Notes: generated by a model from the letters alone, not told the origin. Positions 1 through 64,000 are shown, numbered from the stretch's first letter. The stretch: 64,000 nucleotides of DNA from Melioribacteraceae bacterium (GCA_022181065.1 BQMY01000092.1:1-64000); one strand, 5' to 3'. Made by a program: numbers and translations.

Positions 1-353
1 GTGTCATTTCCGGCCTGACCGGAAATCTATCCTTATTTCTTGGAGATGTCGTCTCAACTCGCAGGAGCCAAGAGCATGACAAAAACAAGGTCCCTGTGGT
101 TCCCCGCATACGGGACAGATGAGAAACTCACCAACATTGTTCCTGCCCCACCCGAGGTTGGTAAACTTCGCTGGATGACACGAAATCGCGTCTTTTGTCA
201 TACCCGCGGAGGCAGGAATCCGGAGATACAGTCTTGTCGCAATGCTGCAAATCGAACCCACCCCTTAAGAGGGTTAAAGTCATCTAAAAAAGTGATGCGC
301 ATTATCCAAAAAAAAGTTATATTACAATTGAGGGAAACGAAACAGAGGACGAA
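1..353. repeat. Intergenic repeat island
   Basis: No gene is supported here. The stretch is a patchwork of short palindromic repeats. A hairpin at 2-27 has arms ATTTCCGG/CCGGAAAT, and a second copy of the GTCAT-type hairpin lies at 196-223 (GTCATACCCGCGG...CAGGAATCCGG). Phrases such as AGCATGACAAAAA recur in the islands near 30 kb and 50 kb. Two overlapping reading frames on opposite strands cross these repeats. They translate repeat sequence and have no recognisable domain, so they are left out. Confidence 0.7.
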
Positions 354-2987
354 ATGAAATTTTATTTAATATTAACCTGTGTTGTATTTTATATTAGTCT
401 TTCATTTGTTAATTACGGACAAACGAAAGATACAGTGCTTATTACCAATACTATTAGTCCGCGGCAAATATTCCACAATGAAAATGATATTTCACAAACT
501 TTCGATAACAGAGTTTCAACCGATTCAAATGGTAATTACGTACTAACTCTAAAAAATAAAGGCGGACTTGAAGACAATCTCTTCTCGGTAAACTACTTCA
601 ACAATAACGATTCCTTAATATTCCAAAAGAAGTTTTATCTTCGCGACTTCATTAATTTTCGCGACTCAACCCTCATAGATGCAACAGCAAATCTTACAGA
701 TGATGGTGAGATTATCGTATTATATGCTGTCCGGTCATGGAATGAGTCTATTTTAAAAGTTTCGGTATTGTCAACCGATGGTTCAACAGTTATACCTGTT
801 ACTACATTAAAGGAAATTATGGGAGAAAGACATTATGATATTCTTGATGTGTATAAATATGGAGACAATTATGTAATACAATATGGCGACCTTAGCAGTA
901 ACAATTATGGTAAGGTTAGAATAGAACAGTTTAGCAGTGATTTTCAAACTTCACTTACGAATATATCAATAACAGGAAATATCTCATCTGATAATATAAA
1001 ATTCATTTCACGTATTAAGGCGGATCAATTGAGGATAGTCTATTCTGAATATGATCAACTTTACTCAAAAACTATTTCCCTGAAAACAAACACAACCATT
1101 TCCGAAAATACCCTCGCGGAAGATGTGAGTAACTTTGGTGACTTTAATATCGGTGCTGATAATAGTAATTACATAATCTACTCAAGTGACGAAAACGATA
1201 TATATCAACTTATACTCAAAAGATACAGTACGGATTTTAGTCAGAATATATCCACCGATATTTTGCAAGAGAACAATGAATTTGAATATGGTTCGGCTCG
1301 TATTTTTAATTCAGGTAATGATCTGCTAATACTATATATTGCCCATATAGCCCCGGAGAAAGACCAATTTTATTGGGGAACTAAATCTCTCGTTGGACCC
1401 GCAAACTTTAATTCAGAGCCATTTGAGAGCAATTCAACCAAAAAAAGCATAGAGCATTATTCAGCCAATTTTAAAAATCAATTATTCAAATTGTTTTACA
1501 CAGATACAAATCACGATAGATCTTATACCTATTTTCAAAAATATGAAATACCCAATCACAATTTGTCCGATAAAATAATGTTGGGGCATGAAAATCCCTT
1601 CACAGATTTCGAACTGGATGTCGCACAGGATTCAGCAGGAAATTATCTTGCGGTCTGGGCAAACGCGGTAAATAACTCATCGATTAATATTCAACGGTTT
1701 AATCAGGATTTACAACCAGTTGGTCATTACAAGGAGATATTTACATCGGAAGATTATCTCATGATGGAAGTACGTTATCTTAGTCAAGATAAGTTCAGAA
1801 TATTATGGTATGATTTCACTAATCAGAAGACGGATTATTACTCTGCTTTGTACTCCTTTTCAGCCGATTCAATTATTCAACAAGTAAAACTCAACTCTGG
1901 TTTTACATTTCAAAATTCAGGACGCACAGAACTCATTAATGTAAATGATGATAGGCATCTTTTTCTCACTTCCTTCAGGGGAGATACCGTTGCTGTTGAA
2001 GAATATGACAATCTTAGCGGGAATCTTCGATCTGTTTTACCAATAAATATTAACTCCGGAGTAATTTCTGTACCAAATTTGGGTAGTTTTTTGTTTCCCA
2101 GGGAGAATTCGGGATATTTTGTTATCTGGGGTCATGGAGAAAACTTCTATAGTACCGAATACACCTACCGGGAAATTAATGATCAGGGAATTCCTGTTAG
2201 CGAAAGCAAAATATTGGTACCCGGAGTAATTTTTGAAAATTATTCAACACCTCATTTCCAATATATTGGGAACGGAAAATTCCTCTTCTTCTGGACGGAC
2301 TACAAAAATAATCAATACCAGTATTATGCCAATATTGTTGATACCGCAAGTACGACGCAAACGAACAGAATAGACTTTGGAAGTTATACGAATCCATATA
2401 CTACTCTTTCCGACTTTAATGTATTGAAAGGTAATGATGAATTTGTAACGATTTACAGAAGCGCCTTACAACCATTAGATTATTATCTTCAGGTATTCGA
2501 TCTTGATCGAGGTGCATATGGTGGCGCGATAGATTTTTTTAATTCCGATTCCTTTGCCACTCGCTCACCATCAGTGTTTTATAAAAATAACCTCCTTACA
2601 ACGTTTTATCTGGAAACTGACCGCGAAACCCGCAGAGGTAAATTTCATATCCGCCAGGATATGCTGACATATAATCTTGTAACCGGTATAGTTGATAATG
2701 CAGCACCAAATGATTACCATCTCGCTCAAAACTACCCAAATCCGTTCAACCCGAGTACAAGGATCAAGTTTGCTGTGCCTGTAGATAGCAAGGTTACGGT
2801 AACCTTGTACAATATGTTGGGACAGAAAGTAAAAGAGATAGTATCACAGAACTATAGTGTAGGCTTACATGAAGTGAATTTCAACGCGAGTGAGTTATCG
2901 AGTGGTATGTACATCTACTCCATCACAGCGCAGGGAGTTGACGGAAGTAATTTTTTTGACACCAAAAAAATTATGCTTTTAAAATAG
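354..2987 (+). CDS. Large secreted protein with T9SS C-terminal sorting domain
   Basis: An 877-residue exported protein of unknown function. Residues 1-22 form a signal peptide (MKFYLILTCVVFYISLSF). The body (about 25-780) is rich in Asn, Ser, Tyr and aromatic residues, with repeated strand-like segments that suggest beta-propeller or beta-sandwich folds; I recognise no catalytic motif. The last ~90 residues are a typical type IX secretion sorting domain: AQNYPNPFNPST, then LYNMLGQKV, SGMYIYSI and a terminal KKIMLLK. By family knowledge it should cross the outer membrane through T9SS and be surface-attached or released. The TAG stop at 2985-2987 is also the first part of a dispersed repeat. 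It has no operon partner. Confidence 0.85.
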   Translation: MKFYLILTCVVFYISLSFVNYGQTKDTVLITNTISPRQIFHNENDISQTFDNRVSTDSNGNYVLTLKNKGGLEDNLFSVNYFNNNDSLIFQKKFYLRDFINFRDSTLIDATANLTDDGEIIVLYAVRSWNESILKVSVLSTDGSTVIPVTTLKEIMGERHYDILDVYKYGDNYVIQYGDLSSNNYGKVRIEQFSSDFQTSLTNISITGNISSDNIKFISRIKADQLRIVYSEYDQLYSKTISLKTNTTISENTLAEDVSNFGDFNIGADNSNYIIYSSDENDIYQLILKRYSTDFSQNISTDILQENNEFEYGSARIFNSGNDLLILYIAHIAPEKDQFYWGTKSLVGPANFNSEPFESNSTKKSIEHYSANFKNQLFKLFYTDTNHDRSYTYFQKYEIPNHNLSDKIMLGHENPFTDFELDVAQDSAGNYLAVWANAVNNSSINIQRFNQDLQPVGHYKEIFTSEDYLMMEVRYLSQDKFRILWYDFTNQKTDYYSALYSFSADSIIQQVKLNSGFTFQNSGRTELINVNDDRHLFLTSFRGDTVAVEEYDNLSGNLRSVLPININSGVISVPNLGSFLFPRENSGYFVIWGHGENFYSTEYTYREINDQGIPVSESKILVPGVIFENYSTPHFQYIGNGKFLFFWTDYKNNQYQYYANIVDTASTTQTNRIDFGSYTNPYTTLSDFNVLKGNDEFVTIYRSALQPLDYYLQVFDLDRGAYGGAIDFFNSDSFATRSPSVFYKNNLLTTFYLETDRETRRGKFHIRQDMLTYNLVTGIVDNAAPNDYHLAQNYPNPFNPSTRIKFAVPVDSKVTVTLYNMLGQKVKEIVSQNYSVGLHEVNFNASELSSGMYIYSITAQGVDGSNFFDTKKIMLLK

Positions 2988-3190
2988 TGCTGAGTGGTTA
3001 GTGCAAAGTGCTGTTAAGACGCCATATGGTTCGACTGGGCTCACCAACCTAATGGCGTCTTTACGAAGAAAAACATAAATATTCTCGCAAGGGATGGTTA
3101 CCGACCATCCCTTTTTTGTTTTAAAGGTTTTAATCTACCTCACCTATATTCGCCGCGGCGAACCTCCCCTGAGTCACAGGAGAGGGAAAC
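2985..3190 (+). repeat. Dispersed repeat at T9SS gene 3' end, copy 1
   Basis: About 205 bp beginning at the TAG stop codon of the upstream T9SS gene. Order: an AGTGC-rich run, a hairpin at 3016-3061 (AAGACGCCAT/ATGGCGTCTT), a terminator hairpin at 3089-3113, TTTTAAAGGTTTTA, CTCACC, then CGCCGCGGCG and GAGAGGGAAAC. The same order is found in reverse complement at 35324-35551, again starting at the TAG stop of a T9SS gene. A shorter relative lies at 24547-24621. Identity was judged by eye. Confidence 0.85.
3089..3117 (+). terminator. Rho-independent terminator inside repeat copy 1
   Basis: Ten-base perfect arms AAGGGATGGT (3089-3098) and ACCATCCCTT (3104-3113) with a five-base loop, followed by a run of six T. 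It lies about 100 bases after the T9SS gene and is carried by the dispersed repeat. Confidence 0.8.
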
Positions 3191-3574
3191 AATTTTGTAG
3201 TGTCATTCCTGTGTAGACAGGAATCCAGTGATGTAGAAGTGAACCCACCCCCGACCCCTCCCTTTATCAAATGGAAGGGTGAAAAAATAATACTGTCTGC
3301 ACATTTAAAAGTCCTTCCCAAACCTGAGGTTTGTAAACTTAGCCAAAGGGTAGGATACTCCTAAGGCGCACAGGTTTAGGATGGGTTTTGTATTCGGTTC
3401 TTTTCTGCCTCGCCTGTCCGTGAAGCGAAAAAGTGTATTCCGGGATTTCTTTCATAATTGGTTGGGTTCCGGTAAAGGCAAAGATGGTCCGTCCAGTTTA
3501 TCACCGTTCAATCTAAAAATTTACATCAAGAATATTATCCCGCTTTTTTCTATTTTTACATCCGGATTTATACC
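3191..3574. repeat. Remainder of the 3 kb repeat island
   Basis: Holds a hairpin copy at 3201-3227 (GTCATTCCTGTG...CAGGAATCC) and a module near 3355-3380 (TACTCCTAAGGCGCACAGG) that reappears near 30422-30445 as TACTCCAAAGGCGCACA. A 65-codon frame at 3381-3578 ends just inside the next gene, has no recognisable features and is not called. Confidence 0.6.
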
Positions 3575-5236
3575 ATGAATAATATCGCTATTAAAAATAT
3601 CCCGATCAATGAAGCTGAATTTACCGTACTCGATGTTGAAACGACAGGTACTTCCTCACGTTATTGTAAAGTTATTGAAATCGGTTTGGTAAAGGTTAAA
3701 AACGGGAAGGTAAAGGATACCTGGTCAACACTTGTGAACCCGGGGTCGATGATACCTTATCATATCACAGGTATCACAGGTATTTCCACCTCGGATGTTG
3801 TAAACTCACCCACTTTTGATTTTATCACTGAAGATGTAAAAAATTTTATTGGCGACAGTATTGTTGTGGCTCATAATCTTCCATTTGATAAATCGTTTAT
3901 GGAACAGGAATTTATGTCCGCCGGGGAAGAATTTCCACCTTATGCCTCACTCTGCACATTAAAACTTGCCCGAAAACTTTATCCTGAAATAAAAAGTAAA
4001 TCGCTCTCAAGTCTGGTTAAACATTTTCGATTGCGTCACAAAAATGTTCATCGCGCTCTTGGAGACGCAACCGTAACAGCGAAACTTTTACTAAGAATGC
4101 TGCAAGACTTGCAGGATAACCATAATCTTTCTGACATGGGTGAGGTTTTGGGCTTTATTTCCGGACCGGCGAGTTCATCAAATAAAGGGTTTTTGCTGAT
4201 TAAGAAAAAACTCGCTGAAGGATATGAACGTCTGTCAGATAAACCGGGAGTGTATTTTTTCAAAGACCGCAAGGATGAGGTTATTTACATTGGTAAAGCG
4301 AAGTCATTAAAAAAGCGGGTGAAAAACTACTTTCAGAGTACCGCGCCATCTAAAACAAAAAAAATTGTAAAAGCGGCAAATGATTTATCTTTTCAGGAAA
4401 CCAATTCTGAACTGGTAGCACTTATAGCTGAAGCCGAGTTGATAAAAAAAATCAACCCTCCTTTTAACACAATGCTTAAAAAGTTCTCACAAAACTATTT
4501 TATCAAAATTGATCTGACACACAGCTATCCTACTATTAAGTCAACCGGAAAATTTGATTTTGACGGTAATGATTATTTTGGTCCCTACAATAAACATGAT
4601 ATTTCAAAGTTTTTAATAGAAACAGCAAATAAAACATTTAAAATCCGGGAATGTAAAGATAAAGATTTCGAAAAATCGAAAGCATGTTACCTTTCTAATA
4701 TTGAAAGATGTACCGCGCCATGTGAAACGGATGATCAGCAGGAGTATGCCGGAGAGTTGGAGAAAGTCTATGAGTTTTTATCGGGTAAAAATCAAAACGC
4801 GGTTAACCGGCTGCTCGAAAAAATGAAAAAGTTTTCTTCGGAATTGAAATTTGAAGAAGCAGGTGAAATTCGTGATACTGTTAATACACTTCTTAATCAA
4901 CTCGACAGGTCTTCAGTTCTTGCGGAACCGATCAATCTGGCAAATGTGCTGATAGATGTGCGTGGATTCAGACAGAATGATTATATACTTCTCCTCGAAG
5001 GAAAAGTTTTCATAAGAGATTATTTCGTAAATGAGGAAAATCTGTTTCAAACCGCGCTTGATGATTTTTACTCCGGCACAATTAATCTATTCCCCGGCAT
5101 GGAGAAAAAAGATCTGGAACAGACAAAAATCATTTTAGCATGGATTGTAAAAAACCGTGAGAAAATTAAAATCTATTATTTGAAGGATTATGATACACCC
5201 GCCGAACTTGAAGCTGCCGTTCGGTTTAGACGTTAA
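3575..5236 (+). CDS. DEDDh exonuclease fused to UvrC-like GIY-YIG nuclease
   Basis: A 553-residue DNA-repair-type fusion. Residues 15-180 are a DnaQ/PolIII-epsilon-like 3'-5' exonuclease with the DEDDh set visible: D20 and E22 in LDVETTG, D105 in HNLPFD, H159 and D164 in HRALGDA. Residues 220-300 are a GIY-YIG endonuclease (GVYFF at 225, YIGKAKSLKKR at 238-248, Glu in the AEAELIKKINP segment). A four-Cys cluster (C360, C371, C379, C383) and a UVR-like helix pair (KFEEAGEIRD, about 425-434) match the N-terminal half of UvrC. The RNase H-like and HhH parts of UvrC are absent. Known relatives are the bacterial PolIII-epsilon/Cho-type fusions. It likely acts in nucleotide excision or end trimming. 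Its 3' end overlaps the next, convergent gene by 4 bases. No clear ribosome binding site precedes the ATG. Confidence 0.9.
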   Translation: MNNIAIKNIPINEAEFTVLDVETTGTSSRYCKVIEIGLVKVKNGKVKDTWSTLVNPGSMIPYHITGITGISTSDVVNSPTFDFITEDVKNFIGDSIVVAHNLPFDKSFMEQEFMSAGEEFPPYASLCTLKLARKLYPEIKSKSLSSLVKHFRLRHKNVHRALGDATVTAKLLLRMLQDLQDNHNLSDMGEVLGFISGPASSSNKGFLLIKKKLAEGYERLSDKPGVYFFKDRKDEVIYIGKAKSLKKRVKNYFQSTAPSKTKKIVKAANDLSFQETNSELVALIAEAELIKKINPPFNTMLKKFSQNYFIKIDLTHSYPTIKSTGKFDFDGNDYFGPYNKHDISKFLIETANKTFKIRECKDKDFEKSKACYLSNIERCTAPCETDDQQEYAGELEKVYEFLSGKNQNAVNRLLEKMKKFSSELKFEEAGEIRDTVNTLLNQLDRSSVLAEPINLANVLIDVRGFRQNDYILLLEGKVFIRDYFVNEENLFQTALDDFYSGTINLFPGMEKKDLEQTKIILAWIVKNREKIKIYYLKDYDTPAELEAAVRFRR

Positions 5237-6489
5237 ATAACGAGTGCAATACCGCAAGAAAGAATAATCGGCAGAAAACCGGGAATTGCGTATTTCCGGA
5301 TCTCTCTCGCTCCAAAAATAGATGCTATTCCCGCCTTCACAAGTGTATTTGAAAAAAAGGCGATCAATATACCATTGAAGGCTACTTCCAGGGTAATCTT
5401 TATTTCTGCCAAATCTGCTAACGATAACGCGACGGCGTCAACATCAGCGAATCCTGAGAAAAAACTTGAAATATAAATTCCGCTATCTCCAAAATAATGT
5501 TGAGCCAGACTCGATATAAAAAGAATAGCCGTAAATATAAGTCCGAACTTAAAAGCAAAGAGCAATCTGAATGGATTAGAAAGGTTTATGTTATCCAGTT
5601 TTACCTCTTCCTTCATGTTGAACATAACAAGAGCTGTGACTATTCCCGTAACGAATATTATAGCCACCGGTAACAGTAAAGTTTCACCCAATTCAGCGTT
5701 TAATAGGTAAATAATCACGAGTATTCTCGGAAACATGATCGTGGAAGCCAGTACAATGCCCGCCGCAAAGTTTCTCGATAACTCGGGGGTTGATTTACTT
5801 CTTTCGGTGAAAGATAAAGTTGTGGCTGTACTAGATGCGATACCTCCCAGAATGGAGAGGAATAAAATTCCCTTTTTGGCTCCGACGAGCTTGAACAAAA
5901 TATAGCCTACAAAATTGATTCCCGCGATCAGAATTACCAGATACCATATTTTACGTGGATTCAGTACCCCGAACGGATCGTAAGTTTGGTCAGGGAGTAG
6001 AGGAAGTATAATTATTGTAATTATCGCAAATTTAATAGTAGCGTAAACATCTTCATCCTGGATGTTAAACGCGAAATTTCTGAACTGGGGTTTGAAAGTA
6101 AGAAATATGAGAATGATAACAGCAACAACCGCCGAGATGAGCATGTAGTTAAAATAAATGAGGGCACCCAACACAAAAACAATAAGGAAGGTTAACTCGG
6201 TAGTTGCACCCGGCTCGCCATGGTCAGCGGAACGATGATACGATATTGCGACAAGAATTGAAAAACTGACAAAAATCGCGATAAATACGAAGATGGTCGT
6301 TACTTCAGCTATCATTGCCGCCAGGAAACCAAGAATTGCAATGAGCGGAGTAGTCCTGATTCCACCGAAAGCGAGGTCACCCTTTTTCCGCTTACGCTCA
6401 CGTTCCAAGCCGATAAGCAGACCTACGAAGAGCGCCTCAATAAGTCGCGGTAGAATTTCCGCAAGATTTATTTTGCTGATCGCATCCAT
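5233..6489 (-). CDS. MgtC/SapB family membrane protein with DUF4010-type domain
   Basis: A 418-residue integral membrane protein with about 11-12 hydrophobic segments. The N-terminal segment has the MgtC-like signature (ALFVGLLIGLERERKRK, then GIRTTPLIAILG). The C-terminal half (about 190-418) is the DUF4010-type transmembrane region, including GGIASSTATTLSFTERSK. Members of this combined family are common in Bacteroidota and archaea; transport or ion homeostasis is suspected but not established. It is convergent with the exonuclease fusion, overlapping by 4 bases. The htpG terminator lies just upstream, so it probably has its own promoter. Confidence 0.8.
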   Translation of the reverse strand: MDAISKINLAEILPRLIEALFVGLLIGLERERKRKKGDLAFGGIRTTPLIAILGFLAAMIAEVTTIFVFIAIFVSFSILVAISYHRSADHGEPGATTELTFLIVFVLGALIYFNYMLISAVVAVIILIFLTFKPQFRNFAFNIQDEDVYATIKFAIITIIILPLLPDQTYDPFGVLNPRKIWYLVILIAGINFVGYILFKLVGAKKGILFLSILGGIASSTATTLSFTERSKSTPELSRNFAAGIVLASTIMFPRILVIIYLLNAELGETLLLPVAIIFVTGIVTALVMFNMKEEVKLDNINLSNPFRLLFAFKFGLIFTAILFISSLAQHYFGDSGIYISSFFSGFADVDAVALSLADLAEIKITLEVAFNGILIAFFSNTLVKAGIASIFGAREIRKYAIPGFLPIILSCGIALVI

Positions 6490-6499
6490 ATCACCTCAC

Positions 6500-6533
6500 A
6501 AAAAAAGGCGCCGGAAAAATCCCGAACGCCTTT
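6500..6533 (-). terminator. Rho-independent terminator of htpG
   Basis: Read on the minus strand: AAAGGCG, loop, CGCCTTTTTT, with a run of T at the end. It lies between the htpG stop and the start of the MgtC-like gene. Confidence 0.85.
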
Positions 6534-6567
6534 AATATATAACATTTGTATAGTAATAATTCAACAA

Positions 6568-8472
6568 CTAAATCTTCTTGACCTCTGTGTACCAATCAGA
6601 CGATTCTTCCATCATCGCGTTAATTCTGCTAACAAGTTTGTGAGGATCATTCAGGTAACCTTCAAGAAGTAGTGAAGTATCGTAAAGCTGCTCAACAACT
6701 TCAGTGATGTAGTTATCATTGTTATCGGCTTTAAATACTTTCAACAAATTTCTTACAAGTTTATGATCCTTGTTAATTTCCATGCTTTTCTTTGGAACAG
6801 ACGCGTCCTTGTTCATTATCTGCATTATTTTTTGCATGGATGACGACATTGAATCATCGGGGTTGACGAGACACGCGGGTGATTTATCGAGACGCTGACT
6901 CACTTTTACATCGGTTACCTTGTCACCAAGAATCTCTTTAATTTTTGAAAGCAAATCCCCGAATGTTTTTTCATCAGCTTCATCGAGTGCTTCTTTTTTC
7001 TCTTGATCTTTACTTACATTTTCAAATTCTTCAAGCTTTTTAAGATCAGCCTGTTCAACAGATTTGAAATTAAACTCTTTGTAAGTGCCGAGAGAGCTGA
7101 TTACAAATTCATCTGCGGGATCGTAGAAAAAGAGTACTTCAATACCCTTCTTGCGGAAAATCTCCATATGAGGATCGAGCATAACAGCGTCGCGGCTGCT
7201 TCCAAAAACGTAGTAGATATCTTTTTGCTCAGATTTCATGCGCTTGGTATAATCTTCAAGAGAAGTTATCTCTTCAGCGTCTTTCATTTCAGAAGAGTTA
7301 AATCTTAGCAATTCCATGAATTTTTCACGATTGGTAAAGTCGCCGTAACCTATTTTGAATATTTTTCCATGTTCGATCCAGAATTTCTTGTAGGTTTCCG
7401 TCTCATCCTCAGCAATTTTCTTCAGGTGATTAAGTACCTGCGAAGTTACACTATTGGAGATTTTGTTGAATATCGCGTTTTCCTGAAGTGTTTCGCGGGA
7501 GATGTTAAGCGGAAGATCTTCCGATTCAACAACACCTTTTACGAAACTGAGATATTCCGGGAGCAAGTCTTTGTTTTTGTGCTGTATCAAAACTCTTCTT
7601 ACATAAAGATCAAGACCGTAATCTTCACGCTGTGAACCGAAAAAGTCGGAATTTTTACCGGGGATGAACATCAACGAGGTAAATTGTATCGGGGCATCTA
7701 CCGACACATGGATTGTGTGCAGCGGTTCTTCCGTATCATAGGATAGGAACTTGTAAAATTCGGTATATTCTTCTTTTTTAATCTTTGATTTGGGCTCTCT
7801 CCACAATGCAGAAATGTTATTAACTTTTTCATCTTCAACATAGATTGGAAATTGAATAAAATTGGAGTGTGTTTTGATAACATTTTCGAGGCGGAATTTT
7901 TCAGTGAACTCCTTCGCGTCTTCTTTAAGGTGAATTTCTATTGATGTACCACGTTTGACTTCACCTTCAGGAGTTTCAAGAGTATAGCTGCCAAGTCCGT
8001 CTGAGGTCCATTTTACCGGAGATGCGTCAGCTTTATAAGATTTTGATGTGATGACCACCTTGTCAGCGACCATAAAAACGGAATAAAAACCGACTCCAAA
8101 TTTACCAATAATATTGCTTGCTGATTCCTGATTTTCAGTAACCTGTTTGATAAATTCAGCCGAGCCTGATTTAGCAATAGTACCGATATTTTTTATAATT
8201 TCTTCATCGGTCATACCAATGCCGGTATCGGAAACAGTTAGGATTTTATTCTCCGCGTCCATCGATATCTTAATTTCGTGGGGTAGATTCTTGTCTGCTA
8301 ATTCAACACCTTTGGTTGACTGGAAACGGAGTTTATCCAGCGCGTCAGAGGCGTTAGAGATAAGTTCGCGCAGGAATATCTCTCGATTTGTGTATAGCGA
8401 GTGGACAAGTATGTTAAGAAGTTCTTTAACTTCCGCTTTAAATTCGTAGGTTTTGTTTTGAGTTTCAGCCAT
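6568..8472 (-). CDS. htpG: Molecular chaperone HtpG (bacterial Hsp90)
   Basis: A 634-residue full-length HtpG. The N-terminal GHKL ATPase domain shows LRELISNASDALDKLR, the nucleotide-binding DTGIGM motif and GKFGVGFYS. The middle domain contains FIPGKNSDFF, LYVRRVLI and LPLNISRE, and the C-terminal dimerisation domain ends the protein. It is a cytosolic ATP-dependent chaperone. The longest frame begins five codons earlier, but the ATG at 8472 has GGAGG eight bases upstream and gives the typical MAETQ-type N terminus, so it was chosen. It follows the zinc-ribbon gene on the same strand after a 67-base gap and ends at a strong terminator. Confidence 0.97.
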   Translation of the reverse strand: MAETQNKTYEFKAEVKELLNILVHSLYTNREIFLRELISNASDALDKLRFQSTKGVELADKNLPHEIKISMDAENKILTVSDTGIGMTDEEIIKNIGTIAKSGSAEFIKQVTENQESASNIIGKFGVGFYSVFMVADKVVITSKSYKADASPVKWTSDGLGSYTLETPEGEVKRGTSIEIHLKEDAKEFTEKFRLENVIKTHSNFIQFPIYVEDEKVNNISALWREPKSKIKKEEYTEFYKFLSYDTEEPLHTIHVSVDAPIQFTSLMFIPGKNSDFFGSQREDYGLDLYVRRVLIQHKNKDLLPEYLSFVKGVVESEDLPLNISRETLQENAIFNKISNSVTSQVLNHLKKIAEDETETYKKFWIEHGKIFKIGYGDFTNREKFMELLRFNSSEMKDAEEITSLEDYTKRMKSEQKDIYYVFGSSRDAVMLDPHMEIFRKKGIEVLFFYDPADEFVISSLGTYKEFNFKSVEQADLKKLEEFENVSKDQEKKEALDEADEKTFGDLLSKIKEILGDKVTDVKVSQRLDKSPACLVNPDDSMSSSMQKIMQIMNKDASVPKKSMEINKDHKLVRNLLKVFKADNNDNYITEVVEQLYDTSLLLEGYLNDPHKLVSRINAMMEESSDWYTEVKKI

Positions 8473-8539
8473 AGGTATATCCTCCATTTATCATATTGAT
8501 CATGGTATACTATAATTTTAAATATATTTGATGCTCTAT

Positions 8540-8818
8540 TTATACAAATCGTTTCATAATCATCGACACCACAAAAATTGAAATTCCGATAACTATGAGA
8601 TAAAAGAATATTGCTTTTAGTGATTTCATCCTGAATGTATAAGATGAAACCGACCCCCTCCAACCACAATTTTTACATCTGTACGTGCGGTAGAAAGTAA
8701 ATTGTCTTATGATCCTCTCCCGAATGTTACGGCTTCTCGATTTTGTAAGGCGTACTTGTCCGCAATCGGGACATGCAAGAAAAGAAGGATCCTGTTTATA
8801 TAATACTCTGGTTTCCAT
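8540..8818 (-). CDS. Small zinc-ribbon membrane protein
   Basis: A 92-residue protein of unknown role. Residues 17-51 hold a CPDCG...CKNCGW zinc ribbon rich in Arg between the Cys pairs. Residues 68-86 form one hydrophobic helix (IFFYLIVIGISIFVVSMIM). The start codon overlaps the stop of the upstream TauE-like gene (TAATG), which points to translational coupling. It could be a membrane-anchored nucleic-acid or protein-binding accessory; I recognise no family. Confidence 0.7.
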   Translation of the reverse strand: METRVLYKQDPSFLACPDCGQVRLTKSRSRNIRERIIRQFTFYRTYRCKNCGWRGSVSSYTFRMKSLKAIFFYLIVIGISIFVVSMIMKRFV

Positions 8819-9591
8819 TAAAAGACTATAATTATTATGTTGATGATCAAAAATAGTGAAAATAATTTAATTATTACAGACTGTTCTATTTTCTTGAGAA
8901 AGAGTACACCAAACCTTGCACCGGTTATTGCTCCAATAGCAAGTAAAATGCCGGTATAATAATCAACTATTCCATTCCCGTTGATGGCAATATATGAAAC
9001 CGTACCTGTCAACAATGTTATAAAAACAACAAAGGATGAGGTTCCCACCGCCCATTTGATATTTTGCGCAAAAACAACAGCAAGTACCGGAAGGAATAAT
9101 ACGCCCCCGCCAATTCCGCTAAGTGCGGAAATCGCTCCCATAATGATACCGGTAAGTGGCAAAAATATATTCCTTCGTTTAACATCCAATTTTATCCTCT
9201 CTTTACCAAAGTTCAGATAGATAACTACAAAAACAAGTATTGCCGCGATAAAATAATGGAGAAACACTTCATCAACTCCTGAAGCAAAAAGAGAAGCTGA
9301 AATTGAACCCGCAACAGCTCCACCCGCAAGTGAAATGCCTTCCTTTAAGTGAATGTTACCGCTTCGGGAATGGAAATAGGATGAACTGCCCGATGAAAAA
9401 ACACCGGCGAAAAGTGAGGTGGCAATTGTAGTAAGGGGTGAAGGCTCAGTAAATCCTGTCAGCGGTAAAATATTCAGGAGCACAGGTATAAAAATCACTC
9501 CGCCCCCTAAACCAATCATACCGGAAGCTATACCCGCAAGTATTCCTCCGACAAGACAAATAATGATGTAGATAAGATCAAAGCTGAACAT
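8818..9591 (-). CDS. TauE/SafE family membrane permease
   Basis: A 257-residue membrane protein with eight predicted helices in two repeated halves. Each half begins with a glycine-rich motif (IASGMIGLGGGVIFIPVL near residue 22 and ISALSGIGGGVLFLPVL near 154), the hallmark of the TauE/SafE (DUF81) family. Members export sulfite, sulfoacetate or other organic anions, but the substrate cannot be told from sequence. The gene overlaps the end of ctpA by 14 bases and the zinc-ribbon gene by 1, so the three are very likely co-transcribed. Confidence 0.88.
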   Translation of the reverse strand: MFSFDLIYIIICLVGGILAGIASGMIGLGGGVIFIPVLLNILPLTGFTEPSPLTTIATSLFAGVFSSGSSSYFHSRSGNIHLKEGISLAGGAVAGSISASLFASGVDEVFLHYFIAAILVFVVIYLNFGKERIKLDVKRRNIFLPLTGIIMGAISALSGIGGGVLFLPVLAVVFAQNIKWAVGTSSFVVFITLLTGTVSYIAINGNGIVDYYTGILLAIGAITGARFGVLFLKKIEQSVIIKLFSLFLIINIIIIVF

Positions 9592-11227
9592 TTAACATTT
9601 GATTGAATACTACTTCATTTTGCAAAAGAGTAAGCGCGGTTGAAATCTGGTCATCATGTTTGAGCGCTTCTTTAATTCTTCCTTCACGCCCCTCTGTTCT
9701 GGAAATTATCTCTTTACGTATTTCGGAAGCAATGTCGTTTTTATAAAGGCTCAATTCGGCGATTTTCGTTTGTTCGCTCAAATTTTCAAGTTCGGAAATT
9801 TTCGACTTGAATTCATCGCCATATCTTTCTTTAGCGGCAGCTTTTTTCAATTTTGAAAGGAGCGATTCTATACTGTTTGAAAAATCATAATTGTTTTCAG
9901 CAAGATATGCTTTAAACTTTTGATATAATTCATCATCCGGTTTGAGCAGAAGATTTACATCTTCGTTAGTATTAAAATATTTTGTGGCAAACTTGAAGAA
10001 CATTCCTTCGGCAATCAATGACCTGATCAGTGAAGACTTGCTCATATTTGAAACGATGGTATCTGGCAGGATTCCGCCGCCCGAATATACTCTGCGCTTT
10101 CTGTCGGTTGCAAATTCCATACTGTCAACGGGAATTATTACTTCCCTGAGTACATCATTATCCTTTGCGTAATCTATCCGCTGAATACTTCTGCCGCTTG
10201 GTGTGAAATATTTTGAAGTTGTAATTTTTAATGAAGTATTATATGAGAGTGGCACCAATGTTTGTACGAGTCCCTTACCAAATGAACGTTCACCCAAAAT
10301 GATACCGCGGTCATGATCCTGAATAGCTCCGGCGACAATTTCACTCGCGGAAGCTGATGAACCATCAACAAGTACAATAAGTTTTGTAGAATCGGCAGCG
10401 GGATTTTCCTCTGCGAAATATTTTGTTACTTTGCTGGTATCGCGCCCTATTACACTAACAACAAGCTGACCCTTATTGAGGAATTTTTCACTTACGTCAA
10501 TTGCCGCGTCGAGTAATCCGCCCGGATTACCGCGAAGATCGAGCATAACAGATTCAATCGGACGCTGATTTTTCAGCTTAAAAAGAGCCTGTTTAATTTC
10601 TTCACCAGCAGTTCGCGAAAATCCGCTGAGTTTCAGGTAAACATTGCCCGAGTTTTCCGGATAAAACCCGTAATAGGTAAGATTTTTCAACTCAACTTCT
10701 TCACGGACCAAATCGAATAATATCTCTTTTTCGTAACCATCACGGACGATCAATACCGATACAATTGTACCCGGCTCACCTTTGAGATATCCGCTCAGTT
10801 CACTGTAATTATCGCTGTTAATCTTTACGGAGTCAATTTGTTTGATTACATCACCAATTCTGATACCCTGTCTTTGCGCGGAATAACCCTCGATTAAATC
10901 TACGATAGTAACCTTATTATTACGCAAGCCAACACTTGCTCCAATACCGCCATACTTTCCCTTGGTAATCACATCAATATCTTGCTGCATGGTTTCATCA
11001 ATGTAAACTGTGTAAGGATCGAGAGAGGAAAGTAATCCTTCAATACCGGAGATCATAAACTCTTCCGGTTCAATTTTATCTACATATTTAAGACTAACTT
11101 CTTTATATATTCGTCCGAAAATATCAATGCTTTTAGAGATTTTCAGATAGACATCATCGTCTCCTCTGAAAAAACCCATAAAAAGAATAGCCATTAAAAG
11201 GATAGATAATTTTGTGTATTTAGGCAT
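9578..11227 (-). CDS. ctpA: S41 family carboxy-terminal processing protease
   Basis: A 549-residue periplasmic serine protease. It has an N-terminal signal/anchor (residues 1-20), a PDZ domain (about 85-170, with KYGGIGASVG and GIRIGDVI) and an S41 catalytic core with Ser in the SASASEI motif (291-297) and Lys318 in GERSFGKG, a Ser-Lys dyad. LDLRGNPGG (229-237) is the usual core motif. A charged, helical C-terminal extension (about 410-549) exceeds the minimal CtpA. It degrades or trims C termini of envelope proteins. GAGGAA precedes the ATG. It sits between tmk and the TauE gene in one operon. Confidence 0.93.
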   Translation of the reverse strand: MPKYTKLSILLMAILFMGFFRGDDDVYLKISKSIDIFGRIYKEVSLKYVDKIEPEEFMISGIEGLLSSLDPYTVYIDETMQQDIDVITKGKYGGIGASVGLRNNKVTIVDLIEGYSAQRQGIRIGDVIKQIDSVKINSDNYSELSGYLKGEPGTIVSVLIVRDGYEKEILFDLVREEVELKNLTYYGFYPENSGNVYLKLSGFSRTAGEEIKQALFKLKNQRPIESVMLDLRGNPGGLLDAAIDVSEKFLNKGQLVVSVIGRDTSKVTKYFAEENPAADSTKLIVLVDGSSASASEIVAGAIQDHDRGIILGERSFGKGLVQTLVPLSYNTSLKITTSKYFTPSGRSIQRIDYAKDNDVLREVIIPVDSMEFATDRKRRVYSGGGILPDTIVSNMSKSSLIRSLIAEGMFFKFATKYFNTNEDVNLLLKPDDELYQKFKAYLAENNYDFSNSIESLLSKLKKAAAKERYGDEFKSKISELENLSEQTKIAELSLYKNDIASEIRKEIISRTEGREGRIKEALKHDDQISTALTLLQNEVVFNQMLNVQL

Positions 11228-11241
11228 TATTATTCCTCGTT

Positions 11242-11856
11242 TTAAGCGGAAAGGCTGTTAAGTATATCAACAATATCACTATGTATTGTTTTTATACGTT
11301 TCGTGCCATCGATAAGTTTCATTTTCGGGTCGGATTCTGACAGTTTAATGTATCCATCAATAACCTTGTGATAGAACTCATCCTTCGAAAGTTCAATCCG
11401 GTCATCCCCGCCACGATTGTTTTCCATTTTTCTTCTTGCCACTTCATCGAGAGTAATATGGATAAAGAAAGTGATATCGGGCACAGTGTCTGATATTGCA
11501 AAATATTGCAGATTTTCTACAAAATGCAAGTCTAAATTTCTACCGTAACCCTGATATGCTATTGAGGAGTGATGAAAACGATCGGAAATAACTATTGCTC
11601 CCCGTTCCAATGCGGGTTTTATTACCTCATTAACCAGTTGGGCTCGGGCAGCGGCAAATAATAACGCTTCGGTTTTTTCCGTCATTACCATGTTTTTTTT
11701 ATCGAGCAGAAGATCCCTTATCTTTTCAGAGATTTTGGTTCCGCCCGGTTCCCTGATAAGCAATACCTCCTTACCAAGGTTTTGATAATATTCTTCCAAA
11801 AGACGTACCTGCGTGGATTTTCCGCTGTAGTCTATACCTTCAAACGTAATAAACAT
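11242..11856 (-). CDS. tmk: Thymidylate kinase
   Basis: A 204-residue dTMP kinase that phosphorylates dTMP to dTDP. The P-loop is at the N terminus (FEGIDYSGKST), followed by LLIREPGG, the DR(F) motif (SDRFHHSSIAYQG) and a lid segment with RRKMENN...DR. Length and motifs match bacterial Tmk. The start is one base past the stop of the CdaR-like gene, so the two are probably translated from one message, with ctpA following 14 bases later. Confidence 0.96.
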   Translation of the reverse strand: MFITFEGIDYSGKSTQVRLLEEYYQNLGKEVLLIREPGGTKISEKIRDLLLDKKNMVMTEKTEALLFAAARAQLVNEVIKPALERGAIVISDRFHHSSIAYQGYGRNLDLHFVENLQYFAISDTVPDITFFIHITLDEVARRKMENNRGGDDRIELSKDEFYHKVIDGYIKLSESDPKMKLIDGTKRIKTIHSDIVDILNSLSA

Positions 11857-11857
11857 C

Positions 11858-12769
11858 TTAAAACTTTTTAATTATATATTCCAGTTTGCCCGGTTTTATA
11901 TCGATGAGGATAGTGTATTCCGGGGGAGTGAATACGGGCTCAATTGCCCCCAGTGTATCGGAAAGTGCCTGTTTGAACGTTACATATGGTTCGAGCAGAT
12001 TTGCGTCCATCTTGCCGAGTAAGTTAATTCCACCTCGCAATGTTATTTTTACTTTCTCGGGATACAGTTTCAATTCCCTGAATTGAGGAACATTTTTTAC
12101 AAGTACCGGAATATCGTCAAATACTTTATCAACAATTTTTTGCACTTCAAATTCGATATTTACCGCAGGATTATCGTAGGATAATGCGGGAATATTTTCA
12201 AGACCGATAATTGTATTAACCGACTTGTTGATATCTTCGAACTCGTGAAGTGATGTATTGATATTTTCGATGTTGTCAACAATACTTTGCGGTCCCGAAA
12301 TGGTAACTGAATCCGGATTTACCTGTATAGGGGAGACAAGACCGTAACCGGGTCTGTAGTTCAGTTTAATATTTGGAATGACTTGTACTTTTTTGGTAGC
12401 CACCTGCTCTACTTTAAAGGCGAGTTCTTCAGGTTTTACTTCCATTAACTGAATTGAGGAAGTTAACCATGAGTTTTGGCCGGCAACGCCCTCAAGATAA
12501 ATTTTTTGTTCGCCTGTTTTATTTTTCGCTGATACCTTAAATTCAAGATCCGGGCCCAAACTCATACCCGCGAGAGTCCACCCTATACCCTTGACGCTTA
12601 TATCAACTTTATCGCGTGAAATATCCGCGATCGCTGTACCTTCCTGCACATCAACTATACGAACAGGTACTTCCATTGTGGCGAAGTATTCTTCGGAAAG
12701 GGAAACAGACCCCCACAAGATTATTGAGAAGAGGGTGATCAATATAAGAGGCAGAATTTTCTTTTTCAT
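11858..12769 (-). CDS. YbbR/CdaR-like domain protein
   Basis: A 303-residue protein with one N-terminal membrane helix (MKKKILPLILITLFSIILWG) and several YbbR-type repeats of about 80 residues (for example VEVKPEELAFKVE-like and VNPDSVTISGP segments). In many bacteria YbbR proteins (CdaR) regulate the membrane diadenylate cyclase CdaA; no cyclase gene is seen in this window. The start at 12769 was preferred to a longer frame because that frame begins inside the terminator hairpin of the upstream shell-protein operon. First gene of the operon leading into tmk and ctpA. Confidence 0.8.
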   Translation of the reverse strand: MKKKILPLILITLFSIILWGSVSLSEEYFATMEVPVRIVDVQEGTAIADISRDKVDISVKGIGWTLAGMSLGPDLEFKVSAKNKTGEQKIYLEGVAGQNSWLTSSIQLMEVKPEELAFKVEQVATKKVQVIPNIKLNYRPGYGLVSPIQVNPDSVTISGPQSIVDNIENINTSLHEFEDINKSVNTIIGLENIPALSYDNPAVNIEFEVQKIVDKVFDDIPVLVKNVPQFRELKLYPEKVKITLRGGINLLGKMDANLLEPYVTFKQALSDTLGAIEPVFTPPEYTILIDIKPGKLEYIIKKF

Positions 12770-12781
12770 TTGTAGTAATAT

Positions 12782-12809
12782 AAAAAAACTCCACATAAAG
12801 CGGAGTTTT
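12782..12809 (-). terminator. Terminator of the BMC shell operon
   Basis: On the minus strand AAAACTCC, a short loop, GGAGTTTT followed by more T. It separates the shell-protein operon from the CdaR-like gene and helps fix that gene's start. Confidence 0.8.
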
Positions 12810-12835
12810 AAGAATCAAAAAAATATGTAAAAATA

Positions 12836-13426
12836 TTATCCGAGTTGTTCGAAGTAGCTGATGAGTAAATCTCGGTTAGCTTTTGAAATATCCCTGCCTT
12901 TAATGGGGAAGCTTTCAATAACCCGCGCTAATTTCCGTAAATCGTGAACATTCATTTCTCTAAGTTCTTCCAGAGGAGGAATTTCAGATTCACCATTTTC
13001 ATTTACTTCTTCACTCTCTTCATCTTCTTCAAAAAAGGAAGATTGATTTTTATCTGCTTTTACCTGTTTGGCAGGAGCTTCTTTTTTATCCAGTTTTACA
13101 GGTTCACCGTTATCGTGGATGTTAAAATCAGAATTTGCCGGTTTAATACTTTTACCCCAGTCTTTAACAATATCCTCAATCTGAAGATCAGGACGTGGAA
13201 TAACATGAGAAGATACTAATTGTCCAACTCTGCTTGCCGCAGCCGAACCGGCATCAACCGCTGAGCGAACCGCAGCCACATCGCCAACAACCTTAACTGT
13301 AACAAGCGCGGCTGTAATTTTCTCTTTGGCTATGAGGCGAACGTTCGCCGCTTTCACCATAGCGTCGGCAGCTTCAATAGCTCCTATTAAACCTTGCGTT
13401 TCTACTAAACCAAGTGCTAAAAGCAT
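12836..13426 (-). CDS. BMC shell protein with acidic linker and Rho-N/SAP-like C-terminal tail
   Basis: A 196-residue protein. Residues 1-88 are a clear hexameric (BMC-H, PduA/EutM-type) microcompartment shell domain: [19 protein letters not shown] and [12 protein letters not shown]. The loop that forms the central pore, normally IGSG or IGGG, reads ITAA here (37-40), so the glycine-lined pore is lost. Residues 90-148 are a Lys/Glu-rich flexible linker. Residues 149-196 ([19 protein letters not shown]...[21 protein letters not shown]) resemble the Rho N-terminal or SAP-like helical fold, which often binds nucleic acid. EutK and PduK also carry C-terminal tails, but of other types. It is second in a two-gene operon, 20 bases after a canonical shell gene. 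Function of the tail is inference. Confidence 0.88.
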
Positions 13427-13445
13427 ATCTAATAATCAGTAAACT

Positions 13446-13724
13446 TTATGCTTTTTTAGGAAGAATCAATTCAACATCAGAATGCGGGCGTGGGATTACA
13501 TGGACAGAAACCAGTTCGCCAACTCTCTGTGCCGCAGCTGCACCCGCGTCGGTAGCCGCTTTAACAGCACCAACATCACCTCTAACCATAACGGTAACAA
13601 AACCGCCGCCGATAGTCTCTTTTCCGATAAGGTCAACTTTTGCCGCCTTAACCATTGCGTCGGCAGCTTCAACCGCACCTACAAGTCCTTTAGTCTCTAT
13701 CATACCGAGTGCGTCAAGTGTCAT
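13446..13724 (-). CDS. BMC-H microcompartment shell protein (PduA/EutM-like)
   Basis: A 92-residue canonical hexamer-forming shell protein: [21 protein letters not shown] at the N terminus, pore loop IGGG (38-41), [19 protein letters not shown] and the C-terminal SVHVIPRPH. Such proteins tile the facets of bacterial microcompartments, and the glycine pore passes small polar metabolites. The start is supported by GGAG seven bases upstream of the ATG. No pentamer (BMC-P), trimer (BMC-T), signature enzyme or encapsulation-peptide enzyme is seen in the window, so this two-gene operon would have to serve a compartment encoded elsewhere or form a shell-only structure. Confidence 0.95.
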
Positions 13725-13759
13725 AAATAAACTCCAAATTTTAGATGAATAGCGATTTC

Positions 13760-13788
13760 AAAATAAATGATAAGCTCAAAAATGTCAA
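13760..13788 (-). promoter_or_regulatory. Candidate promoter of the BMC shell operon
   Basis: On the minus strand TTGACA (13788-13783), a 17-base spacer, then TATTTT (13765-13760), ending about 35 bases before the shell-gene ATG. The -35 box is a perfect sigma-70 match and the -10 box matches four of six. Promoters in this phylum often differ, so this is tentative. Confidence 0.45.
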
Positions 13789-13847
13789 TTGTAAAAGTGT
13801 ATATAAGTATATTATTTTAACTATATCTTCTTTGTAAAAGTCAATAA

Positions 13848-14270
13848 TTATAAGGTTTTCATGTAATCTTCAAGTATAACAGCAGCAGCGTTTTTATCAA
13901 TAAGTCCTTTATCACGCCTTTTCTTTTTAGATGTTACACTTTCCAGAATTCTTTCCTGTGCTATTCCCGAAGAATATCTTTCATCGGTGAGCACCACAGG
14001 AACTTTGTAATATTTCTGTACTGTCTTTACAAACTGATCTATATCTTTCGTAAGTTCACCTTTGTCACCACTCTCCTTGAGCGGGTAACCCACCACAAAT
14101 TCCTCAATTTCGTATGCTGATAGCAAATCACGCAAACTATTCCAGAAAGTATGATCATTTAGCAACGTTGTAAGAGGTTGGGCAAAAAATCTAAGTGGAT
14201 CTGTAATCGCGATTCCAATTCTCTTTTTGCCGTAATCTAAGGCGACAATTCTTTTTTGTTCGAGATTCAT
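13848..14270 (-). CDS. ruvX: RuvX/YqgF family putative pre-16S rRNA nuclease
   Basis: A 140-residue RNase H-fold protein. Motifs: VALDYGKKRIGIAITD near the N terminus (catalytic Asp), EEFVVGYPL in the middle and LTDERYSS...KNAAAVILEDYM at the C terminus. E. coli YqgF matures the 16S rRNA 5' end; the family was once called a Holliday-junction resolvase. The ATG overlaps the stop of the upstream rel gene (TGATG), indicating co-translation. Confidence 0.9.
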   Translation of the reverse strand: MNLEQKRIVALDYGKKRIGIAITDPLRFFAQPLTTLLNDHTFWNSLRDLLSAYEIEEFVVGYPLKESGDKGELTKDIDQFVKTVQKYYKVPVVLTDERYSSGIAQERILESVTSKKKRRDKGLIDKNAAAVILEDYMKTL

Positions 14271-16441
14271 CAGGCGGTTTCCGAATCAAATCTTTCTACC
14301 GAGTATATCTTCTTATTTTTCTTTAATCTTTCGATAAGCTGACCAAGATGCGCAATATCTTTCACAAATACAGTTACAGTTCCATCGAACATCGAATCAC
14401 TTGCGGTGATATTGATTGCCTTGATATTTGTGTTCTGGAAATTGGTTATCGAATTTGAAATCTCCTTTAACAATCCGGGAGTATCTTCACCCCTTATTTT
14501 AATTCCGGCAACAAAAAGTGAATCTTTTCGTTTTGGCCATCCCGCCCGCACAAGTCGTTCACTACCGTTTTCCGACATGCGAATCAGGTTTTTGCAATCC
14601 TTACGGTGAATCTTGATCCCTTCACCTATGGTAACATAACCAATTATCGGGTCACCCGGTATAGGACTGCAGCATTTCGCGTAGTTAACTTCAAAGCCTT
14701 TGTAATCACCATCTATTTCCACTCCGCCAATATTAGTGCGTGCTATATCAGCAAAAGTGGTAAACTCCATTTCATTATCCTCTTCCTTGGCCTCAACTTC
14801 AGGAGGATTGAGGATATCGTCAACATTAAGTTTGTCTTGTGAAATATTTTTGAAAAACTGAGCCGGGTTATCGAATTTAAGTTTATTCAGAAGTCGCTGA
14901 ACGTCATCGTGATTGAATGAAAGTTTGTACTTTTTAAGTTTTCGTTCCCAGATTTCCCTACCCGCTTCTACAAGTCTCTCTTCTTCTCTGTTGAGATGCT
15001 TTCGCACTTGTGCTTTTGCTTTGTGGGTAACAACAAATTGCTGCCAGTTTTTATTGGGATGCTGATTTTTTGAAGTTATTATTTCTACCTGGTCACCACT
15101 GTGAAGCATGGTGCTGAGGGGTACAATTTTACCGTTAACCTTTGCGCCGATGCAATGATAACCAACATTTGTATGAATATCAAAAGCAAAATCGACAGGG
15201 GTGGAACCGGCGGGTAATCGTTTCAGATCTCCCTTCGGAGTAAAAACATATATCTCATCCTGGTAAAGATTCAGTTTGAAACTCGCCATTATCTCTTTTG
15301 TTGCTTCATTCTTGTTGGCGTTTTCAAATACATCACGAATCCAGTTTACCCACTCTTCAAGTTCTTTATCATTCTTCTGGAAATTCTCTTTGTATCGCCA
15401 GTGAGCCGCTACACCTTTCTCGGCAATTTCATGCATTTTTCGGGTACGTATCTGAACTTCAACCAGTTTACCCTGTTGACCGATAACAGTATTGTGAATA
15501 GATTGATAATTGTTCTTTTTTGGTATTGAGATATAATCTTTAAATCTGTCAGGAATAGGTTTGTAAATCTGGTTGATAACACCAAGCACATAAAAACATT
15601 CGTTTGCGTCGTTTCCTTCAAGTATTATCCTCACAGCAAGGAGATCGAAAATTTTATCAAACGATGTATTTAGCTTGATCATTTTTTTGTAGATGCTGTA
15701 GATGTGCTTTGCTCTTCCGGCTATGTTGTATTCCAGCCCGTGTTTATCCAGTTTTTCAGCAAGCGGAGCAATAAATTTGGCAATATATTGTTCGCGTTCT
15801 TTCCTTTTGTCCTGAAGTTTCTTGGCAATTTCGTTATACGCTTCCTTATTGAGGTATTTAAATGAAAGGTCTTCCAATTCCCATTTTACTCGTCCCAAAC
15901 CAAAACGGTTGGCAAATGGAGCATAAATTTCAAGTGTTTCTTTTGCGATACGCCTTTGCTTATCAGCTCTTACAAACTCAAGGGTACGCATATTGTGCAT
16001 ACGGTCGGCAAATTTCACAAGTATAACGCGCAGATCTTTTACCATTGAGAGGAGCATTTTCCGGTAATTTTCTGCCTGACTTATTTCATGCCCCTTAAAT
16101 ACACCCGATATCTTGGTCACACCGTCAACAATCTCGGCAACTTCGGTTCCAAATTCTTTTTCAATAAACTTTAAGCTGAAATCAGTATCTTCAACAACAT
16201 CATGAAGGAGCGCGCTGATCACCGAAATATCGTCGAGTGCTATTTCCTTAACAACAATCATCGCCACCGCGTACGGATGATAGAAATATGGTTCACCGGA
16301 ATCACGTCTGTGATTTTTGTGTGCTTCCATACTGAGCTTGAAAGCCTTTTGCATCGCATCCTCATTCACAGAGGGGAGATTTGTTCTGCATGCTTGGAGA
16401 AGCTCATTTAACATTCTTGTTTGTTTGGATCCGGCAATCAT
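14270..16441 (-). CDS. rel: Bifunctional (p)ppGpp synthetase/hydrolase (RelA/SpoT homologue)
   Basis: A 723-residue long Rel protein controlling the stringent response. Domains in order: HD hydrolase (about 50-200, with YFYHPYAVA and LLHDVVEDTD), synthetase (about 240-350, with IYSIYKKM and RFKDYISIPKKNNYQSIH), TGS (about 395-455, IYVFTPKGDLKRLP), a zinc-finger/helical region with YAKCCSPIPGDPIIG, and a C-terminal ACT domain. The HD motif and synthetase core are both intact, so both activities are expected. It forms an operon with ruvX and follows the TPR-protein gene after about 55 bases. Confidence 0.95.
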   Translation of the reverse strand: MIAGSKQTRMLNELLQACRTNLPSVNEDAMQKAFKLSMEAHKNHRRDSGEPYFYHPYAVAMIVVKEIALDDISVISALLHDVVEDTDFSLKFIEKEFGTEVAEIVDGVTKISGVFKGHEISQAENYRKMLLSMVKDLRVILVKFADRMHNMRTLEFVRADKQRRIAKETLEIYAPFANRFGLGRVKWELEDLSFKYLNKEAYNEIAKKLQDKRKEREQYIAKFIAPLAEKLDKHGLEYNIAGRAKHIYSIYKKMIKLNTSFDKIFDLLAVRIILEGNDANECFYVLGVINQIYKPIPDRFKDYISIPKKNNYQSIHNTVIGQQGKLVEVQIRTRKMHEIAEKGVAAHWRYKENFQKNDKELEEWVNWIRDVFENANKNEATKEIMASFKLNLYQDEIYVFTPKGDLKRLPAGSTPVDFAFDIHTNVGYHCIGAKVNGKIVPLSTMLHSGDQVEIITSKNQHPNKNWQQFVVTHKAKAQVRKHLNREEERLVEAGREIWERKLKKYKLSFNHDDVQRLLNKLKFDNPAQFFKNISQDKLNVDDILNPPEVEAKEEDNEMEFTTFADIARTNIGGVEIDGDYKGFEVNYAKCCSPIPGDPIIGYVTIGEGIKIHRKDCKNLIRMSENGSERLVRAGWPKRKDSLFVAGIKIRGEDTPGLLKEISNSITNFQNTNIKAINITASDSMFDGTVTVFVKDIAHLGQLIERLKKNKKIYSVERFDSETA

Positions 16442-16496
16442 TTTTTATCCATATATATAGCTGACCGACATAATGAATTAAATGCGGTTCATTAGT

Positions 16497-17528
16497 TTAC
16501 TTTTTTTCAACTGATATCAGTTTGTCCCTCAGGTTGTGAACCCTTTCGAGTCTGCCCGACAGATAACTTTTTTCAAACCCGTTAAGTTTATATTCCAATA
16601 TATTATTACAACAATTCAATGCAAGTTCATTTTTTTGCAATTTTTCATAAATCTGAGCTAACTTGTGCAAAATTTCAACTTCCCTTACATTCGACTTGAT
16701 CACGCTATTACGATACCGTTCAAGCAATTTGTTATAGAGTATTATCGCCTTTTCCTTATCATAGTTAAAATAAGTATCGGCGAGAAGCTGGGCGAATATT
16801 CTGTTACCGGGGTGTTTTCTTAAAACATCTTCGAGTAGTTCTATCCCTTTCTCGAATTTTTTGGAATAAAAATAGGCAAACGCCAGGGAATGTATCGCGG
16901 CATATGAATGATAAGTGTTTTTTTCTATTGCCAGTTTCAGGAAGTGCATACCCGGCTCACGCTCATCTTCAATAAATGGCAGGTAAAGAACATCTTTGCC
17001 CACCTCACTCACCCAAAACTTGTAACTACCAATAGCCACGTATGCGTCATACGCTTCAGGATCAATCTCCAGACATTCATGAAAATATTGAAGGGAATAA
17101 ATGCTTTCTGTTAGCGCCGAGAAATAATTTTTCTGTAATGCGTCATAGTACCCCTTTAATCCAAGGGCGATGGCATATTGATAAACATTTAGAAGATCAT
17201 CGGGATCATTATCATAATTTTCCTCAGCCAATTCAACTGCTTCATCTAAAAGTTGATAGAGCGAATCCGGATCATAACCGAGGACATAGTCGTAATCCTT
17301 CAATATAATTATACCGGCTTTATAAATCTTGCCAATCGAAAGTTCAGGGAATTCGATATCAAGAGTATCGAAATAACTGTAAGCGGTATCGTATTCGCCG
17401 TTTTTTACAGAGTCGAAAGCAGTAAAGAGCAGTGATTCTGCCCTTCTGTTTCCAAAATCCTGAGCAAATAATCCGGATGCAACCAGAAAAAAGATTATTA
17501 CTCTAAAGAGTACCAAACGTTCTGTCAC
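16497..17528 (-). CDS. Secreted TPR-repeat protein
   Basis: About 343 residues: an N-terminal signal peptide (VLFRVIIFFLVASGLFAQ) then helical TPR-like repeats (for example AYSYFDTLDIEFPEL, SYAAIHSLAFAYFYSKKFEKGIELL, LAQIYEKLQKNELALNCC). Probably a periplasmic or outer-membrane protein-interaction module. The longest frame starts at 17567, but the GTG at 17528 has GGGAG six bases upstream whereas the ATG at 17534 directly abuts it, so the GTG is preferred. It overlaps the 3' end of upp by about 26 bases, which suggests coupling. Confidence 0.72.
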   Translation of the reverse strand: MTERLVLFRVIIFFLVASGLFAQDFGNRRAESLLFTAFDSVKNGEYDTAYSYFDTLDIEFPELSIGKIYKAGIIILKDYDYVLGYDPDSLYQLLDEAVELAEENYDNDPDDLLNVYQYAIALGLKGYYDALQKNYFSALTESIYSLQYFHECLEIDPEAYDAYVAIGSYKFWVSEVGKDVLYLPFIEDEREPGMHFLKLAIEKNTYHSYAAIHSLAFAYFYSKKFEKGIELLEDVLRKHPGNRIFAQLLADTYFNYDKEKAIILYNKLLERYRNSVIKSNVREVEILHKLAQIYEKLQKNELALNCCNNILEYKLNGFEKSYLSGRLERVHNLRDKLISVEKK

Positions 17529-18129
17529 CAGCATCTCCCAATCCGGGCACAATATAGCCAACATCATTTAATTGACGGTCTAATGAAGCAGTATATACAG
17601 GAATTTCAGGATGGTCTTTCGACATCTTTTCTACTCCTTCAGGCGCCGCAATAAGTGACGCAAAGACGAGGTCATTTGCACCACGCTGTTTTAGGAATGA
17701 AAAAGCGGCAGACGCGCTACCGCCGGTAGCCAGCATCGGATCGAGCACTATCACCTTTGATGTGGAAAGTTCTTTTGGAGTTTTGTAATAGTATTCAACC
17801 GGTTCCAAAGTCTCTTCATTTCTCTGCAGTCCAATATGACCAACTTTCGCATACGGGATCATTTCTATAAAGGCGTCAACGAGTGATAATCCCGCGCGCA
17901 GCACAGGTACCAGTATAATCTCGGGTTTTATCCGATGCCCTTCGGTGATTTCGAGAGGGGTTTCTACATCAATAACTTCTGTCTTAAAACTTTTACTTAT
18001 CTCAATACAAAGAGAATATGCTATACGTTTTAGCGCGGCGCGAAACTGATATTCCCTTGTTTCATGGTTTCTGAGATAGGTAATATCTCTTAATATCAAA
18101 GGATTTTGAACAATGGTCAAATTTTTCAT
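17503..18129 (-). CDS. upp: Uracil phosphoribosyltransferase
   Basis: A 208-residue pyrimidine salvage enzyme that makes UMP from uracil and PRPP. Motifs: VPVLRAGLSLVDAF, the PRPP-binding VIVLDPMLATGGSASAA and the C-terminal PGLGDAGDRTFGT. Length is standard. It overlaps the upstream oxidoreductase gene by 4 bases (ATGA) and the downstream TPR gene. Confidence 0.96.
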   Translation of the reverse strand: MKNLTIVQNPLILRDITYLRNHETREYQFRAALKRIAYSLCIEISKSFKTEVIDVETPLEITEGHRIKPEIILVPVLRAGLSLVDAFIEMIPYAKVGHIGLQRNEETLEPVEYYYKTPKELSTSKVIVLDPMLATGGSASAAFSFLKQRGANDLVFASLIAAPEGVEKMSKDHPEIPVYTASLDRQLNDVGYIVPGLGDAGDRTFGTL

Positions 18130-19514
18130 CGGGTGTTCCTTATTTTTTTACCCAAAACTGATAGAATATTAACAAATGGTGAGAAGGGGGGAGTGTAATT
18201 GTAATCTACTGTATATAACTCATCAGCGCGTATTTTCTGCTTTATCATCATAGAGATCATGTCGGCGTATCCAACGGTTTCTTTTCCGCCGTAAAATTGC
18301 GCTCCCAGAAGCAACCGGGTATTTCTGTCAAAAATTATTTTACCAAATACGCTTTTTGAATCAGGCATAACTTTAACCAGATTAGGCATTACTGTGCTTA
18401 CAGCGGTGGCATTGATTGAAAAATCGCTCGCCTCCGCCGAGTTTAATCCAACCCGGGTAAATGCTTTGCCAAATATTTTTACAGCGATATTCTTCACAAC
18501 AGGCGAAAAATAAGCATTACCTCCCGCCGCGTTTTCTCCAGCAATGTGCCCCATGGAATGAGCCATCGTCGCTACTGGGAAATAAAAAGGTCTTCCTGTA
18601 ATGAAGTTTGTTATTTCACTATTATCTCCGGCAGAATAAATACGTGAGCAGGAAGTCTTCAATTTGTTGTTTACTTTTATGGCGCCTGTTTTGCCAATCG
18701 ACAACCCTGAGTTCAAGGCGAGCTCAGTATTTGGTTCAACGCCGGTAGCGACAATAACCATATCGATGTTGACCAGATCAGAACCTAGCTTGACTGAAGT
18801 AACTTTATAATCTTTACTGTGGACTTTTTCTACTTTCCTGCTTCCGGAAAATATAACTCCGGATTTATTAATCTGTTCATGCATTAATCTTGAAATTTCT
18901 TCATCTGCACCTGGCATTGGTCTGTTTGCCAACTCTGTAACAGTTACATCATAACCTGTTTCGCTGAGTGACTCTGCTACTTCAAGTCCGATATATCCCG
19001 CACCAACAACAAGTACATCCTCAACATTGTTTTCCTCGAGGTATGTCTTTATTTTCAGGTAATCGCCAACAGATTTGAGATTAAAAACATTCTTAAAGCT
19101 TCCAGAAAGACCATAAACTTGTCGCGCCCTTGAACCGGTGGCAAGTATTACGGAATCGTAGTGGGCATGTTCCGCCTTACCGGTTTTAAGATTAAGCACC
19201 TCAATTATTTTATTCTGCCTGTTTATTGCGGAAACTTTATGCCGGATTTTGACAGTGACCCCTTTTTCTTCATAAAAAGTTTCGGGGGAAAAAAATACGA
19301 TTTTATTGTAGTCGGAAATTTCGCCTGATAAGAGATAGGGTAGCTCACAAGTACCGGTAGAGATAAAATCCCCCGCTTCGTACATAGTAACTTCAGCGTC
19401 GGGATCGGTTCTTTTAGCCTTGGCAGCGGCACCCGGACCGGCAGCGTTGCCTCCGATTACTACTATCTTTCTATGTTCTTTTTTATTGTAATACACAGGG
19501 TAGAATATAACCAA
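18126..19514 (-). CDS. FAD-dependent CoA-disulfide-reductase-like oxidoreductase
   Basis: About 462 residues, a pyridine nucleotide-disulfide oxidoreductase of the CoA-disulfide reductase/NADH oxidase group. It shows an N-terminal FAD-binding motif (VVIGGNAAGPGAAAKAKR), a redox-active Cys in STGTCELPYLLSGEI (the single-Cys position of the CDR family), an NAD motif (VLVVGAGYIGLEVAE), the second FAD motif (IYSAGDN) and a C-terminal dimerisation domain. No rhodanese domain is fused. Likely substrates are CoA disulfide, persulfides or oxygen. The start is uncertain: TTG at 19514 or GTG at 19496, neither with a good ribosome binding site. Confidence 0.82.
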   Translation of the reverse strand: MVIFYPVYYNKKEHRKIVVIGGNAAGPGAAAKAKRTDPDAEVTMYEAGDFISTGTCELPYLLSGEISDYNKIVFFSPETFYEEKGVTVKIRHKVSAINRQNKIIEVLNLKTGKAEHAHYDSVILATGSRARQVYGLSGSFKNVFNLKSVGDYLKIKTYLEENNVEDVLVVGAGYIGLEVAESLSETGYDVTVTELANRPMPGADEEISRLMHEQINKSGVIFSGSRKVEKVHSKDYKVTSVKLGSDLVNIDMVIVATGVEPNTELALNSGLSIGKTGAIKVNNKLKTSCSRIYSAGDNSEITNFITGRPFYFPVATMAHSMGHIAGENAAGGNAYFSPVVKNIAVKIFGKAFTRVGLNSAEASDFSINATAVSTVMPNLVKVMPDSKSVFGKIIFDRNTRLLLGAQFYGGKETVGYADMISMMIKQKIRADELYTVDYNYTPPFSPFVNILSVLGKKIRNTR

Positions 19515-19640
19515 TTAATGGAAAAGTTTAAAAGAGTTAAATGTGTGGTGAAAAGTTGGAAATCAATTAAAATCCCCAAAAATTAAATCAAACTATAAAG
19601 GCCCTTCATGTTTTCATTTTAGACCGAATTTCAAAAAAAA

Positions 19641-19667
19641 GCCGGAATCGTTAACAACAATTCCGGC
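19641..19667 (-). terminator. Terminator after the zinc-ribbon coiled-coil gene
   Basis: Arms GCCGGAAT (19641-19648) and ATTCCGGC (19660-19667); on the minus strand the stem is followed by a run of eight T (19633-19640). Confidence 0.85.
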
Positions 19668-19690
19668 TAAATGCTAAAATAGTAAATAGA

Positions 19691-20425
19691 TTAAGATGCT
19701 GCTTCGTCAGCCACAAATGGAGAAACAAGAATTCTTCCGCAAGATTCACAGGTGAAAATTCTTTTGTTAGCCTTAACCTCAAGCTGTCTTTGTGGAGGGA
19801 CCACATTATGGCAACCGGAGCAGGCGGAACGATTTATAGCTACAACAGCTTTTCCACCGCAAGCTTTTCTGATGCGCATATAGGTGTTATAGTCGTTTTT
19901 ACGAATGTTGGCGACAACCTTCTCCCTGCGATCCTGAAGTTTCAGTTCTTCTTTTTCGTTACCTGCGATAATTTTCTTTAACTCTTCCTGTTTACGGTTC
20001 ATCTCTTCATGAAGTTCATCGAGCTGAGGAGCAACTTCGTTAATTTCCACATCGAGTTTCAGAACAAGCTGATCGAGTGCTTTATTTTCCGAATTCAGCT
20101 TATCTATTGTTTCTTCAGAATTGTCGATCTCTTTGGTAAGAGCGTCATATTCCTTATTGTTACGAACCTGATAGAGCTGAGCTTTATATTTTGTTAAACT
20201 TTCGCTTAATCTCTCAACTTCTTCCTCGTTGGAAATCATTTTTTCGGTAGATTCTTTTTTCTCATTCTCTTTGTCTTCGATCTGATCTTTGATAGTTTGA
20301 ATTTTCCCGTTCAAATCGTTAACGGCCAACGGAAGATCACCCCTCAATTCTTCCAATTCGTCAAGCTGGTTATCGATGAGCTGAAGCTCATACAATGTTT
20401 TTAACCTGTTAACCAATTTATTCAT
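19691..20425 (-). CDS. Coiled-coil protein with C4 zinc-ribbon (zf-RING_7/CT398-like)
   Basis: About 244 residues. Residues 1-180 are a long Glu/Lys-rich coiled coil (LYELQLIDNQLDELEELRGDLP, NLNGKIQTIKDQ-like heptads). The C terminus holds a C4 zinc ribbon: CSGCHNVVPPQ then FTCESCGRIL. This is the layout of the CT398/zf-RING_7 family, often next to a NIF3-like gene as here; its role is not well defined. The ATG at 20425 was chosen over a frame 22 codons longer because it starts the conserved MNKLVNRL segment; it overlaps the NIF3 stop by 8 bases. Confidence 0.85.
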   Translation of the reverse strand: MNKLVNRLKTLYELQLIDNQLDELEELRGDLPLAVNDLNGKIQTIKDQIEDKENEKKESTEKMISNEEEVERLSESLTKYKAQLYQVRNNKEYDALTKEIDNSEETIDKLNSENKALDQLVLKLDVEINEVAPQLDELHEEMNRKQEELKKIIAGNEKEELKLQDRREKVVANIRKNDYNTYMRIRKACGGKAVVAINRSACSGCHNVVPPQRQLEVKANKRIFTCESCGRILVSPFVADEAAS

Positions 20426-21548
20426 CTCCTGATTTATTATAATAAAACTTTGTAGGGTTAGTTGAGCCGGAAAATTCAAACACCTCTCCATTATGTTTGC
20501 TCTGTGAGAAATAGTTTTCCACTCTTCTTTTCACTTCTTTAAGCACATGAATTTCAGTTTCATAGTGCCCGGCGTCAACCAATAAAATGTTGTTCTCGGC
20601 ATCCTGAAAGGTATGATATTTAATATCCGCGGTAACAAAAGCATCAGCACCTGCCCGAATTGCAGAATCGACCAGATCAGAGCCGCTACCACCGCAGACG
20701 GCCACTTTTTTAATATCATTACTTTTACCATTGGTAAACCTCAGACCCTGCAATCCGAGATTTTCTGAAAGCATTGCAAGGAATTGATCCCTCGTCATGC
20801 TTTCATTCAAATAACCAATAGCACCAAAACCGTAATTAACATTTTTATTTTGTAAAGGATATACATCGTATGCGGGCTCTTCATAAGGATGAGCTTCGAG
20901 CATACTTCCCAATACTTTATTTAATTTCCATTTATCGACCAGAACTTCGAGTCTGGTTTCATTCACTTTTTCAAAATTTTCTTTTGTGCCGATACTCGGG
21001 TTTGAATTTTCAGAACCTTTAAAGGTACCGGTACCATTTAGCCGGTAAGAGCAATTATTATACTCACCAATTATACCTCCACCTGCCTTGAATATCGCGT
21101 CGGCAACTTTCTCACTATCATTTTCGGGAATAAATACTACAAGTTTAATCTGATTGGAATCTTCATTAACCAGAAAGTTTATATTTTCTAGATTTAACTT
21201 ATTCGCGAGAACAAAGCTTACACCACCCTTGGTAAAATCGAGATTTGTATGTGCCGAGAATAGAGTCACATTATTATTTAATATTTTTTTAATAATGGCC
21301 GCTTTGGGATTTTTAGCTGTATCGAGAGATTTTATTGGTCTGAAAATAAAAGGGTGGTGAGTGAAAATAAAATTGCAGTTTTTATCGAGAGCCTCATCGA
21401 GTGCTTCACCCGATAATTCTAAACAGAGAAAGACGTTTGAGATCCGGGTTGTTGAATCTCCAACTTGTAATCCAACGTTGTCTTTCTCCCAGGCAGCCCC
21501 CGGCGGCGCCCATTGCTCAATATGTTTAATAAGCTCGGCTACAATCAT
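20418..21548 (-). CDS. NIF3-like dinuclear metal centre protein (YbgI/YqfO family)
   Basis: A 376-residue long-form NIF3 protein. The N-terminal half has AAWEKDNVGLQVGD and FTHHPFIFRP (metal-binding His pair), the middle (about 130-235) is the PII-like insertion of YqfO-type proteins, and the C-terminal half has AVCGGSGSDLVDSAIRAGADAFVTADIKYH and LVDAGHYETE with further His/Glu ligands. Older annotations call it GTP cyclohydrolase I type 2; its true substrate is unclear. Coupled to the zinc-ribbon coiled-coil gene. Confidence 0.92.
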   Translation of the reverse strand: MIVAELIKHIEQWAPPGAAWEKDNVGLQVGDSTTRISNVFLCLELSGEALDEALDKNCNFIFTHHPFIFRPIKSLDTAKNPKAAIIKKILNNNVTLFSAHTNLDFTKGGVSFVLANKLNLENINFLVNEDSNQIKLVVFIPENDSEKVADAIFKAGGGIIGEYNNCSYRLNGTGTFKGSENSNPSIGTKENFEKVNETRLEVLVDKWKLNKVLGSMLEAHPYEEPAYDVYPLQNKNVNYGFGAIGYLNESMTRDQFLAMLSENLGLQGLRFTNGKSNDIKKVAVCGGSGSDLVDSAIRAGADAFVTADIKYHTFQDAENNILLVDAGHYETEIHVLKEVKRRVENYFSQSKHNGEVFEFSGSTNPTKFYYNKSGDE

Positions 21549-21560
21549 AAAAGGAAAAAA

Positions 21561-21588
21561 AAATGCACCACTATGAAGTGGTGCATTT
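21561..21588 (-). terminator. Rho-independent terminator between the 83-residue gene and nif3
   Basis: Twelve-base perfect arms AAATGCACCACT/AGTGGTGCATTT with a four-base loop, followed on the minus strand by a run of T. It ends transcription of the small minus-strand gene upstream, about 110 bases after its stop. Confidence 0.85.
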
Positions 21589-21696
21589 TGCCATAATTAA
21601 ATTTTATCTAATAACTTTGTTTGTCTTAAACCAATATAAATTGCTGTTTTTTTCATAAGCATCGTTCTTGCAATATAGTTTAATTTATAAAAATAT

Positions 21697-21948
21697 TCAA
21701 GATGTAATCATTATAAATTCTTTTCGTGTATAGCGGGGTTTGAAGAGTGCTGTTATTTCGTCAAGCGCTTCCTTGCTTTGCGGAACGTTATTCTCAATAA
21801 AGGTTGCTAATCTTTGATGAAGCATTTTTCCCCGTACAAATGTTTGCCAAGAAGATACCGTATTGTTGGCAAATATCCCATAGTTGCCGGGATGAAGTTC
21901 TGATATTTTAATTATATCCTGTTTTTGGTAATTTCGGAATTCCACCAC
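21697..21948 (-). CDS. Small hypothetical protein, 83 residues
   Basis: Not recognised. A basic, soluble-looking protein without signal peptide or membrane helix (SELHPGNYGIFANN, SWQTFVRGKMLHQRL, EALDEITALFKPRYTRKEF). It is divergent from pdxB, about 60 bases from the chosen pdxB start, and is followed by a strong terminator, both of which favour a real gene. Function unknown. Confidence 0.55.
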   Translation of the reverse strand: MVEFRNYQKQDIIKISELHPGNYGIFANNTVSSWQTFVRGKMLHQRLATFIENNVPQSKEALDEITALFKPRYTRKEFIMITS

Positions 21949-22008
21949 AATACTAATTTATTGATGCGGAAACGAGCGAAAGTCAAATCCTTATATTATA
22001 TTTTGGCG

Positions 22009-23118
22009 ATGAATATATCTGTAGATAAAAATATTACTTCGGGAAAGGAAGCGTTTTCAACCATTGGAACTGTTGATGTTGTTGACGGAAGATCACTGAC
22101 AAATCGGCAATCAAAGTATTCCGATGCGCTAGTTGTTCGCTCAGTGACGAATGTAAATGAAGAACTTCTGAAAAACACACCTGTGAAGTTTGTAGCTACC
22201 GCCACAATTGGGACGGACCATCTCGACAAAGAGTATCTTGATTCTGCCGGGATAAAATATTTCTCGGCGCCGGGGTGTAATTCTACCGCTGTAACAGAGT
22301 ATATACTTTCGGCACTATCGCAGCTTTTGCCTCACAACAATAAAAAGTTTGGTGAAAGTTCGATTGGAATAATTGGTGTTGGTAATATCGGGTCCAAATT
22401 GGCAAGAGCCGCGGAATTGCTTGGTATGCAAGTGGTCTTAAATGATCCGCCAAGAGAAAAGATGGAAAAATCTGACAAATTCAGTTCACTCGAGGCGGCA
22501 TTACGATGTGATATTGTTTCTTTCCATACACCCCTTACACGAGAGGGTGAATATAAAACTTATCATCTGTTGAATGAACAGAATATAAATCTGATCAAAC
22601 CCGGCGCGATTATTCTTAATGCCTCGCGTGGGGCGGTAACCAAAAATTCAGTGCTTCTTAACAGAATATCACAGAAGAATGATATTACACTCGCTCTTGA
22701 TGTCTGGGAAAATGAACCGAATATTTCTACTGAACTTCTTAAACTTGTCAATATCGCAACACCGCACATCGCGGGATATTCACTCGAAGGAAAAGTAAAC
22801 GGAACTTACGCTTGTTACAAAAATCTTTGTGATTTTACCGGTGTCTCTCAATTATGGCAGCCCGACTTACCGGAAATAGAAGAATATCAAATCAATGTGA
22901 CAGAGCTTTCAACGGAAGAGGCTCTATCTGAAATATTTAACAAGATATACAACATCTCGAGTGATGATAAATCGTTGAGAAACTATAGCGGAGATATTGC
23001 GGTATATTTTGATAATCTGAGAAAAACCTATCCGGTCAGGAGGGAATCGAAGGGTTATGATGTTAAAAGTGATGATGAGGTTATAATAAAGTTGATGAAT
23101 TATCTTGCAGGGATATAA
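22009..23118 (+). CDS. pdxB: Erythronate-4-phosphate dehydrogenase
   Basis: A 369-residue D-2-hydroxyacid dehydrogenase-fold enzyme of the DXP-dependent pyridoxal phosphate pathway. Motifs: ATIGTDHLDKEYL and SAPGCNSTAVTEYILSAL (typical PdxB rather than general 2-hydroxyacid dehydrogenase), GIIGVGNIGSKLARAAELLG (NAD binding), LNASRGAVTKN (catalytic Arg) and ATPHIAGYS (catalytic His), plus the PdxB C-terminal dimer domain. The longest frame starts at 21925 and would overlap the divergent gene; the ATG at 22009 matches the family N terminus. Confidence 0.92.
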   Translation: MNISVDKNITSGKEAFSTIGTVDVVDGRSLTNRQSKYSDALVVRSVTNVNEELLKNTPVKFVATATIGTDHLDKEYLDSAGIKYFSAPGCNSTAVTEYILSALSQLLPHNNKKFGESSIGIIGVGNIGSKLARAAELLGMQVVLNDPPREKMEKSDKFSSLEAALRCDIVSFHTPLTREGEYKTYHLLNEQNINLIKPGAIILNASRGAVTKNSVLLNRISQKNDITLALDVWENEPNISTELLKLVNIATPHIAGYSLEGKVNGTYACYKNLCDFTGVSQLWQPDLPEIEEYQINVTELSTEEALSEIFNKIYNISSDDKSLRNYSGDIAVYFDNLRKTYPVRRESKGYDVKSDDEVIIKLMNYLAGI

Positions 23119-23143
23119 AAACCCGCGAATAAAAATCCGCGGG
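23117..23143 (-). terminator. Terminator of the cytochrome-porin gene
   Basis: Arms CCCGCG (23122-23127) and CGCGGG (23138-23143); on the minus strand the stem runs into TTTTTA. It lies between the convergent pdxB and cytochrome-porin genes and may also stop pdxB transcripts. Confidence 0.7.
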
Positions 23144-23152
23144 CATTAACCA

Positions 23153-24271
23153 TCAATACCAGAAATGGAATTGCACAACAAATACATTGTTGGCAACTTG
23201 CGGATCTTCAAAATTAAATCTGTACTGAGGCCTTATCTCAACAAAACTGTAAGGGAAATATTCCAATCCAACAATCATACGCGACATTTCGTCAAGATCG
23301 CTATCAGTGTTAGGATCGATCATATCGTATCTTACAATTCCTTCAAGACCGATCATAAATCTGTATGAAGCCTTAAGCATGAGGTAGTTTGATTTCAATT
23401 CATTCATGATATCGGCATCGTAGTTATCGCCCATATCATACTCACCCATAAGGGCAATTTTATCGTAACCCAGTCCGGCAAAAAAGCCGTAAATTTTTGA
23501 TTTTTGTCCAAAATTACCCGGAGTATTAAACGCCGTAAATGAGCCGCCGAAAAATGTACCGAGCTTGCCGATTTTTGGTGTAAATTCTGCTCTTGCCGTG
23601 TAGATCGGGTCTTTACTGAATATCTGACCGTTCAGTGAACTTCTTCCCGCGCTTGCCGTAATGTAGGCTATTTTACCAAGATATGCCCCGATTTCAATAC
23701 CTGTTTCGGTATAATATGGTGACAGGTATAATCCGGGTGCAAAGGAGCCTGGTGCGGTGAGACCAAAATCACCACCGCGCGTGTAGGCGGTATGATCATC
23801 AAGCCTTATTCCAAAGTTGGGTGTAAATGTACCAACTTTTATATAGCTGTTGTTCGGTAGAATCCTGGCTACACCGTAACCTTCAAAAACCTGTGTTATA
23901 AAATCGTATTTCGCAAAAGCGTCGATTTTCTCATTGATCTTCAGAGTGGCATACATTGCCGCTGACATTTTCTGAAAATCAGTTTTTTTCAATTGTTCGG
24001 CATATATATACTGTGTTCTGAAATCCATTCCGAGATAGATATTCTCGCCAATTTTTGGTGAAGTAGATAATATCTTGTCGCGAGGTGATATCATGCCCAC
24101 AACATTTTTCCCGAAATACCAGCCATTTTCATTTCGCGCCATACCACCGGAAGGATTTACATGGCAATCGATGCATCGGCTGTCACCCTGTTGGAGTCCG
24201 AAACGTGGAAGCGCAAATAATTCAGCGCCAAAAAAGAGGAAAATCGCAAAAAATAGTAAGATTTTTTTCAT
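23153..24271 (-). CDS. Monohaem cytochrome-porin fusion (Cyc2-like layout)
   Basis: A 372-residue outer-membrane protein. Signal peptide at 1-20. Residues 22-55 contain one haem c motif, C33-IDC36-H37, in the frame LPRFGLQQGDSRCIDCHVNPSGG...NGWYFG. The rest (about 70-372) consists of alternating amphipathic strands (YLGMDFRTQYIYAEQ, AAMYATLKINEKIDAFAKYDF, SYIKVGTFTPNFGI) and ends with FVVQFHFWY, a classic beta-barrel C terminus. One N-terminal CXXCH before a barrel is the layout of Cyc2-type iron oxidases, whose haem motif is also preceded by F-x-x-Q-x-G, but this protein is shorter. Role in surface electron transfer is inference. GGAG precedes the ATG at 24271. Two further CXXCH genes lie upstream on the same strand. 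Confidence 0.82.
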   Translation of the reverse strand: MKKILLFFAIFLFFGAELFALPRFGLQQGDSRCIDCHVNPSGGMARNENGWYFGKNVVGMISPRDKILSTSPKIGENIYLGMDFRTQYIYAEQLKKTDFQKMSAAMYATLKINEKIDAFAKYDFITQVFEGYGVARILPNNSYIKVGTFTPNFGIRLDDHTAYTRGGDFGLTAPGSFAPGLYLSPYYTETGIEIGAYLGKIAYITASAGRSSLNGQIFSKDPIYTARAEFTPKIGKLGTFFGGSFTAFNTPGNFGQKSKIYGFFAGLGYDKIALMGEYDMGDNYDADIMNELKSNYLMLKASYRFMIGLEGIVRYDMIDPNTDSDLDEMSRMIVGLEYFPYSFVEIRPQYRFNFEDPQVANNVFVVQFHFWY

Positions 24272-24546
24272 AAACTCTCCATAAAGCAGCCGGTGAACCG
24301 GCAAAAATTTGTTGAGAAGCTATATTAAAGATTCCTGTTTTTGAATATTCTTTCAAATACGGTAGAAACGTACCATGCCTGCCCCGCGGTGCGGGGGTAC
24401 GTCTCAGTTCTTAAATCACTTTTTGTATGATGAGGATGACCAACTATCTCAATAAATAGAATAAATCATCCTCCGTCTTTCGACTATCGTCGAAATCCAC
24501 CTCCTTCAAAAGGAGGATCATTAAAATATTCAACCTTGTTAACAGC
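24272..24546. repeat. Intergenic stretch with CATCCTC hairpin repeat
   Basis: No gene. A hairpin repeat at about 24466-24517 (CATCCTCCGTCTTTCGAC...CACCTCCTTCAAAAGGAGGA) has a second copy at 28282-28336. The rest is AT-rich and holds the upstream region of the cytochrome-porin gene, including its ribosome binding site. Confidence 0.7.
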
Positions 24547-24621
24547 AAAAGACGCAATTACGCCAATGCGCACAAAATATTGCGTCCCTACATTGCACTA
24601 TGCACTATGTACACAGCACTA
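24547..24621 (-). repeat. Dispersed repeat at T9SS gene 3' end, short relative
   Basis: Read on the minus strand: TAGTGCTGTGTACATAGTGC, starting at the TAG stop of the upstream T9SS cytochrome gene, then a hairpin GACGCAAT...ATTGCGTC (24551-24586) and TTTT. This is the same order (stop codon, AGTGC run, GACGC hairpin) as the copies at 2985-3190 and 35324-35551, but shorter and diverged. Confidence 0.6.
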
Positions 24622-25305
24622 CTTAAGCAGAACCATCTGTTTGGTTTCGGCATAACCATCAACAGAAACTCTGTAGTAATAAACACCCGATTCAAGTTTT
24701 CTACCTGAATTATCAGTAGCATTCCATTTTAAGGAATGGTTACCGGGATTATAATATTCGTTTGCTAAAGAGCTTACCAAAGCACCGATAGAGTTGTAAA
24801 TATCAACTCTCACGTTAGCGCCTTCAGTTAATGAAAATGAAATATTGGTTGAAGGGTTAAACGGATTAGGATAATTGTTATGGAGCTCGAAGTAGAGTGG
24901 TGAGTGCAAATTGTGAACAGATGTAGGGTTTGGTTTATCATCAGGGTCACCCGGATTTGTTACAAGAGTCGGATCGCCCGGAGCAGGTGAACCCGCTGTC
25001 CAGGTACCGTCAGGATCCTGTAGCTCTTCACCGTTTGTAAAACCGTCACCGTCACTATCAAGCGCCGCTAATTGCGCATTCCAGACCACCTGTCCCGCGG
25101 AACCGGGAGCGGTCAAAAAATTGGCTTCAACTTCCTGTCCGAAAGCGTTTTTAGGTCCGCCGCCAAACTGACTAACGTGACACATGGCACAATCGATTTG
25201 ATTGCCGTTAGGAAGCTGTGCCACCCTGAATGACCTTCCCACAAGAAAAGGTATTGAAAACAACATAATTGCTGTTATAGTAAAAAGTATAGAAGAACGT
25301 TTCAT
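24619..25305 (-). CDS. T9SS-exported monohaem protein with temptin-like domain
   Basis: A 228-residue protein. Signal peptide 1-23. Residues 25-120: SFRVAQLPNG, haem motif C39-AMC42-H43, FGGGPKNAFG, then LDSDGDGFTNGEELQDPDGTW (Ca-binding-like loop) and NPGDPD. Apart from the haem motif, the order PNG - GGGxxNxFG - DSDGDGxTNGxEL - DPxxxW resembles the temptin domain known from animal pheromone proteins. Residues 140-228 are a T9SS sorting domain (NNYPNPFNPSTNISFS ... KQMVLLK). GGGGG precedes the ATG. Likely a surface-attached monohaem protein; redox role is inferred. A close paralogue lies directly upstream. Confidence 0.84.
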   Translation of the reverse strand: MKRSSILFTITAIMLFSIPFLVGRSFRVAQLPNGNQIDCAMCHVSQFGGGPKNAFGQEVEANFLTAPGSAGQVVWNAQLAALDSDGDGFTNGEELQDPDGTWTAGSPAPGDPTLVTNPGDPDDKPNPTSVHNLHSPLYFELHNNYPNPFNPSTNISFSLTEGANVRVDIYNSIGALVSSLANEYYNPGNHSLKWNATDNSGRKLESGVYYYRVSVDGYAETKQMVLLK

Positions 25306-25478
25306 TTATCCCCCGATAGTATAATGTATAATGATTTAAGATTTTACATCCGAATATTATAAATTTTTTATATTAAATCCGTGATATCTGCTATGTGGAA
25401 AAATATTTGACCTGAAACAGTTATCTGTATGCGGTAGCATTTTAACGGATTGTTTATTTGAAAGGTTCAATAAAAAAA

Positions 25479-25501
25479 TGCCGGTCTTGTTCAGACCGGC
25501 A
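25479..25501 (-). terminator. Terminator between the two monohaem T9SS genes
   Basis: Nine-base arms TGCCGGTCT/AGACCGGCA with a short loop, followed on the minus strand by ATTTTTTTA. It means the two paralogues are probably separate transcripts. Confidence 0.85.
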
Positions 25502-25509
25502 AATTAAAA

Positions 25510-26433
25510 TTATTTCATCAACATCATTTTGATTGATTTCGAAAACTCACCAGCTGTGATGTGTGCTATGTAAACACCACTCGACAGGTTTGAAGCATCA
25601 AACTGATAGTTGTATTCTCCCGCCTGGAGAACACCATTAACCAATGTAGAGACTTTTTCACCAACAGAATTGTATATATCAAGTACTACCTGATTCTGCG
25701 CGGCAAGAGTGAAGCTCAGATTCGTGGTTGGGTTGAACGGGTTAGGATAGTTCTGCGCCAATTCGTAAGAAGTAACACCTTCGAAATTAACTTCTTTTGG
25801 TCCGTAAACTTTTTCGGTACCATCGTAATCTCTCTGGATCAAACGATAAAATGAAGTTCCATAAACGGGGAATTCATCAGTGAAATTGTATTTGTTTACT
25901 TCTGAAGTTGTACCAACACCTTCAACGAAAGCTATCTGAGACCATTCCTCCTGGTCAAGAGAACGTTCTACCTGAAAACCATCGTTGTTTGTCTCTGTTG
26001 CGGTTGTCCAGTTAAGAACAACTTTACCGTTAACAGCAAATGCTGAAAAAGCGGCAAGTTCAACAGGAATAAAGCTGTCTGGATCACCCGGATTAGTGAC
26101 CATACCCGGATCACCCGGAGCAGGATCACCCGATTGCCATGTACCATCAGGATCCTGAAGTTCAACACCGTTTGGAACACCATCACCGTCACTATCAAGC
26201 GCGGCTAATGCTGGTCCCCATTCTACATGCCCTGAAGATCCGGGTGCGGTCAGGAAGTTTGCTTCAATTTCACCACCGAAATCGTTTCGTGGTCCACCTG
26301 GCGTTACATGACAGTTGTCGCAACTGTTAATGTTACCGTTTGGTATTTCAGCCACTCTGAAACTCCTGCTGACAACTATTGTCATGGCAACGGTAAGAAA
26401 GATAAAAAAAGTAAAAAGGATTTTTTGCCTCAT
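25510..26433 (-). CDS. T9SS-exported monohaem protein with temptin-like and FnIII-like domains
   Basis: A 308-residue paralogue of the protein encoded downstream. Signal peptide 1-22; SFRVAEIPNG; haem motif C38-DNC41-H42 followed by VTPGGPRNDFG; EANFLTAPGSSG; LDSDGDGVPNGVELQDPDGTW; then an Ig/FnIII-like domain (about 123-215, IPVELAAFSAFAVNGKVVLNW) that the paralogue lacks, and a T9SS sorting domain (AQNYPNPFNPTTN ... SIKMMLMK). AAGGAG lies five bases before the ATG at 26433; a longer frame from 26529 lacks support. Divergent from the propeller gene at 26674. Confidence 0.84.
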   Translation of the reverse strand: MRQKILFTFFIFLTVAMTIVVSRSFRVAEIPNGNINSCDNCHVTPGGPRNDFGGEIEANFLTAPGSSGHVEWGPALAALDSDGDGVPNGVELQDPDGTWQSGDPAPGDPGMVTNPGDPDSFIPVELAAFSAFAVNGKVVLNWTTATETNNDGFQVERSLDQEEWSQIAFVEGVGTTSEVNKYNFTDEFPVYGTSFYRLIQRDYDGTEKVYGPKEVNFEGVTSYELAQNYPNPFNPTTNLSFTLAAQNQVVLDIYNSVGEKVSTLVNGVLQAGEYNYQFDASNLSSGVYIAHITAGEFSKSIKMMLMK

Positions 26434-26673
26434 CTCTTCTCCTTGTGTGTGATTGAGTTTTTGTTTTAGCACCAAGTATCCGATATTAACCCCATAATTC
26501 TTTAAATGCAACAAAAAAGTTATAAGCATTAGTATTTTTAACTTAAAAGAAATATTCGAATAAAACTTATTTTTAAGGATTCCGAGGTATTAGTAATTCA
26601 GTATTTATACTTTAATATTATGATGCAAATTGCTTAAGTTTGTATTATTACAATACTTTATGCGGATATCAAA
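26434..26673. promoter_or_regulatory. Divergent promoter region (no gene)
   Basis: 240 very AT-rich bases between divergent genes for the monohaem T9SS protein and the propeller protein. It must hold both promoters; I could not fix boxes with confidence. Confidence 0.4.
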
Positions 26674-28125
26674 ATGCTGAGATTCATTATTGTCCTGGTG
26701 ATAATCACCGTTAATTTACATAGTCAGGATAAAGGGTCAAAAATTTTTACAGGTACCTTTCTCGGGAACGAAACCCGTTCATATTACGGTAATACAGCTC
26801 CCGAAAGATTGGACTTGTTGTGGAAAGTTGAACTTGGGCAAGGGAAAACCAGAATAAATTCAAAAGGTGGTGAAGTACTCTGGAAAGGTTGCGGCTGGAC
26901 AGGGCAACCTTTGCTTGTGGAGATGAATGATACATTGTATGTTATACAGGGAGCATTTGATCATAACCTTAAAATGTTCAATACAGTAACACATGAAAAA
27001 AAATGGGAATACAAGTTCGACGATGTTATCAAAGGTACGGGTACTATCTGGAAAAACCCTGATCCGCGTAACCCCGATGAAGAATATATAATTCTTCAGG
27101 GTAGCAGACTTGGGCTTGAAAATACCACTCATTCCCGACTCGTACCAAGTTTCCGCGGAATTTCATTAACAACGGGTGAAGAGTTATGGCGTATGAATGT
27201 CCGTAAAACCCGCAGCTACAGTCGCGATGTTGATGGCTCACCCCTTGTGTCAGGTGACACTGTTTATGCGGGACTTGAAAACTCAACATTTATCGGTTTT
27301 ACACCCGATCCGGCAAGAGCAGCAATAAAAGATACAATCCTGCAACCGGAAGTTTACTTCGAAAAATTACTCTACACGCAGAAAGATGTTATTAAACATG
27401 GTGGAAACCTCGTCATGGAATCCTCTCCAGCTTATCTGGATGGTAAAATCTATTTTACATCAGGTTCGGGTTATGTGTTCGGGTATAATCCGGCGAAAGG
27501 TGAGATCGACTGGAAGTTTTTCATTGGTTCCGATATGGATGGATCGGCTGTAGTGACATCGGATAGTTGCCTTCTTATTCCTGTGGAAAAACAATATATA
27601 GATGGTCACGGTGGTGTTTTCAAACTTGACCCCTCAAAAGAACCGGATAGCTCTGTTGTCTGGTACTTCCCTGTAAGAGACGCCAAACTCTCCTCATGGG
27701 AAGGCGGGATAATAGGTTCACCCGGCATTAATGACGCAACCAACGATGGCTCTTTACCAACCCTTGCGGCTTTCCATGCGCTGGATTCCAATGTCTATGT
27801 TGTTGATTACACAAAACTTGAACCGGATAGTATTAAAGTGCTGGGTCCAAACAAAAAACATAAATACCGCACACCAAAACTTGTCTGGGAAAAAAATGTA
27901 GGTCCTTCAATCTCCACACCCATTTTTGTGGGGGACAAACTGATCACAACCGGCTACTGGGGATTACGCCTCTTTAAGTATGATAAAGATGGTAATTTCA
28001 AGTTTCTGGATGACTTTCCTTACAGCGCTTTCGAGAGCACACCGATAGTGCACGATGGCAAACTGTACATAGGCGGCAAAACCGGATATCTTTATTGTTT
28101 GGGTGTAAAAAATAGTGATGAATAA
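26674..28125 (+). CDS. Secreted PQQ-like beta-propeller protein
   Basis: A 483-residue exported protein with a signal peptide (MLRFIIVLVIITVNLHSQ). The rest looks like WD/PQQ-type propeller blades: GQPLLVEMNDTLYVIQGAFD, GEELWRMNV, GSPLVSGDTVYAGLEN, SSPAYLDGKIYFTSGSGYVFGYN, GEIDWKFFIGSDMDGSAV, STPIFVGDKLITTGYWG and STPIVHDGKLYIGGKTGYLYCLG. No dehydrogenase catalytic set is evident, so it may be a binding or structural propeller. It is divergent from the haem-motif genes and could be functionally linked, but that is unproven. Confidence 0.82.
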   Translation: MLRFIIVLVIITVNLHSQDKGSKIFTGTFLGNETRSYYGNTAPERLDLLWKVELGQGKTRINSKGGEVLWKGCGWTGQPLLVEMNDTLYVIQGAFDHNLKMFNTVTHEKKWEYKFDDVIKGTGTIWKNPDPRNPDEEYIILQGSRLGLENTTHSRLVPSFRGISLTTGEELWRMNVRKTRSYSRDVDGSPLVSGDTVYAGLENSTFIGFTPDPARAAIKDTILQPEVYFEKLLYTQKDVIKHGGNLVMESSPAYLDGKIYFTSGSGYVFGYNPAKGEIDWKFFIGSDMDGSAVVTSDSCLLIPVEKQYIDGHGGVFKLDPSKEPDSSVVWYFPVRDAKLSSWEGGIIGSPGINDATNDGSLPTLAAFHALDSNVYVVDYTKLEPDSIKVLGPNKKHKYRTPKLVWEKNVGPSISTPIFVGDKLITTGYWGLRLFKYDKDGNFKFLDDFPYSAFESTPIVHDGKLYIGGKTGYLYCLGVKNSDE

Positions 28126-28458
28126 CATTGAAAGTGGAAATTCATCATTTTAATTTATGTTTTGAGTAATTGGGAACAATCAAATGTTGGAGTGGGATTT
28201 GTTGAAAAACTTCCAATAGATAAGTTCCGCCAGTATGATTTTATAGTGAGCGATGACTAAAAAGTGAGATAAATAATGTATGTCATCCTCTGCCTTCCGA
28301 CTTTTGTCGGAAGCCACCTCCTTCAAAAGAAGGACAAAATACGAAGGTACAGGGTCAACAATTTGAGACTTGATATCTGCTGAGGCGAAAGCATATTGAA
28401 ATTTACAAGACCATATTATTGGTCAGACACAACAAAAATTGAAAAATAACGGAAATTT
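28126..28458. repeat. Intergenic stretch with second CATCCTC repeat copy
   Basis: No gene. A hairpin repeat at 28282-28336 (CATCCTCTGCCTTCCGACTTTTGTCGG...CACCTCCTTCAAAAGAAGGA) matches the copy at 24466-24517 at most positions. The rest holds the leader of the DUF4301 gene. Confidence 0.7.
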
Positions 28459-30024
28459 ATGCAACTGTTTGAAAAATTTGACATACACGAAGAAGATCTT
28501 GTAACTATTCCCGTAAGTAAGGAGTATCTCAACTGGCAGCTTGAACTTTTCGACTCCGGTATCCCCGCGATAGAACTCACTTCTGCCGCTACATATAATA
28601 ATGGTATCAGAATTAGTGATGAGGAATTTTCAGAAGAGGATAATTCTCTCTTTGAAAAAGCGAAAAACGCGGGGAGAATTTCATCTTTCATTCCTGCTTC
28701 CGGCGCCGCAAGCAGAATGTTCAAAAAACTTGAAGTTTTTGTAAGCGAACATCAGAATATTGACATTCACTCACTAAGGAAATTTGCTGATTCAGGTGAT
28801 AAAGAAGCTGAATATGTTCTTAAATTCGTTGAAAATATCAATTCATTCGCGTTTTTTCCCACACTTAAACAAACATTGGGAGCAAAAGGAATTGATACTG
28901 ATGATATCCTTAAATCAGGTGATGTGCGTGAGCTTGTTTGCAGAGTTATCAGTAATAGCGGACTCGGGCTTTCCAACATGCCGAAGGGTGTGATAGAATT
29001 CCATAAAAAGGATAGTTCCAGGCTCACACCCTTGCATGAACATGTTTATGAAGCATTAGAGTTTATGACTGATGAAGCCGGTAACCTGAATATGCATTTT
29101 ACTGTTTCCCCGGAGCACCGCGTAATGTTCCGGAATCTTTATCAGGATATCAAACGGACAGACAAAATGTCAGGAATTAACCTTGATATTTCATTCAGTA
29201 TCCAGAAAAAAGGGACAGATACAATCGCGCTGGATTTGAATAAAAATGCATTGCGGGATGAGCAGGGGAATATAATGTTTCGTCCCGGTGGACATGGAGC
29301 TTTACTTGAGAACCTAAACGACCTCAGAGCCGATATCGTTGTAATTAAAAATGTTGATAATGTTTCCCCGGACGAATTAAAAAAGCTGAATATCAAATAC
29401 AAAAAAATGCTTATCACACAGCTCCTCAAATTTGAGCAAAAAATCTTTCATTATCTCGAACTGATTCATGAACCAAATGTGGATAATAAACTGATTGATG
29501 AAATCAAGGCTTTCTGCATTGACGAACTTGATATCCAACGTAATGATTACCCCGATAATTTGACAATAGAAGCGAAAGTGCTCTATTATACCCGTCTCTT
29601 AAACCGCCCTCTTCGTGTTTGCGGAATGGTGAAAAATGAAGGTGATCCGGGCGGAGGACCTTTCCGCGTAAAGGAACAAATTGGCGAATCATTACAGATT
29701 GTTGAAGCTTCACAGATTAATACATCTGATCCGAAACAGAAAAATATAATGGAAAACAGCACACACTTCAACCCGGTTGAGCTCGTTTGTTCATTGCGTA
29801 ACTTCAGAGGCAAGAACTTCAATTTGCTGGAGTTCCGGGATAAAAACACCGCGTTTATTTCTAAAAAATCAAAAATGGGAAAAGAGTTGTACGCGCTTGA
29901 ACTCCCCGGCTTGTGGAATGGCGCAATGGCAAAATGGAATACGTTATTTTTCGAAATTCCAAAAGCTACATTTAACCCTGTAAAAGAGGTAAACGATTTA
30001 CTTAAACCGAGTCACAGGTATTAA
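28459..30024 (+). CDS. DUF4301 family protein (nucleotidyltransferase-like)
   Basis: A 521-residue cytosolic protein matching the DUF4301 family, common in Bacteroidota. It carries a sugar-nucleotidyltransferase-like signature near residue 75 (SFIPASGAASRMFKKL), and around residue 275 RPGGHGALLENLNDL resembles the uridyltransferase substrate loop of UDP-HexNAc pyrophosphorylases. Later GGGPFRVKE and NFNLLEFRDKNTAFIS fit the family. The actual activity is not established. It is a single gene with no operon partner. Confidence 0.82.
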   Translation: MQLFEKFDIHEEDLVTIPVSKEYLNWQLELFDSGIPAIELTSAATYNNGIRISDEEFSEEDNSLFEKAKNAGRISSFIPASGAASRMFKKLEVFVSEHQNIDIHSLRKFADSGDKEAEYVLKFVENINSFAFFPTLKQTLGAKGIDTDDILKSGDVRELVCRVISNSGLGLSNMPKGVIEFHKKDSSRLTPLHEHVYEALEFMTDEAGNLNMHFTVSPEHRVMFRNLYQDIKRTDKMSGINLDISFSIQKKGTDTIALDLNKNALRDEQGNIMFRPGGHGALLENLNDLRADIVVIKNVDNVSPDELKKLNIKYKKMLITQLLKFEQKIFHYLELIHEPNVDNKLIDEIKAFCIDELDIQRNDYPDNLTIEAKVLYYTRLLNRPLRVCGMVKNEGDPGGGPFRVKEQIGESLQIVEASQINTSDPKQKNIMENSTHFNPVELVCSLRNFRGKNFNLLEFRDKNTAFISKKSKMGKELYALELPGLWNGAMAKWNTLFFEIPKATFNPVKEVNDLLKPSHRY

Positions 30025-30666
30025 CCTGAAAAGGTGAGTAAAAACTTTAGGGCGACATTCTGTAATCCGGAATGTCAAGCTTCCAGGTTCACTGAGCCTG
30101 TCTCCTGCCCCGTAATCACGGAAGGTCGGGACGTTAAAAAACTGGATGCCCGATCGGAGTCGAGCAGGACAAACTGAGAGGATTGTCATTTCCGCGTTTA
30201 CCCGCCTTGGGTGGGCTTGACCGGAAATCTGTTCCTTAAAAACAAGGCACCTTTTGTAAGGGCATGACAAACAACAACCTGCCATTCCTGGGTAGTTTAC
30301 CAGCCTGAGGTGGGCAGGAATCCGGTAGTTTTTTTCAATATGGCAATTTTTCTACCTCACCTAACCTCTCCCATGCCAGAGGCAGGCGGGCTTAACAAGG
30401 GAGAGGGACAAAAATGTGATGGTACTCCAAAGGCGCACAAATTAGGGGTTGAGGTCAGAAAACTGGACGCCTCAAGATGCGATCGGGGAGCATGACAATT
30501 AGTGGCAGTTATTTAATTCACCAATAAATAATTCATATATCTATTTCAACAATTTTTTGCTATAATTACCGGAACAATTTTCGGGTATCCCTGGTGGATG
30601 CCCTTTTTTGGTTGTTTTAACTCATTTTGTATATTAAAAGAAATACATTTCAAGTACGGATTACTT
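30025..30666. repeat. Repeat island, 30 kb
   Basis: No gene. It contains GTCATT hairpins at 30184-30230 and 30282-30326 (CATTCCTGGG...CAGGAATCCGG), the module AAAAAACTGGATGCCCGATC (30143-30165) that recurs near 50800 and 51285, a CCTCTCCC...GGGAGAGGG hairpin module (30353-30423) also present near 3133-3200, and the phrase GGGGTTGAGGTCAGAAAA (30449) that appears in reverse complement near 35250. The last ~150 bases hold the upstream region of the next gene. Confidence 0.7.
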
Positions 30667-32193
30667 ATGCAAGACAAAAAGAAAAAAATAGAACTGAGAA
30701 ACCTCAAGATTTCAGATTACCTGGAATTACGTAATTCAATGATTGAGGCATATAAGGATTGGGATAATTCATTCTGGAAAGAACACCACATCAAAAAAAT
30801 ACTTGAACTTTTCCCCGAGGGACAAATTGTTGTTCTCATGGATGGAAAGGTTGTAGGAAGCGCGCTTTCTCTTATAATCAACTACTCGGAATATGGTGAT
30901 GACCACAATTATGTTGATATCACAGATAATTACACATTCAATTCACACGACCCGGATGGTGATGTTTTGTACGGGATAGATGTGTTCATCCACCCCGATT
31001 ACAGAGGTCTGCGTCTCGGCAGAAGACTCTATGATGCCCGGAAGGAATTGTGTGAAAACCTGAATCTCAGGGCAATAATCGCTGGAGGAAGGATACCAAG
31101 CTACGCCAAATACAGTAATGAGATTTCGCCACGTGAATATATTGACAAGGTAAAAAGAAAAGAACTTTATGACCCCGTATTGACATTCCAGATTTCGAAT
31201 GACTTCCATGTTAAAAAAGTACTAAAAGGATATATGCCGGGTGATAAGGAATCGCTTGAATTTGCTACCCTTCTCGAATGGAACAATATTTATTATCAGA
31301 AATCTGATAAAAAGCTGAACAAGGAAAAAACGGTTGTAAGAATCGGACTTGTTCAATGGCAGATGCGCACGATGAGTAACCTTGACGCACTCGGTGAACA
31401 GATAGAATTTTTTATCGATGCTGTATCTGGTTATAGTGCTGATTTTATTCTTTTCCCGGAATTATTCAACGCTCCTCTTATGGCGGATTTTAATCATCTT
31501 CAGGAATCGGAAGCAATCAGAAAATTATCGGAATTTACAGAGCCGATCAGACAAATGTTTTCCAAATTCGCCATGTCATATAACATTAACATCATAACCG
31601 GGAGCATGCCTAGAATGCATAACGGACTTTTATACAATGTCGGGTATCTCTGCAGAAGGGATGGTACGTACGAATCGTATGAAAAAATTCATATCACTCC
31701 TAATGAAAGAAGTTACTGGGGAATGGTTGGAGGAAATTCAATAAAAACATTCGATACTGACGCGGGTAAAATAGGGGTGCTGATTTGTTATGATGTTGAA
31801 TTCCCGGAGCTTTCCCGCATTCTCGCTGATCAGGGAGTGCAGATTTTATTTGTTCCTTTCCTTACCGATACACAAAACGGATACACGCGCGTTCGACATT
31901 GTGCTCAGGCAAGGAGTATCGAAAATGAATGTTACGTTGCCATGGCAGGCTGCGTTGGAAACTTACCAAAAGTCAACAATATGGATATCCAGTACGCGCA
32001 AAGTGCTGTCTTTACACCATCAGATTTTGCCTTTCCGAACAATGGCACCAAAGCGGAAGCTACACCTAATACTGAAATGACTCTAATCGTGGATGTTGAC
32101 CTTGACCTGCTTAAGGAGCTTCATAATTACGGAAGTGTCCGTACGCTTTCCGACCGAAGAAAAGATATGTATGTACTCAATTACTTGAAATAG
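30667..32193 (+). CDS. GNAT acetyltransferase fused to nitrilase-superfamily amidohydrolase
   Basis: A 508-residue fusion. Residues 1-210 are a GNAT domain (IELRNLKISDYLELRNSM, and the CoA-binding stretch GIDVFIHPDYRGLRLGRRLYDARKELCENL). Residues 225-508 are a carbon-nitrogen hydrolase with the Glu-Lys-Cys triad: Glu in ILFPELFNAP, Lys in YEKIHITPNE and Cys in GVLICYDVEFPE. This GNAT-nitrilase fusion is a known bacterial family. It may acylate and hydrolyse amides of small molecules, but no substrate is assigned. The longest frame starts 23 codons earlier; the ATG at 30667 matches the domain start. Confidence 0.9.
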   Translation: MQDKKKKIELRNLKISDYLELRNSMIEAYKDWDNSFWKEHHIKKILELFPEGQIVVLMDGKVVGSALSLIINYSEYGDDHNYVDITDNYTFNSHDPDGDVLYGIDVFIHPDYRGLRLGRRLYDARKELCENLNLRAIIAGGRIPSYAKYSNEISPREYIDKVKRKELYDPVLTFQISNDFHVKKVLKGYMPGDKESLEFATLLEWNNIYYQKSDKKLNKEKTVVRIGLVQWQMRTMSNLDALGEQIEFFIDAVSGYSADFILFPELFNAPLMADFNHLQESEAIRKLSEFTEPIRQMFSKFAMSYNINIITGSMPRMHNGLLYNVGYLCRRDGTYESYEKIHITPNERSYWGMVGGNSIKTFDTDAGKIGVLICYDVEFPELSRILADQGVQILFVPFLTDTQNGYTRVRHCAQARSIENECYVAMAGCVGNLPKVNNMDIQYAQSAVFTPSDFAFPNNGTKAEATPNTEMTLIVDVDLDLLKELHNYGSVRTLSDRRKDMYVLNYLK

Positions 32194-32292
32194 GTACAAT
32201 TATCCGCTTTCACCTAATCCGGGAAGGCGGAATTTGTTATATTCATATAAGAATAATCGTACTTTTAGTGAAAAATTTTTCCGGAGGATATT

Positions 32293-33057
32293 TTGCGCCA
32301 TTTTATCCTTGTGACCCTCTTTTTGCTGATTGGTTTTACCAATAATAATTCAGCTCAAGATAAGGATACCCTCACCATTCTTTTCGTTGGTAACAGCTAT
32401 ACATATTTTAATAACCTGCACCAGGTAGTTGAAGTGCTTTCCGATAGCACGGAAATTAAAATTGTCGCTGATCATTCTACTTATCCGGGAGCTCACCTGT
32501 CAGACCATTACTACAGTTATAAAGGGATTAAAACAGTTGATAAGATAAAATCAGGTGATTATGACGCGGTAATACTACAGGATTTCAGCATGCAGGGTGT
32601 TTATGCCCCGGATTCTATTGATTATTATGTAAGCAGATTCGCGAAAATATCGAAAGAGTGCGGTGTGAAACTATATCTCTTCGAAACCTGGGCAAGGGAA
32701 ATTGTACCCCAATATCAGGAAGAGATAACATCGGCATATTCTAAAGCAGCGTTAAACTCGGGAGCAGAAATTCTACCCGTGGGGCGTATATGGAAACTTG
32801 CCCGTGAAATAAATCCCAATTTGGAATTTTTCAGAACAGATGGCACTCATCCGTCACCTCTCGGTACTTTTCTCACAGCAATGACCATGTTATACAAGTT
32901 TACTGGTGAGTTACCTGCAAACCGTGTACCCGATTATTTCACTACTGATTACAGAGGAAACAATTTTTACCTGATGTCAGTCGGCGAATTGGAATTTGAA
33001 TTCTGCAAGCGTATTGTTCAACAATTTTACAACTCAAACGAAAACAATAAACCATGA
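32293..33057 (+). CDS. Secreted SGNH/GDSL-type hydrolase
   Basis: A 254-residue exported esterase-type protein. Signal peptide 1-21. The block I motif is GNSYTYF (Ser nucleophile in place of GDSL), with LQDFSMQG in the middle and the catalytic Asp/His pair in FRTDGTHPSPLG near the C terminus. Related to DUF4886-type SGNH proteins that remove acyl groups from glycans. It starts with TTG, supported by GGAGG five bases upstream. The stop overlaps the GH97 start by 4 bases, so the two are coupled and probably act on the same polysaccharide. Confidence 0.85.
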   Translation: MRHFILVTLFLLIGFTNNNSAQDKDTLTILFVGNSYTYFNNLHQVVEVLSDSTEIKIVADHSTYPGAHLSDHYYSYKGIKTVDKIKSGDYDAVILQDFSMQGVYAPDSIDYYVSRFAKISKECGVKLYLFETWAREIVPQYQEEITSAYSKAALNSGAEILPVGRIWKLAREINPNLEFFRTDGTHPSPLGTFLTAMTMLYKFTGELPANRVPDYFTTDYRGNNFYLMSVGELEFEFCKRIVQQFYNSNENNKP

Positions 33058-35114
33058 AAAATCTGATATTTATTTTAATACTTCTTGTTTTGTGGGCAGG
33101 TTGCTCAATCAATGAAAATATAGTAGTGAAATCTCCTAACGGGAAAAACCTTATTTCTTTCGCAATTGATACAACAGGAACTCCCGCCTACTCAGTGAAA
33201 CATAACGGCAAACCTGTAATCACCCCCTCTTTAATGGGATTTGACTTCAAGAATTTTCCTTCCACGGGCGCCGAGATGAAAATCCTGAATTCACAAGTGA
33301 GTCCATTTTCTGAGGAGTGGGAAATGCCCTGGGGAGAACAGCGTATTGTTAAAAATGAATATAATGAGCTTGTCGTAAATCTTGTTGAAGTTAATGAATC
33401 CGGCAGGAAACTCAACATCTATTTTCGAGCTTATAATGACGGAGTCGCGTTCAGATATGAATTCCCTGAAACACAAAAAGACCTGATTATAACTGACGAA
33501 AACACCCAATTTAATCTAACCGGAGATCATAAAGTATGGTGGATACCCGGTGACTGGGATATATACGAGCACCTTTACAATACAACAAAATTCACTGAAA
33601 TTGACGCTTTATCAAAACGGTGGCACGATGCGCTGGCGCAGTCATATATACCTGAAAACGCGGTGAATACACCAGTAACAATGAAAACAGAAGATGGATT
33701 ATACCTTAGTTTTCATGAAGCGAACCTTACAGATTATGCCGGCATGACACTTAAAATCGATAAGGAAAATCTTTCCATGACAAGTGAGCTGGTTGGTTCC
33801 GACAGATTTGGATGGAAGGTCAAACGTGACGCGCCTTTTAAGACACCATGGCGAACAATTCAGATTGCTGAGAAACCGGGTGAACTGATTGAATCGAAAT
33901 TGATTGTCAACCTGAATGAGCCTGACAAAATTGGTGATGTTTCATGGTTCAAACCAATGAAATATATGGGTATATGGTGGGAAATGCATTTAGGGAAATC
34001 CTCGTGGGATATGGCAAGTGGTAAACATGGCGCTACAACCAAAAACGCCAAAGCATTTATCGATTTTGCGTCACAAAACAATATAAAAGGTCTGCTTGTG
34101 GAAGGCTGGAATACCGGCTGGGAGCGCTGGATTGGCTTTGAAGATCGTGAAGGTGTTTTCGATTTCGTCACACCCTACCCTGATTACGATCTTGAAGAAG
34201 TTGTTAGTTACGGTCGCGAAAAGGGTGTGGACATTATAATGCATCACGAAACTTCTGCGGCACCACGTACTTACGATCAGCAGCTTGATACGGCCTACGC
34301 ACTGATGAATCGTCTTGGTATTCACTCGGTCAAAACCGGTTATGTTGGGAAAATCATCCCTAAAGGTGAATACCATCACGGACAGTGGATGGTCAATCAT
34401 TACCGTCGTGTACTGGAAAAAGGAGCGGAATATAAAGTAGCGATCAACGCGCATGAGCCCATTAAAGCGACAGGCATTCGCCGTACTTACCCCAACGCAA
34501 TATCGCGGGAAGGTTTGCGTGGACAGGAATTTAACGCATGGTCTTCTGATGGTGGTAATCCTCCGGAGCATCTCTCTATCGTGGCATTTACAAGAATGCT
34601 CTCCGGACCAATAGATTTTACTCCCGGAGTATTTAACATTAAACTTGAACCGTACAAGAAGGATAATCAGGTGAATACTACCATCGCGCACCAACTTGCT
34701 CTCTATGTGGTAGTTTACAGTCCAATTCAAATGGCGTGTGATCTGGTTGAGAATTATGAAGGAAATCGCGCGTTTCAGTTTATCCGTGATGTTGGTGTTG
34801 ACTGGGAACAGACCAGAGTACTCGAGGGTGAACCTGGTGATTTTGTAATTATAGCAAGAGAAGAAAGAGAAACAGGCAACTGGTTTGTTGGTGGTATTAC
34901 TGACGAAAATGAAAGAGAAGCAACTTTCTATACCGACTTTCTTGATCCTGCTGCCAAGTATGCAGTTACTCTATATAAAGATTCTGAAAACGCGCACTGG
35001 GAATATAACCCTACTGAGTATGACATTGAACCCCTTGAGATAAAACCAGGTGAACCGTTAACGATTAAAATGGCTCCCGGTGGTGGATTCGCGATTAGTT
35101 TTATGAAGCGATAA
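33054..35114 (+). CDS. Glycoside hydrolase family 97 lipoprotein
   Basis: A 686-residue SusB-like alpha-glucosidase or alpha-galactosidase. The N terminus is a lipoprotein signal (LVLWAGCS, lipid-modified Cys17). An N-terminal beta-sandwich (about 25-290) precedes a TIM barrel with LLVEGWNTGWERW, IMHHETSAAPRTYDQQL, INAHEPIKATGIRRTYPN and SREGLRGQEFNAW, followed by a C-terminal beta domain. GH97 contains inverting (Glu-based) and retaining (Asp-based) enzymes; the Glu in NAHEP and REG fit the inverting type by position, but this was not aligned. Coupled to the SGNH hydrolase gene. Confidence 0.92.
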   Translation: MKNLIFILILLVLWAGCSINENIVVKSPNGKNLISFAIDTTGTPAYSVKHNGKPVITPSLMGFDFKNFPSTGAEMKILNSQVSPFSEEWEMPWGEQRIVKNEYNELVVNLVEVNESGRKLNIYFRAYNDGVAFRYEFPETQKDLIITDENTQFNLTGDHKVWWIPGDWDIYEHLYNTTKFTEIDALSKRWHDALAQSYIPENAVNTPVTMKTEDGLYLSFHEANLTDYAGMTLKIDKENLSMTSELVGSDRFGWKVKRDAPFKTPWRTIQIAEKPGELIESKLIVNLNEPDKIGDVSWFKPMKYMGIWWEMHLGKSSWDMASGKHGATTKNAKAFIDFASQNNIKGLLVEGWNTGWERWIGFEDREGVFDFVTPYPDYDLEEVVSYGREKGVDIIMHHETSAAPRTYDQQLDTAYALMNRLGIHSVKTGYVGKIIPKGEYHHGQWMVNHYRRVLEKGAEYKVAINAHEPIKATGIRRTYPNAISREGLRGQEFNAWSSDGGNPPEHLSIVAFTRMLSGPIDFTPGVFNIKLEPYKKDNQVNTTIAHQLALYVVVYSPIQMACDLVENYEGNRAFQFIRDVGVDWEQTRVLEGEPGDFVIIAREERETGNWFVGGITDENEREATFYTDFLDPAAKYAVTLYKDSENAHWEYNPTEYDIEPLEIKPGEPLTIKMAPGGGFAISFMKR

Positions 35115-35323
35115 TGAATTTACCAGCTTACCGCGGAAAAAGGGTTGCTTCGCTGATCGCTCGTCACGCTCTGCGAGGACAAGTGACGCAGTTCAGGGAT
35201 CTGGTTTTGTCATGCCCTTGCCCCCTGAATTGCACGTATATCCGGTTTTTCTGACCTCAACCCCCAACCGCGAATCCGACGCATCAGAAGGAGAAGGAGA
35301 CTTGCTAATAAATTTATCAATTC
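35115..35323. repeat. Intergenic repeat stretch
   Basis: No gene. Short GC-rich repeats, including the reverse complement of the GGGGTTGAGGTCAGAAAA phrase seen near 30449 and a TTTTGTCATGCCCTTGC phrase related to the other islands. Confidence 0.55.
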
Positions 35324-35551
35324 GTTTCCCTCTCCAGTGGCTCAGAAGAGGTTCGCCGCGGCGAATAAGGGTGAGTTAGACTAAAACCTTTAAAATAAAA
35401 AGGGATGGTCGGCGACCATCCCCTGCGAAAATATTTATTTTTTCCTTGGTAAAGACGCCATATGGTTCCCCGCGAGCGGGGCAGGCAGACAAGCTCACCA
35501 GCCTAATACCGTCTTTACCACTATGCACTAACCACTTAGTACTCAGTACTA
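35324..35551 (-). repeat. Dispersed repeat at T9SS gene 3' end, copy 2 (inverted)
   Basis: Reverse-complement copy of 2985-3190. Read on the minus strand it begins at the TAG stop of the T9SS gene at 35549, then the AGTGC run, GACGG/GACGCC arms, the GGGATGGTCGCCGACCATCCC terminator hairpin with T-run (35402-35422), TTTTAAAGGTTTTAGTC, CTCACC, CGCCGCGGCG and GAGAGGGAAAC. It has an extra GC hairpin (CCCCGCGAGCGGGG) near 35468-35481 that copy 1 lacks. Confidence 0.85.
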
Positions 35552-36823
35552 TTTAACCAACATCATTTTTTTGATATTAACAAAATTTCCCGCTTCAATT
35601 TTGTACAGATAGATACCACTGTTTAACGCAGAAGCATTGAATGTTACTTCATAGTTGCCTGCTTCACGATAACCGTTAATTAGCACCGCAATCTCTTCAC
35701 CCAGCATGTTATAAACAGATAGTTTTACATTTCCGTTTTCAGGAATTGCAAAAGTTATGTTAGTAGTCGGGTTAAAAGGATTCGGGTAGTTTTGTGTTAA
35801 GTTGAATTCAGATGGTATTGAAGTTACTTCAACAGAAATTGATTCGCTGAATGAAACCGTACCATCGAAATCGATTTGTTTCAATCTGTATTCAATAGAA
35901 CCTTCATAATTATCAACTTTATCAATGAAGTTATATGAATTAATTTCGTTTGTGGTACCGTTACCATCAACAAATGCGATTGTAGTCCATTCACCTGCAA
36001 AGTTCTTTTCAATTTCAAAACCTTTGTTATTCAATTCGGTAGCGGTTGTCCAGCTAAGTTCAACACTACTTCCTGAAACAGAAGCAGAAAAAGAAGTAAG
36101 TTCAACAGGTACAGAACCCGCGGGTGCGAAATCAGAGGCATAATATCGTGGTAAAATCTGGTAACCTTCGTCATAAGGTGACTGCGAATCGAACTGTCCT
36201 GCCATACCAATAATATCAACCGGCCATGTTGGTTCAGGTTGACCAGATATATCCATATCAGAATCAATTCTTACATCAATTTCACCGGTCGCGTCAGAAA
36301 CCTGTAAGGTTGTACTTCCGCTTGAAGGCCATGTGCCGCCTGTAAGAGTAACATTCTGGAAAGCTACCAACTGACCTTCGTACATTTCAGCATTCGCAAG
36401 AAAATCGGCAATAGTCATAACAGCAGGAGCATAAGGTGTATTACCTGTGCTGATTATCGTAAAAGCATCACCATTTTCCGGTTGGAGCTGAGTTAAACCG
36501 TTATACTGACCAATAACACCGGTAACTTCAACTTCTGTACCGAGCTCAAGTTCAGGGGAAGTACTTCCGGCAAAAAAAGTTGTAATACCACCTGTTGCAT
36601 CCTGAATATAGTATGAATGGTTTGAAGTCTGATAATTCGGACTCATAACCAATCCGCTAATTGTTACAGTCTGACCTAATAGATCTGGAACAAGATCGTT
36701 ATCGGCATCAGCTCTTGCCTCGGCGATAGTGATCACTTCGGTTACGTCGTCAGTACTTGCGAATGAGTTTACATACCCGAAAAGCAGTATAAGAAAAACA
36801 AATAGTAAACCTTTAATTTTCAT
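35549..36823 (-). CDS. T9SS-exported protein with OB-fold-like and FnIII-like domains
   Basis: A 424-residue secreted protein. Signal peptide 1-22. Residues 30-225 hold two OB-fold-like units (LLGQTVTISGLVMSPNYQTSNHSYYIQDATGGITTFF-type and the second starting at VAFQNVTLTGG), a layout seen in DUF5689/YhcR-like proteins of this phylum that often sit in secreted nucleases. Here no nuclease domain follows. Residues 235-335 are FnIII-like (VPVELTSFSASVSGSSVELSW). The last 85 residues are a T9SS sorting domain (TQNYPNPFNPTTNITF ... KKMMLVK). GGAGG lies before the ATG at 36823. Function unknown. Confidence 0.82.
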   Translation of the reverse strand: MKIKGLLFVFLILLFGYVNSFASTDDVTEVITIAEARADADNDLVPDLLGQTVTISGLVMSPNYQTSNHSYYIQDATGGITTFFAGSTSPELELGTEVEVTGVIGQYNGLTQLQPENGDAFTIISTGNTPYAPAVMTIADFLANAEMYEGQLVAFQNVTLTGGTWPSSGSTTLQVSDATGEIDVRIDSDMDISGQPEPTWPVDIIGMAGQFDSQSPYDEGYQILPRYYASDFAPAGSVPVELTSFSASVSGSSVELSWTTATELNNKGFEIEKNFAGEWTTIAFVDGNGTTNEINSYNFIDKVDNYEGSIEYRLKQIDFDGTVSFSESISVEVTSIPSEFNLTQNYPNPFNPTTNITFAIPENGNVKLSVYNMLGEEIAVLINGYREAGNYEVTFNASALNSGIYLYKIEAGNFVNIKKMMLVK

Positions 36824-37119
36824 GGATCCTCCATAATTATTATTTGAAAAAAACTTCCCTAAAATTAAGTAAATTTCAACTCTTTTTACATGCTTCACAT
36901 CATTAAAAAAATATAAATATTCTTCCCCTTAAATGTATAATTCTATAAATAATCCGGTTAAACCAATAAATTTCAAATTAAAAACTTTATTAAAATTCAA
37001 GAATTAAAATGGGCAATTTCCAAATACGCCTGCATTAATGAAATTCAATGCAACCAAATGTATAATTTTGATTATATTGGCACTTAAATTTGAAATACTT
37101 CAATTTCAGAGAGGTGAAA
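36824..37119. promoter_or_regulatory. Divergent upstream region (no gene)
   Basis: 296 AT-rich bases between divergent genes. The phrase AAATGTATAATT occurs twice (about 36932 and 37053), possibly as promoter elements for the two directions. Nothing else is recognised. Confidence 0.35.
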
Positions 37120-38301
37120 ATGGCAGATATATCTAAAAAAGATCTTGAATTGTGGGCAGATTACCTGCTCGATTATTCCCTGGGCGGAATTACTAAAGAC
37201 GATGTTGTAATGGTTAAAGGTGAGCATATTTGCTGGCCGCTCATGTCTGTAATTCAGGATAAAATTATTGCTTCGGGTGGTGTACCTGACCTCAATATTA
37301 CTGCACCGGATAATGATCGCGGTAAAGTTTGGGGTGCCTCAATGGCAAGACACGGCTCGGAAGAACAAATTACCAAAGTACCTGCATGGCATAAAACACG
37401 CTATGAGGCTATGACGAAATATATCGAAATACTCGGTGTTGAAAATCCTGACTTTTTCGGTAATGTCAGAAATGAACTTGCACAGGCAATAATGAAAGCT
37501 GATGAACCGATAAAGAATATTCGACTTTCAAAACCGTGGGTATTAACTTTATTCCCTACTAAAGGTTTTGCAGACCTTGAAGGTATGACTCTGGAAGAGT
37601 ACACAAAAGTTATCGTTGACGCTTCAACCGTTGACCCAAGATTGCTCGAGGAAGTTGAAGAAGATATTTATCAGCTTCTTCATAAAAGTAATGAAATCAA
37701 GATAGTCTCTGAACATCCCGATTCCGGAAAGGAACTTACACTAAAAATGAATATCGCAAAACGCGACGTTGTTAAGTGCACAGGAAAACGAAATTTCCCT
37801 GATGGTGAAGTTTTTACAAGTCCGGATGCCAATACTGTTGAAGGCGAAATATTTGTTGATCTTCCCGTCTTTCAGGGGGGCGCGACAATCCAGGGTATAT
37901 ATCTGAAATTCGAAAATGGTATGATCACAGATTACAGCGCCAAAGAAGGTGGTGAAACTCTCGCGAAAATCATTGAAACCGACAGAGGTTCTCACCGAAT
38001 TGGTGAAGTTGCTCTCGGTATGAATAATGGTATGAAAGTAGCGCTTAAACATCCTTTATTTGTTGAAAAAGTTGGAGCGACTCTCCATATCGCTATTGGC
38101 GCTAGTTATACCGAATGTTATGAAACAGAAGCGCCAACAGCAGACGCTAAAGAAAAACTTTTCGAAGCCGGTGTACTTAACCGTTCGGCGCAGCATGTTG
38201 ATATTGTCACAGATTTCAGACCTGGTGGAACCGGTAGAGCTGTTTATCTCGACGATGTAAAACTGGCAATAAAAAATGGTATCTGGGTTGTACCCGCTTA
38301 A
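37120..38301 (+). CDS. M29 family metallo-aminopeptidase (aminopeptidase T/AmpS-like)
   Basis: A 393-residue aminopeptidase. The C-terminal half has the M29 metal-ligand pattern: Glu in NTVEGEIF, Glu in GEVALGMN, His in LHIAIGASY with the catalytic Tyr, and His-x-Asp in QHVDIVTDF. The N-terminal domain includes RGKVWGASMARHGSEEQ. It removes N-terminal residues from peptides in the cytosol. GAGGTG precedes the ATG at 37120; the longest frame starts ten codons earlier. Arginine deiminase follows after 32 bases and may be co-transcribed, which would link peptide breakdown and arginine use. Confidence 0.9.
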   Translation: MADISKKDLELWADYLLDYSLGGITKDDVVMVKGEHICWPLMSVIQDKIIASGGVPDLNITAPDNDRGKVWGASMARHGSEEQITKVPAWHKTRYEAMTKYIEILGVENPDFFGNVRNELAQAIMKADEPIKNIRLSKPWVLTLFPTKGFADLEGMTLEEYTKVIVDASTVDPRLLEEVEEDIYQLLHKSNEIKIVSEHPDSGKELTLKMNIAKRDVVKCTGKRNFPDGEVFTSPDANTVEGEIFVDLPVFQGGATIQGIYLKFENGMITDYSAKEGGETLAKIIETDRGSHRIGEVALGMNNGMKVALKHPLFVEKVGATLHIAIGASYTECYETEAPTADAKEKLFEAGVLNRSAQHVDIVTDFRPGGTGRAVYLDDVKLAIKNGIWVVPA

Positions 38302-38333
38302 AAAACAACTATAATTATTATACGGAAACATTT

Positions 38334-39581
38334 ATGCAGGTTAGAGTAAAATCTGAAATTGGGGAACTTGAAGGCGTTATTATCCATAATCCGGGACCGG
38401 AAGTGGAAAATATGACACCACGAAACGCTGAACGAGCATTATATAGCGACATTCTCAATTTGAGTGTAGCAAATGAAGAATACTCACTTTTCAAAGGTAT
38501 TCTCAATAAGGTATCAAAAACATTCGAAATAAAAGATCTCTTACTCGATGTACTGAAGATACCGGAAGGTAAACATAAACTGCTGAATGATATCTGTAAA
38601 AATGAAGGTGTGCTGAATATAGCTGATCATCTTTTTGAGCTTGATGAAACTACACTTGCGCAGCAGCTTATTGAGGGTGTACCTCTTGTTAAAAATAATT
38701 TGACAAACTTTCTTAGCGCGGAGAGATATTCTCTCCGTCCGCTTCATAACTTCTTTTTTACACGTGATGCCTCAGTTTCGATCAATGACAAGGTATTGAT
38801 CTCCCGAATGAGTAGTCAGGTGCGTGAAAGAGAAGCCCTTATTATGAATGCTATTTTCAATTATCACCCGCAGCTTAAAACCAAGACTGTTAATCCGGGA
38901 TTAACTATCGGGGGATCAAGTCGTGTTAAAATTGAAGGCGGGGATGTTCTTATTGCGAGAGAGGATGTATTATTGATAGGAATCGGTTCCCGCACTACTA
39001 CAGAAGGCGTTGATTTTGTACTTGAGTGCTTGAAAGAGAATAAAGCCACACGTAGTATTATCGTTCAGGAATTACCACTCTCTCCCGAATCTTTTATACA
39101 TCTTGATATGGTATTTACATTTCTGGACACCAACAAATGTATGATTTATGAGCCGGTTGTACTCAACTATCACGCATATGAAACCGTGAAAATTTCTATT
39201 GATAACGGTAAGGTTAAATCTATTAAAGAAGAGCTGAATCTTTTTGAAGCAATGAAAGGAGTTGGCTTCGATCTTGAACCGGTATTCTGTGGCGGAGCAG
39301 ATGACTGGACACAGGAAAGAGAGCAGTGGCACAGTGGAGCAAACTTTTTCGCGCTTGGTCCGGGAAAGGTTATTGGATATGGCAGAAACTCGAAAACAAT
39401 TGAAGAATTGAATAAGCATGGTTTTGAGATTTTGCACGCATATGATGTGCTCGAAGATGATATTGATTTGTCTCAGTACAAAAAATACGCTATCACCATT
39501 GATGGTGCTGAACTCTCAAGAGGAGGTGGCGGTTGCAGATGTATGACTATGCCGGTCAGCAGAAAAGATGTAAATTGGTAA
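38334..39581 (+). CDS. arcA: Arginine deiminase
   Basis: A 415-residue guanidino-group hydrolase converting arginine to citrulline and ammonia. The N terminus is VKSEIGELEGVIIHNPGPE; active-site segments visible are FTRDASVSI (Asp), KIEGGDVLI (Glu/Asp), FIHLDMVF (His-x-Asp) and the nucleophile Cys in RGGGGCRCMTMP near the C terminus. No ornithine carbamoyltransferase or carbamate kinase (arcB, arcC) is adjacent, so the ATP-yielding pathway is either encoded elsewhere or absent. Confidence 0.94.
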   Translation: MQVRVKSEIGELEGVIIHNPGPEVENMTPRNAERALYSDILNLSVANEEYSLFKGILNKVSKTFEIKDLLLDVLKIPEGKHKLLNDICKNEGVLNIADHLFELDETTLAQQLIEGVPLVKNNLTNFLSAERYSLRPLHNFFFTRDASVSINDKVLISRMSSQVREREALIMNAIFNYHPQLKTKTVNPGLTIGGSSRVKIEGGDVLIAREDVLLIGIGSRTTTEGVDFVLECLKENKATRSIIVQELPLSPESFIHLDMVFTFLDTNKCMIYEPVVLNYHAYETVKISIDNGKVKSIKEELNLFEAMKGVGFDLEPVFCGGADDWTQEREQWHSGANFFALGPGKVIGYGRNSKTIEELNKHGFEILHAYDVLEDDIDLSQYKKYAITIDGAELSRGGGGCRCMTMPVSRKDVNW

Positions 39582-39652
39582 TATTACCCTGAACTTTCCT
39601 ATTGACGGAACGTCAAAACTGTTATACAGCTGCAAAATTATATGTAGGGAGA

Positions 39653-40738
39653 ATGTTCAGGGTACTTTTAATTATATTATTTGTTGGTGGTTTTCTCATC
39701 CTCTCGGCGCAGGAAAACTCCTCAATTAATCAGCGTAAAGCAGTCGTTGATCCCCCTGATAATTCGTACATCACACCAAACACAGCACTTTCATCATCCA
39801 AATCTTCTTTCCCCATTATAGCTGTGGGTGAAATGAGACGTGTTTCCACACTCGAATCTTTTTATGTCTGGGAATCGTTTGTTAATGGCGGAAAAATAAA
39901 TCTTGCTCCTGAAATCAACGATGAAGAGCGTTTACGAATTATCAGAAATATCGCCTCTAAAAATCCCGGTTTACTGGTCATGCTTGGTAACATGGTAAAT
40001 TATGGAGCAAAAGAGCATAACTGGGAATATTTCGATGATATATTCCGTCCACTCTCTAACCGTAAAATCCCTACTTACGCTATATTAGGTGAACATGAGT
40101 ACTGGGGCAGGAACTCCCTTTCGAAAAAATATATATATCAGAGATTTCCTGTTCTCGGCAAATCCAGCTGGTATAGCAAAAAATCGGATGGTGTAATTAT
40201 GTTGTTCCTCAACTCAAATGAGGATGAGATGACAAACGAGGAATGGGAGAGTCAGCAAATATGGTTCGAAAAGCAGATAACGTCTGCTGAGACTGACAAA
40301 TCTATCAAGGGTGTAATTGTTTTTGTTCATCACGCACCATTTACCAATAGCGACAGAGATGAATCCGACATAGTTAAATCCACATTCCTTCCACGTTTTA
40401 TCGCCGCAAAAAAAACTATGTTAATGGTTTCTGGCAATTGCGCCACTTACGAACGTTTTGATAAATACGGAAAAGCTTTTATTGTTTCGGGTGGCGGCGG
40501 AGCTCCGAGAAGTAAACTGTCGTGGGATTCCGGATCGCATAAAGATGAATACCGCCGACACCTGCCGGATGAGCGCGGCAATGTACGACCGTTTAATTAT
40601 GTTCAACTCGATGTTTCCAACACCGGAATTTTAGTTTCAGTGACAGGGTTGAATAAAGGAAACGTCAACTTTTTCGTTATGGAAGAGTTTGAGATACCAT
40701 TTCCGCAACTTACAGACAAGCCTGCCGCTATAGATTAA
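39653..40738 (+). CDS. Degenerate calcineurin-fold metallophosphoesterase, secreted
   Basis: About 361 residues with signal peptide MFRVLLIILFVGGFLILSAQ. The fold follows purple-acid-phosphatase-like metallophosphoesterases, but the expected metal positions are replaced: the first Asp position reads VGEMRR, GD becomes GN in VMLGNMVNYG, GNHD becomes GEHE in AILGEHEYW, and the terminal GHxH becomes SGNCATYER. Only HHAPF survives. Catalysis is therefore doubtful and a binding role is more likely. A longer TTG-start frame from 39602 exists, but the ATG at 39653 places the signal peptide at the N terminus. It follows arcA on the same strand. Confidence 0.75.
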   Translation: MFRVLLIILFVGGFLILSAQENSSINQRKAVVDPPDNSYITPNTALSSSKSSFPIIAVGEMRRVSTLESFYVWESFVNGGKINLAPEINDEERLRIIRNIASKNPGLLVMLGNMVNYGAKEHNWEYFDDIFRPLSNRKIPTYAILGEHEYWGRNSLSKKYIYQRFPVLGKSSWYSKKSDGVIMLFLNSNEDEMTNEEWESQQIWFEKQITSAETDKSIKGVIVFVHHAPFTNSDRDESDIVKSTFLPRFIAAKKTMLMVSGNCATYERFDKYGKAFIVSGGGGAPRSKLSWDSGSHKDEYRRHLPDERGNVRPFNYVQLDVSNTGILVSVTGLNKGNVNFFVMEEFEIPFPQLTDKPAAID

Positions 40739-40826
40739 CTTTCCGCTTATTTCAATTGAATATCTTCCAAATATTTAATAATCTTGTTTATTGTATTAAT
40801 ATTTCCTCACTTTCGCGGATAACCCG

Positions 40827-41924
40827 ATGAAATATAAATATCCCGTTTATCAGCCTGGTCTGACCGGAAACGAAAAAAAGTATGTAAATGAATGTCTTGA
40901 TTCCACATGGATTTCCTCCAAAGGCGCTTTTATCAACAAATTTGAGAGTGCTTTTTCAGAATACCTTGGTATAAAGTACTCATCGGGTGTGCCGAATGGT
41001 ACAATTGCTTTGCACCTGGCTTTACTCACATTGGGAATTGGTGAAGGTGACGAGGTTATCGTTCCTACTTTCACTTATATCGCAAGTGTCAACGCGATAG
41101 CCTACACGGGGGCTAAGCCGGTCTTTGTTGATTCTACTTACGATACCTGGTTAATGGACCCTGAAGATATAAAACGAAAACTTACTCCTGCGACAAAGGC
41201 GATTATGCCCGTCCACTTATACGGTCATGTATGTGATATGGATTCCATTATGAAAATCGCGAAAAATAATTCACTTTTTGTGATTGAGGATGTGGCGGAA
41301 GCATTCGGAAGCAAATACAAAGGTACTTACGCCGGTAATTTCGGTGATATTGCCGCTTTCAGCTTTTTCGGTAATAAAACCATCACAACCGGTGAAGGTG
41401 GCATGGTTAGCACAAACGATAAAACCTTGTATGATCGTATGGTACATTTTAAAGGTCAAGGACTCGCGAAATACCGCGAATACTGGCATGATGTTATCGG
41501 ATATAATTACCGTATGACAAATATCTGCGCGGCTATCGGACTCGCGCAAATTGAACGCGCTGATGAAATTATCAAACGCAAACGTGATATTTTCTCCTGG
41601 TATGACAAATATCTCACCGGTTTGCCCCTTGAAATGCACCGTGAAAACAAGGATGTGTTCCATACCTTCTGGATGGTTAACATTCTTACAGAAACCGCGG
41701 AAATCCGTGATAATCTCAGAGAATTCCTGAAAGAAAAAGGTATTGAAACACGCCCAACATTCTATCCGGCGCATACAATGCCAATGTACACCTCAAAATT
41801 CCAGCGTCATCCCGTTGCGGAAGATATAGGGTGGAGAGGTATAAATCTGCCAAGTTATCCCGAACTTAATGAAGAAGATGTAAAAAATATCGCTGATGTT
41901 ATACAGGAGTTTTATCAGAAATGA
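40827..41924 (+). CDS. DegT/DnrJ/EryC1 family PLP aminotransferase
   Basis: A 365-residue sugar aminotransferase. Features: GVPNGTIALHLALLTLGIGEGDEVIVPTFTYIASVNAI-type start of the large domain, VIEDVAEAFGSKY, the PLP-binding Lys in FSFFGNKTITTGEGG, and YNYRMTNICAAIGLAQIE. Relatives make perosamine or other 4-amino-6-deoxy sugars for surface glycans. The stop overlaps the next start by 4 bases. First gene of a three-gene cassette (aminotransferase, GNAT, glycosyltransferase) that fits synthesis and transfer of an N-acylated amino sugar. Confidence 0.9.
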   Translation: MKYKYPVYQPGLTGNEKKYVNECLDSTWISSKGAFINKFESAFSEYLGIKYSSGVPNGTIALHLALLTLGIGEGDEVIVPTFTYIASVNAIAYTGAKPVFVDSTYDTWLMDPEDIKRKLTPATKAIMPVHLYGHVCDMDSIMKIAKNNSLFVIEDVAEAFGSKYKGTYAGNFGDIAAFSFFGNKTITTGEGGMVSTNDKTLYDRMVHFKGQGLAKYREYWHDVIGYNYRMTNICAAIGLAQIERADEIIKRKRDIFSWYDKYLTGLPLEMHRENKDVFHTFWMVNILTETAEIRDNLREFLKEKGIETRPTFYPAHTMPMYTSKFQRHPVAEDIGWRGINLPSYPELNEEDVKNIADVIQEFYQK

Positions 41925-42403
41925 ACGACAGGTACAGGGATGTTCAGATTATCGCCCTAACCAAAGAGGATTCGCAGCTTTTGCTGAACCTTTTGAAAAG
42001 TCTTAAACCGGAATATATGAGATATTTCCATCCGTTTCATTTTGATCACAAGACTGTATTCGAATTACTCGACAGCAAGGTAAAAGACAAATATTTCGGG
42101 ATTAAGGTTAACGGAAAACTTGGTGGTTTTTATATGCTGCGTGGTTTTGACAAAGGTTATGAAATACCCTCTTACGGAGTGATTATTGACGAAAACTACT
42201 CCGGATGCGGTCTCGCAATGTTAACCCTCAACCATATGTACACTTTTTGTCGTGTTAATAAAATAAAGAAAGTAATGCTGAAAGTTCATCCCGATAATGT
42301 GAGGGCGAAAAAGATTTATATTAAAGCCGGATTTGTTGAAACAGGTGTTGATGAAAAAAACGGTCACATTGTCTTCCACAAAAAAATTGAACTATGCAAA
42401 TAG
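41921..42403 (+). CDS. GNAT family N-acetyltransferase
   Basis: A 160-residue GNAT protein. The core is GVIIDENYSGCGLAMLTLNHMYTFCRVNKIKKVMLKVHPDN-type, with VRAKKIYIKAGFVETG at the acetyl-CoA-binding C terminus. Sandwiched by overlaps of 4 and 10 bases between the aminotransferase and the glycosyltransferase, it probably acylates the amino sugar made upstream. Confidence 0.85.
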   Translation: MNDRYRDVQIIALTKEDSQLLLNLLKSLKPEYMRYFHPFHFDHKTVFELLDSKVKDKYFGIKVNGKLGGFYMLRGFDKGYEIPSYGVIIDENYSGCGLAMLTLNHMYTFCRVNKIKKVMLKVHPDNVRAKKIYIKAGFVETGVDEKNGHIVFHKKIELCK

Positions 42404-43605
42404 CTTTTTATATACATCACACCACACTAAAGGCAGGTGGTATATTTACTTATACCGTTGGAATATTAAAACTTCTTCTTGCTTCTGATGATGTTAAAAA
42501 AATCTATCTCGTATATTCTTCCGAGCTTTCCGATTATGTTAAAGAACACTTCGATCATCCCAAAATAAAAAGCGTTGTAGTTGACCGGAAAAGCAAACTG
42601 GTGGATATCCGACTTAAACTCGCGTACTTCCTTTACGATACATACTTCATCTACTCACATTATTTCGGTTCGGCTGATAAACTAAGATTCCTGAAGCGGC
42701 TTTCAAACGTCTTTAATCCTTACAGAGTTATTGAGACGCTTAGTGTTGATGTTTTTCAGGTGCCGATGCAGTATTCGCCAATATACGGTACAAAAACACC
42801 TGTGCTTATAACGATGCACGATCTGCAGGAACTACACTTTCCGCAGTTTTTTGATTCCGGCGAAAGGATGCACCGCGCGATAAACACCAAAAAGGCGATG
42901 GAGGAGAGTGACAAGATCATTGTATCATTCCCGCATGTAAAGAGAGATATCCTGAAATTCTACGGCACAGCTGATAACAAAGTGCACGTCTGCACTCCGC
43001 CCATCTCGGAAAGCTGGTTCGGTAGTGTAGAGGCAACCCCGCTTGAGGAACTGAAAGCAAAGTATGATATTCCCGATAATTTTCTTCTGCTTCCGGCAGC
43101 AACGTGGCAGCACAAAAATCACATTACGTTGCTGAAAGCGATGAAATTACTGAAAGATAAGGGAAAAGAGTTATTCCTCGTTTCAACAGGTAACAAAACT
43201 GATTATTATAACGAGATAGAAAATTTCCTCAAAGAGAATAATATGGAAGGGAACGCGATTTTTACCGGAATCGTATCGGAGGAAGACCTGATCGGGTTTT
43301 TCAAAAACACATCACTTGTTGTAATACCAACTTTGTACGAGGCGGGCAGCGGTCCGCTATTTGAAGCCATGCGCTATGGCGCTCCGGCAATCTGCTCAAA
43401 TGTTACATCCCTGCCAGACACAGTGCAGGATGATCGTTTTATATTCGATCCCCACGACGACGAAGCCCTTGCCGATATGATCGAAAAAATGCTGGATGAT
43501 GAAGACTTCCGAAAGGCTAACCTAAGTAACGCGTCCAAAAGACTGGAATATTACAAATCACTCGATTATTATAAATCGTTCGGGGAGTTGTACTTATCGG
43601 TTTAG
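42394..43605 (+). CDS. GT-B glycosyltransferase (GT4-like)
   Basis: A 403-residue glycosyltransferase. The N-terminal half has LKAGGIFTYTVGILKLLL and VPMQYSPIYGTKTPVLITMHDLQEL; the C-terminal half has LLPAATWQHKNHITLLKAMKLL, IFTGIVSEEDLIGFFKNTSLVVIPTLYEAGSGPLFEAM (the E-x7-E-type GT4 signature) and a closing helical segment. It probably transfers the modified sugar onto a surface glycan or lipid carrier. Last gene of the cassette. Confidence 0.88.
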   Translation: MQIAFYIHHTTLKAGGIFTYTVGILKLLLASDDVKKIYLVYSSELSDYVKEHFDHPKIKSVVVDRKSKLVDIRLKLAYFLYDTYFIYSHYFGSADKLRFLKRLSNVFNPYRVIETLSVDVFQVPMQYSPIYGTKTPVLITMHDLQELHFPQFFDSGERMHRAINTKKAMEESDKIIVSFPHVKRDILKFYGTADNKVHVCTPPISESWFGSVEATPLEELKAKYDIPDNFLLLPAATWQHKNHITLLKAMKLLKDKGKELFLVSTGNKTDYYNEIENFLKENNMEGNAIFTGIVSEEDLIGFFKNTSLVVIPTLYEAGSGPLFEAMRYGAPAICSNVTSLPDTVQDDRFIFDPHDDEALADMIEKMLDDEDFRKANLSNASKRLEYYKSLDYYKSFGELYLSV

Positions 43606-43625
43606 TAATCCTGACTTATACCCAA

Positions 43626-43880
43626 TTAGTCACGGAGATATTTTTTCTCCAAATATTTGCGTAGGTCTGCTTTATAGTCAAAGTTTTCCGGTAACTTTAT
43701 AATTCCGCAAAGCTCCAGAACGTTTGGGGAGATCTCAGAATCTTCCATCATTTCGGTATCGGTAATTAGTTTAAAGTAATTCTCAACCAACTCTGACAAA
43801 CTTGAATTTTTCTTTTTGGCATAAATTTTTGCCTGTTGTATAACTGATTGATCAAGCGATAATGTTAGTTTCTTTTTCAT
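43626..43880 (-). CDS. DUF6364-like orphan antitoxin
   Basis: An 84-residue protein with a ribbon-helix-helix-type N terminus (MKKKLTLSLDQSVIQQAKIYAKKKNSSLSELVENYF) and an acidic middle, typical of DUF6364-like antitoxins that usually precede a PIN-domain toxin. No PIN gene is adjacent on either side. It may be a remnant or act on a distant toxin. Confidence 0.75.
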   Translation of the reverse strand: MKKKLTLSLDQSVIQQAKIYAKKKNSSLSELVENYFKLITDTEMMEDSEISPNVLELCGIIKLPENFDYKADLRKYLEKKYLRD

Positions 43881-43994
43881 GCTATAACAGTCCGAACCAA
43901 TATGAAATTATGTATTATTATTATATTCTTATTCAGGGTTTCGTAAATATTTTATTAAATTGCTTCAATATCAACAAGAAAAGAGTAGTACATC

Positions 43995-44912
43995 ATGAAA
44001 CGCAGAGATTTTATTACTTCATCCACACTTTTTACAGCGGGATTGTTCGCCGGACTTGGCAACATTAAAATAATTGGTAAAACCGGACTCACACCGGATA
44101 GTGTTAATATCCCCAAAATAAAATTAAACAACGGTATTTTAATGCCGCAGCTCGGATTTGGAACATCAGGTCTGAATGGTGATGTGTGTAAAAATTGTGT
44201 AAATCAGGCGATTTCGGTGGGATACCGACTTATAGATACAGCAACTATATATGGTAACGAAGAGTTTGTTGGCGCCGGGATAAAACTAAACGGGATTTCT
44301 CGCGATAAACTATTTATTACATCAAAGGTCTGGGTGAGTGATTTCGGGTATGAAAGCACTAAAAAAGCATTTGAAACATCCCTTGCCAAGTTGCAAACCG
44401 ATTATCTCGACCTTTACCTGATCCACCGTCCGAAAGGTGATGTGGATGGTACCTGGAAGGCTATGATGGAATTTTATAAAGCCGGTAAGATTCGCGCTAT
44501 TGGAATCAGCAATTTTGAGTATGACCACACGAAAGAATTGCTCTCAAAATCAAAAATTAAACCCGCGGTAAACCAGATAGAAACACATCCCTTTTTTCAG
44601 CAGCATAGAGCATACGCTGAACTGAAAGCGTTTGAAATACAGATGGAAGGATGGTCACCATTCGCACAAGGCAGAAACGGCATGTTCACAAACGAAACAA
44701 TCGCGAAAATAGGTAATAAATACGGTAAAACAAACGCGCAGGTTATCCTGAGATGGAACATGGAGCGTGGGATTATCGCTATCCCCCGTACATCCAAACT
44801 TGCTCACATGAAGGAGAACATCGATATTTTCGATTTTGAGTTAAGCAACGAGGATATGGAACTAATCAAAACCCTCGATCTAAATCGAACACAATTCCCT
44901 GAGTGGGGATAA
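43995..44912 (+). CDS. Aldo/keto reductase with Tat-type signal
   Basis: A 305-residue NADPH-type aldo/keto reductase. An N-terminal twin-arginine-like stretch (MKRRDFITSSTLFTAGLFAG) suggests export. The catalytic tetrad is visible: Asp in YRLIDTAT, Tyr in IYGNE, Lys in FITSKVW and His in YLIHRP. Cofactor-binding SKLAHMKENI lies near the C terminus. Substrate unknown; it ends FPEWG. Confidence 0.88.
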   Translation: MKRRDFITSSTLFTAGLFAGLGNIKIIGKTGLTPDSVNIPKIKLNNGILMPQLGFGTSGLNGDVCKNCVNQAISVGYRLIDTATIYGNEEFVGAGIKLNGISRDKLFITSKVWVSDFGYESTKKAFETSLAKLQTDYLDLYLIHRPKGDVDGTWKAMMEFYKAGKIRAIGISNFEYDHTKELLSKSKIKPAVNQIETHPFFQQHRAYAELKAFEIQMEGWSPFAQGRNGMFTNETIAKIGNKYGKTNAQVILRWNMERGIIAIPRTSKLAHMKENIDIFDFELSNEDMELIKTLDLNRTQFPEWG

Positions 44913-44950
44913 TCAACTGCACCTTTTGAACTTTCCACGATAATTATACA

Positions 44951-45011
44951 TTATTACGGATATAATATCATTTTTAATATTTTCAATATATTTATTTTAT
45001 ATCCGTAATAA
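44951..45011. repeat. Perfect 15-bp inverted repeat upstream of paaH
   Basis: Arms TTATTACGGATATAA (44951-44965) and TTATATCCGTAATAA (44997-45011), exact reverse complements separated by 31 AT-rich bases, between the aldo/keto reductase stop and paaH. It could be a weak terminator, a regulator-binding site or a mini mobile-element end. Confidence 0.75.
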
Positions 45012-45080
45012 CCTTGCTCCTTTACCCCTTTTTTAATGAGATAATTTATCTTATATTTTACACAAAAACGGAAAACCAAT

Positions 45081-46232
45081 ATGAAAATAGCTATTGCCGG
45101 TGCCGGAACAATGGGTATCGGTATCGCGCAAGTTGCAGCTTCCGCCGGAAATAATGTAATTCTGTACGATATTAACAGCGATATTCTCTCCAGAGCTGAA
45201 AACGGTCTGATAAAAACTCTCGACAAACTGGTGAGTAAAGGAAAAATGACAGAGAGTTTAGCCCGTGAGATTCTCAACAGTATCAGATTTACTTCCGATA
45301 TAAATCTGATAGAAAACAGCGAACTTGTAATTGAAGCGATAATAGAAAAGATAGAAATCAAACAAAACTTATTCGCGCAAATTGAACCCCTTGTATCAGA
45401 AGAAACAATTCTGGCAAGTAATACATCATCACTGGCTATTGCTGAAATATTTTCAAAACTTGATTTTCCTCAAAGAGGAATCGGTTTACACTTTTTTAAT
45501 CCGGCGCCTGTATTACCACTTGTTGAAGTTGTGCCATCGCTGCTTACAGCGCCCGATATTACCAAAAAAGCTTACGACTTGATGAAAGTCTGGGGAAAAG
45601 TACCCGTTATAGCGAAAGATTTGCCGGGATTTATAGTCAACAGAATTGCCAGACCTTTTTATGGTGAGGCGTTAAGAATTTACGAAGAAGGCATCGCAGA
45701 TTTTCGGGAAATTGACAAGGTGATGAAGGATAACGGATTTCGTATGGGTCCGTTTGAACTGATGGACCTCATCGGTAATGATGTGAACTATACCGTATCG
45801 GAGACAGTATTCGGGGAGTATTATTACGATCCGAGGTACAAACCCTCCATACTTCAGAAACGAATGAAACAGGCCGGACTGCTAGGGAGAAAATCCGGAA
45901 AGGGTTTTTATGATTACTCGGAAGAGAATAAAGTTATTCCCGAGATTGAAACAGAAAAAGCAGCAGGAATATTTTTGAGAATTATCTCGATGTTGATAAA
46001 TGAAGCCGCAGACGCTCTGATATATAACGTAGCGAGTAAGAACGATATTGAACTGGCAATGACAAAAGGGGTAAATTACCCCAAAGGATTGTTAGCCTGG
46101 GCAGATGAAATTGGAATTGGTAAAATATTTTTTGAGCTAACTCGACTTCAAAATTATTATGGTGAAGATCGTTACAGGCCTTCGCCACTTATCAGAGAAT
46201 ATTCAGAAAACGGGATGAAATTTTTTGACTGA
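45081..46232 (+). CDS. paaH: 3-hydroxyacyl-CoA dehydrogenase (PaaH-like)
   Basis: A 383-residue NAD-dependent dehydrogenase. The N-terminal Rossmann motif is IAGAGTMGIGIAQVAASAG; LASNTSSLAI and GLHFFNPAPVLPLVEVV (catalytic His) follow. Two C-terminal 3HCDH domains are present (about 187-280, with FRMGPFELMDLIG, and about 290-380). In phenylacetate catabolism it oxidises 3-hydroxyadipyl-CoA; alone it could act in general beta-oxidation. It overlaps paaI by 8 bases. First gene of the cluster. Confidence 0.88.
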   Translation: MKIAIAGAGTMGIGIAQVAASAGNNVILYDINSDILSRAENGLIKTLDKLVSKGKMTESLAREILNSIRFTSDINLIENSELVIEAIIEKIEIKQNLFAQIEPLVSEETILASNTSSLAIAEIFSKLDFPQRGIGLHFFNPAPVLPLVEVVPSLLTAPDITKKAYDLMKVWGKVPVIAKDLPGFIVNRIARPFYGEALRIYEEGIADFREIDKVMKDNGFRMGPFELMDLIGNDVNYTVSETVFGEYYYDPRYKPSILQKRMKQAGLLGRKSGKGFYDYSEENKVIPEIETEKAAGIFLRIISMLINEAADALIYNVASKNDIELAMTKGVNYPKGLLAWADEIGIGKIFFELTRLQNYYGEDRYRPSPLIREYSENGMKFFD

Positions 46233-46674
46233 CAACGACAAAAACAAACTCGCTGAAAAAGTAGTTGATAAAATGATGGAAAAAGATAATTTCAGTCGGT
46301 GGTTAGGTATTGAGGTTATCGAAACCGGTGCTGGTAAATCTGTATTACGCATGATAGTGCGTGAAGAAATGCTCAACGGATTTGGTATTTGTCATGGCGG
46401 AGTTACATTTTCACTCGCTGACAGCGCCTTCGCCTTTGCGTCCAATGCTCATGGCAGAGTTGCTGTCGCGCTCGATACGGTTATGAGTTTCCCCAACCCC
46501 GTAAACGTTGGCGATGTGTTAACAGCAAAAGCAACAGAGCAGAAAATCGGGCGTTCAACCGGTATTTATGATATTACGGTTACGAATCAAACAGGTAAAA
46601 AAGTTGGATTATTCAGGGGAACAGTATTTCGTACAGAAAAGGAATACTTCCCCGAATTAAAGGAAGAAAAATGA
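46225..46674 (+). CDS. paaI: PaaI-family hotdog acyl-CoA thioesterase
   Basis: A 149-residue hotdog-fold thioesterase. Motifs: WLGIEVIETGAGKSVLRM, GICHGGVTFSLADSAFAFASN (the PaaI active-site helix with Asp), and VALDTVMSFPNPV. It clears dead-end CoA esters in the phenylacetate pathway. It starts with TTG inside the end of paaH and overlaps the thiolase start by 4 bases. Confidence 0.88.
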   Translation: MTDNDKNKLAEKVVDKMMEKDNFSRWLGIEVIETGAGKSVLRMIVREEMLNGFGICHGGVTFSLADSAFAFASNAHGRVAVALDTVMSFPNPVNVGDVLTAKATEQKIGRSTGIYDITVTNQTGKKVGLFRGTVFRTEKEYFPELKEEK

Positions 46675-47876
46675 GAGAAGTTTATCTAATTGACGCAATC
46701 AGAACACCAGTCGGGAAACTTGGTGGTACGTTATCAGCAGTCAGGGCTGATGATTTGGGCGCTTTGGTGATAAAGGAATTGATAAAGAGAAATAACACCA
46801 TCGATTTTAGCGATACTGATGAAGTGATTCTGGGAAACGCAAATCAGGCTGGTGAAGATAACCGTAATGTAGCGAGAATGTCTTCACTCCTCGCGGGTAT
46901 GCCCCATACGGTTCCGGCGCATACAGTAAATCGCCTCTGCGCCTCGGGAATGGATGCTGTAATCAACGCTTCCCGCGCAATTGCTGTTGGTGATGGCGAT
47001 TTATATATCGCCGGTGGTGTGGAAAATATGTCACGAGCACCAATGGTGATGTCGAAAGCTGAAAAAGCGTTTTCGGGTAAAGTTGAGATATTTGATTCAA
47101 CTCTTGGCTGGAGGTTCGTCAATCCTAAAATGAATGAGATGTACGGAACTGAATCGATGGGTGAGACCGCTGAGAACCTTGCCGAGTTGTATAATATCAG
47201 TCGTGCAGATCAGGATTTATTCGCGTACAATTCACAGATGAAGGCTGCTGAAGCGATTAAAAACGGCAGAATGGCAAAAGAGATTGTACATGTTGAAATC
47301 CCGCAAAGGAAAGGTGAACCTGTAATATTCAGTGATGATGAATTTGTTAAACCCGCAACCTCACAAGAAATTCTCGCTAAACTCCGACCAGCTTTTCGTA
47401 AAGATGGCACTGTAACAGCGGGTAATTCATCCGGACTTAATGACGGTGCCGCAGCATTGATACTCGCGTCTGAAGAAGCTGTGAATAAATATAATCTAAA
47501 TCCACGCGCGAAAATTACCGCTAACGCTGTTGCCGGGGTTGAGCCGAGAATTATGGGTATTGGTCCGGTTTACGCTACACAAAAACTTTTGAAGAAAACC
47601 GGTCAAACAATAAACGATTTTGATGTTATTGAATTAAACGAAGCTTTCGCCGCCCAGTCCCTTGCTGTATTGCGAGAGTTGGGAATTTCTGATGATGACC
47701 CAAGAGTGAATCCCAACGGTGGAGCGATTGCGATAGGGCATCCCCTTGGTATGTCGGGTGCAAGACTTATAACAACCGCGCTTTACGAACTGGAAATTCA
47801 GAAGAAAAAATCGGCGCTTTGTACCTTGTGTGTAGGTGTCGGACAAGGTGTCGCGTTATCAATGGAGCGTATATAA
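46671..47876 (+). CDS. paaJ: Thiolase (acetyl-CoA acyltransferase, PaaJ-like)
   Basis: A 401-residue thiolase. Motifs: nucleophilic Cys in [41 protein letters not shown] (His) and [10 protein letters not shown] (second Cys). In this context it probably cleaves 3-oxoadipyl-CoA to succinyl-CoA and acetyl-CoA, and 3-oxo-5,6-dehydrosuberyl-CoA. Sequence alone cannot exclude a general acetyl-CoA C-acetyltransferase. The stop overlaps the paaY start (TAATG). Confidence 0.87.
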
Positions 47877-48475
47877 TGGCTAACATATTTGAGTTTAACG
47901 GATACAAGCCTGTTGTACATGAATCGGCTTTTATCCATCCCAACGCAACTGTAACGGGAAATGTAATTATCGGGAAAGATGTGTATATAGGTCCCGGAGC
48001 CGCAATTCGTGGTGATTGGGGCGCAATAGTAATTAAAGATGGATGTAACGTACAGGAAAATTGTACAATTCACATGTTTCCCGGAGTAACTGTTACTCTG
48101 CATGAAGGGGCGCATATCGGGCATGGTGCTATTATTCATGGTGCACAAGTCGGAAAAAACTCACTTGTCGGGATGAACGCTGTGGTCATGGATAACGCGG
48201 TTATAGGAGATGAATGTGTTGTCGGCGCGTTGTGTTTTGTACCGGCTGATAAAATCATTCCGAACAGGAGCGTGGTTGTCGGAAATCCCGCGAAAATTGT
48301 TAAGGAAGTATCAGATAAAATGCTCGACTGGAAAACAGAAGGCACCAAACTATACCAGCAGCTTCCGGGTGAGTGTTACGATACACTAAAACCGTGCGAG
48401 CCGCTTCGCGAAATCCCGCAAGAGAGAAAAATTCAGGAATCAGGGTATAAAACCTGGAAAGAAATTAAAGAATAA
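47876..48475 (+). CDS. paaY: PaaY-like gamma-carbonic-anhydrase-fold protein
   Basis: A 199-residue left-handed beta-helix protein with hexapeptide repeats (VTGNVIIGKDVYIGPGAAIRGDWGAI) and metal-binding His in HMFPG and HIGHGAIIHG. PaaY is a phenylacetate-cluster thioesterase of this fold. The C-terminal tail (REIPQERKIQESGYKTWKEIKE-like) matches PaaY. The start at 47876 overlaps the thiolase stop by one base; a longer frame from 47819 is an overlap artefact. paaZ follows after 8 bases. Confidence 0.88.
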   Translation: MANIFEFNGYKPVVHESAFIHPNATVTGNVIIGKDVYIGPGAAIRGDWGAIVIKDGCNVQENCTIHMFPGVTVTLHEGAHIGHGAIIHGAQVGKNSLVGMNAVVMDNAVIGDECVVGALCFVPADKIIPNRSVVVGNPAKIVKEVSDKMLDWKTEGTKLYQQLPGECYDTLKPCEPLREIPQERKIQESGYKTWKEIKE

Positions 48476-48483
48476 GGACTATT

Positions 48484-50511
48484 ATGAGATTACAAAGTTA
48501 TATACAGGGTAAATGGGTTGAAGGAACAGGGAATTTCAGGAATTACTGCAACGCCGTTACCGGTGAGAAGATAGGTGAAATTTCTTCCGAGGGTGTTAAT
48601 TTTAAGGCAATGCTCGATTACGCGAGAAATGTCGGGAATAAAAATCTGCGCGAAATGACTTTCCATGAACGTGGAAGAATGTTAAAATCTCTTGCGCAAT
48701 ACCTGATGACCCGTAAAAATGAGTTTTATCCGATTTCATTCCAAACCGGCGCAACTAAAGTTGACAGCTGGATTGACATTGAAGGTGGTATCTCAACTCT
48801 TTTCACCTATGCCAGTAAAGGAAGGCGTGAATTACCGGATGAGACTTACCTCATTGACGGCGAAATGGAGCAGCTTTCAAAACATGGTACGTTTATAGGG
48901 CAGCATATTTGTGTTCCCCTGTATGGGGTAGCGCTTCATATTAACGCGTTTAACTTTCCTGTGTGGGGGATGCTCGAAAAACTTGCCCCTACTTTTCTTG
49001 CGGGAATGCCGGCAATTGTCAAACCCGCATCCTCAACCGCGTTCCTGACAGAAGCGTTTGTAAAGGTTATGATTGAATCAGGCATATTACCCGATGGAGC
49101 ACTTCAGCTTGTCTCTGGTAGTGTTGGAGATACATTTGATCATCTTACGGGGCAGGATGTAGTGACCTTTACAGGTTCCGCTGAAACAGGGAGAAAACTT
49201 AAATCACACCCGAAAATTATTGAAAATTCTGTTCGCTTCAATATGGAAGCTGATTCGCTTAACTGTACAATCCTCGGTGATGATGTGACACCCGAGATGG
49301 ATGAGTTCAAGCTGTTTATCAAGGAAGTTATTAATGAAATGACCGTGAAAGCCGGACAAAAATGTACAGCCATCCGCAGAACAATTGTTCCTGTCGGAAT
49401 GAAAGATGCTGTAATTGAAGCTCTTAAAGAAAGATTGGATCGTACAAAAATTGGTGACCCGAACAATGAAGATATCCGTATGGGTTCACTCGCCGATGTT
49501 TCTCAGGTGGGAGAAGTTGCCAAAAACGTTGAACTTCTCAAACAGGATGCTGAACTGGTTTATGAAGCCAACAGCGGTGCTAAAACAAATTATGAAAAAG
49601 GGGCGTTTTATGATCCGGTACTACTTTATTGCAATACCCCAATCGAAGCCGTAATCCCTCACGAGGTTGAAGCTTTCGGACCTGTAAACACAGTTATGCC
49701 CTACAATTCAACAGATGAGGCGATCACCATTGCGAACAAGGGGGGCGGTAGTCTGGTGGCTTCAATTTTTACAGCGGATGATAAACTCGCCCGTGATCTT
49801 ACTCTGGGAATAGCGCCATATCATGGTAGAGTGATGATAATTAACAGAAATTCAGCAAAAGAATCTACCGGACATGGTTCACCGTTACCTCATCTTACAC
49901 ATGGTGGACCTGGTAGAGCAGGTGGTGGCGAAGAGATGGGGGGTGTAAGGGGAGTGCTGAAATATATGCAGCGCACAGCCCTCCAGGGTCACCCAACTAC
50001 TTTGAGTAAGGTAACAAACAAATGGCTTCATGGCGCGGATGTACAAGAGGATAGAATTCACCCGTTTATGAAATATTATGACGAACTTGTAATCGGTGAA
50101 ACACTCGTTACGCATCGTCGCACAATCACGGAAGCCGATGTAATTAACTTCGCCGGTATATCAGGTGATTTTTTCTACGCGCACACCGATGATATTGCGG
50201 CAAAAGAATCGTTTTTTGAACGCAGGGTCGCTCATGGCTATTTTGTGCTTTCCGCTGCCGCGGGATTGTTTGTCCATCCGGCACCGGGTCCTGTTATCGC
50301 CAATTACGGACTTGATAATTTACGTTTCACACAGCCGGTTTACCCGGGCGATACTATATATGTACGTCTGACGTGCAAACAAAAGACGGAAAAAGAACCG
50401 CGTGAAGGTGAACCACCACAGGGTGTTGTTGAGTGGGATGTTGAGGTATTTAACCAGGAAGATGAAACGGTTGCTGTTTATACTATACTTACACTTGTAA
50501 AGAAAAGTTAA
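48484..50511 (+). CDS. paaZ: Bifunctional oxepin-CoA hydrolase/semialdehyde dehydrogenase PaaZ
   Basis: A 675-residue ring-cleaving enzyme. Residues 1-520 are an aldehyde dehydrogenase with catalytic Glu in FNMEADSLN and Cys in KAGQKCTAIRR. Residues 530-675 are a MaoC-type (R)-specific hydratase with VINFAGISGDFFYAHTDD and HGYFVLSAAAGL. This two-domain layout and length are specific to PaaZ, which opens oxepin-CoA and oxidises the resulting aldehyde. AAGGA precedes the ATG. Last gene of the cluster, followed by a repeat island. Confidence 0.95.
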   Translation: MRLQSYIQGKWVEGTGNFRNYCNAVTGEKIGEISSEGVNFKAMLDYARNVGNKNLREMTFHERGRMLKSLAQYLMTRKNEFYPISFQTGATKVDSWIDIEGGISTLFTYASKGRRELPDETYLIDGEMEQLSKHGTFIGQHICVPLYGVALHINAFNFPVWGMLEKLAPTFLAGMPAIVKPASSTAFLTEAFVKVMIESGILPDGALQLVSGSVGDTFDHLTGQDVVTFTGSAETGRKLKSHPKIIENSVRFNMEADSLNCTILGDDVTPEMDEFKLFIKEVINEMTVKAGQKCTAIRRTIVPVGMKDAVIEALKERLDRTKIGDPNNEDIRMGSLADVSQVGEVAKNVELLKQDAELVYEANSGAKTNYEKGAFYDPVLLYCNTPIEAVIPHEVEAFGPVNTVMPYNSTDEAITIANKGGGSLVASIFTADDKLARDLTLGIAPYHGRVMIINRNSAKESTGHGSPLPHLTHGGPGRAGGGEEMGGVRGVLKYMQRTALQGHPTTLSKVTNKWLHGADVQEDRIHPFMKYYDELVIGETLVTHRRTITEADVINFAGISGDFFYAHTDDIAAKESFFERRVAHGYFVLSAAAGLFVHPAPGPVIANYGLDNLRFTQPVYPGDTIYVRLTCKQKTEKEPREGEPPQGVVEWDVEVFNQEDETVAVYTILTLVKKS

Positions 50512-51357
50512 GTACACTGAGTTACTTATAATAACGCGAAGTATTAGGTTCTCGAGGGCGAAGGCATGACAAAAAATACATTGTCATTTCCGTGAATCCG
50601 CCGGGGGCGGAGAAAATCTATACCTAACTGCTCAAAGATGCCAGTTTAAATAAAAAGCATGACAAAAAGCCAGGCTATTGTGCTTCGATGTAACTCAGCA
50701 ACCTTGTCGCTTTTCCCGATGAACGGGTCTTCGAGTACCTCAGACACCTTTTATAGTCCTAAGTCATATGTCAGAAGTCTGTAGTCAAAAACGAAAAAAC
50801 AAAAAGCTGGATGCCCAATCAATTCGCCGGGGCGAAGGTTATGACAAAAAATACATTGTCATTCCCGCGCAGGCGGGAATCCAGAAATGCTGTATTTGCG
50901 CGATACAACAATCAGAACCCACCCCCTCGCTTAGTCGTAAGTCGATAGTCGCAAGTCTTTAGTCAAGAAAGAAAAACAAAAACTTGATACCCGCATGATT
51001 TTATTGGCTAGTATGATAGACTTTAAGGAGTGTCATTTCCGTGAATCCGCCGGGGGCGGAGAAAATCTATACCTAACTGCTCAAAGATGCCAGTTCAAAT
51101 AAAAAGCATGACAAAAAGCCAGGCTATTGTGCTTCGATGTAACTCAGCAACCTTGTCGCTTGTCTCGCAATGCGGGAAGGAGCCGGGCGTTGGTGATAAG
51201 AATTACATCCCGATGAACGGGTCTTCGAGTACCTCAGACACCTTTATTAGTAGTTAGTCAGAAGTCGTACGTTTTAAGAGAAAAACAAAAAACTGGATAC
51301 CCAATCAATTCGCCGGGGCGAAGGTTATAACAAAAAACACATTGTCAATGGCGGGGG
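50512..51357. repeat. Repeat island with two copies of a ~180-bp unit
   Basis: No gene. Two direct copies: 50582-50760 and 51031-51250 (offset 449). They match nearly base for base through CCGTGAATCCGCCGGGGGCGG, AGCCAGGCTATTGTGC and ACTCAGCAACCTTGTCGCTT; copy 2 carries 45 extra bases (51162-51208) before CCCGATGAACGGGTCTTCGAG. A second module (ACTGGAT/GCTGGAT, CCAATCAATTCGCCGGGGCG) occurs at about 50799-50876 and 51281-51355, so the island looks like an imperfect duplication. A GTCATTCCCGCGCAGGCGGGAATCC hairpin lies at 50857-50884. Confidence 0.85.
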
Positions 51358-52050
51358 TTAATTTCTTCGAAGGGCATATTTGAATATTGTGGATAGAATG
51401 ATTATACTTGCCATAACCGTACCTTTTACAGTCCCTGTTACTTTTGATTTACCGATCCTTTTGCGGTAACTGACTGGTATTTCTTTTGTTTTTAACTTAT
51501 GTATTGCAGCTTTAATCTGCATTTCAACTGTCCAGCCAAACCAGGTATCTTCCATTTTCATATCGATCAGCTTATTATATCTGATCACGCGGAATGGTCC
51601 CAGATCAGTGAACTTGTATCCCCAAAATAGATTTATCAAAAATCCGGCGATGATACTGCCCACTTGCGATTGAAAAGGAAGGGCACCTTTTTCTCTTACT
51701 CCCATTCTTCTGCTGCCTAGAACAAAATCGTAATTCTCTTCAGATATCAATTGTAACATCGGGATAATTTCTTCGGGGTAATCACTGTAATCACCATCAA
51801 GGAAGGCAACAATTTCAACTTTTTTATTCTCTAAATACGCGATACCTTTCAAACAGGCGGCACCATAACCTTTTTGGGGTTCGAATAGTACAGTTGCACC
51901 TGCTGATTCGGCAACTTCCCTCGTTTTATCTGTACTGTTGTTGTCAACGACTATCACTTCTGAAACATATTCTTTTGGAATATCGCTTATTACTTTTCCC
52001 ATCGATTTTTCTTCATTAAACGCAGGAATAATTACAACAGTATTTAGCAT
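51358..52050 (-). CDS. GT2 family glycosyltransferase (dolichol-phosphate-mannose synthase-like)
   Basis: A 230-residue GT-A glycosyltransferase. Motifs: VVIIPAFNEEKSMGKVI, VVDNNSTDKT, VAFLDGDYSDYPE (DxD-type metal site) and GSRRMG. The middle has a weakly hydrophobic stretch (VGSIIAGFLINLFWGYKFTDLGPFRVI). It probably transfers a sugar from a nucleotide sugar to a lipid carrier or surface glycan. It follows the GH13 gene with a one-base overlap. Confidence 0.88.
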   Translation of the reverse strand: MLNTVVIIPAFNEEKSMGKVISDIPKEYVSEVIVVDNNSTDKTREVAESAGATVLFEPQKGYGAACLKGIAYLENKKVEIVAFLDGDYSDYPEEIIPMLQLISEENYDFVLGSRRMGVREKGALPFQSQVGSIIAGFLINLFWGYKFTDLGPFRVIRYNKLIDMKMEDTWFGWTVEMQIKAAIHKLKTKEIPVSYRKRIGKSKVTGTVKGTVMASIIILSTIFKYALRRN

Positions 52051-53516
52051 TAATACTCAAATATATGTGACTTAAATGCTTTCAGTTCAATGAATGCGCC
52101 CGAATGAGTTACATCCTCAATATTATGGTTATATTTATTCCCACTTAAAAGATCAATAAGTTCAACCCTTTCGGCATATCCACGTACATCAAGTTTTATT
52201 CGGCATTGTGAGTGCCATTCGGAGTAATTAACTACTACAAGTCTTTTCTCATCCTTATATTCCCAAAGCCATGCAAGAATATTCTGGTATGATTCGTTAC
52301 GATCCCAGGCCGGAAGTGTTTTAAGAAGCCGCCATTCACCTTCTTTGAAAATCTTTGTTTTTGTAATCTCAAGGAGTTTATCGTAAAACTCCACCATACA
52401 TTTTACAACTGTTTCCTTTGGTTCTCGACCAAGTTGAACCGGAAGTTTTATTCTTCTCCCTTCAAACTGTCCATCGTTGTAAAACCTCATTCCCCGGAGT
52501 GTTGAAATGATGGTGGCTGCTGCTTTTTCCCTGTTTTTACCAAAAGTTTTGAATGCCCTTTCTTCGTCATGATTTTCTATGAATCTGACAGATTTGTTCT
52601 GGTAATCCGGTTCAGCGAGAAGGTGATCACGGATTTCGGGCGGATATGAGTTTGTCAGCCTGTCAGTCAGTTTTTTGTCATAAGTATAATCAAAACCAAG
52701 TTTTTGCAAGGCATATTCCAGATCCCAGTATGCTTCCGCAATCAGAATAAAATCGTCCCTGACATCTTTTATTATTTCAATAGCTACATTCCAAAATTCT
52801 ATATCAGGCTTTTTGAAACCCATATTTTCAAGAACTCCGCCCCATGTATTCTTGAAAATGTTGTTAAGGTTCAGCATTGCCATATCGCATCTGACGCCGT
52901 CGCATAGTCGGGTTAGTTTGATAAGCATCTTGATCATATATTCACGGGCGGAGGTGGAAAAATAGTTTATCTGTACAGTATCCTGCCATGCCGGGAAAAA
53001 CGGATCCCTGCCGTGCGCGAATATTTGATTACCCTTAAATGGCTTATAAAATGTGTGCTGATCTTCGGAATAATAATGTTCGTTCGCCGGAAGAAATATC
53101 TCCGGGTGCTCTCTAAGAGTTTTACTTTCAGCGTGAAAATGATTGGAAATAAAATCGAGGATGAGACCCATACCAAATTCATTAAGTTTCAATTTCAGTT
53201 TAAGTAATCGGTCTTCATCACCCAGTTCCGGGTTAACTTCGTACTCATCAATCGCGTAAGGTGAGCCGATAACATCTTCCTCTTTCCAATCTTTCAAGGC
53301 GCCGCTATACTCTCTAATCAGACCCTCTTCATAGCAATATTTTTTCGCGAGCTCCGGTTTGGTTTTCCATATGCCCATTAACCAGATAAGGTCGATACCT
53401 TTTTCTTTTAATGATAGCCAATATTCATCCGGTACTTCGTCAATTTTTACATTGTCACCGAATCTTTTTAACCAAACACGGGTGTTAATTTCATAAATAG
53501 CAGGATTTTTTGTCAT
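52050..53516 (-). CDS. GH13 alpha-amylase-family protein
   Basis: A 488-residue GH13 enzyme with no signal peptide, so cytosolic. All four GH13 regions are present: region I DFISNHF, region II GVRCDMAML (Asp nucleophile), region III LIAEAYWD (Glu acid/base) and region IV FIENHDEERA (Asp). Sequences between regions I and II include EIFLPANEHYY and DPFFPAWQDTVQINYFS. The substrate could be a maltooligosaccharide or other alpha-glucan. Coupled to the GT2 gene, an uncommon pairing. Confidence 0.92.
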   Translation of the reverse strand: MTKNPAIYEINTRVWLKRFGDNVKIDEVPDEYWLSLKEKGIDLIWLMGIWKTKPELAKKYCYEEGLIREYSGALKDWKEEDVIGSPYAIDEYEVNPELGDEDRLLKLKLKLNEFGMGLILDFISNHFHAESKTLREHPEIFLPANEHYYSEDQHTFYKPFKGNQIFAHGRDPFFPAWQDTVQINYFSTSAREYMIKMLIKLTRLCDGVRCDMAMLNLNNIFKNTWGGVLENMGFKKPDIEFWNVAIEIIKDVRDDFILIAEAYWDLEYALQKLGFDYTYDKKLTDRLTNSYPPEIRDHLLAEPDYQNKSVRFIENHDEERAFKTFGKNREKAAATIISTLRGMRFYNDGQFEGRRIKLPVQLGREPKETVVKCMVEFYDKLLEITKTKIFKEGEWRLLKTLPAWDRNESYQNILAWLWEYKDEKRLVVVNYSEWHSQCRIKLDVRGYAERVELIDLLSGNKYNHNIEDVTHSGAFIELKAFKSHIFEY

Positions 53517-53599
53517 TTTTGTGCCACTGTTAATTCTGAATCAAAGTTAATCAATACATTACCCAACAATACATGACGTAAATCAAAAAAAGGAAAGAA

Positions 53600-55459
53600 T
53601 TAGTTTAAATGTTGATTTTGGACACTTTTACGTTCATTCATCAAATCAAATATCAAGCGGAGAATCTCTTTTTGTGCTTCTTCATTTGCCGCTGAAGCGA
53701 GTCGCGCGTTATTTTCTTTAATCAGCTTATCAATTTTATCAAGTTCAACTCTTTTTACAAGATCAATGCAGTAAAGCCACATATCCTGTTCGAGTTTGAA
53801 ATCTGTAATAACATCGCTCCATCTTTTATTACTTATTGTTTCCTGTTCCATTGATAATGAAAGAATATAGTTTTTTAATTCATCATCTTCCACTTTCTCG
53901 AGTATATAAGATGGAGAAAAATTGTCTTCCATAAAGGCTTCATACACCAGAGTAGAAATTTCTTTTAATTTCTCATCCACAAAATCATCCGGTGTAATAT
54001 GATCAAAAATATGACCCGTTATTTTTTCATTTCCCTGAAGAAGCAACTTTATTAACTCTTTTTCCAGTTTGAAACTTGTTGAGCTTTGTTTTTTTATCTT
54101 TCCATCATTAGGATGTTCTTTGACCTGTTTTTGTTCCGGTCGGAAAGATTTATTTTCTCTGCTGCTTGAGAGTAGCTTCAATAATTCATTTTCGAGTAAT
54201 TTTTCTCTAAGTTTAAATTTTTCTGAAATAGACTTTAAGTACATATTTCTTTTTAGTTCGTCATTTATTAATGCTAAGAGACGAACAATTTCTCTTATCG
54301 CGGTAACCTGTTTATCGGGGTCTTCAAGATCGCCCGATTTTTTGTATAGATTTACCTGATATTCAAGAAAATTACCCGATTTACCAACCTCTTCCCTGAA
54401 TTTTTCCTTTCCGTAATTATTTATATAGCTGTCAGGATCTTCCCCGTCGGGTAGAGTTAATACTTTTATTGAAAAATCCTGTTTCAGGAATGTCTCTATA
54501 CTTCTTGTAGCCGCTTTTTGTCCTGCTGCGTCAGCATCGAACAGAACGATTACATTTCTTGTAAATCGGGAAAGGAGCTGAACCTGTTCATCGGTTAAAG
54601 CTGTACCTGAAGAAGCGACTATATTTTTTACCCCGTGTTTATACAATGCTATAACATCCATGTATCCTTCAACGAGTATAGCCTGATCGAGTTTTCTTAT
54701 TTCTTCCTTGGAGTGATACAGCCCGTATAGAACCCGGCGTTTGGAATATATCTGTGATTCTGGTGAGTTGAGATATTTAGCTACGTTATCATTTTTTTCA
54801 ATTATTCTTCCTCCAAACGCGATCACTCTCCCGTTAGTTGAAAGAATAGGGAATATTATCCTGCCCCTGAATTTATCATAAAAATCGTTATTGTTTTTTC
54901 TATCTATTAGTCCTAATTCTTCTGCTTTTTCGAGATCGATTTTATTCTCTGCCGCAAACCGAACAAAATTATCCCAGCCCGGCAATGCGTAACCCACACC
55001 GAAGGTCGTTAATATTTTATTTTCCAGTTTTCGTTTTTTGAGATATGATAACGCTGTTTTCCCCTCTGTGCTGTTTACGAGGTTGTTTACAAAATATTTT
55101 GCAGCTGCAACATTGGTCTCATACAAAATCTCAAGCGCTGATTGTTTTTTGTCGTAGTGCCCTGTTTCCGCTTCAAGTTCAATACCTAACGATCCCGCTA
55201 TCTCCTGCACTGATTCAATAAATGAGATATTTTTATAATCCATCAGAAAACGAAAAACATTGCCACCCGCGTGACAGCCAAAGCAGTGATAAATCTGTTT
55301 ATCCGGACTCACGGTGAATGATGGTGTTTTCTCCTGATGAAACGGGCACAGACCGATGAAGTTTTTACCTCTTCTCTTCAGTTGAATGAAACCTGAAATC
55401 AGATCAACAATATCCGCGCTTGAGCGAACTTCCTCTATTTTCTCTTCTGCTATTCTCAT
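53600..55459 (-). CDS. dnaG: DNA primase
   Basis: A 619-residue replicative primase that makes RNA primers. N-terminal zinc-binding domain: CPFHQEKTPSFTVSPDKQIYHCFGCHAGG. The RNA polymerase core has the TOPRIM parts VEGYMDVIAL and VLFDADAAGQKA with ALTDEQV between. The C-terminal helical region (about 440-619) is the DnaB-interacting domain. Length and order are standard for DnaG. Confidence 0.96.
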   Translation of the reverse strand: MRIAEEKIEEVRSSADIVDLISGFIQLKRRGKNFIGLCPFHQEKTPSFTVSPDKQIYHCFGCHAGGNVFRFLMDYKNISFIESVQEIAGSLGIELEAETGHYDKKQSALEILYETNVAAAKYFVNNLVNSTEGKTALSYLKKRKLENKILTTFGVGYALPGWDNFVRFAAENKIDLEKAEELGLIDRKNNNDFYDKFRGRIIFPILSTNGRVIAFGGRIIEKNDNVAKYLNSPESQIYSKRRVLYGLYHSKEEIRKLDQAILVEGYMDVIALYKHGVKNIVASSGTALTDEQVQLLSRFTRNVIVLFDADAAGQKAATRSIETFLKQDFSIKVLTLPDGEDPDSYINNYGKEKFREEVGKSGNFLEYQVNLYKKSGDLEDPDKQVTAIREIVRLLALINDELKRNMYLKSISEKFKLREKLLENELLKLLSSSRENKSFRPEQKQVKEHPNDGKIKKQSSTSFKLEKELIKLLLQGNEKITGHIFDHITPDDFVDEKLKEISTLVYEAFMEDNFSPSYILEKVEDDELKNYILSLSMEQETISNKRWSDVITDFKLEQDMWLYCIDLVKRVELDKIDKLIKENNARLASAANEEAQKEILRLIFDLMNERKSVQNQHLN

Positions 55460-55644
55460 ATTCTTTTATACTCTTCAATTAAAAATATAAAAAGAAACTC
55501 TTCATAAAAAAATATTATTATGATATATCTTCCCATCTCTGCAATATCTTATTGTACTTGGGCTAATAACAAAATATCTTACTTTTATTTTATCGTAATT
55601 ATATTAATTTAGTATCAAACATTGTTATATCTTTTTGGATTATT

Positions 55645-57264
55645 ATGCTATCTCGTTTCTTAATATTGGTGCTGGCGATTTCTATATACGCGCAAGAAAA
55701 CCCATACAGCATTTCTATTGACAGAATACAACGAGATCTCAACTTTCTTGGCAGTGATCTTTTTGAGGGAAGAGGTACCGGTACAACCGGTGGTGAGCTT
55801 TCTGCCAAGTACCTTGCTAAAGAACTTGATAACGCGGGATTGGTTCCTTTTGGTGACAATGGCACCTTTTATCAATATATTCCCATGCATGGTACAAAGT
55901 CCCTGCCCCAAAGTGAATTAAAAGTTTATATAGGCAATAACGAAACAATAAACCTTAAATGGTCAGAAAATTATGTATTGCTGAAATCCGGTCAGCAAAC
56001 TTTTACTCCTGTACCATTGCCTACTGTCTTTGCCGGATACGGTATTACTGCTCCTGAATTTGATTATAATGATTATCATGAACTTGATGTTCAGGGTAAA
56101 ATAGTTGTCATAATTGAAGGCGAACCTATATCGACCAATCGGGATTATTTTAATGGTGAATTCCCTACTATTTATTCATATACTGAATCCAAACTCAGGA
56201 TTGCCTATTCAAATGGTGCGGCGGGAACTATAATTATAACCAATCCATACGAAAGAAAAATCAACTGGGATAATATTAAGGCGGATTTTTCCTTTGAAGA
56301 TATCCGACTTGCATATGCAGCTTCTTCCAACTTATCGGTTTTGTTAAATCATGATTTCGCCGGACATTTATTTAAGGATTCTGATTATACTCTCGATGAA
56401 GTTTTTATCATGCATGGCGAACAAAAAATTAAAAGCTTCCCATTAAAATCCAGGCTTTCGTTTAAGGGTAGTTTCAACAAACGAGATTTTCTTTCGGCAA
56501 ATATAATCGGACTCAAAAGAGGAAGAAATAAATCAGACAGATATTTAATTATTTCAGCTCACTATGACCATCTGGGAATTGGACCGGCAGTCAAGGGTGA
56601 TTCGATTTACAATGGTGTGATGGATAATGCCATTGGATGTGCGGCGCTTCTTGAACTCGCTCGCGTGTTTCAGGAGCAAAATATAGAAACAGATCGCTCA
56701 ATTATTTTTGCCCTTGTTACTGGCGAAGAGAAGGGACTTCTGGGATCAACCTACTATACCGATCATCCCTCGGTTCCACTTTATTTAACCGATGGAAATA
56801 TCAATATTGATGGTGTCCCTTATATTGATCAATTCAAAAGTATAGTTGGTGTAGGGTCTGATTTAAGCAGTCTTGGAGAAATTCTCACAGAATCCGCTAA
56901 CAAAAACAATTTGTTTATGAGTGATATTCCTCACGGTTTTAAGTCTTGGGAATCATTTAACCGGTCTGATCAAATTGCCTTCGCAAAAGCGGGTATCCCC
57001 TCAATACTGGTAATGGAGGGTCCAAATTCTAAAAATTTAACTTTTGAAGAAACAATTGAAGAATTGAAATATTACAATAATTCAATTTACCATACCCCCT
57101 TCGATGATTTAAATATTAAAATTAATTATGATGCTGTTCATCAATATCTGGATTTATTAATTGATTATATTATTGATGTGTCTAATTCTGATAAATCACC
57201 AGTTTGGAAGGATAAAGTCGGTTATAAAATTGAAAGACTGCGCACCATTGCCGAGAAGCGTTAA
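55645..57264 (+). CDS. Secreted M28 family zinc aminopeptidase
   Basis: A 539-residue exported peptidase. Signal peptide 1-16 (LILVLAISIYAQ). A PA-type insert (about 130-250) precedes the M28 catalytic domain with two-zinc ligands: SAHYDHLGIG (His, Asp), GVMDNAIGCAALLELAR (Asp), VTGEEKGLLGS (Glu pair), NINIDG (Asp) and IYHTPFDD (His). It releases N-terminal amino acids in the periplasm or outside. The next gene starts at the base directly after its stop. Confidence 0.92.
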   Translation: MLSRFLILVLAISIYAQENPYSISIDRIQRDLNFLGSDLFEGRGTGTTGGELSAKYLAKELDNAGLVPFGDNGTFYQYIPMHGTKSLPQSELKVYIGNNETINLKWSENYVLLKSGQQTFTPVPLPTVFAGYGITAPEFDYNDYHELDVQGKIVVIIEGEPISTNRDYFNGEFPTIYSYTESKLRIAYSNGAAGTIIITNPYERKINWDNIKADFSFEDIRLAYAASSNLSVLLNHDFAGHLFKDSDYTLDEVFIMHGEQKIKSFPLKSRLSFKGSFNKRDFLSANIIGLKRGRNKSDRYLIISAHYDHLGIGPAVKGDSIYNGVMDNAIGCAALLELARVFQEQNIETDRSIIFALVTGEEKGLLGSTYYTDHPSVPLYLTDGNINIDGVPYIDQFKSIVGVGSDLSSLGEILTESANKNNLFMSDIPHGFKSWESFNRSDQIAFAKAGIPSILVMEGPNSKNLTFEETIEELKYYNNSIYHTPFDDLNIKINYDAVHQYLDLLIDYIIDVSNSDKSPVWKDKVGYKIERLRTIAEKR

Positions 57265-58092
57265 TTGAAAAGATCTGTGATTTACATATTTTTAATATTT
57301 ATTATGGTTTCCTGCTCCGGTTTCTCCGGAAAGGTTACGGTTATAAATATTACGGGTTCATCAACAATGTATCATTTGACTGAACAGCTAGCCGCTGAAT
57401 ATATGACGCTGCACCCTAATGTGTCTATATATGTTAGCGGAAGTTCTACAGCATCGGGTATAAAAGCTTTGATCAATAATGAAACTGACATTTGTACCGC
57501 CTCTCGTACTCTTCAGCCGGAAGAAGCAAAAATGCTTTCTGATTATTATCAAACCGTCGGGATGTTTTACCTTATCGCAAAAGATGCTCTCACAATATAT
57601 GTTAATACTGAAAATAAAGTTGATGATCTCACCGTTAAGCAAGTTCGTGATATTTATACCGGTAAAATTACCAACTGGTCCGAAGCAGGTGGTGATAACA
57701 TTGAGATATTACCTATAATACGTGTTCCTAATTCCGGTACCCACATATACTTCAAGGAACACGTGCTCGCGGGAGCTGATTATACAAATAAAGCTCAGGC
57801 TGAAGCAACGACACAAGATGTAATTGATGAAGTTGCTTCAATTGAAAACGCTATTGGTTATGGTGGTATCGTTAAAAACCCCGATATAAAGGCTCTTAAA
57901 ATTCAGGGCGTTGTACCGAGTGAGACAAATGTGCGTAACGACCGGTATCTGCTTACGCGTTATCTTCATTTTTTTACAACAAATACACCGAGAGGTGAAG
58001 TTAAAAACTTTATTGATTGGACCCTAACCCCGGCAGGACAAAAAGTTATAGAAAAAACTGACTTTATTTCTTTATTTAATGTATCATACTAG
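57265..58092 (+). CDS. PstS-like phosphate-binding lipoprotein
   Basis: A 275-residue lipoprotein: signal ending IFIMVSCSG (lipid-modified Cys). The mature part resembles PstS periplasmic phosphate-binding proteins: INITGSSTMYHLTEQLAAEY, VSGSSTASGIKALINNETDICTASR, VRDIYTGKITNWSEAGG and IIRVPNSGTHIYFKEHVL. No pstC, pstA or pstB follow, so it is an orphan binding protein. It starts with TTG immediately after the M28 stop (coupled translation) and overlaps the convergent pseudogene by about 17 bases. Confidence 0.85.
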   Translation: MKRSVIYIFLIFIMVSCSGFSGKVTVINITGSSTMYHLTEQLAAEYMTLHPNVSIYVSGSSTASGIKALINNETDICTASRTLQPEEAKMLSDYYQTVGMFYLIAKDALTIYVNTENKVDDLTVKQVRDIYTGKITNWSEAGGDNIEILPIIRVPNSGTHIYFKEHVLAGADYTNKAQAEATTQDVIDEVASIENAIGYGGIVKNPDIKALKIQGVVPSETNVRNDRYLLTRYLHFFTTNTPRGEVKNFIDWTLTPAGQKVIEKTDFISLFNVSY

Positions 58093-58687
58093 ATTCCAGG
58101 ATAGCCTTCAATTCATATCCCTTTGCCGAAATTCTCTCCGCAATTGTTGTCAGGTTTTTCAATCCCGCGAAATACCAGAAGTACTTTTCTTTTAATTTTC
58201 CGGTTTTAATGTTATAAAATTCAGACTTTGGTTTATTAAGATTTGGAATCAAGATTGTTTCCGATAATATCCTGAGCTGATTTATCTGCTCAAGTCCTGA
58301 ATTTAGTTCATTATAAAATTCTGATATTTTGAAGATTAGTGGTACTTCGAATAGATCGATTACTCCTTATTCCAGACTTGCTTTCCACATGTGGGATTCC
58401 ACTTTAACCGGTTCAATTCTTGGTTCAAGACTGGGCATTCCACCAACGGCGATTAAAGAATCGTAGTAATTGATGATTTGAGGTAATATTTTTGATACTC
58501 TGTCTGTTCTGTTGACTACATCCGTTATTTCTTTAATAAGACCTTCTGAAATTTGTTCACGTTTTATCTGATTTTGACTTTCCAAATTATATTCATTAAG
58601 CAGGAAAGCTCCGTAAACACCAAAAAATACAATGATCAATTCGATGAAGTATTTGCCCAGCGAATTAAATTTTGTCTTTTCCTTCAA
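58076..58687 (-). pseudogene. Small membrane protein gene with an in-frame TAA stop
   Basis: The frame opens with TTG at 58687 and encodes one N-terminal helix (FIELIIVFFGVYGAFLLNEYN, reminiscent of DUF6090-like proteins) and a soluble domain, then meets TAA at 58369-58367 after WKASLE. Translation resumes in the same frame without another stop for 96 codons: GVIDLFEVPLIFKISEFYNE, INQLRILSETILIPN, KYFWYFAGLKNLTTIAERIS, ending at TAA near 58076. The simplest reading is a ~203-residue protein broken by one nonsense mutation; readthrough or a sequencing error are alternatives. It follows the SIR2 gene by 21 bases on the same strand. Confidence 0.75.
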
Positions 58688-58708
58688 ATTTTAGCTCTAT
58701 TCGTTATA

Positions 58709-59821
58709 TTAATTGAATATATCATTAAAATATCGATTATCCGAAATAAATTCTTCCATCGTTATCTCCAGAAACTTTATTTCCTTAGATATTGCCGCGT
58801 ATTTCGATTTTAATTTCTTGTTTATTCTATTATTAACTACAGTGATATTTATTTCTTTCTTGTAATTTTTTTTGAGTAATGCTTTGATGTGTACATCAGA
58901 TGAAGAGAACGAATAACCTATGAATACCAGATGACGGGCAACTCTTAATTCTCTGGCGGCTTCCGAGAAAAGTTGAGTTAATACCGGCTGATCCATTACT
59001 TTTGTGTATGATGGCGGCTGTATCAATGTTTGAAAATCTGTGTTATCAATCGGACAGCTATACTCATACCTTTCATTTTCAGGATATGTATAACCCAAAA
59101 ACTTTCCTTTATTCAGGTCTATGTGTCGATCCCAGGGAGTTAATAATGTCTGATTGCAACAATTGCAATATTTCCAGTTTAATGAGCCATGCAGTTTTAA
59201 TATTTTGAATGGTACAGGATCAACCTCGTGCTCAACTATAACTGGCTGATTGGGATTAACCCAAAAATTGAAATTTTTCAATACATCAGTTTTTTCATAA
59301 TTCATAAGTGGAATTGAATAATCTATAAACCCTGTTGTCTTGAAGTATTCCTCAAACGCCTGTTCCAGTAAAGTATCATAGTTTAATGTAATTATTGAAA
59401 AATTTCTTGTGTGATAGAGCACTCTCTTCCAAAAATTATGATATGCAGTATGCTCTTTATCAGTGTGCAAGTTGACGGCATGGTGTACCAGTTTAATCAA
59501 ATATTCTCTAATTATTTGCAGTTTGGTTTGACTGTAATAACTGCTCAAACTTTGATTATTATAAATAAAATAATCGAGGTAACCGAATACCGCTTCAAGA
59601 TTTGGATAGTTTTCCAGGGAAATATCAAAATCAAAGTTTTCTGTAATAAATTGAATAACCTCTTTGCCAATAACTGAATCTGTTATTTCACTGTTTTTGC
59701 CTGAGAGTATATATGGGAGGATATCTTTCTTGAGAGGCACACCATCAGGATGGCTTGCTCCTGCACCAAGTATAAAAACGATATCTCGTTCAGCGGGGTA
59801 TTTAAGGAATATTTCTTTCAT
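58709..59821 (-). CDS. SIR2-like domain protein, candidate defence NADase
   Basis: A 370-residue protein with the SIR2 NAD-binding pattern: IVFILGAGASHPDGVP (NAD-binding GAGAS), FSIITLNYDTLLEQAF, ILKLHGSLNWKYC (His position) and HLVFIGYSFSSSDVHIKALL. A Cys-rich stretch (CNCC ... SCP) may bind zinc. Stand-alone SIR2-family proteins of this size often act as NAD-depleting effectors in anti-phage systems; enzymes that deacylate proteins are the other possibility. The ATG at 59821 is preferred to a longer TTG frame (59848) that begins inside the murQ terminator. Confidence 0.8.
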   Translation of the reverse strand: MKEIFLKYPAERDIVFILGAGASHPDGVPLKKDILPYILSGKNSEITDSVIGKEVIQFITENFDFDISLENYPNLEAVFGYLDYFIYNNQSLSSYYSQTKLQIIREYLIKLVHHAVNLHTDKEHTAYHNFWKRVLYHTRNFSIITLNYDTLLEQAFEEYFKTTGFIDYSIPLMNYEKTDVLKNFNFWVNPNQPVIVEHEVDPVPFKILKLHGSLNWKYCNCCNQTLLTPWDRHIDLNKGKFLGYTYPENERYEYSCPIDNTDFQTLIQPPSYTKVMDQPVLTQLFSEAARELRVARHLVFIGYSFSSSDVHIKALLKKNYKKEINITVVNNRINKKLKSKYAAISKEIKFLEITMEEFISDNRYFNDIFN

Positions 59822-59830
59822 AATATTTAT

Positions 59831-59866
59831 AAAAAAAGCCTTATCCAAAATAATCAGATAAGGCTT
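59831..59866 (-). terminator. Terminator of murQ
   Basis: Ten-base perfect arms AAGCCTTATC (59836-59845) and GATAAGGCTT (59857-59866) with an 11-base loop, followed on the minus strand by a T-run. It isolates murQ from the SIR2 gene. Confidence 0.88.
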
Positions 59867-59890
59867 AAAATAAAGTAAAATTTAAGTTAT

Positions 59891-60817
59891 CTATTTCATT
59901 TCAATTGCCTGACGCACAAAACCTTCCGATTTAGCGAGTCTTTCTTTCGCCTCCTCGGCTGTTACATTCGCGCGGATCATAACAAGCGCGGTTTTTACGT
60001 GACCACCGGCTTTCATCAAATATTCTGAAGCTTCATCATAAGTGAGTCCGGTTATCGTCATAACAATTCTCTTGGATCTCTCAACAAGTTTCTTATTTGT
60101 CATTTGAAGATCGATCATCATGTTTTCATATACTTTACCAAGTCTGATCATCGAAGCTGTGGTAAGCATATTGAGTACCAGCTTCTGCGCGGTGCCAGAT
60201 TTCATACGTGTAGAGCCCATAACTACTTCCGGACCTACATGCGCGCAAATAGGTACATCAACATCTTCGATGTTAAATGTATCGCGCGGTGTTGCGGTTA
60301 CATATAGAGTTTTAGCGCCAAGCGCCTTCGCTTTTTTAACCGCACCAATTACATAAGGTGTTCGTCTGCTGGCTGCAATTCCGCAAACAACATCTTTTGC
60401 AGTTACTTTAGCGCTCATAACATCAGCAGCGCCATTTTCTTCAAAATCTTCGGCACCTTCCTGTGCTCTGAACATAGCTTCTTTTCCACCTGCAATATAC
60501 CCTTCAATCATTCCAAAAGGTGTACCGAAAGTTGGCGGGCACTCGGAAGCGTCAACGACACCCAATCTACCACTGGTTCCTGCGCCAAAGTAAAGGAGTC
60601 GTCCACCATTTTTAATCGCCTCAACGATGATATCAACTGCCTGTGCGATAAAAGGAACTTCCTTTTCAACAGCTAACGGGACCTTTTTATCTTCGCTGTT
60701 GATAATACGACATATTTCCTCTGTAGTCCTGGCATCTATATCCATTGAGGCGGGATTTCGCTGTTCGGTTGATAGTTTGGCTATCTCCTCGAACAAATTT
60801 TTTGAATCTTTTGTCAT
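59891..60817 (-). CDS. murQ: N-acetylmuramic acid 6-phosphate etherase
   Basis: A 308-residue SIS-domain enzyme that cleaves the lactyl ether of MurNAc-6-phosphate during peptidoglycan recycling. Motifs: LSTEQRNPASMDID, GGRLLYFGAGTSGRLGVVDASECPPTFG and GSTRMKSGTAQKLVLNML. The C-terminal UBA-like helical part (LTYDEASEYLMKAGGHVKTALVM) is present. It overlaps rsmG by 4 bases, an unusual partner. Confidence 0.96.
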   Translation of the reverse strand: MTKDSKNLFEEIAKLSTEQRNPASMDIDARTTEEICRIINSEDKKVPLAVEKEVPFIAQAVDIIVEAIKNGGRLLYFGAGTSGRLGVVDASECPPTFGTPFGMIEGYIAGGKEAMFRAQEGAEDFEENGAADVMSAKVTAKDVVCGIAASRRTPYVIGAVKKAKALGAKTLYVTATPRDTFNIEDVDVPICAHVGPEVVMGSTRMKSGTAQKLVLNMLTTASMIRLGKVYENMMIDLQMTNKKLVERSKRIVMTITGLTYDEASEYLMKAGGHVKTALVMIRANVTAEEAKERLAKSEGFVRQAIEMK

Positions 60818-61506
60818 TTTTGCAATTCCACCATGATTAATTTTTTGCCTTTCTCATTACGGATATTATTTGGTTTGTAGGCCATTTCGAAAACGGTGGA
60901 TTTTTTGATATACGATTTATATTTGGTTTCCGCAATTTTGAATTCCTCGGAGATATCTCCCCCTTTCATAACCAACATGTAAGCCTTGTCTTTAACCAAA
61001 GGTATCGCGTATCTAAAAAGTATTATTAACGGTACGGTCGCTCTACTGACAACCAGGTCGAATGAGTTTTTGTATTTTTCCTTAAACTCATCGCTTTCCA
61101 CTCTGCTGTTTTCGGCAATTACATTTGTGAGTTTCAATTTGTCAAGAAACTCGGTAACTGCATTAATTTTTTTAGCTGTTGAATCGGCAAGCACACCCCT
61201 CATTAAGGGTTTGGAGATTGCCAATGGTATTCCCGGAAAACCCCCGCCGGTGCCGATATCTAAAAACTTGAACATCTTATCCGGTACGTATTCTGATAGA
61301 AAGTAAGAGATGAAGACGTGATTTTCAATAATGTTTTCAACGTCTTTACGGGAAATAAGATTAATTTCTTCATTTTTATCTGCTACAAGCGAAGCAAAGT
61401 GCGCTAATCTTTCCATTTGGTAAAGATCAGGATTAAGACTGTTTTCCCATAAAAGTTGTTTAATTTCTCTTAGATATTGTTCCTGTAAATCCAACAAATA
61501 CCTCAA
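60814..61506 (-). CDS. rsmG: 16S rRNA (guanine-527-N7)-methyltransferase
   Basis: A 230-residue SAM-dependent methyltransferase. Motifs: INLISRKDVENIIENHVF, FLDIGTGGGFPGIPLAI (SAM-binding motif I), DSTAKKINAVTEFL and DLVVSRATVPL. It methylates G527 of 16S rRNA. It starts with TTG at 61506, four bases after mnmG; no better ATG exists before the conserved region. Coupled to murQ downstream. Confidence 0.93.
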   Translation of the reverse strand: MRYLLDLQEQYLREIKQLLWENSLNPDLYQMERLAHFASLVADKNEEINLISRKDVENIIENHVFISYFLSEYVPDKMFKFLDIGTGGGFPGIPLAISKPLMRGVLADSTAKKINAVTEFLDKLKLTNVIAENSRVESDEFKEKYKNSFDLVVSRATVPLIILFRYAIPLVKDKAYMLVMKGGDISEEFKIAETKYKSYIKKSTVFEMAYKPNNIRNEKGKKLIMVELQK

Positions 61507-61509
61507 TTT

Positions 61510-63387
61510 TTAGTTTTTTAAATATACTAATAAAACTGAAATATCAGAAGGGGAAACTCCTGAAATTCTTGATGCCTGTCCCAATGACCTTGGTTTTACA
61601 CGCTCAAGTTTTTCCCTTCCTTCCGCTGATATTGCATTTATTTTATTATAGTTAAAACTTAAAGGAATATTTATGCTCTCCAGGTTTTCAAGTTTTTTCA
61701 CCATTTCCTGTTGACGCATAATATATCCTTCATACTTCATTTCTATCTCAACCTGCTCAATTGCCCTTTCATTTTCTTTTAGTGCTTTAATAACAGGATA
61801 TTCCATCTCATCAATTGTTTCAAGAATATCCGCAAGTTTGAGATCAGGTCTTTTTGCTAATTTGTTAACTGTTTCTGAATTATTAAGTAAACTTGATTCT
61901 TTTTCTTCCAGTAAACCATTTATTTTATCCGGCTTAAGTCTTAAACCCGAAAATGTTTCTTTAGCTTCTTCCACTAATGATTCGTATTCAACAAATTTTT
62001 CATAATCTTCTTTTTTTATCAGTCCAATTTCGTACCCGAATTTTGTTAGTCTTCTATCCGCGTTATCCTGCCGTAAAAGCAATCTGTGTTCAGCTCTTGA
62101 AGTAAACATTCTATAAGGTTCATCTGTTGATTTTCCTACAAGATCATCTATCAGTACGCCTATGTACGCGTCACTTCGTGAAAGCACAACCTGGTCTCTT
62201 CCGGTAATTTTCAGAGCCGCGTTTATCCCGGCAATTAAACCTTGACCGGCCGCTTCCTCATAACCTGAAGTACCATTTATTTGACCGGCAAAATATAGCC
62301 CTTCCACAAGTTTGGTTTCCAATGTAAGGTCAATTTGATAAGGTGGGAAATAGTCATACTCCACCGCGTATCCCGGACGAGTCATTTCCGCCTTTTCCAA
62401 TCCCCTGATTTTTCTTATTGCCTCAAGTTGTATTTCTGCCGGTAATGAAGTCGAAAACCCATTTACATATATTGTATCATCATTCAATCCTTCAGGTTCA
62501 AGGAACAACTGGTGTGCTGTTTTTTCAGCGAATCTTACTATTTTATCCTCGATTGAGGGGCAATATCTTGGTCCCGCTCCCTGTATCACTCCCCTGAAAA
62601 GTGGAGAATCATCAAATCCTTTTTCCAGAATTTTGTGTACGTCCATATCAGTGTAAGTTAACCAGCAGCTAACCTGAGGTAAATATGGAAATAATGATTT
62701 ATCTGTCCTCAAGGAAAATGGAAGCGGTATCTCATCGCCTGGCTGTTCTTCAAGTACATCATAATTCAAAGAATTTTTCGCCAGTCTTGGTGGCGTTCCG
62801 GTTTTTAATCTGCCGGAAACAAATCCCATATCCTCAAATGATTTTGTGAGTCCTGTGGAAGGCTGTTCACCAAAGCGTCCACCTTTCACCTGATTTAACC
62901 CCGTGTGCATTAGTCCGTTCATAAAAGTACCGGAACAGACTATAAGGGATTTACATTTAATCTCTTCACCCGAAAGTGTTTTTACATAAGATATTTTTTT
63001 ATTTTCTTCGAATGCTTCTATTACAGCATCTTCAATTATTTCAATTCCGGGAGTGGTTTGAATTATACGGGACGCTTCCGCGGAATACAATTCTCTATCT
63101 GACTGGCATCTTCCCGCCCAAACAGCCGGACCTTTTGATTTATTTAACGTTCTGAACTGTATTCCAGTTTTATCTGCGATCAAACCCATAACGCCACCAA
63201 GCGCATCTATCTCATGCACAAGATGTCCTTTCGCGCTTCCACCAATAGCGGGATTGCAAGACATTCTGCCAATCGCGTTTTTATCCATAGTAACCATAGC
63301 TGTTTTCACCCCTATTTTGGCTGCGGCTACTGCCGCTTCAATCCCTGCGTGACCTCCACCAACTACGATTACATCAAATTCTCTCAT
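61510..63387 (-). CDS. mnmG: tRNA uridine-5-carboxymethylaminomethyl modification enzyme MnmG
   Basis: A 625-residue FAD protein that with MnmE modifies U34 of tRNAs. Motifs: [19 protein letters not shown] (FAD binding), [65 protein letters not shown], and the C-terminal tRNA-binding [24 protein letters not shown] precedes the ATG at 63387. Downstream of mnmE in the usual order. Confidence 0.97.
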
Positions 63388-63412
63388 CTATTCCTTTCTG
63401 AGTTCACGTTTT

Positions 63413-63428
63413 TGTTCCACGTGAAACA
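63413..63428. other. parS-like centromere site 1
   Basis: TGTTCCACGTGAAACA matches the ParB-binding consensus TGTTNCACGTGAAACA at every fixed position. It lies in the 44-base gap between mnmE and mnmG. ParB sites typically cluster near the replication origin. Confidence 0.85.
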
Positions 63429-63431
63429 AAT

Positions 63432-64000
63432 CTATTTACCAATACAAAACTTTGAAAATATATTATTCAGTATATCATCTGACGTTACTTCACCAATAAT
63501 TTCGCCAAGTGCGTTTTCAGCGTTTCTTAAATCAACCGCGATAAACTCCCCTGTCATTCCACTACTAATGGAATCTATTGCCATACCCAAACTTTCTTTA
63601 GCCTTTTTTAGCGCTGAATAGTGTCTGCTATTTGTAACAATTGCGCTTTTTTCACTATACGCTTTTCCGCCATAAGCTATCTCTTTCATCTTCTCAAACA
63701 GCCTGGAAATACCTTCTCCTGTTTTGGCTGATATTGAAACAACTTCCTCGTCAACGTATTCAGGTTTCAAATCAAGTTTATTCATCACTGTGATTATAGT
63801 TTCACGTGAAACAATATTGAGAAGTTCATTATACAATTCTTCAGAAACGCCTTCTCTTATATCATTTATGAATAATACTAGATCACTATTTTTTATTGCT
63901 TCCCTGCTGCGAAAAACACCTTGTTTTTCAATTTCATCCTCAGTAAAGCGAATACCGGCAGTATCTGTGAGTCGAAACAATACTCCATCAATTGATATTT
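63432..64000 (-). CDS. mnmE: tRNA modification GTPase MnmE, C-terminal part (cut by window end)
   Basis: The window holds only the C-terminal ~190 residues; the 5' part lies beyond base 64000. The frame continues to the edge without a start (IDGVLFRLTDTAGIR). Visible: G3 motif DTAG, the GTPase-specificity motif MNKLD, SAKTGEG, and the terminal FCIGK with the conserved C-[ILV]-G-K motif of MnmE. With MnmG it builds the cmnm5U modification of tRNA wobble uridine. Confidence 0.95.
   Translation of the reverse strand, partial: ISIDGVLFRLTDTAGIRFTEDEIEKQGVFRSREAIKNSDLVLFINDIREGVSEELYNELLNIVSRETIITVMNKLDLKPEYVDEEVVSISAKTGEGISRLFEKMKEIAYGGKAYSEKSAIVTNSRHYSALKKAKESLGMAIDSISSGMTGEFIAVDLRNAENALGEIIGEVTSDDILNNIFSKFCIGK
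63798..63813. other. parS-like centromere site 2 (inside mnmE)
   Basis: AGTTTCACGTGAAACA matches TGTTTCACGTGAAACA in 15 of 16 positions and contains the full 14-base palindrome GTTTCACGTGAAAC. It lies within the mnmE coding region, 385 bases from site 1. Confidence 0.75.

Follow-up and report, generated by a model that had tools for sequence, protein, structure and literature searches.

A Cyc2-like cytochrome-porin and its temptin-type neighbours with T9SS tails in a Melioribacteraceae genome

Layout of the locus

The window analysed here, a stretch of 64,000 nucleotides, corresponds to contig C92 in the 4.9-Mb draft genome of a Melioribacteraceae bacterium, of the Ignavibacteria group. Read from 26433 down to 23153 on the minus strand, it carries three adjacent genes in the order T2 (P0003), T1 (P0002) and P (P0001), flanked by genes in the opposite orientation. 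As the initial annotation had described, each of the three products begins with an N-terminal hydrophobic, signal-like segment and contains exactly one CXXCH motif, at residues 33-37 in P, 39-43 in T1 and 38-42 in T2. The similar haem setting claimed for all three is also present: GG and then RN/KN..G follow the motif in each protein. The features are listed below.

26433-25510, minus strand: T2 (P0003), second temptin-domain protein with a T9SS tail, 307 aa (ORF, profile matches)
26308..26322, minus strand: CXXCH of T2 (CDNCH), residues 38-42 (read from the ORF)
25534..25749, minus strand: T9SS sorting domain of T2, residues 229-300 (profile match)
25479..25501, minus strand: strong terminator-like hairpin after T2, between T2 and T1 (from sequence)
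25305-24619, minus strand: T1 (P0002), temptin-domain protein with a T9SS tail, 228 aa (ORF, profile matches)
25177..25191, minus strand: CXXCH of T1 (CAMCH), residues 39-43 (conserved in 42/42)
24631..24873, minus strand: T9SS sorting domain of T1, residues 145-225 (profile; fold matches the C-terminal part of PorU)
24271-23153, minus strand: P (P0001), cytochrome-porin, 372 aa (ATG at 24271; 16-strand model, OprP/OprO fold)
24074..24214, minus strand: haem module of P, residues 20-66 (resembles the haem segments of Cyc2 and temptin)
24161..24175, minus strand: CXXCH of P (CIDCH), residues 33-37 (invariant in family alignments)
23159..24040, minus strand: predicted 16-strand beta-barrel of P, residues 78-371 (structure model and fold matches)
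23708..23824, minus strand: third extracellular loop of P, residues 150-188, with the invariant DDH 158-160 (loop number inferred from strand order)
23165..23167, minus strand: His369 of P, candidate distal haem ligand (117/119 haem-bearing and 0/21 haem-free relatives)
23121..23144, minus strand: strong terminator-like hairpin after P (from sequence)

Because of the hairpins after T2 and P, together with a gap of 347 bp between T1 and P, the three genes probably do not form a single transcript here.

Haem module and barrel of P

Searches of P0001 against Pfam, NCBIfam and the sequences in the PDB returned nothing significant, only sub-threshold noise. An AlphaFold2 model built from 79 homologues (pLDDT 86.4) placed 16 strands C-terminal to the haem module, and the best PDB folds for the barrel were OprP (2O4V, TM 0.61) and OprO (4RJW, TM 0.60). 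The outer-membrane barrel proposed earlier is therefore upheld by the model; its ending, given as F-W-Y, is corrected to H-F-W-Y, with H369 four residues from the end. Full-length P was found in 20 genomes (57 genomes of the same family searched), and its family extends across the window's class, with more distant relatives as well (named genomes and 395 genomes of the phylum scanned). By sequence similarity, P is a member of a widespread, unnamed protein family.

The CXXCH motif is found in 126/126 P homologues with the haem module, a set collected by a whole-protein profile in which CXXCH was then required; it is also invariant in a 20-row family alignment collected by sequence similarity alone. 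Among the positions that do not vary across 79 P proteins are D83, R85, M102, D158-D159-H160 and H369. The histidine at this last position, His(-4), is present in 117 of 119 complete P proteins, the remaining two having Lys. Relatives of the P barrel that have no haem belong to Porin_O_P (PF07396), and they carry His(-4) in 0/21 cases, with Gln at the position in 11; P0001 itself did not match the PF07396 profile and lies under Pfam detection. The correlation of His(-4) with the haem module is new here, and it pinpoints one residue for mutation. Judged from conservation and topology, H369 is likely the second (distal) haem ligand: it would lie where the last strand ends on the periplasmic side, adjoining the junction between the haem module and strand 1. 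The likely alternative, on the same two grounds, is H160 in the third extracellular loop. P thus combines the features used here to recognise a c-type cytochrome, namely an invariant CXXCH, a conserved distal ligand, here a predicted one, and maturation genes in the genome.

The layout of P recalls that of Cyc2, in which one CXXCH is fused to a 16-strand barrel best modelled on OprP/OprO, and which is defined by a signal peptide, a single CXXCH, a fused 16-strand porin and a length of at least 365 aa (Keffer 2021, PMC8406198). P has a signal peptide, one CXXCH, a 16-strand porin and 372 aa. Two further motifs are diagnostic of Cyc2, AXPXFAR[Q/K][T/Y] upstream and PXL downstream of CXXCH, and each was found in 0/126 P proteins. 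A partial PxFA was seen in 78/126, and the spacing from Pro to the first Cys was 10 in 111/126, matching that in the fetched Cyc2s.

Profile comparisons located the similarity in the haem module. Between P and Cyc2, the modules aligned in hhalign with 94.2 %, E 1.1e-7 and a score of 33.4 (best of 60 column shuffles, 16.5), and the barrels with 0.3 % and a score of 17.4, within the shuffle range; the full-length match (95.6 %) stems from the haem module. When the P haem-module profile was run against 220 CXXCH proteins, P ranked at the top and temptins next (mostly E 1e-8 to 1e-5), followed below them by Cyc2 (about 1e-3 to 0.03). Nearly all other cytochromes gave E above 0.08, the exception being one four-haem protein at 1e-3.

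The Fe(II) oxidases Cyc2 and Cyt572 resemble P in the N-terminal CXXCH, in an AxPxFA-type segment equally far upstream of it, and in often having small cytochromes as gene neighbours. Unlike Cyc2, P is without R[QK][TY] and PXL, shares with temptin an NPxGG..RN that follows CXXCH, contains the invariant DDH loop and His(-4), both absent from the fetched Cyc2s, and has a T9SS-tailed neighbour. Porin_O_P proteins (OprP/OprO) share the 16-strand fold with P but are without the haem module, His(-4) and DDH. On sequence grounds, P is Cyc2-like and not a Cyc2: haem module and layout are common to both, and P falls outside the family definition. The earlier view that Cyc2 is the closest known layout holds for layout and haem module and fails for membership.

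Three other P-related sequences were encountered. A homologue in CP070637.1 (L179:5749-6753) has the C-terminal His and is without the CXXCH module, perhaps through recent loss. An 89-aa ORF (L039:7683-7952, G014:C236) consists of the P haem module alone and resembles a truncated P gene. A contig labelled Candidatus Hodarchaeum, an archaeon (L120, JAEOUE010000170.1), has a bacterial P gene and is probably misbinned.

Temptin-domain proteins and their haem motif

T1 and T2 both matched Temptin_C (PF24784; P0002, E 1.7e-14, 54.5 bits; P0003, E 2.7e-11, 44.2 bits; curated cut-off 27) and Por_Secre_tail (P0002, E 1.2e-7; P0003, E 4.6e-11), in agreement with the T9SS tails first noted on these temptin-like proteins. 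With a C-terminal sorting domain over the cut-off in each and PorU encoded in the genome, T1 and T2 classify as T9SS type A cargo. They differ from ordinary cargo of this type in carrying a haem c motif. The family name Temptin_C derives from a mollusc pheromone; the bacterial members described here have a CXXCH that never varies, together with a T9SS tail. T proteins also carry a TSP3-like loop, and longer ones have fn3 or Ig-like domains.

Forty-two distinct T proteins, collected without CXXCH as a requirement, all contained the motif, His included. Their haem segments aligned with those of P at 96.7 %, E 4e-10 and a score of 47.8 (best of 60 column shuffles, 18). No second invariant His or Met was found in the T haem domain, so the haem could possibly be five-coordinate, have an unusual ligand or be missing altogether. 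The T1 model had a pLDDT of 65 overall; its sorting domain alone was modelled well and matched part of PorU, and the low confidence of the haem domain meant that no haem ligand could be read from it.

T genes away from P were found in redox surroundings. In G005, T follows genes that resemble ccmC-ccmE-ccmF as read from sequence, and in G046 it follows ccmF, which is itself preceded by ccmC and an octahaem gene (Pfam). In G014 (L101:3746-6298), T lies 139 bp downstream of a gene for a T9SS-tailed cytochrome of 850 aa with 16 CXXCH motifs. Motif conservation and this gene context, of ccm genes and multihaem cytochromes, suggest that T carries haem. Such contexts point to a redox role over the adhesion or sensing that the initial annotation had offered as an alternative.

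The CXXCH of T could instead form a disulfide or hold another metal, leaving P as the sole cytochrome. The lack of a second invariant His or Met, the low-confidence model and the absence of Temptin_C from the curated cytochrome families all fit such a role, which we nevertheless regard as unlikely given that CXXCH with its His is invariant in the T proteins, that in two genomes the T gene follows ccmF or ccmC-E-F, and that the segment resembles the haem segments of P and Cyc2.

The window's genome encodes PorU and cytochrome c assembly proteins. It also contains an ORF (G000:C133, about 590-2569 of L330) whose 659-aa product has nine CXXCH motifs as well as a T9SS tail and appears to be a T9SS-exported multihaem cytochrome. 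At least 150 T9SS tails were counted in this genome (G000). In L106 (6587-8465), and upstream of T in L093 and L100, longer temptins adjoin YceI-like genes; L106 additionally has a small CX4CH protein, possibly a further redox cluster.

Gene neighbourhood and a possible electron route

We compared the gene neighbourhoods of 116 non-identical P loci. Same-strand genes at most two positions from P encoded CXXCH in 46/195 cases and genes further away in 11/729, an odds ratio of 20 in which the loci are not independent. Mapped onto a tree built from 115 P proteins, the label for a cytochrome neighbour other than T required 10 changes, at least 8 of them on starred branches, which suggests that cytochrome neighbours of P were gained repeatedly. 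The label for a T neighbour required 4 changes, and all T loci fell inside one 41-row clade. The non-T partners are monohaem PSCyt1-type, dihaem reaction-centre-type and class I cytochromes; in one family the partner is a hexahaem MtrC-like protein, joined in G419 by a Rieske protein.

These partners bear on a further reading of P, in which it is an OprP-type porin specific for its substrate and its haem, through its redox or ligand state, sets the flux, so that the haem gates or senses and there is no electron conduit. The OprP/OprO fold and the Porin_O_P relatives would suit such a porin, as would the conserved charged residues and DDH loop in the barrel and the inability of one haem to span the membrane. 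That small cytochromes, a hexahaem protein and a Rieske protein recur as partners of P suits electron transfer better, and Cyc2, whose layout is identical, is an iron oxidase (PMC8406198); we consider a gating or sensing haem quite improbable.

Twenty genomes of the window's family have full-length P; in 16 of them T is the gene immediately upstream, and the genes around the T-P pair vary in several of these. T is present somewhere in 19/20 genomes with full-length P, compared with 16/34 without it. It occurs in 35/54 family genomes and is thus commoner than P, which implies that T has uses without P. In other families, P is found without T. The T-P adjacency may partly reflect common descent, though the flanking genes differ. 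The T-T-P arrangement was seen in two lineages only, those of the window and G027 (the latter locus also catalogued as L112), with the second T as an additional copy. We rejected a conserved three-gene operon on this distribution and on the terminator-like hairpin between T2 and T1. Of the joint system proposed at the outset, the T-P pair stands and the conserved three-gene system does not. The barrel, the co-occurrence and the conserved CXXCH, the lack of any of which had been named as refuting the proposal, are all present for the T-P pair.

P might also be the electron-transfer unit by itself, with T an independent surface protein for adhesion, matrix or signalling (it has a calcium-binding DSDGDG loop) and the linkage an inherited gene order without function. 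The numbers of T relative to P in the family, the restriction of the linkage to one clade, the other partners or none that P has elsewhere, and the TSP3-like loop and fn3 or Ig-like domains of T proteins are what such independence would predict. Set against it are the retention of T next to P despite differing flanks, the enrichment of T in P-bearing genomes, the resemblance of the T haem segment to that of P, and the ccm and multihaem cytochrome genes beside T elsewhere. On balance, we judge an independent T rather unlikely.

The explanation we favour, with moderate confidence, is that P is a cytochrome-porin working in the manner of Cyc2 to move electrons through the outer membrane, and T its T9SS-exported partner. 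It draws on the barrel fold, the common haem module, the conservation, the gene linkage and the T9SS tail, all of them computed. P and T probably pass electrons across the outer membrane, since P has a Cyc2-like layout and T is its usual neighbour in the family. One haem c would be bound to the short N-terminal module of P and, judged from the place of this module just before strand 1, would sit at the periplasmic mouth of the 16-strand OprP-like barrel, with His369 in the last strand or His160 in the third loop as the second ligand. The electron path across the outer membrane suggested initially is not supported as a simple haem-to-haem wire, because a single haem near the periplasmic end of P cannot span the membrane; as a linked T-P pair, it is retained. 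For the same reason, a soluble substrate or partner must reach the P haem, which would exchange electrons between periplasmic cytochromes and either a substrate that enters the pore or a docked partner. T would receive its single haem in the periplasm and be exported by T9SS and held on the surface, where, through presumed contact, it may hand electrons to P or receive them from it. Alternatively, T may bind the outer donor or acceptor.

MtrCAB, MtoAB and PioAB use a 26-strand barrel and a separate decahaem wire (PMC8406198). They resemble the T-P pair in combining an outer-membrane barrel with a cytochrome and a surface cytochrome partner. The MtrB_PioB barrel (PF11854) had no match in the window's genome. 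More tentatively, and with considerable doubt that every part will hold, we propose that T and P form a two-piece minimal outer-membrane electron route, in which P is an OprP-like monohaem porin distinct from Cyc2, T is a monohaem temptin-type protein brought to the surface by T9SS, and the haem modules of P, T and Cyc2 are variants of one small unit on different carriers.

To our knowledge, the fused cytochrome-porins known so far are Cyc2 and its relatives, which serve as markers for iron oxidation. A literature search (temptin and cytochrome; T9SS and cytochromes; Melioribacteraceae outer-membrane cytochromes) returned no description of the T-P pair, nor of cytochrome-porins of the P kind in Ignavibacteria, which are reported in iron-rich waters. 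Subsurface metagenomes have yielded Ignavibacteriales in which genes for oxidizing iron and genes for reducing it were both annotated (PMC8478452). The P family is common in Ignavibacteria, and similarity-based surveys of iron genes could miss or mislabel it, since P looks Cyc2-like and falls outside the Cyc2 tests. The T-P pair is a small testable system, and T9SS may place haem proteins on the cell surface. Genes with the Cyc2 motif, located by a DNA pattern across the phylum, were found at 22 places in 21 genomes; three of these genomes belong to the window's own family, and two of the three also have P.
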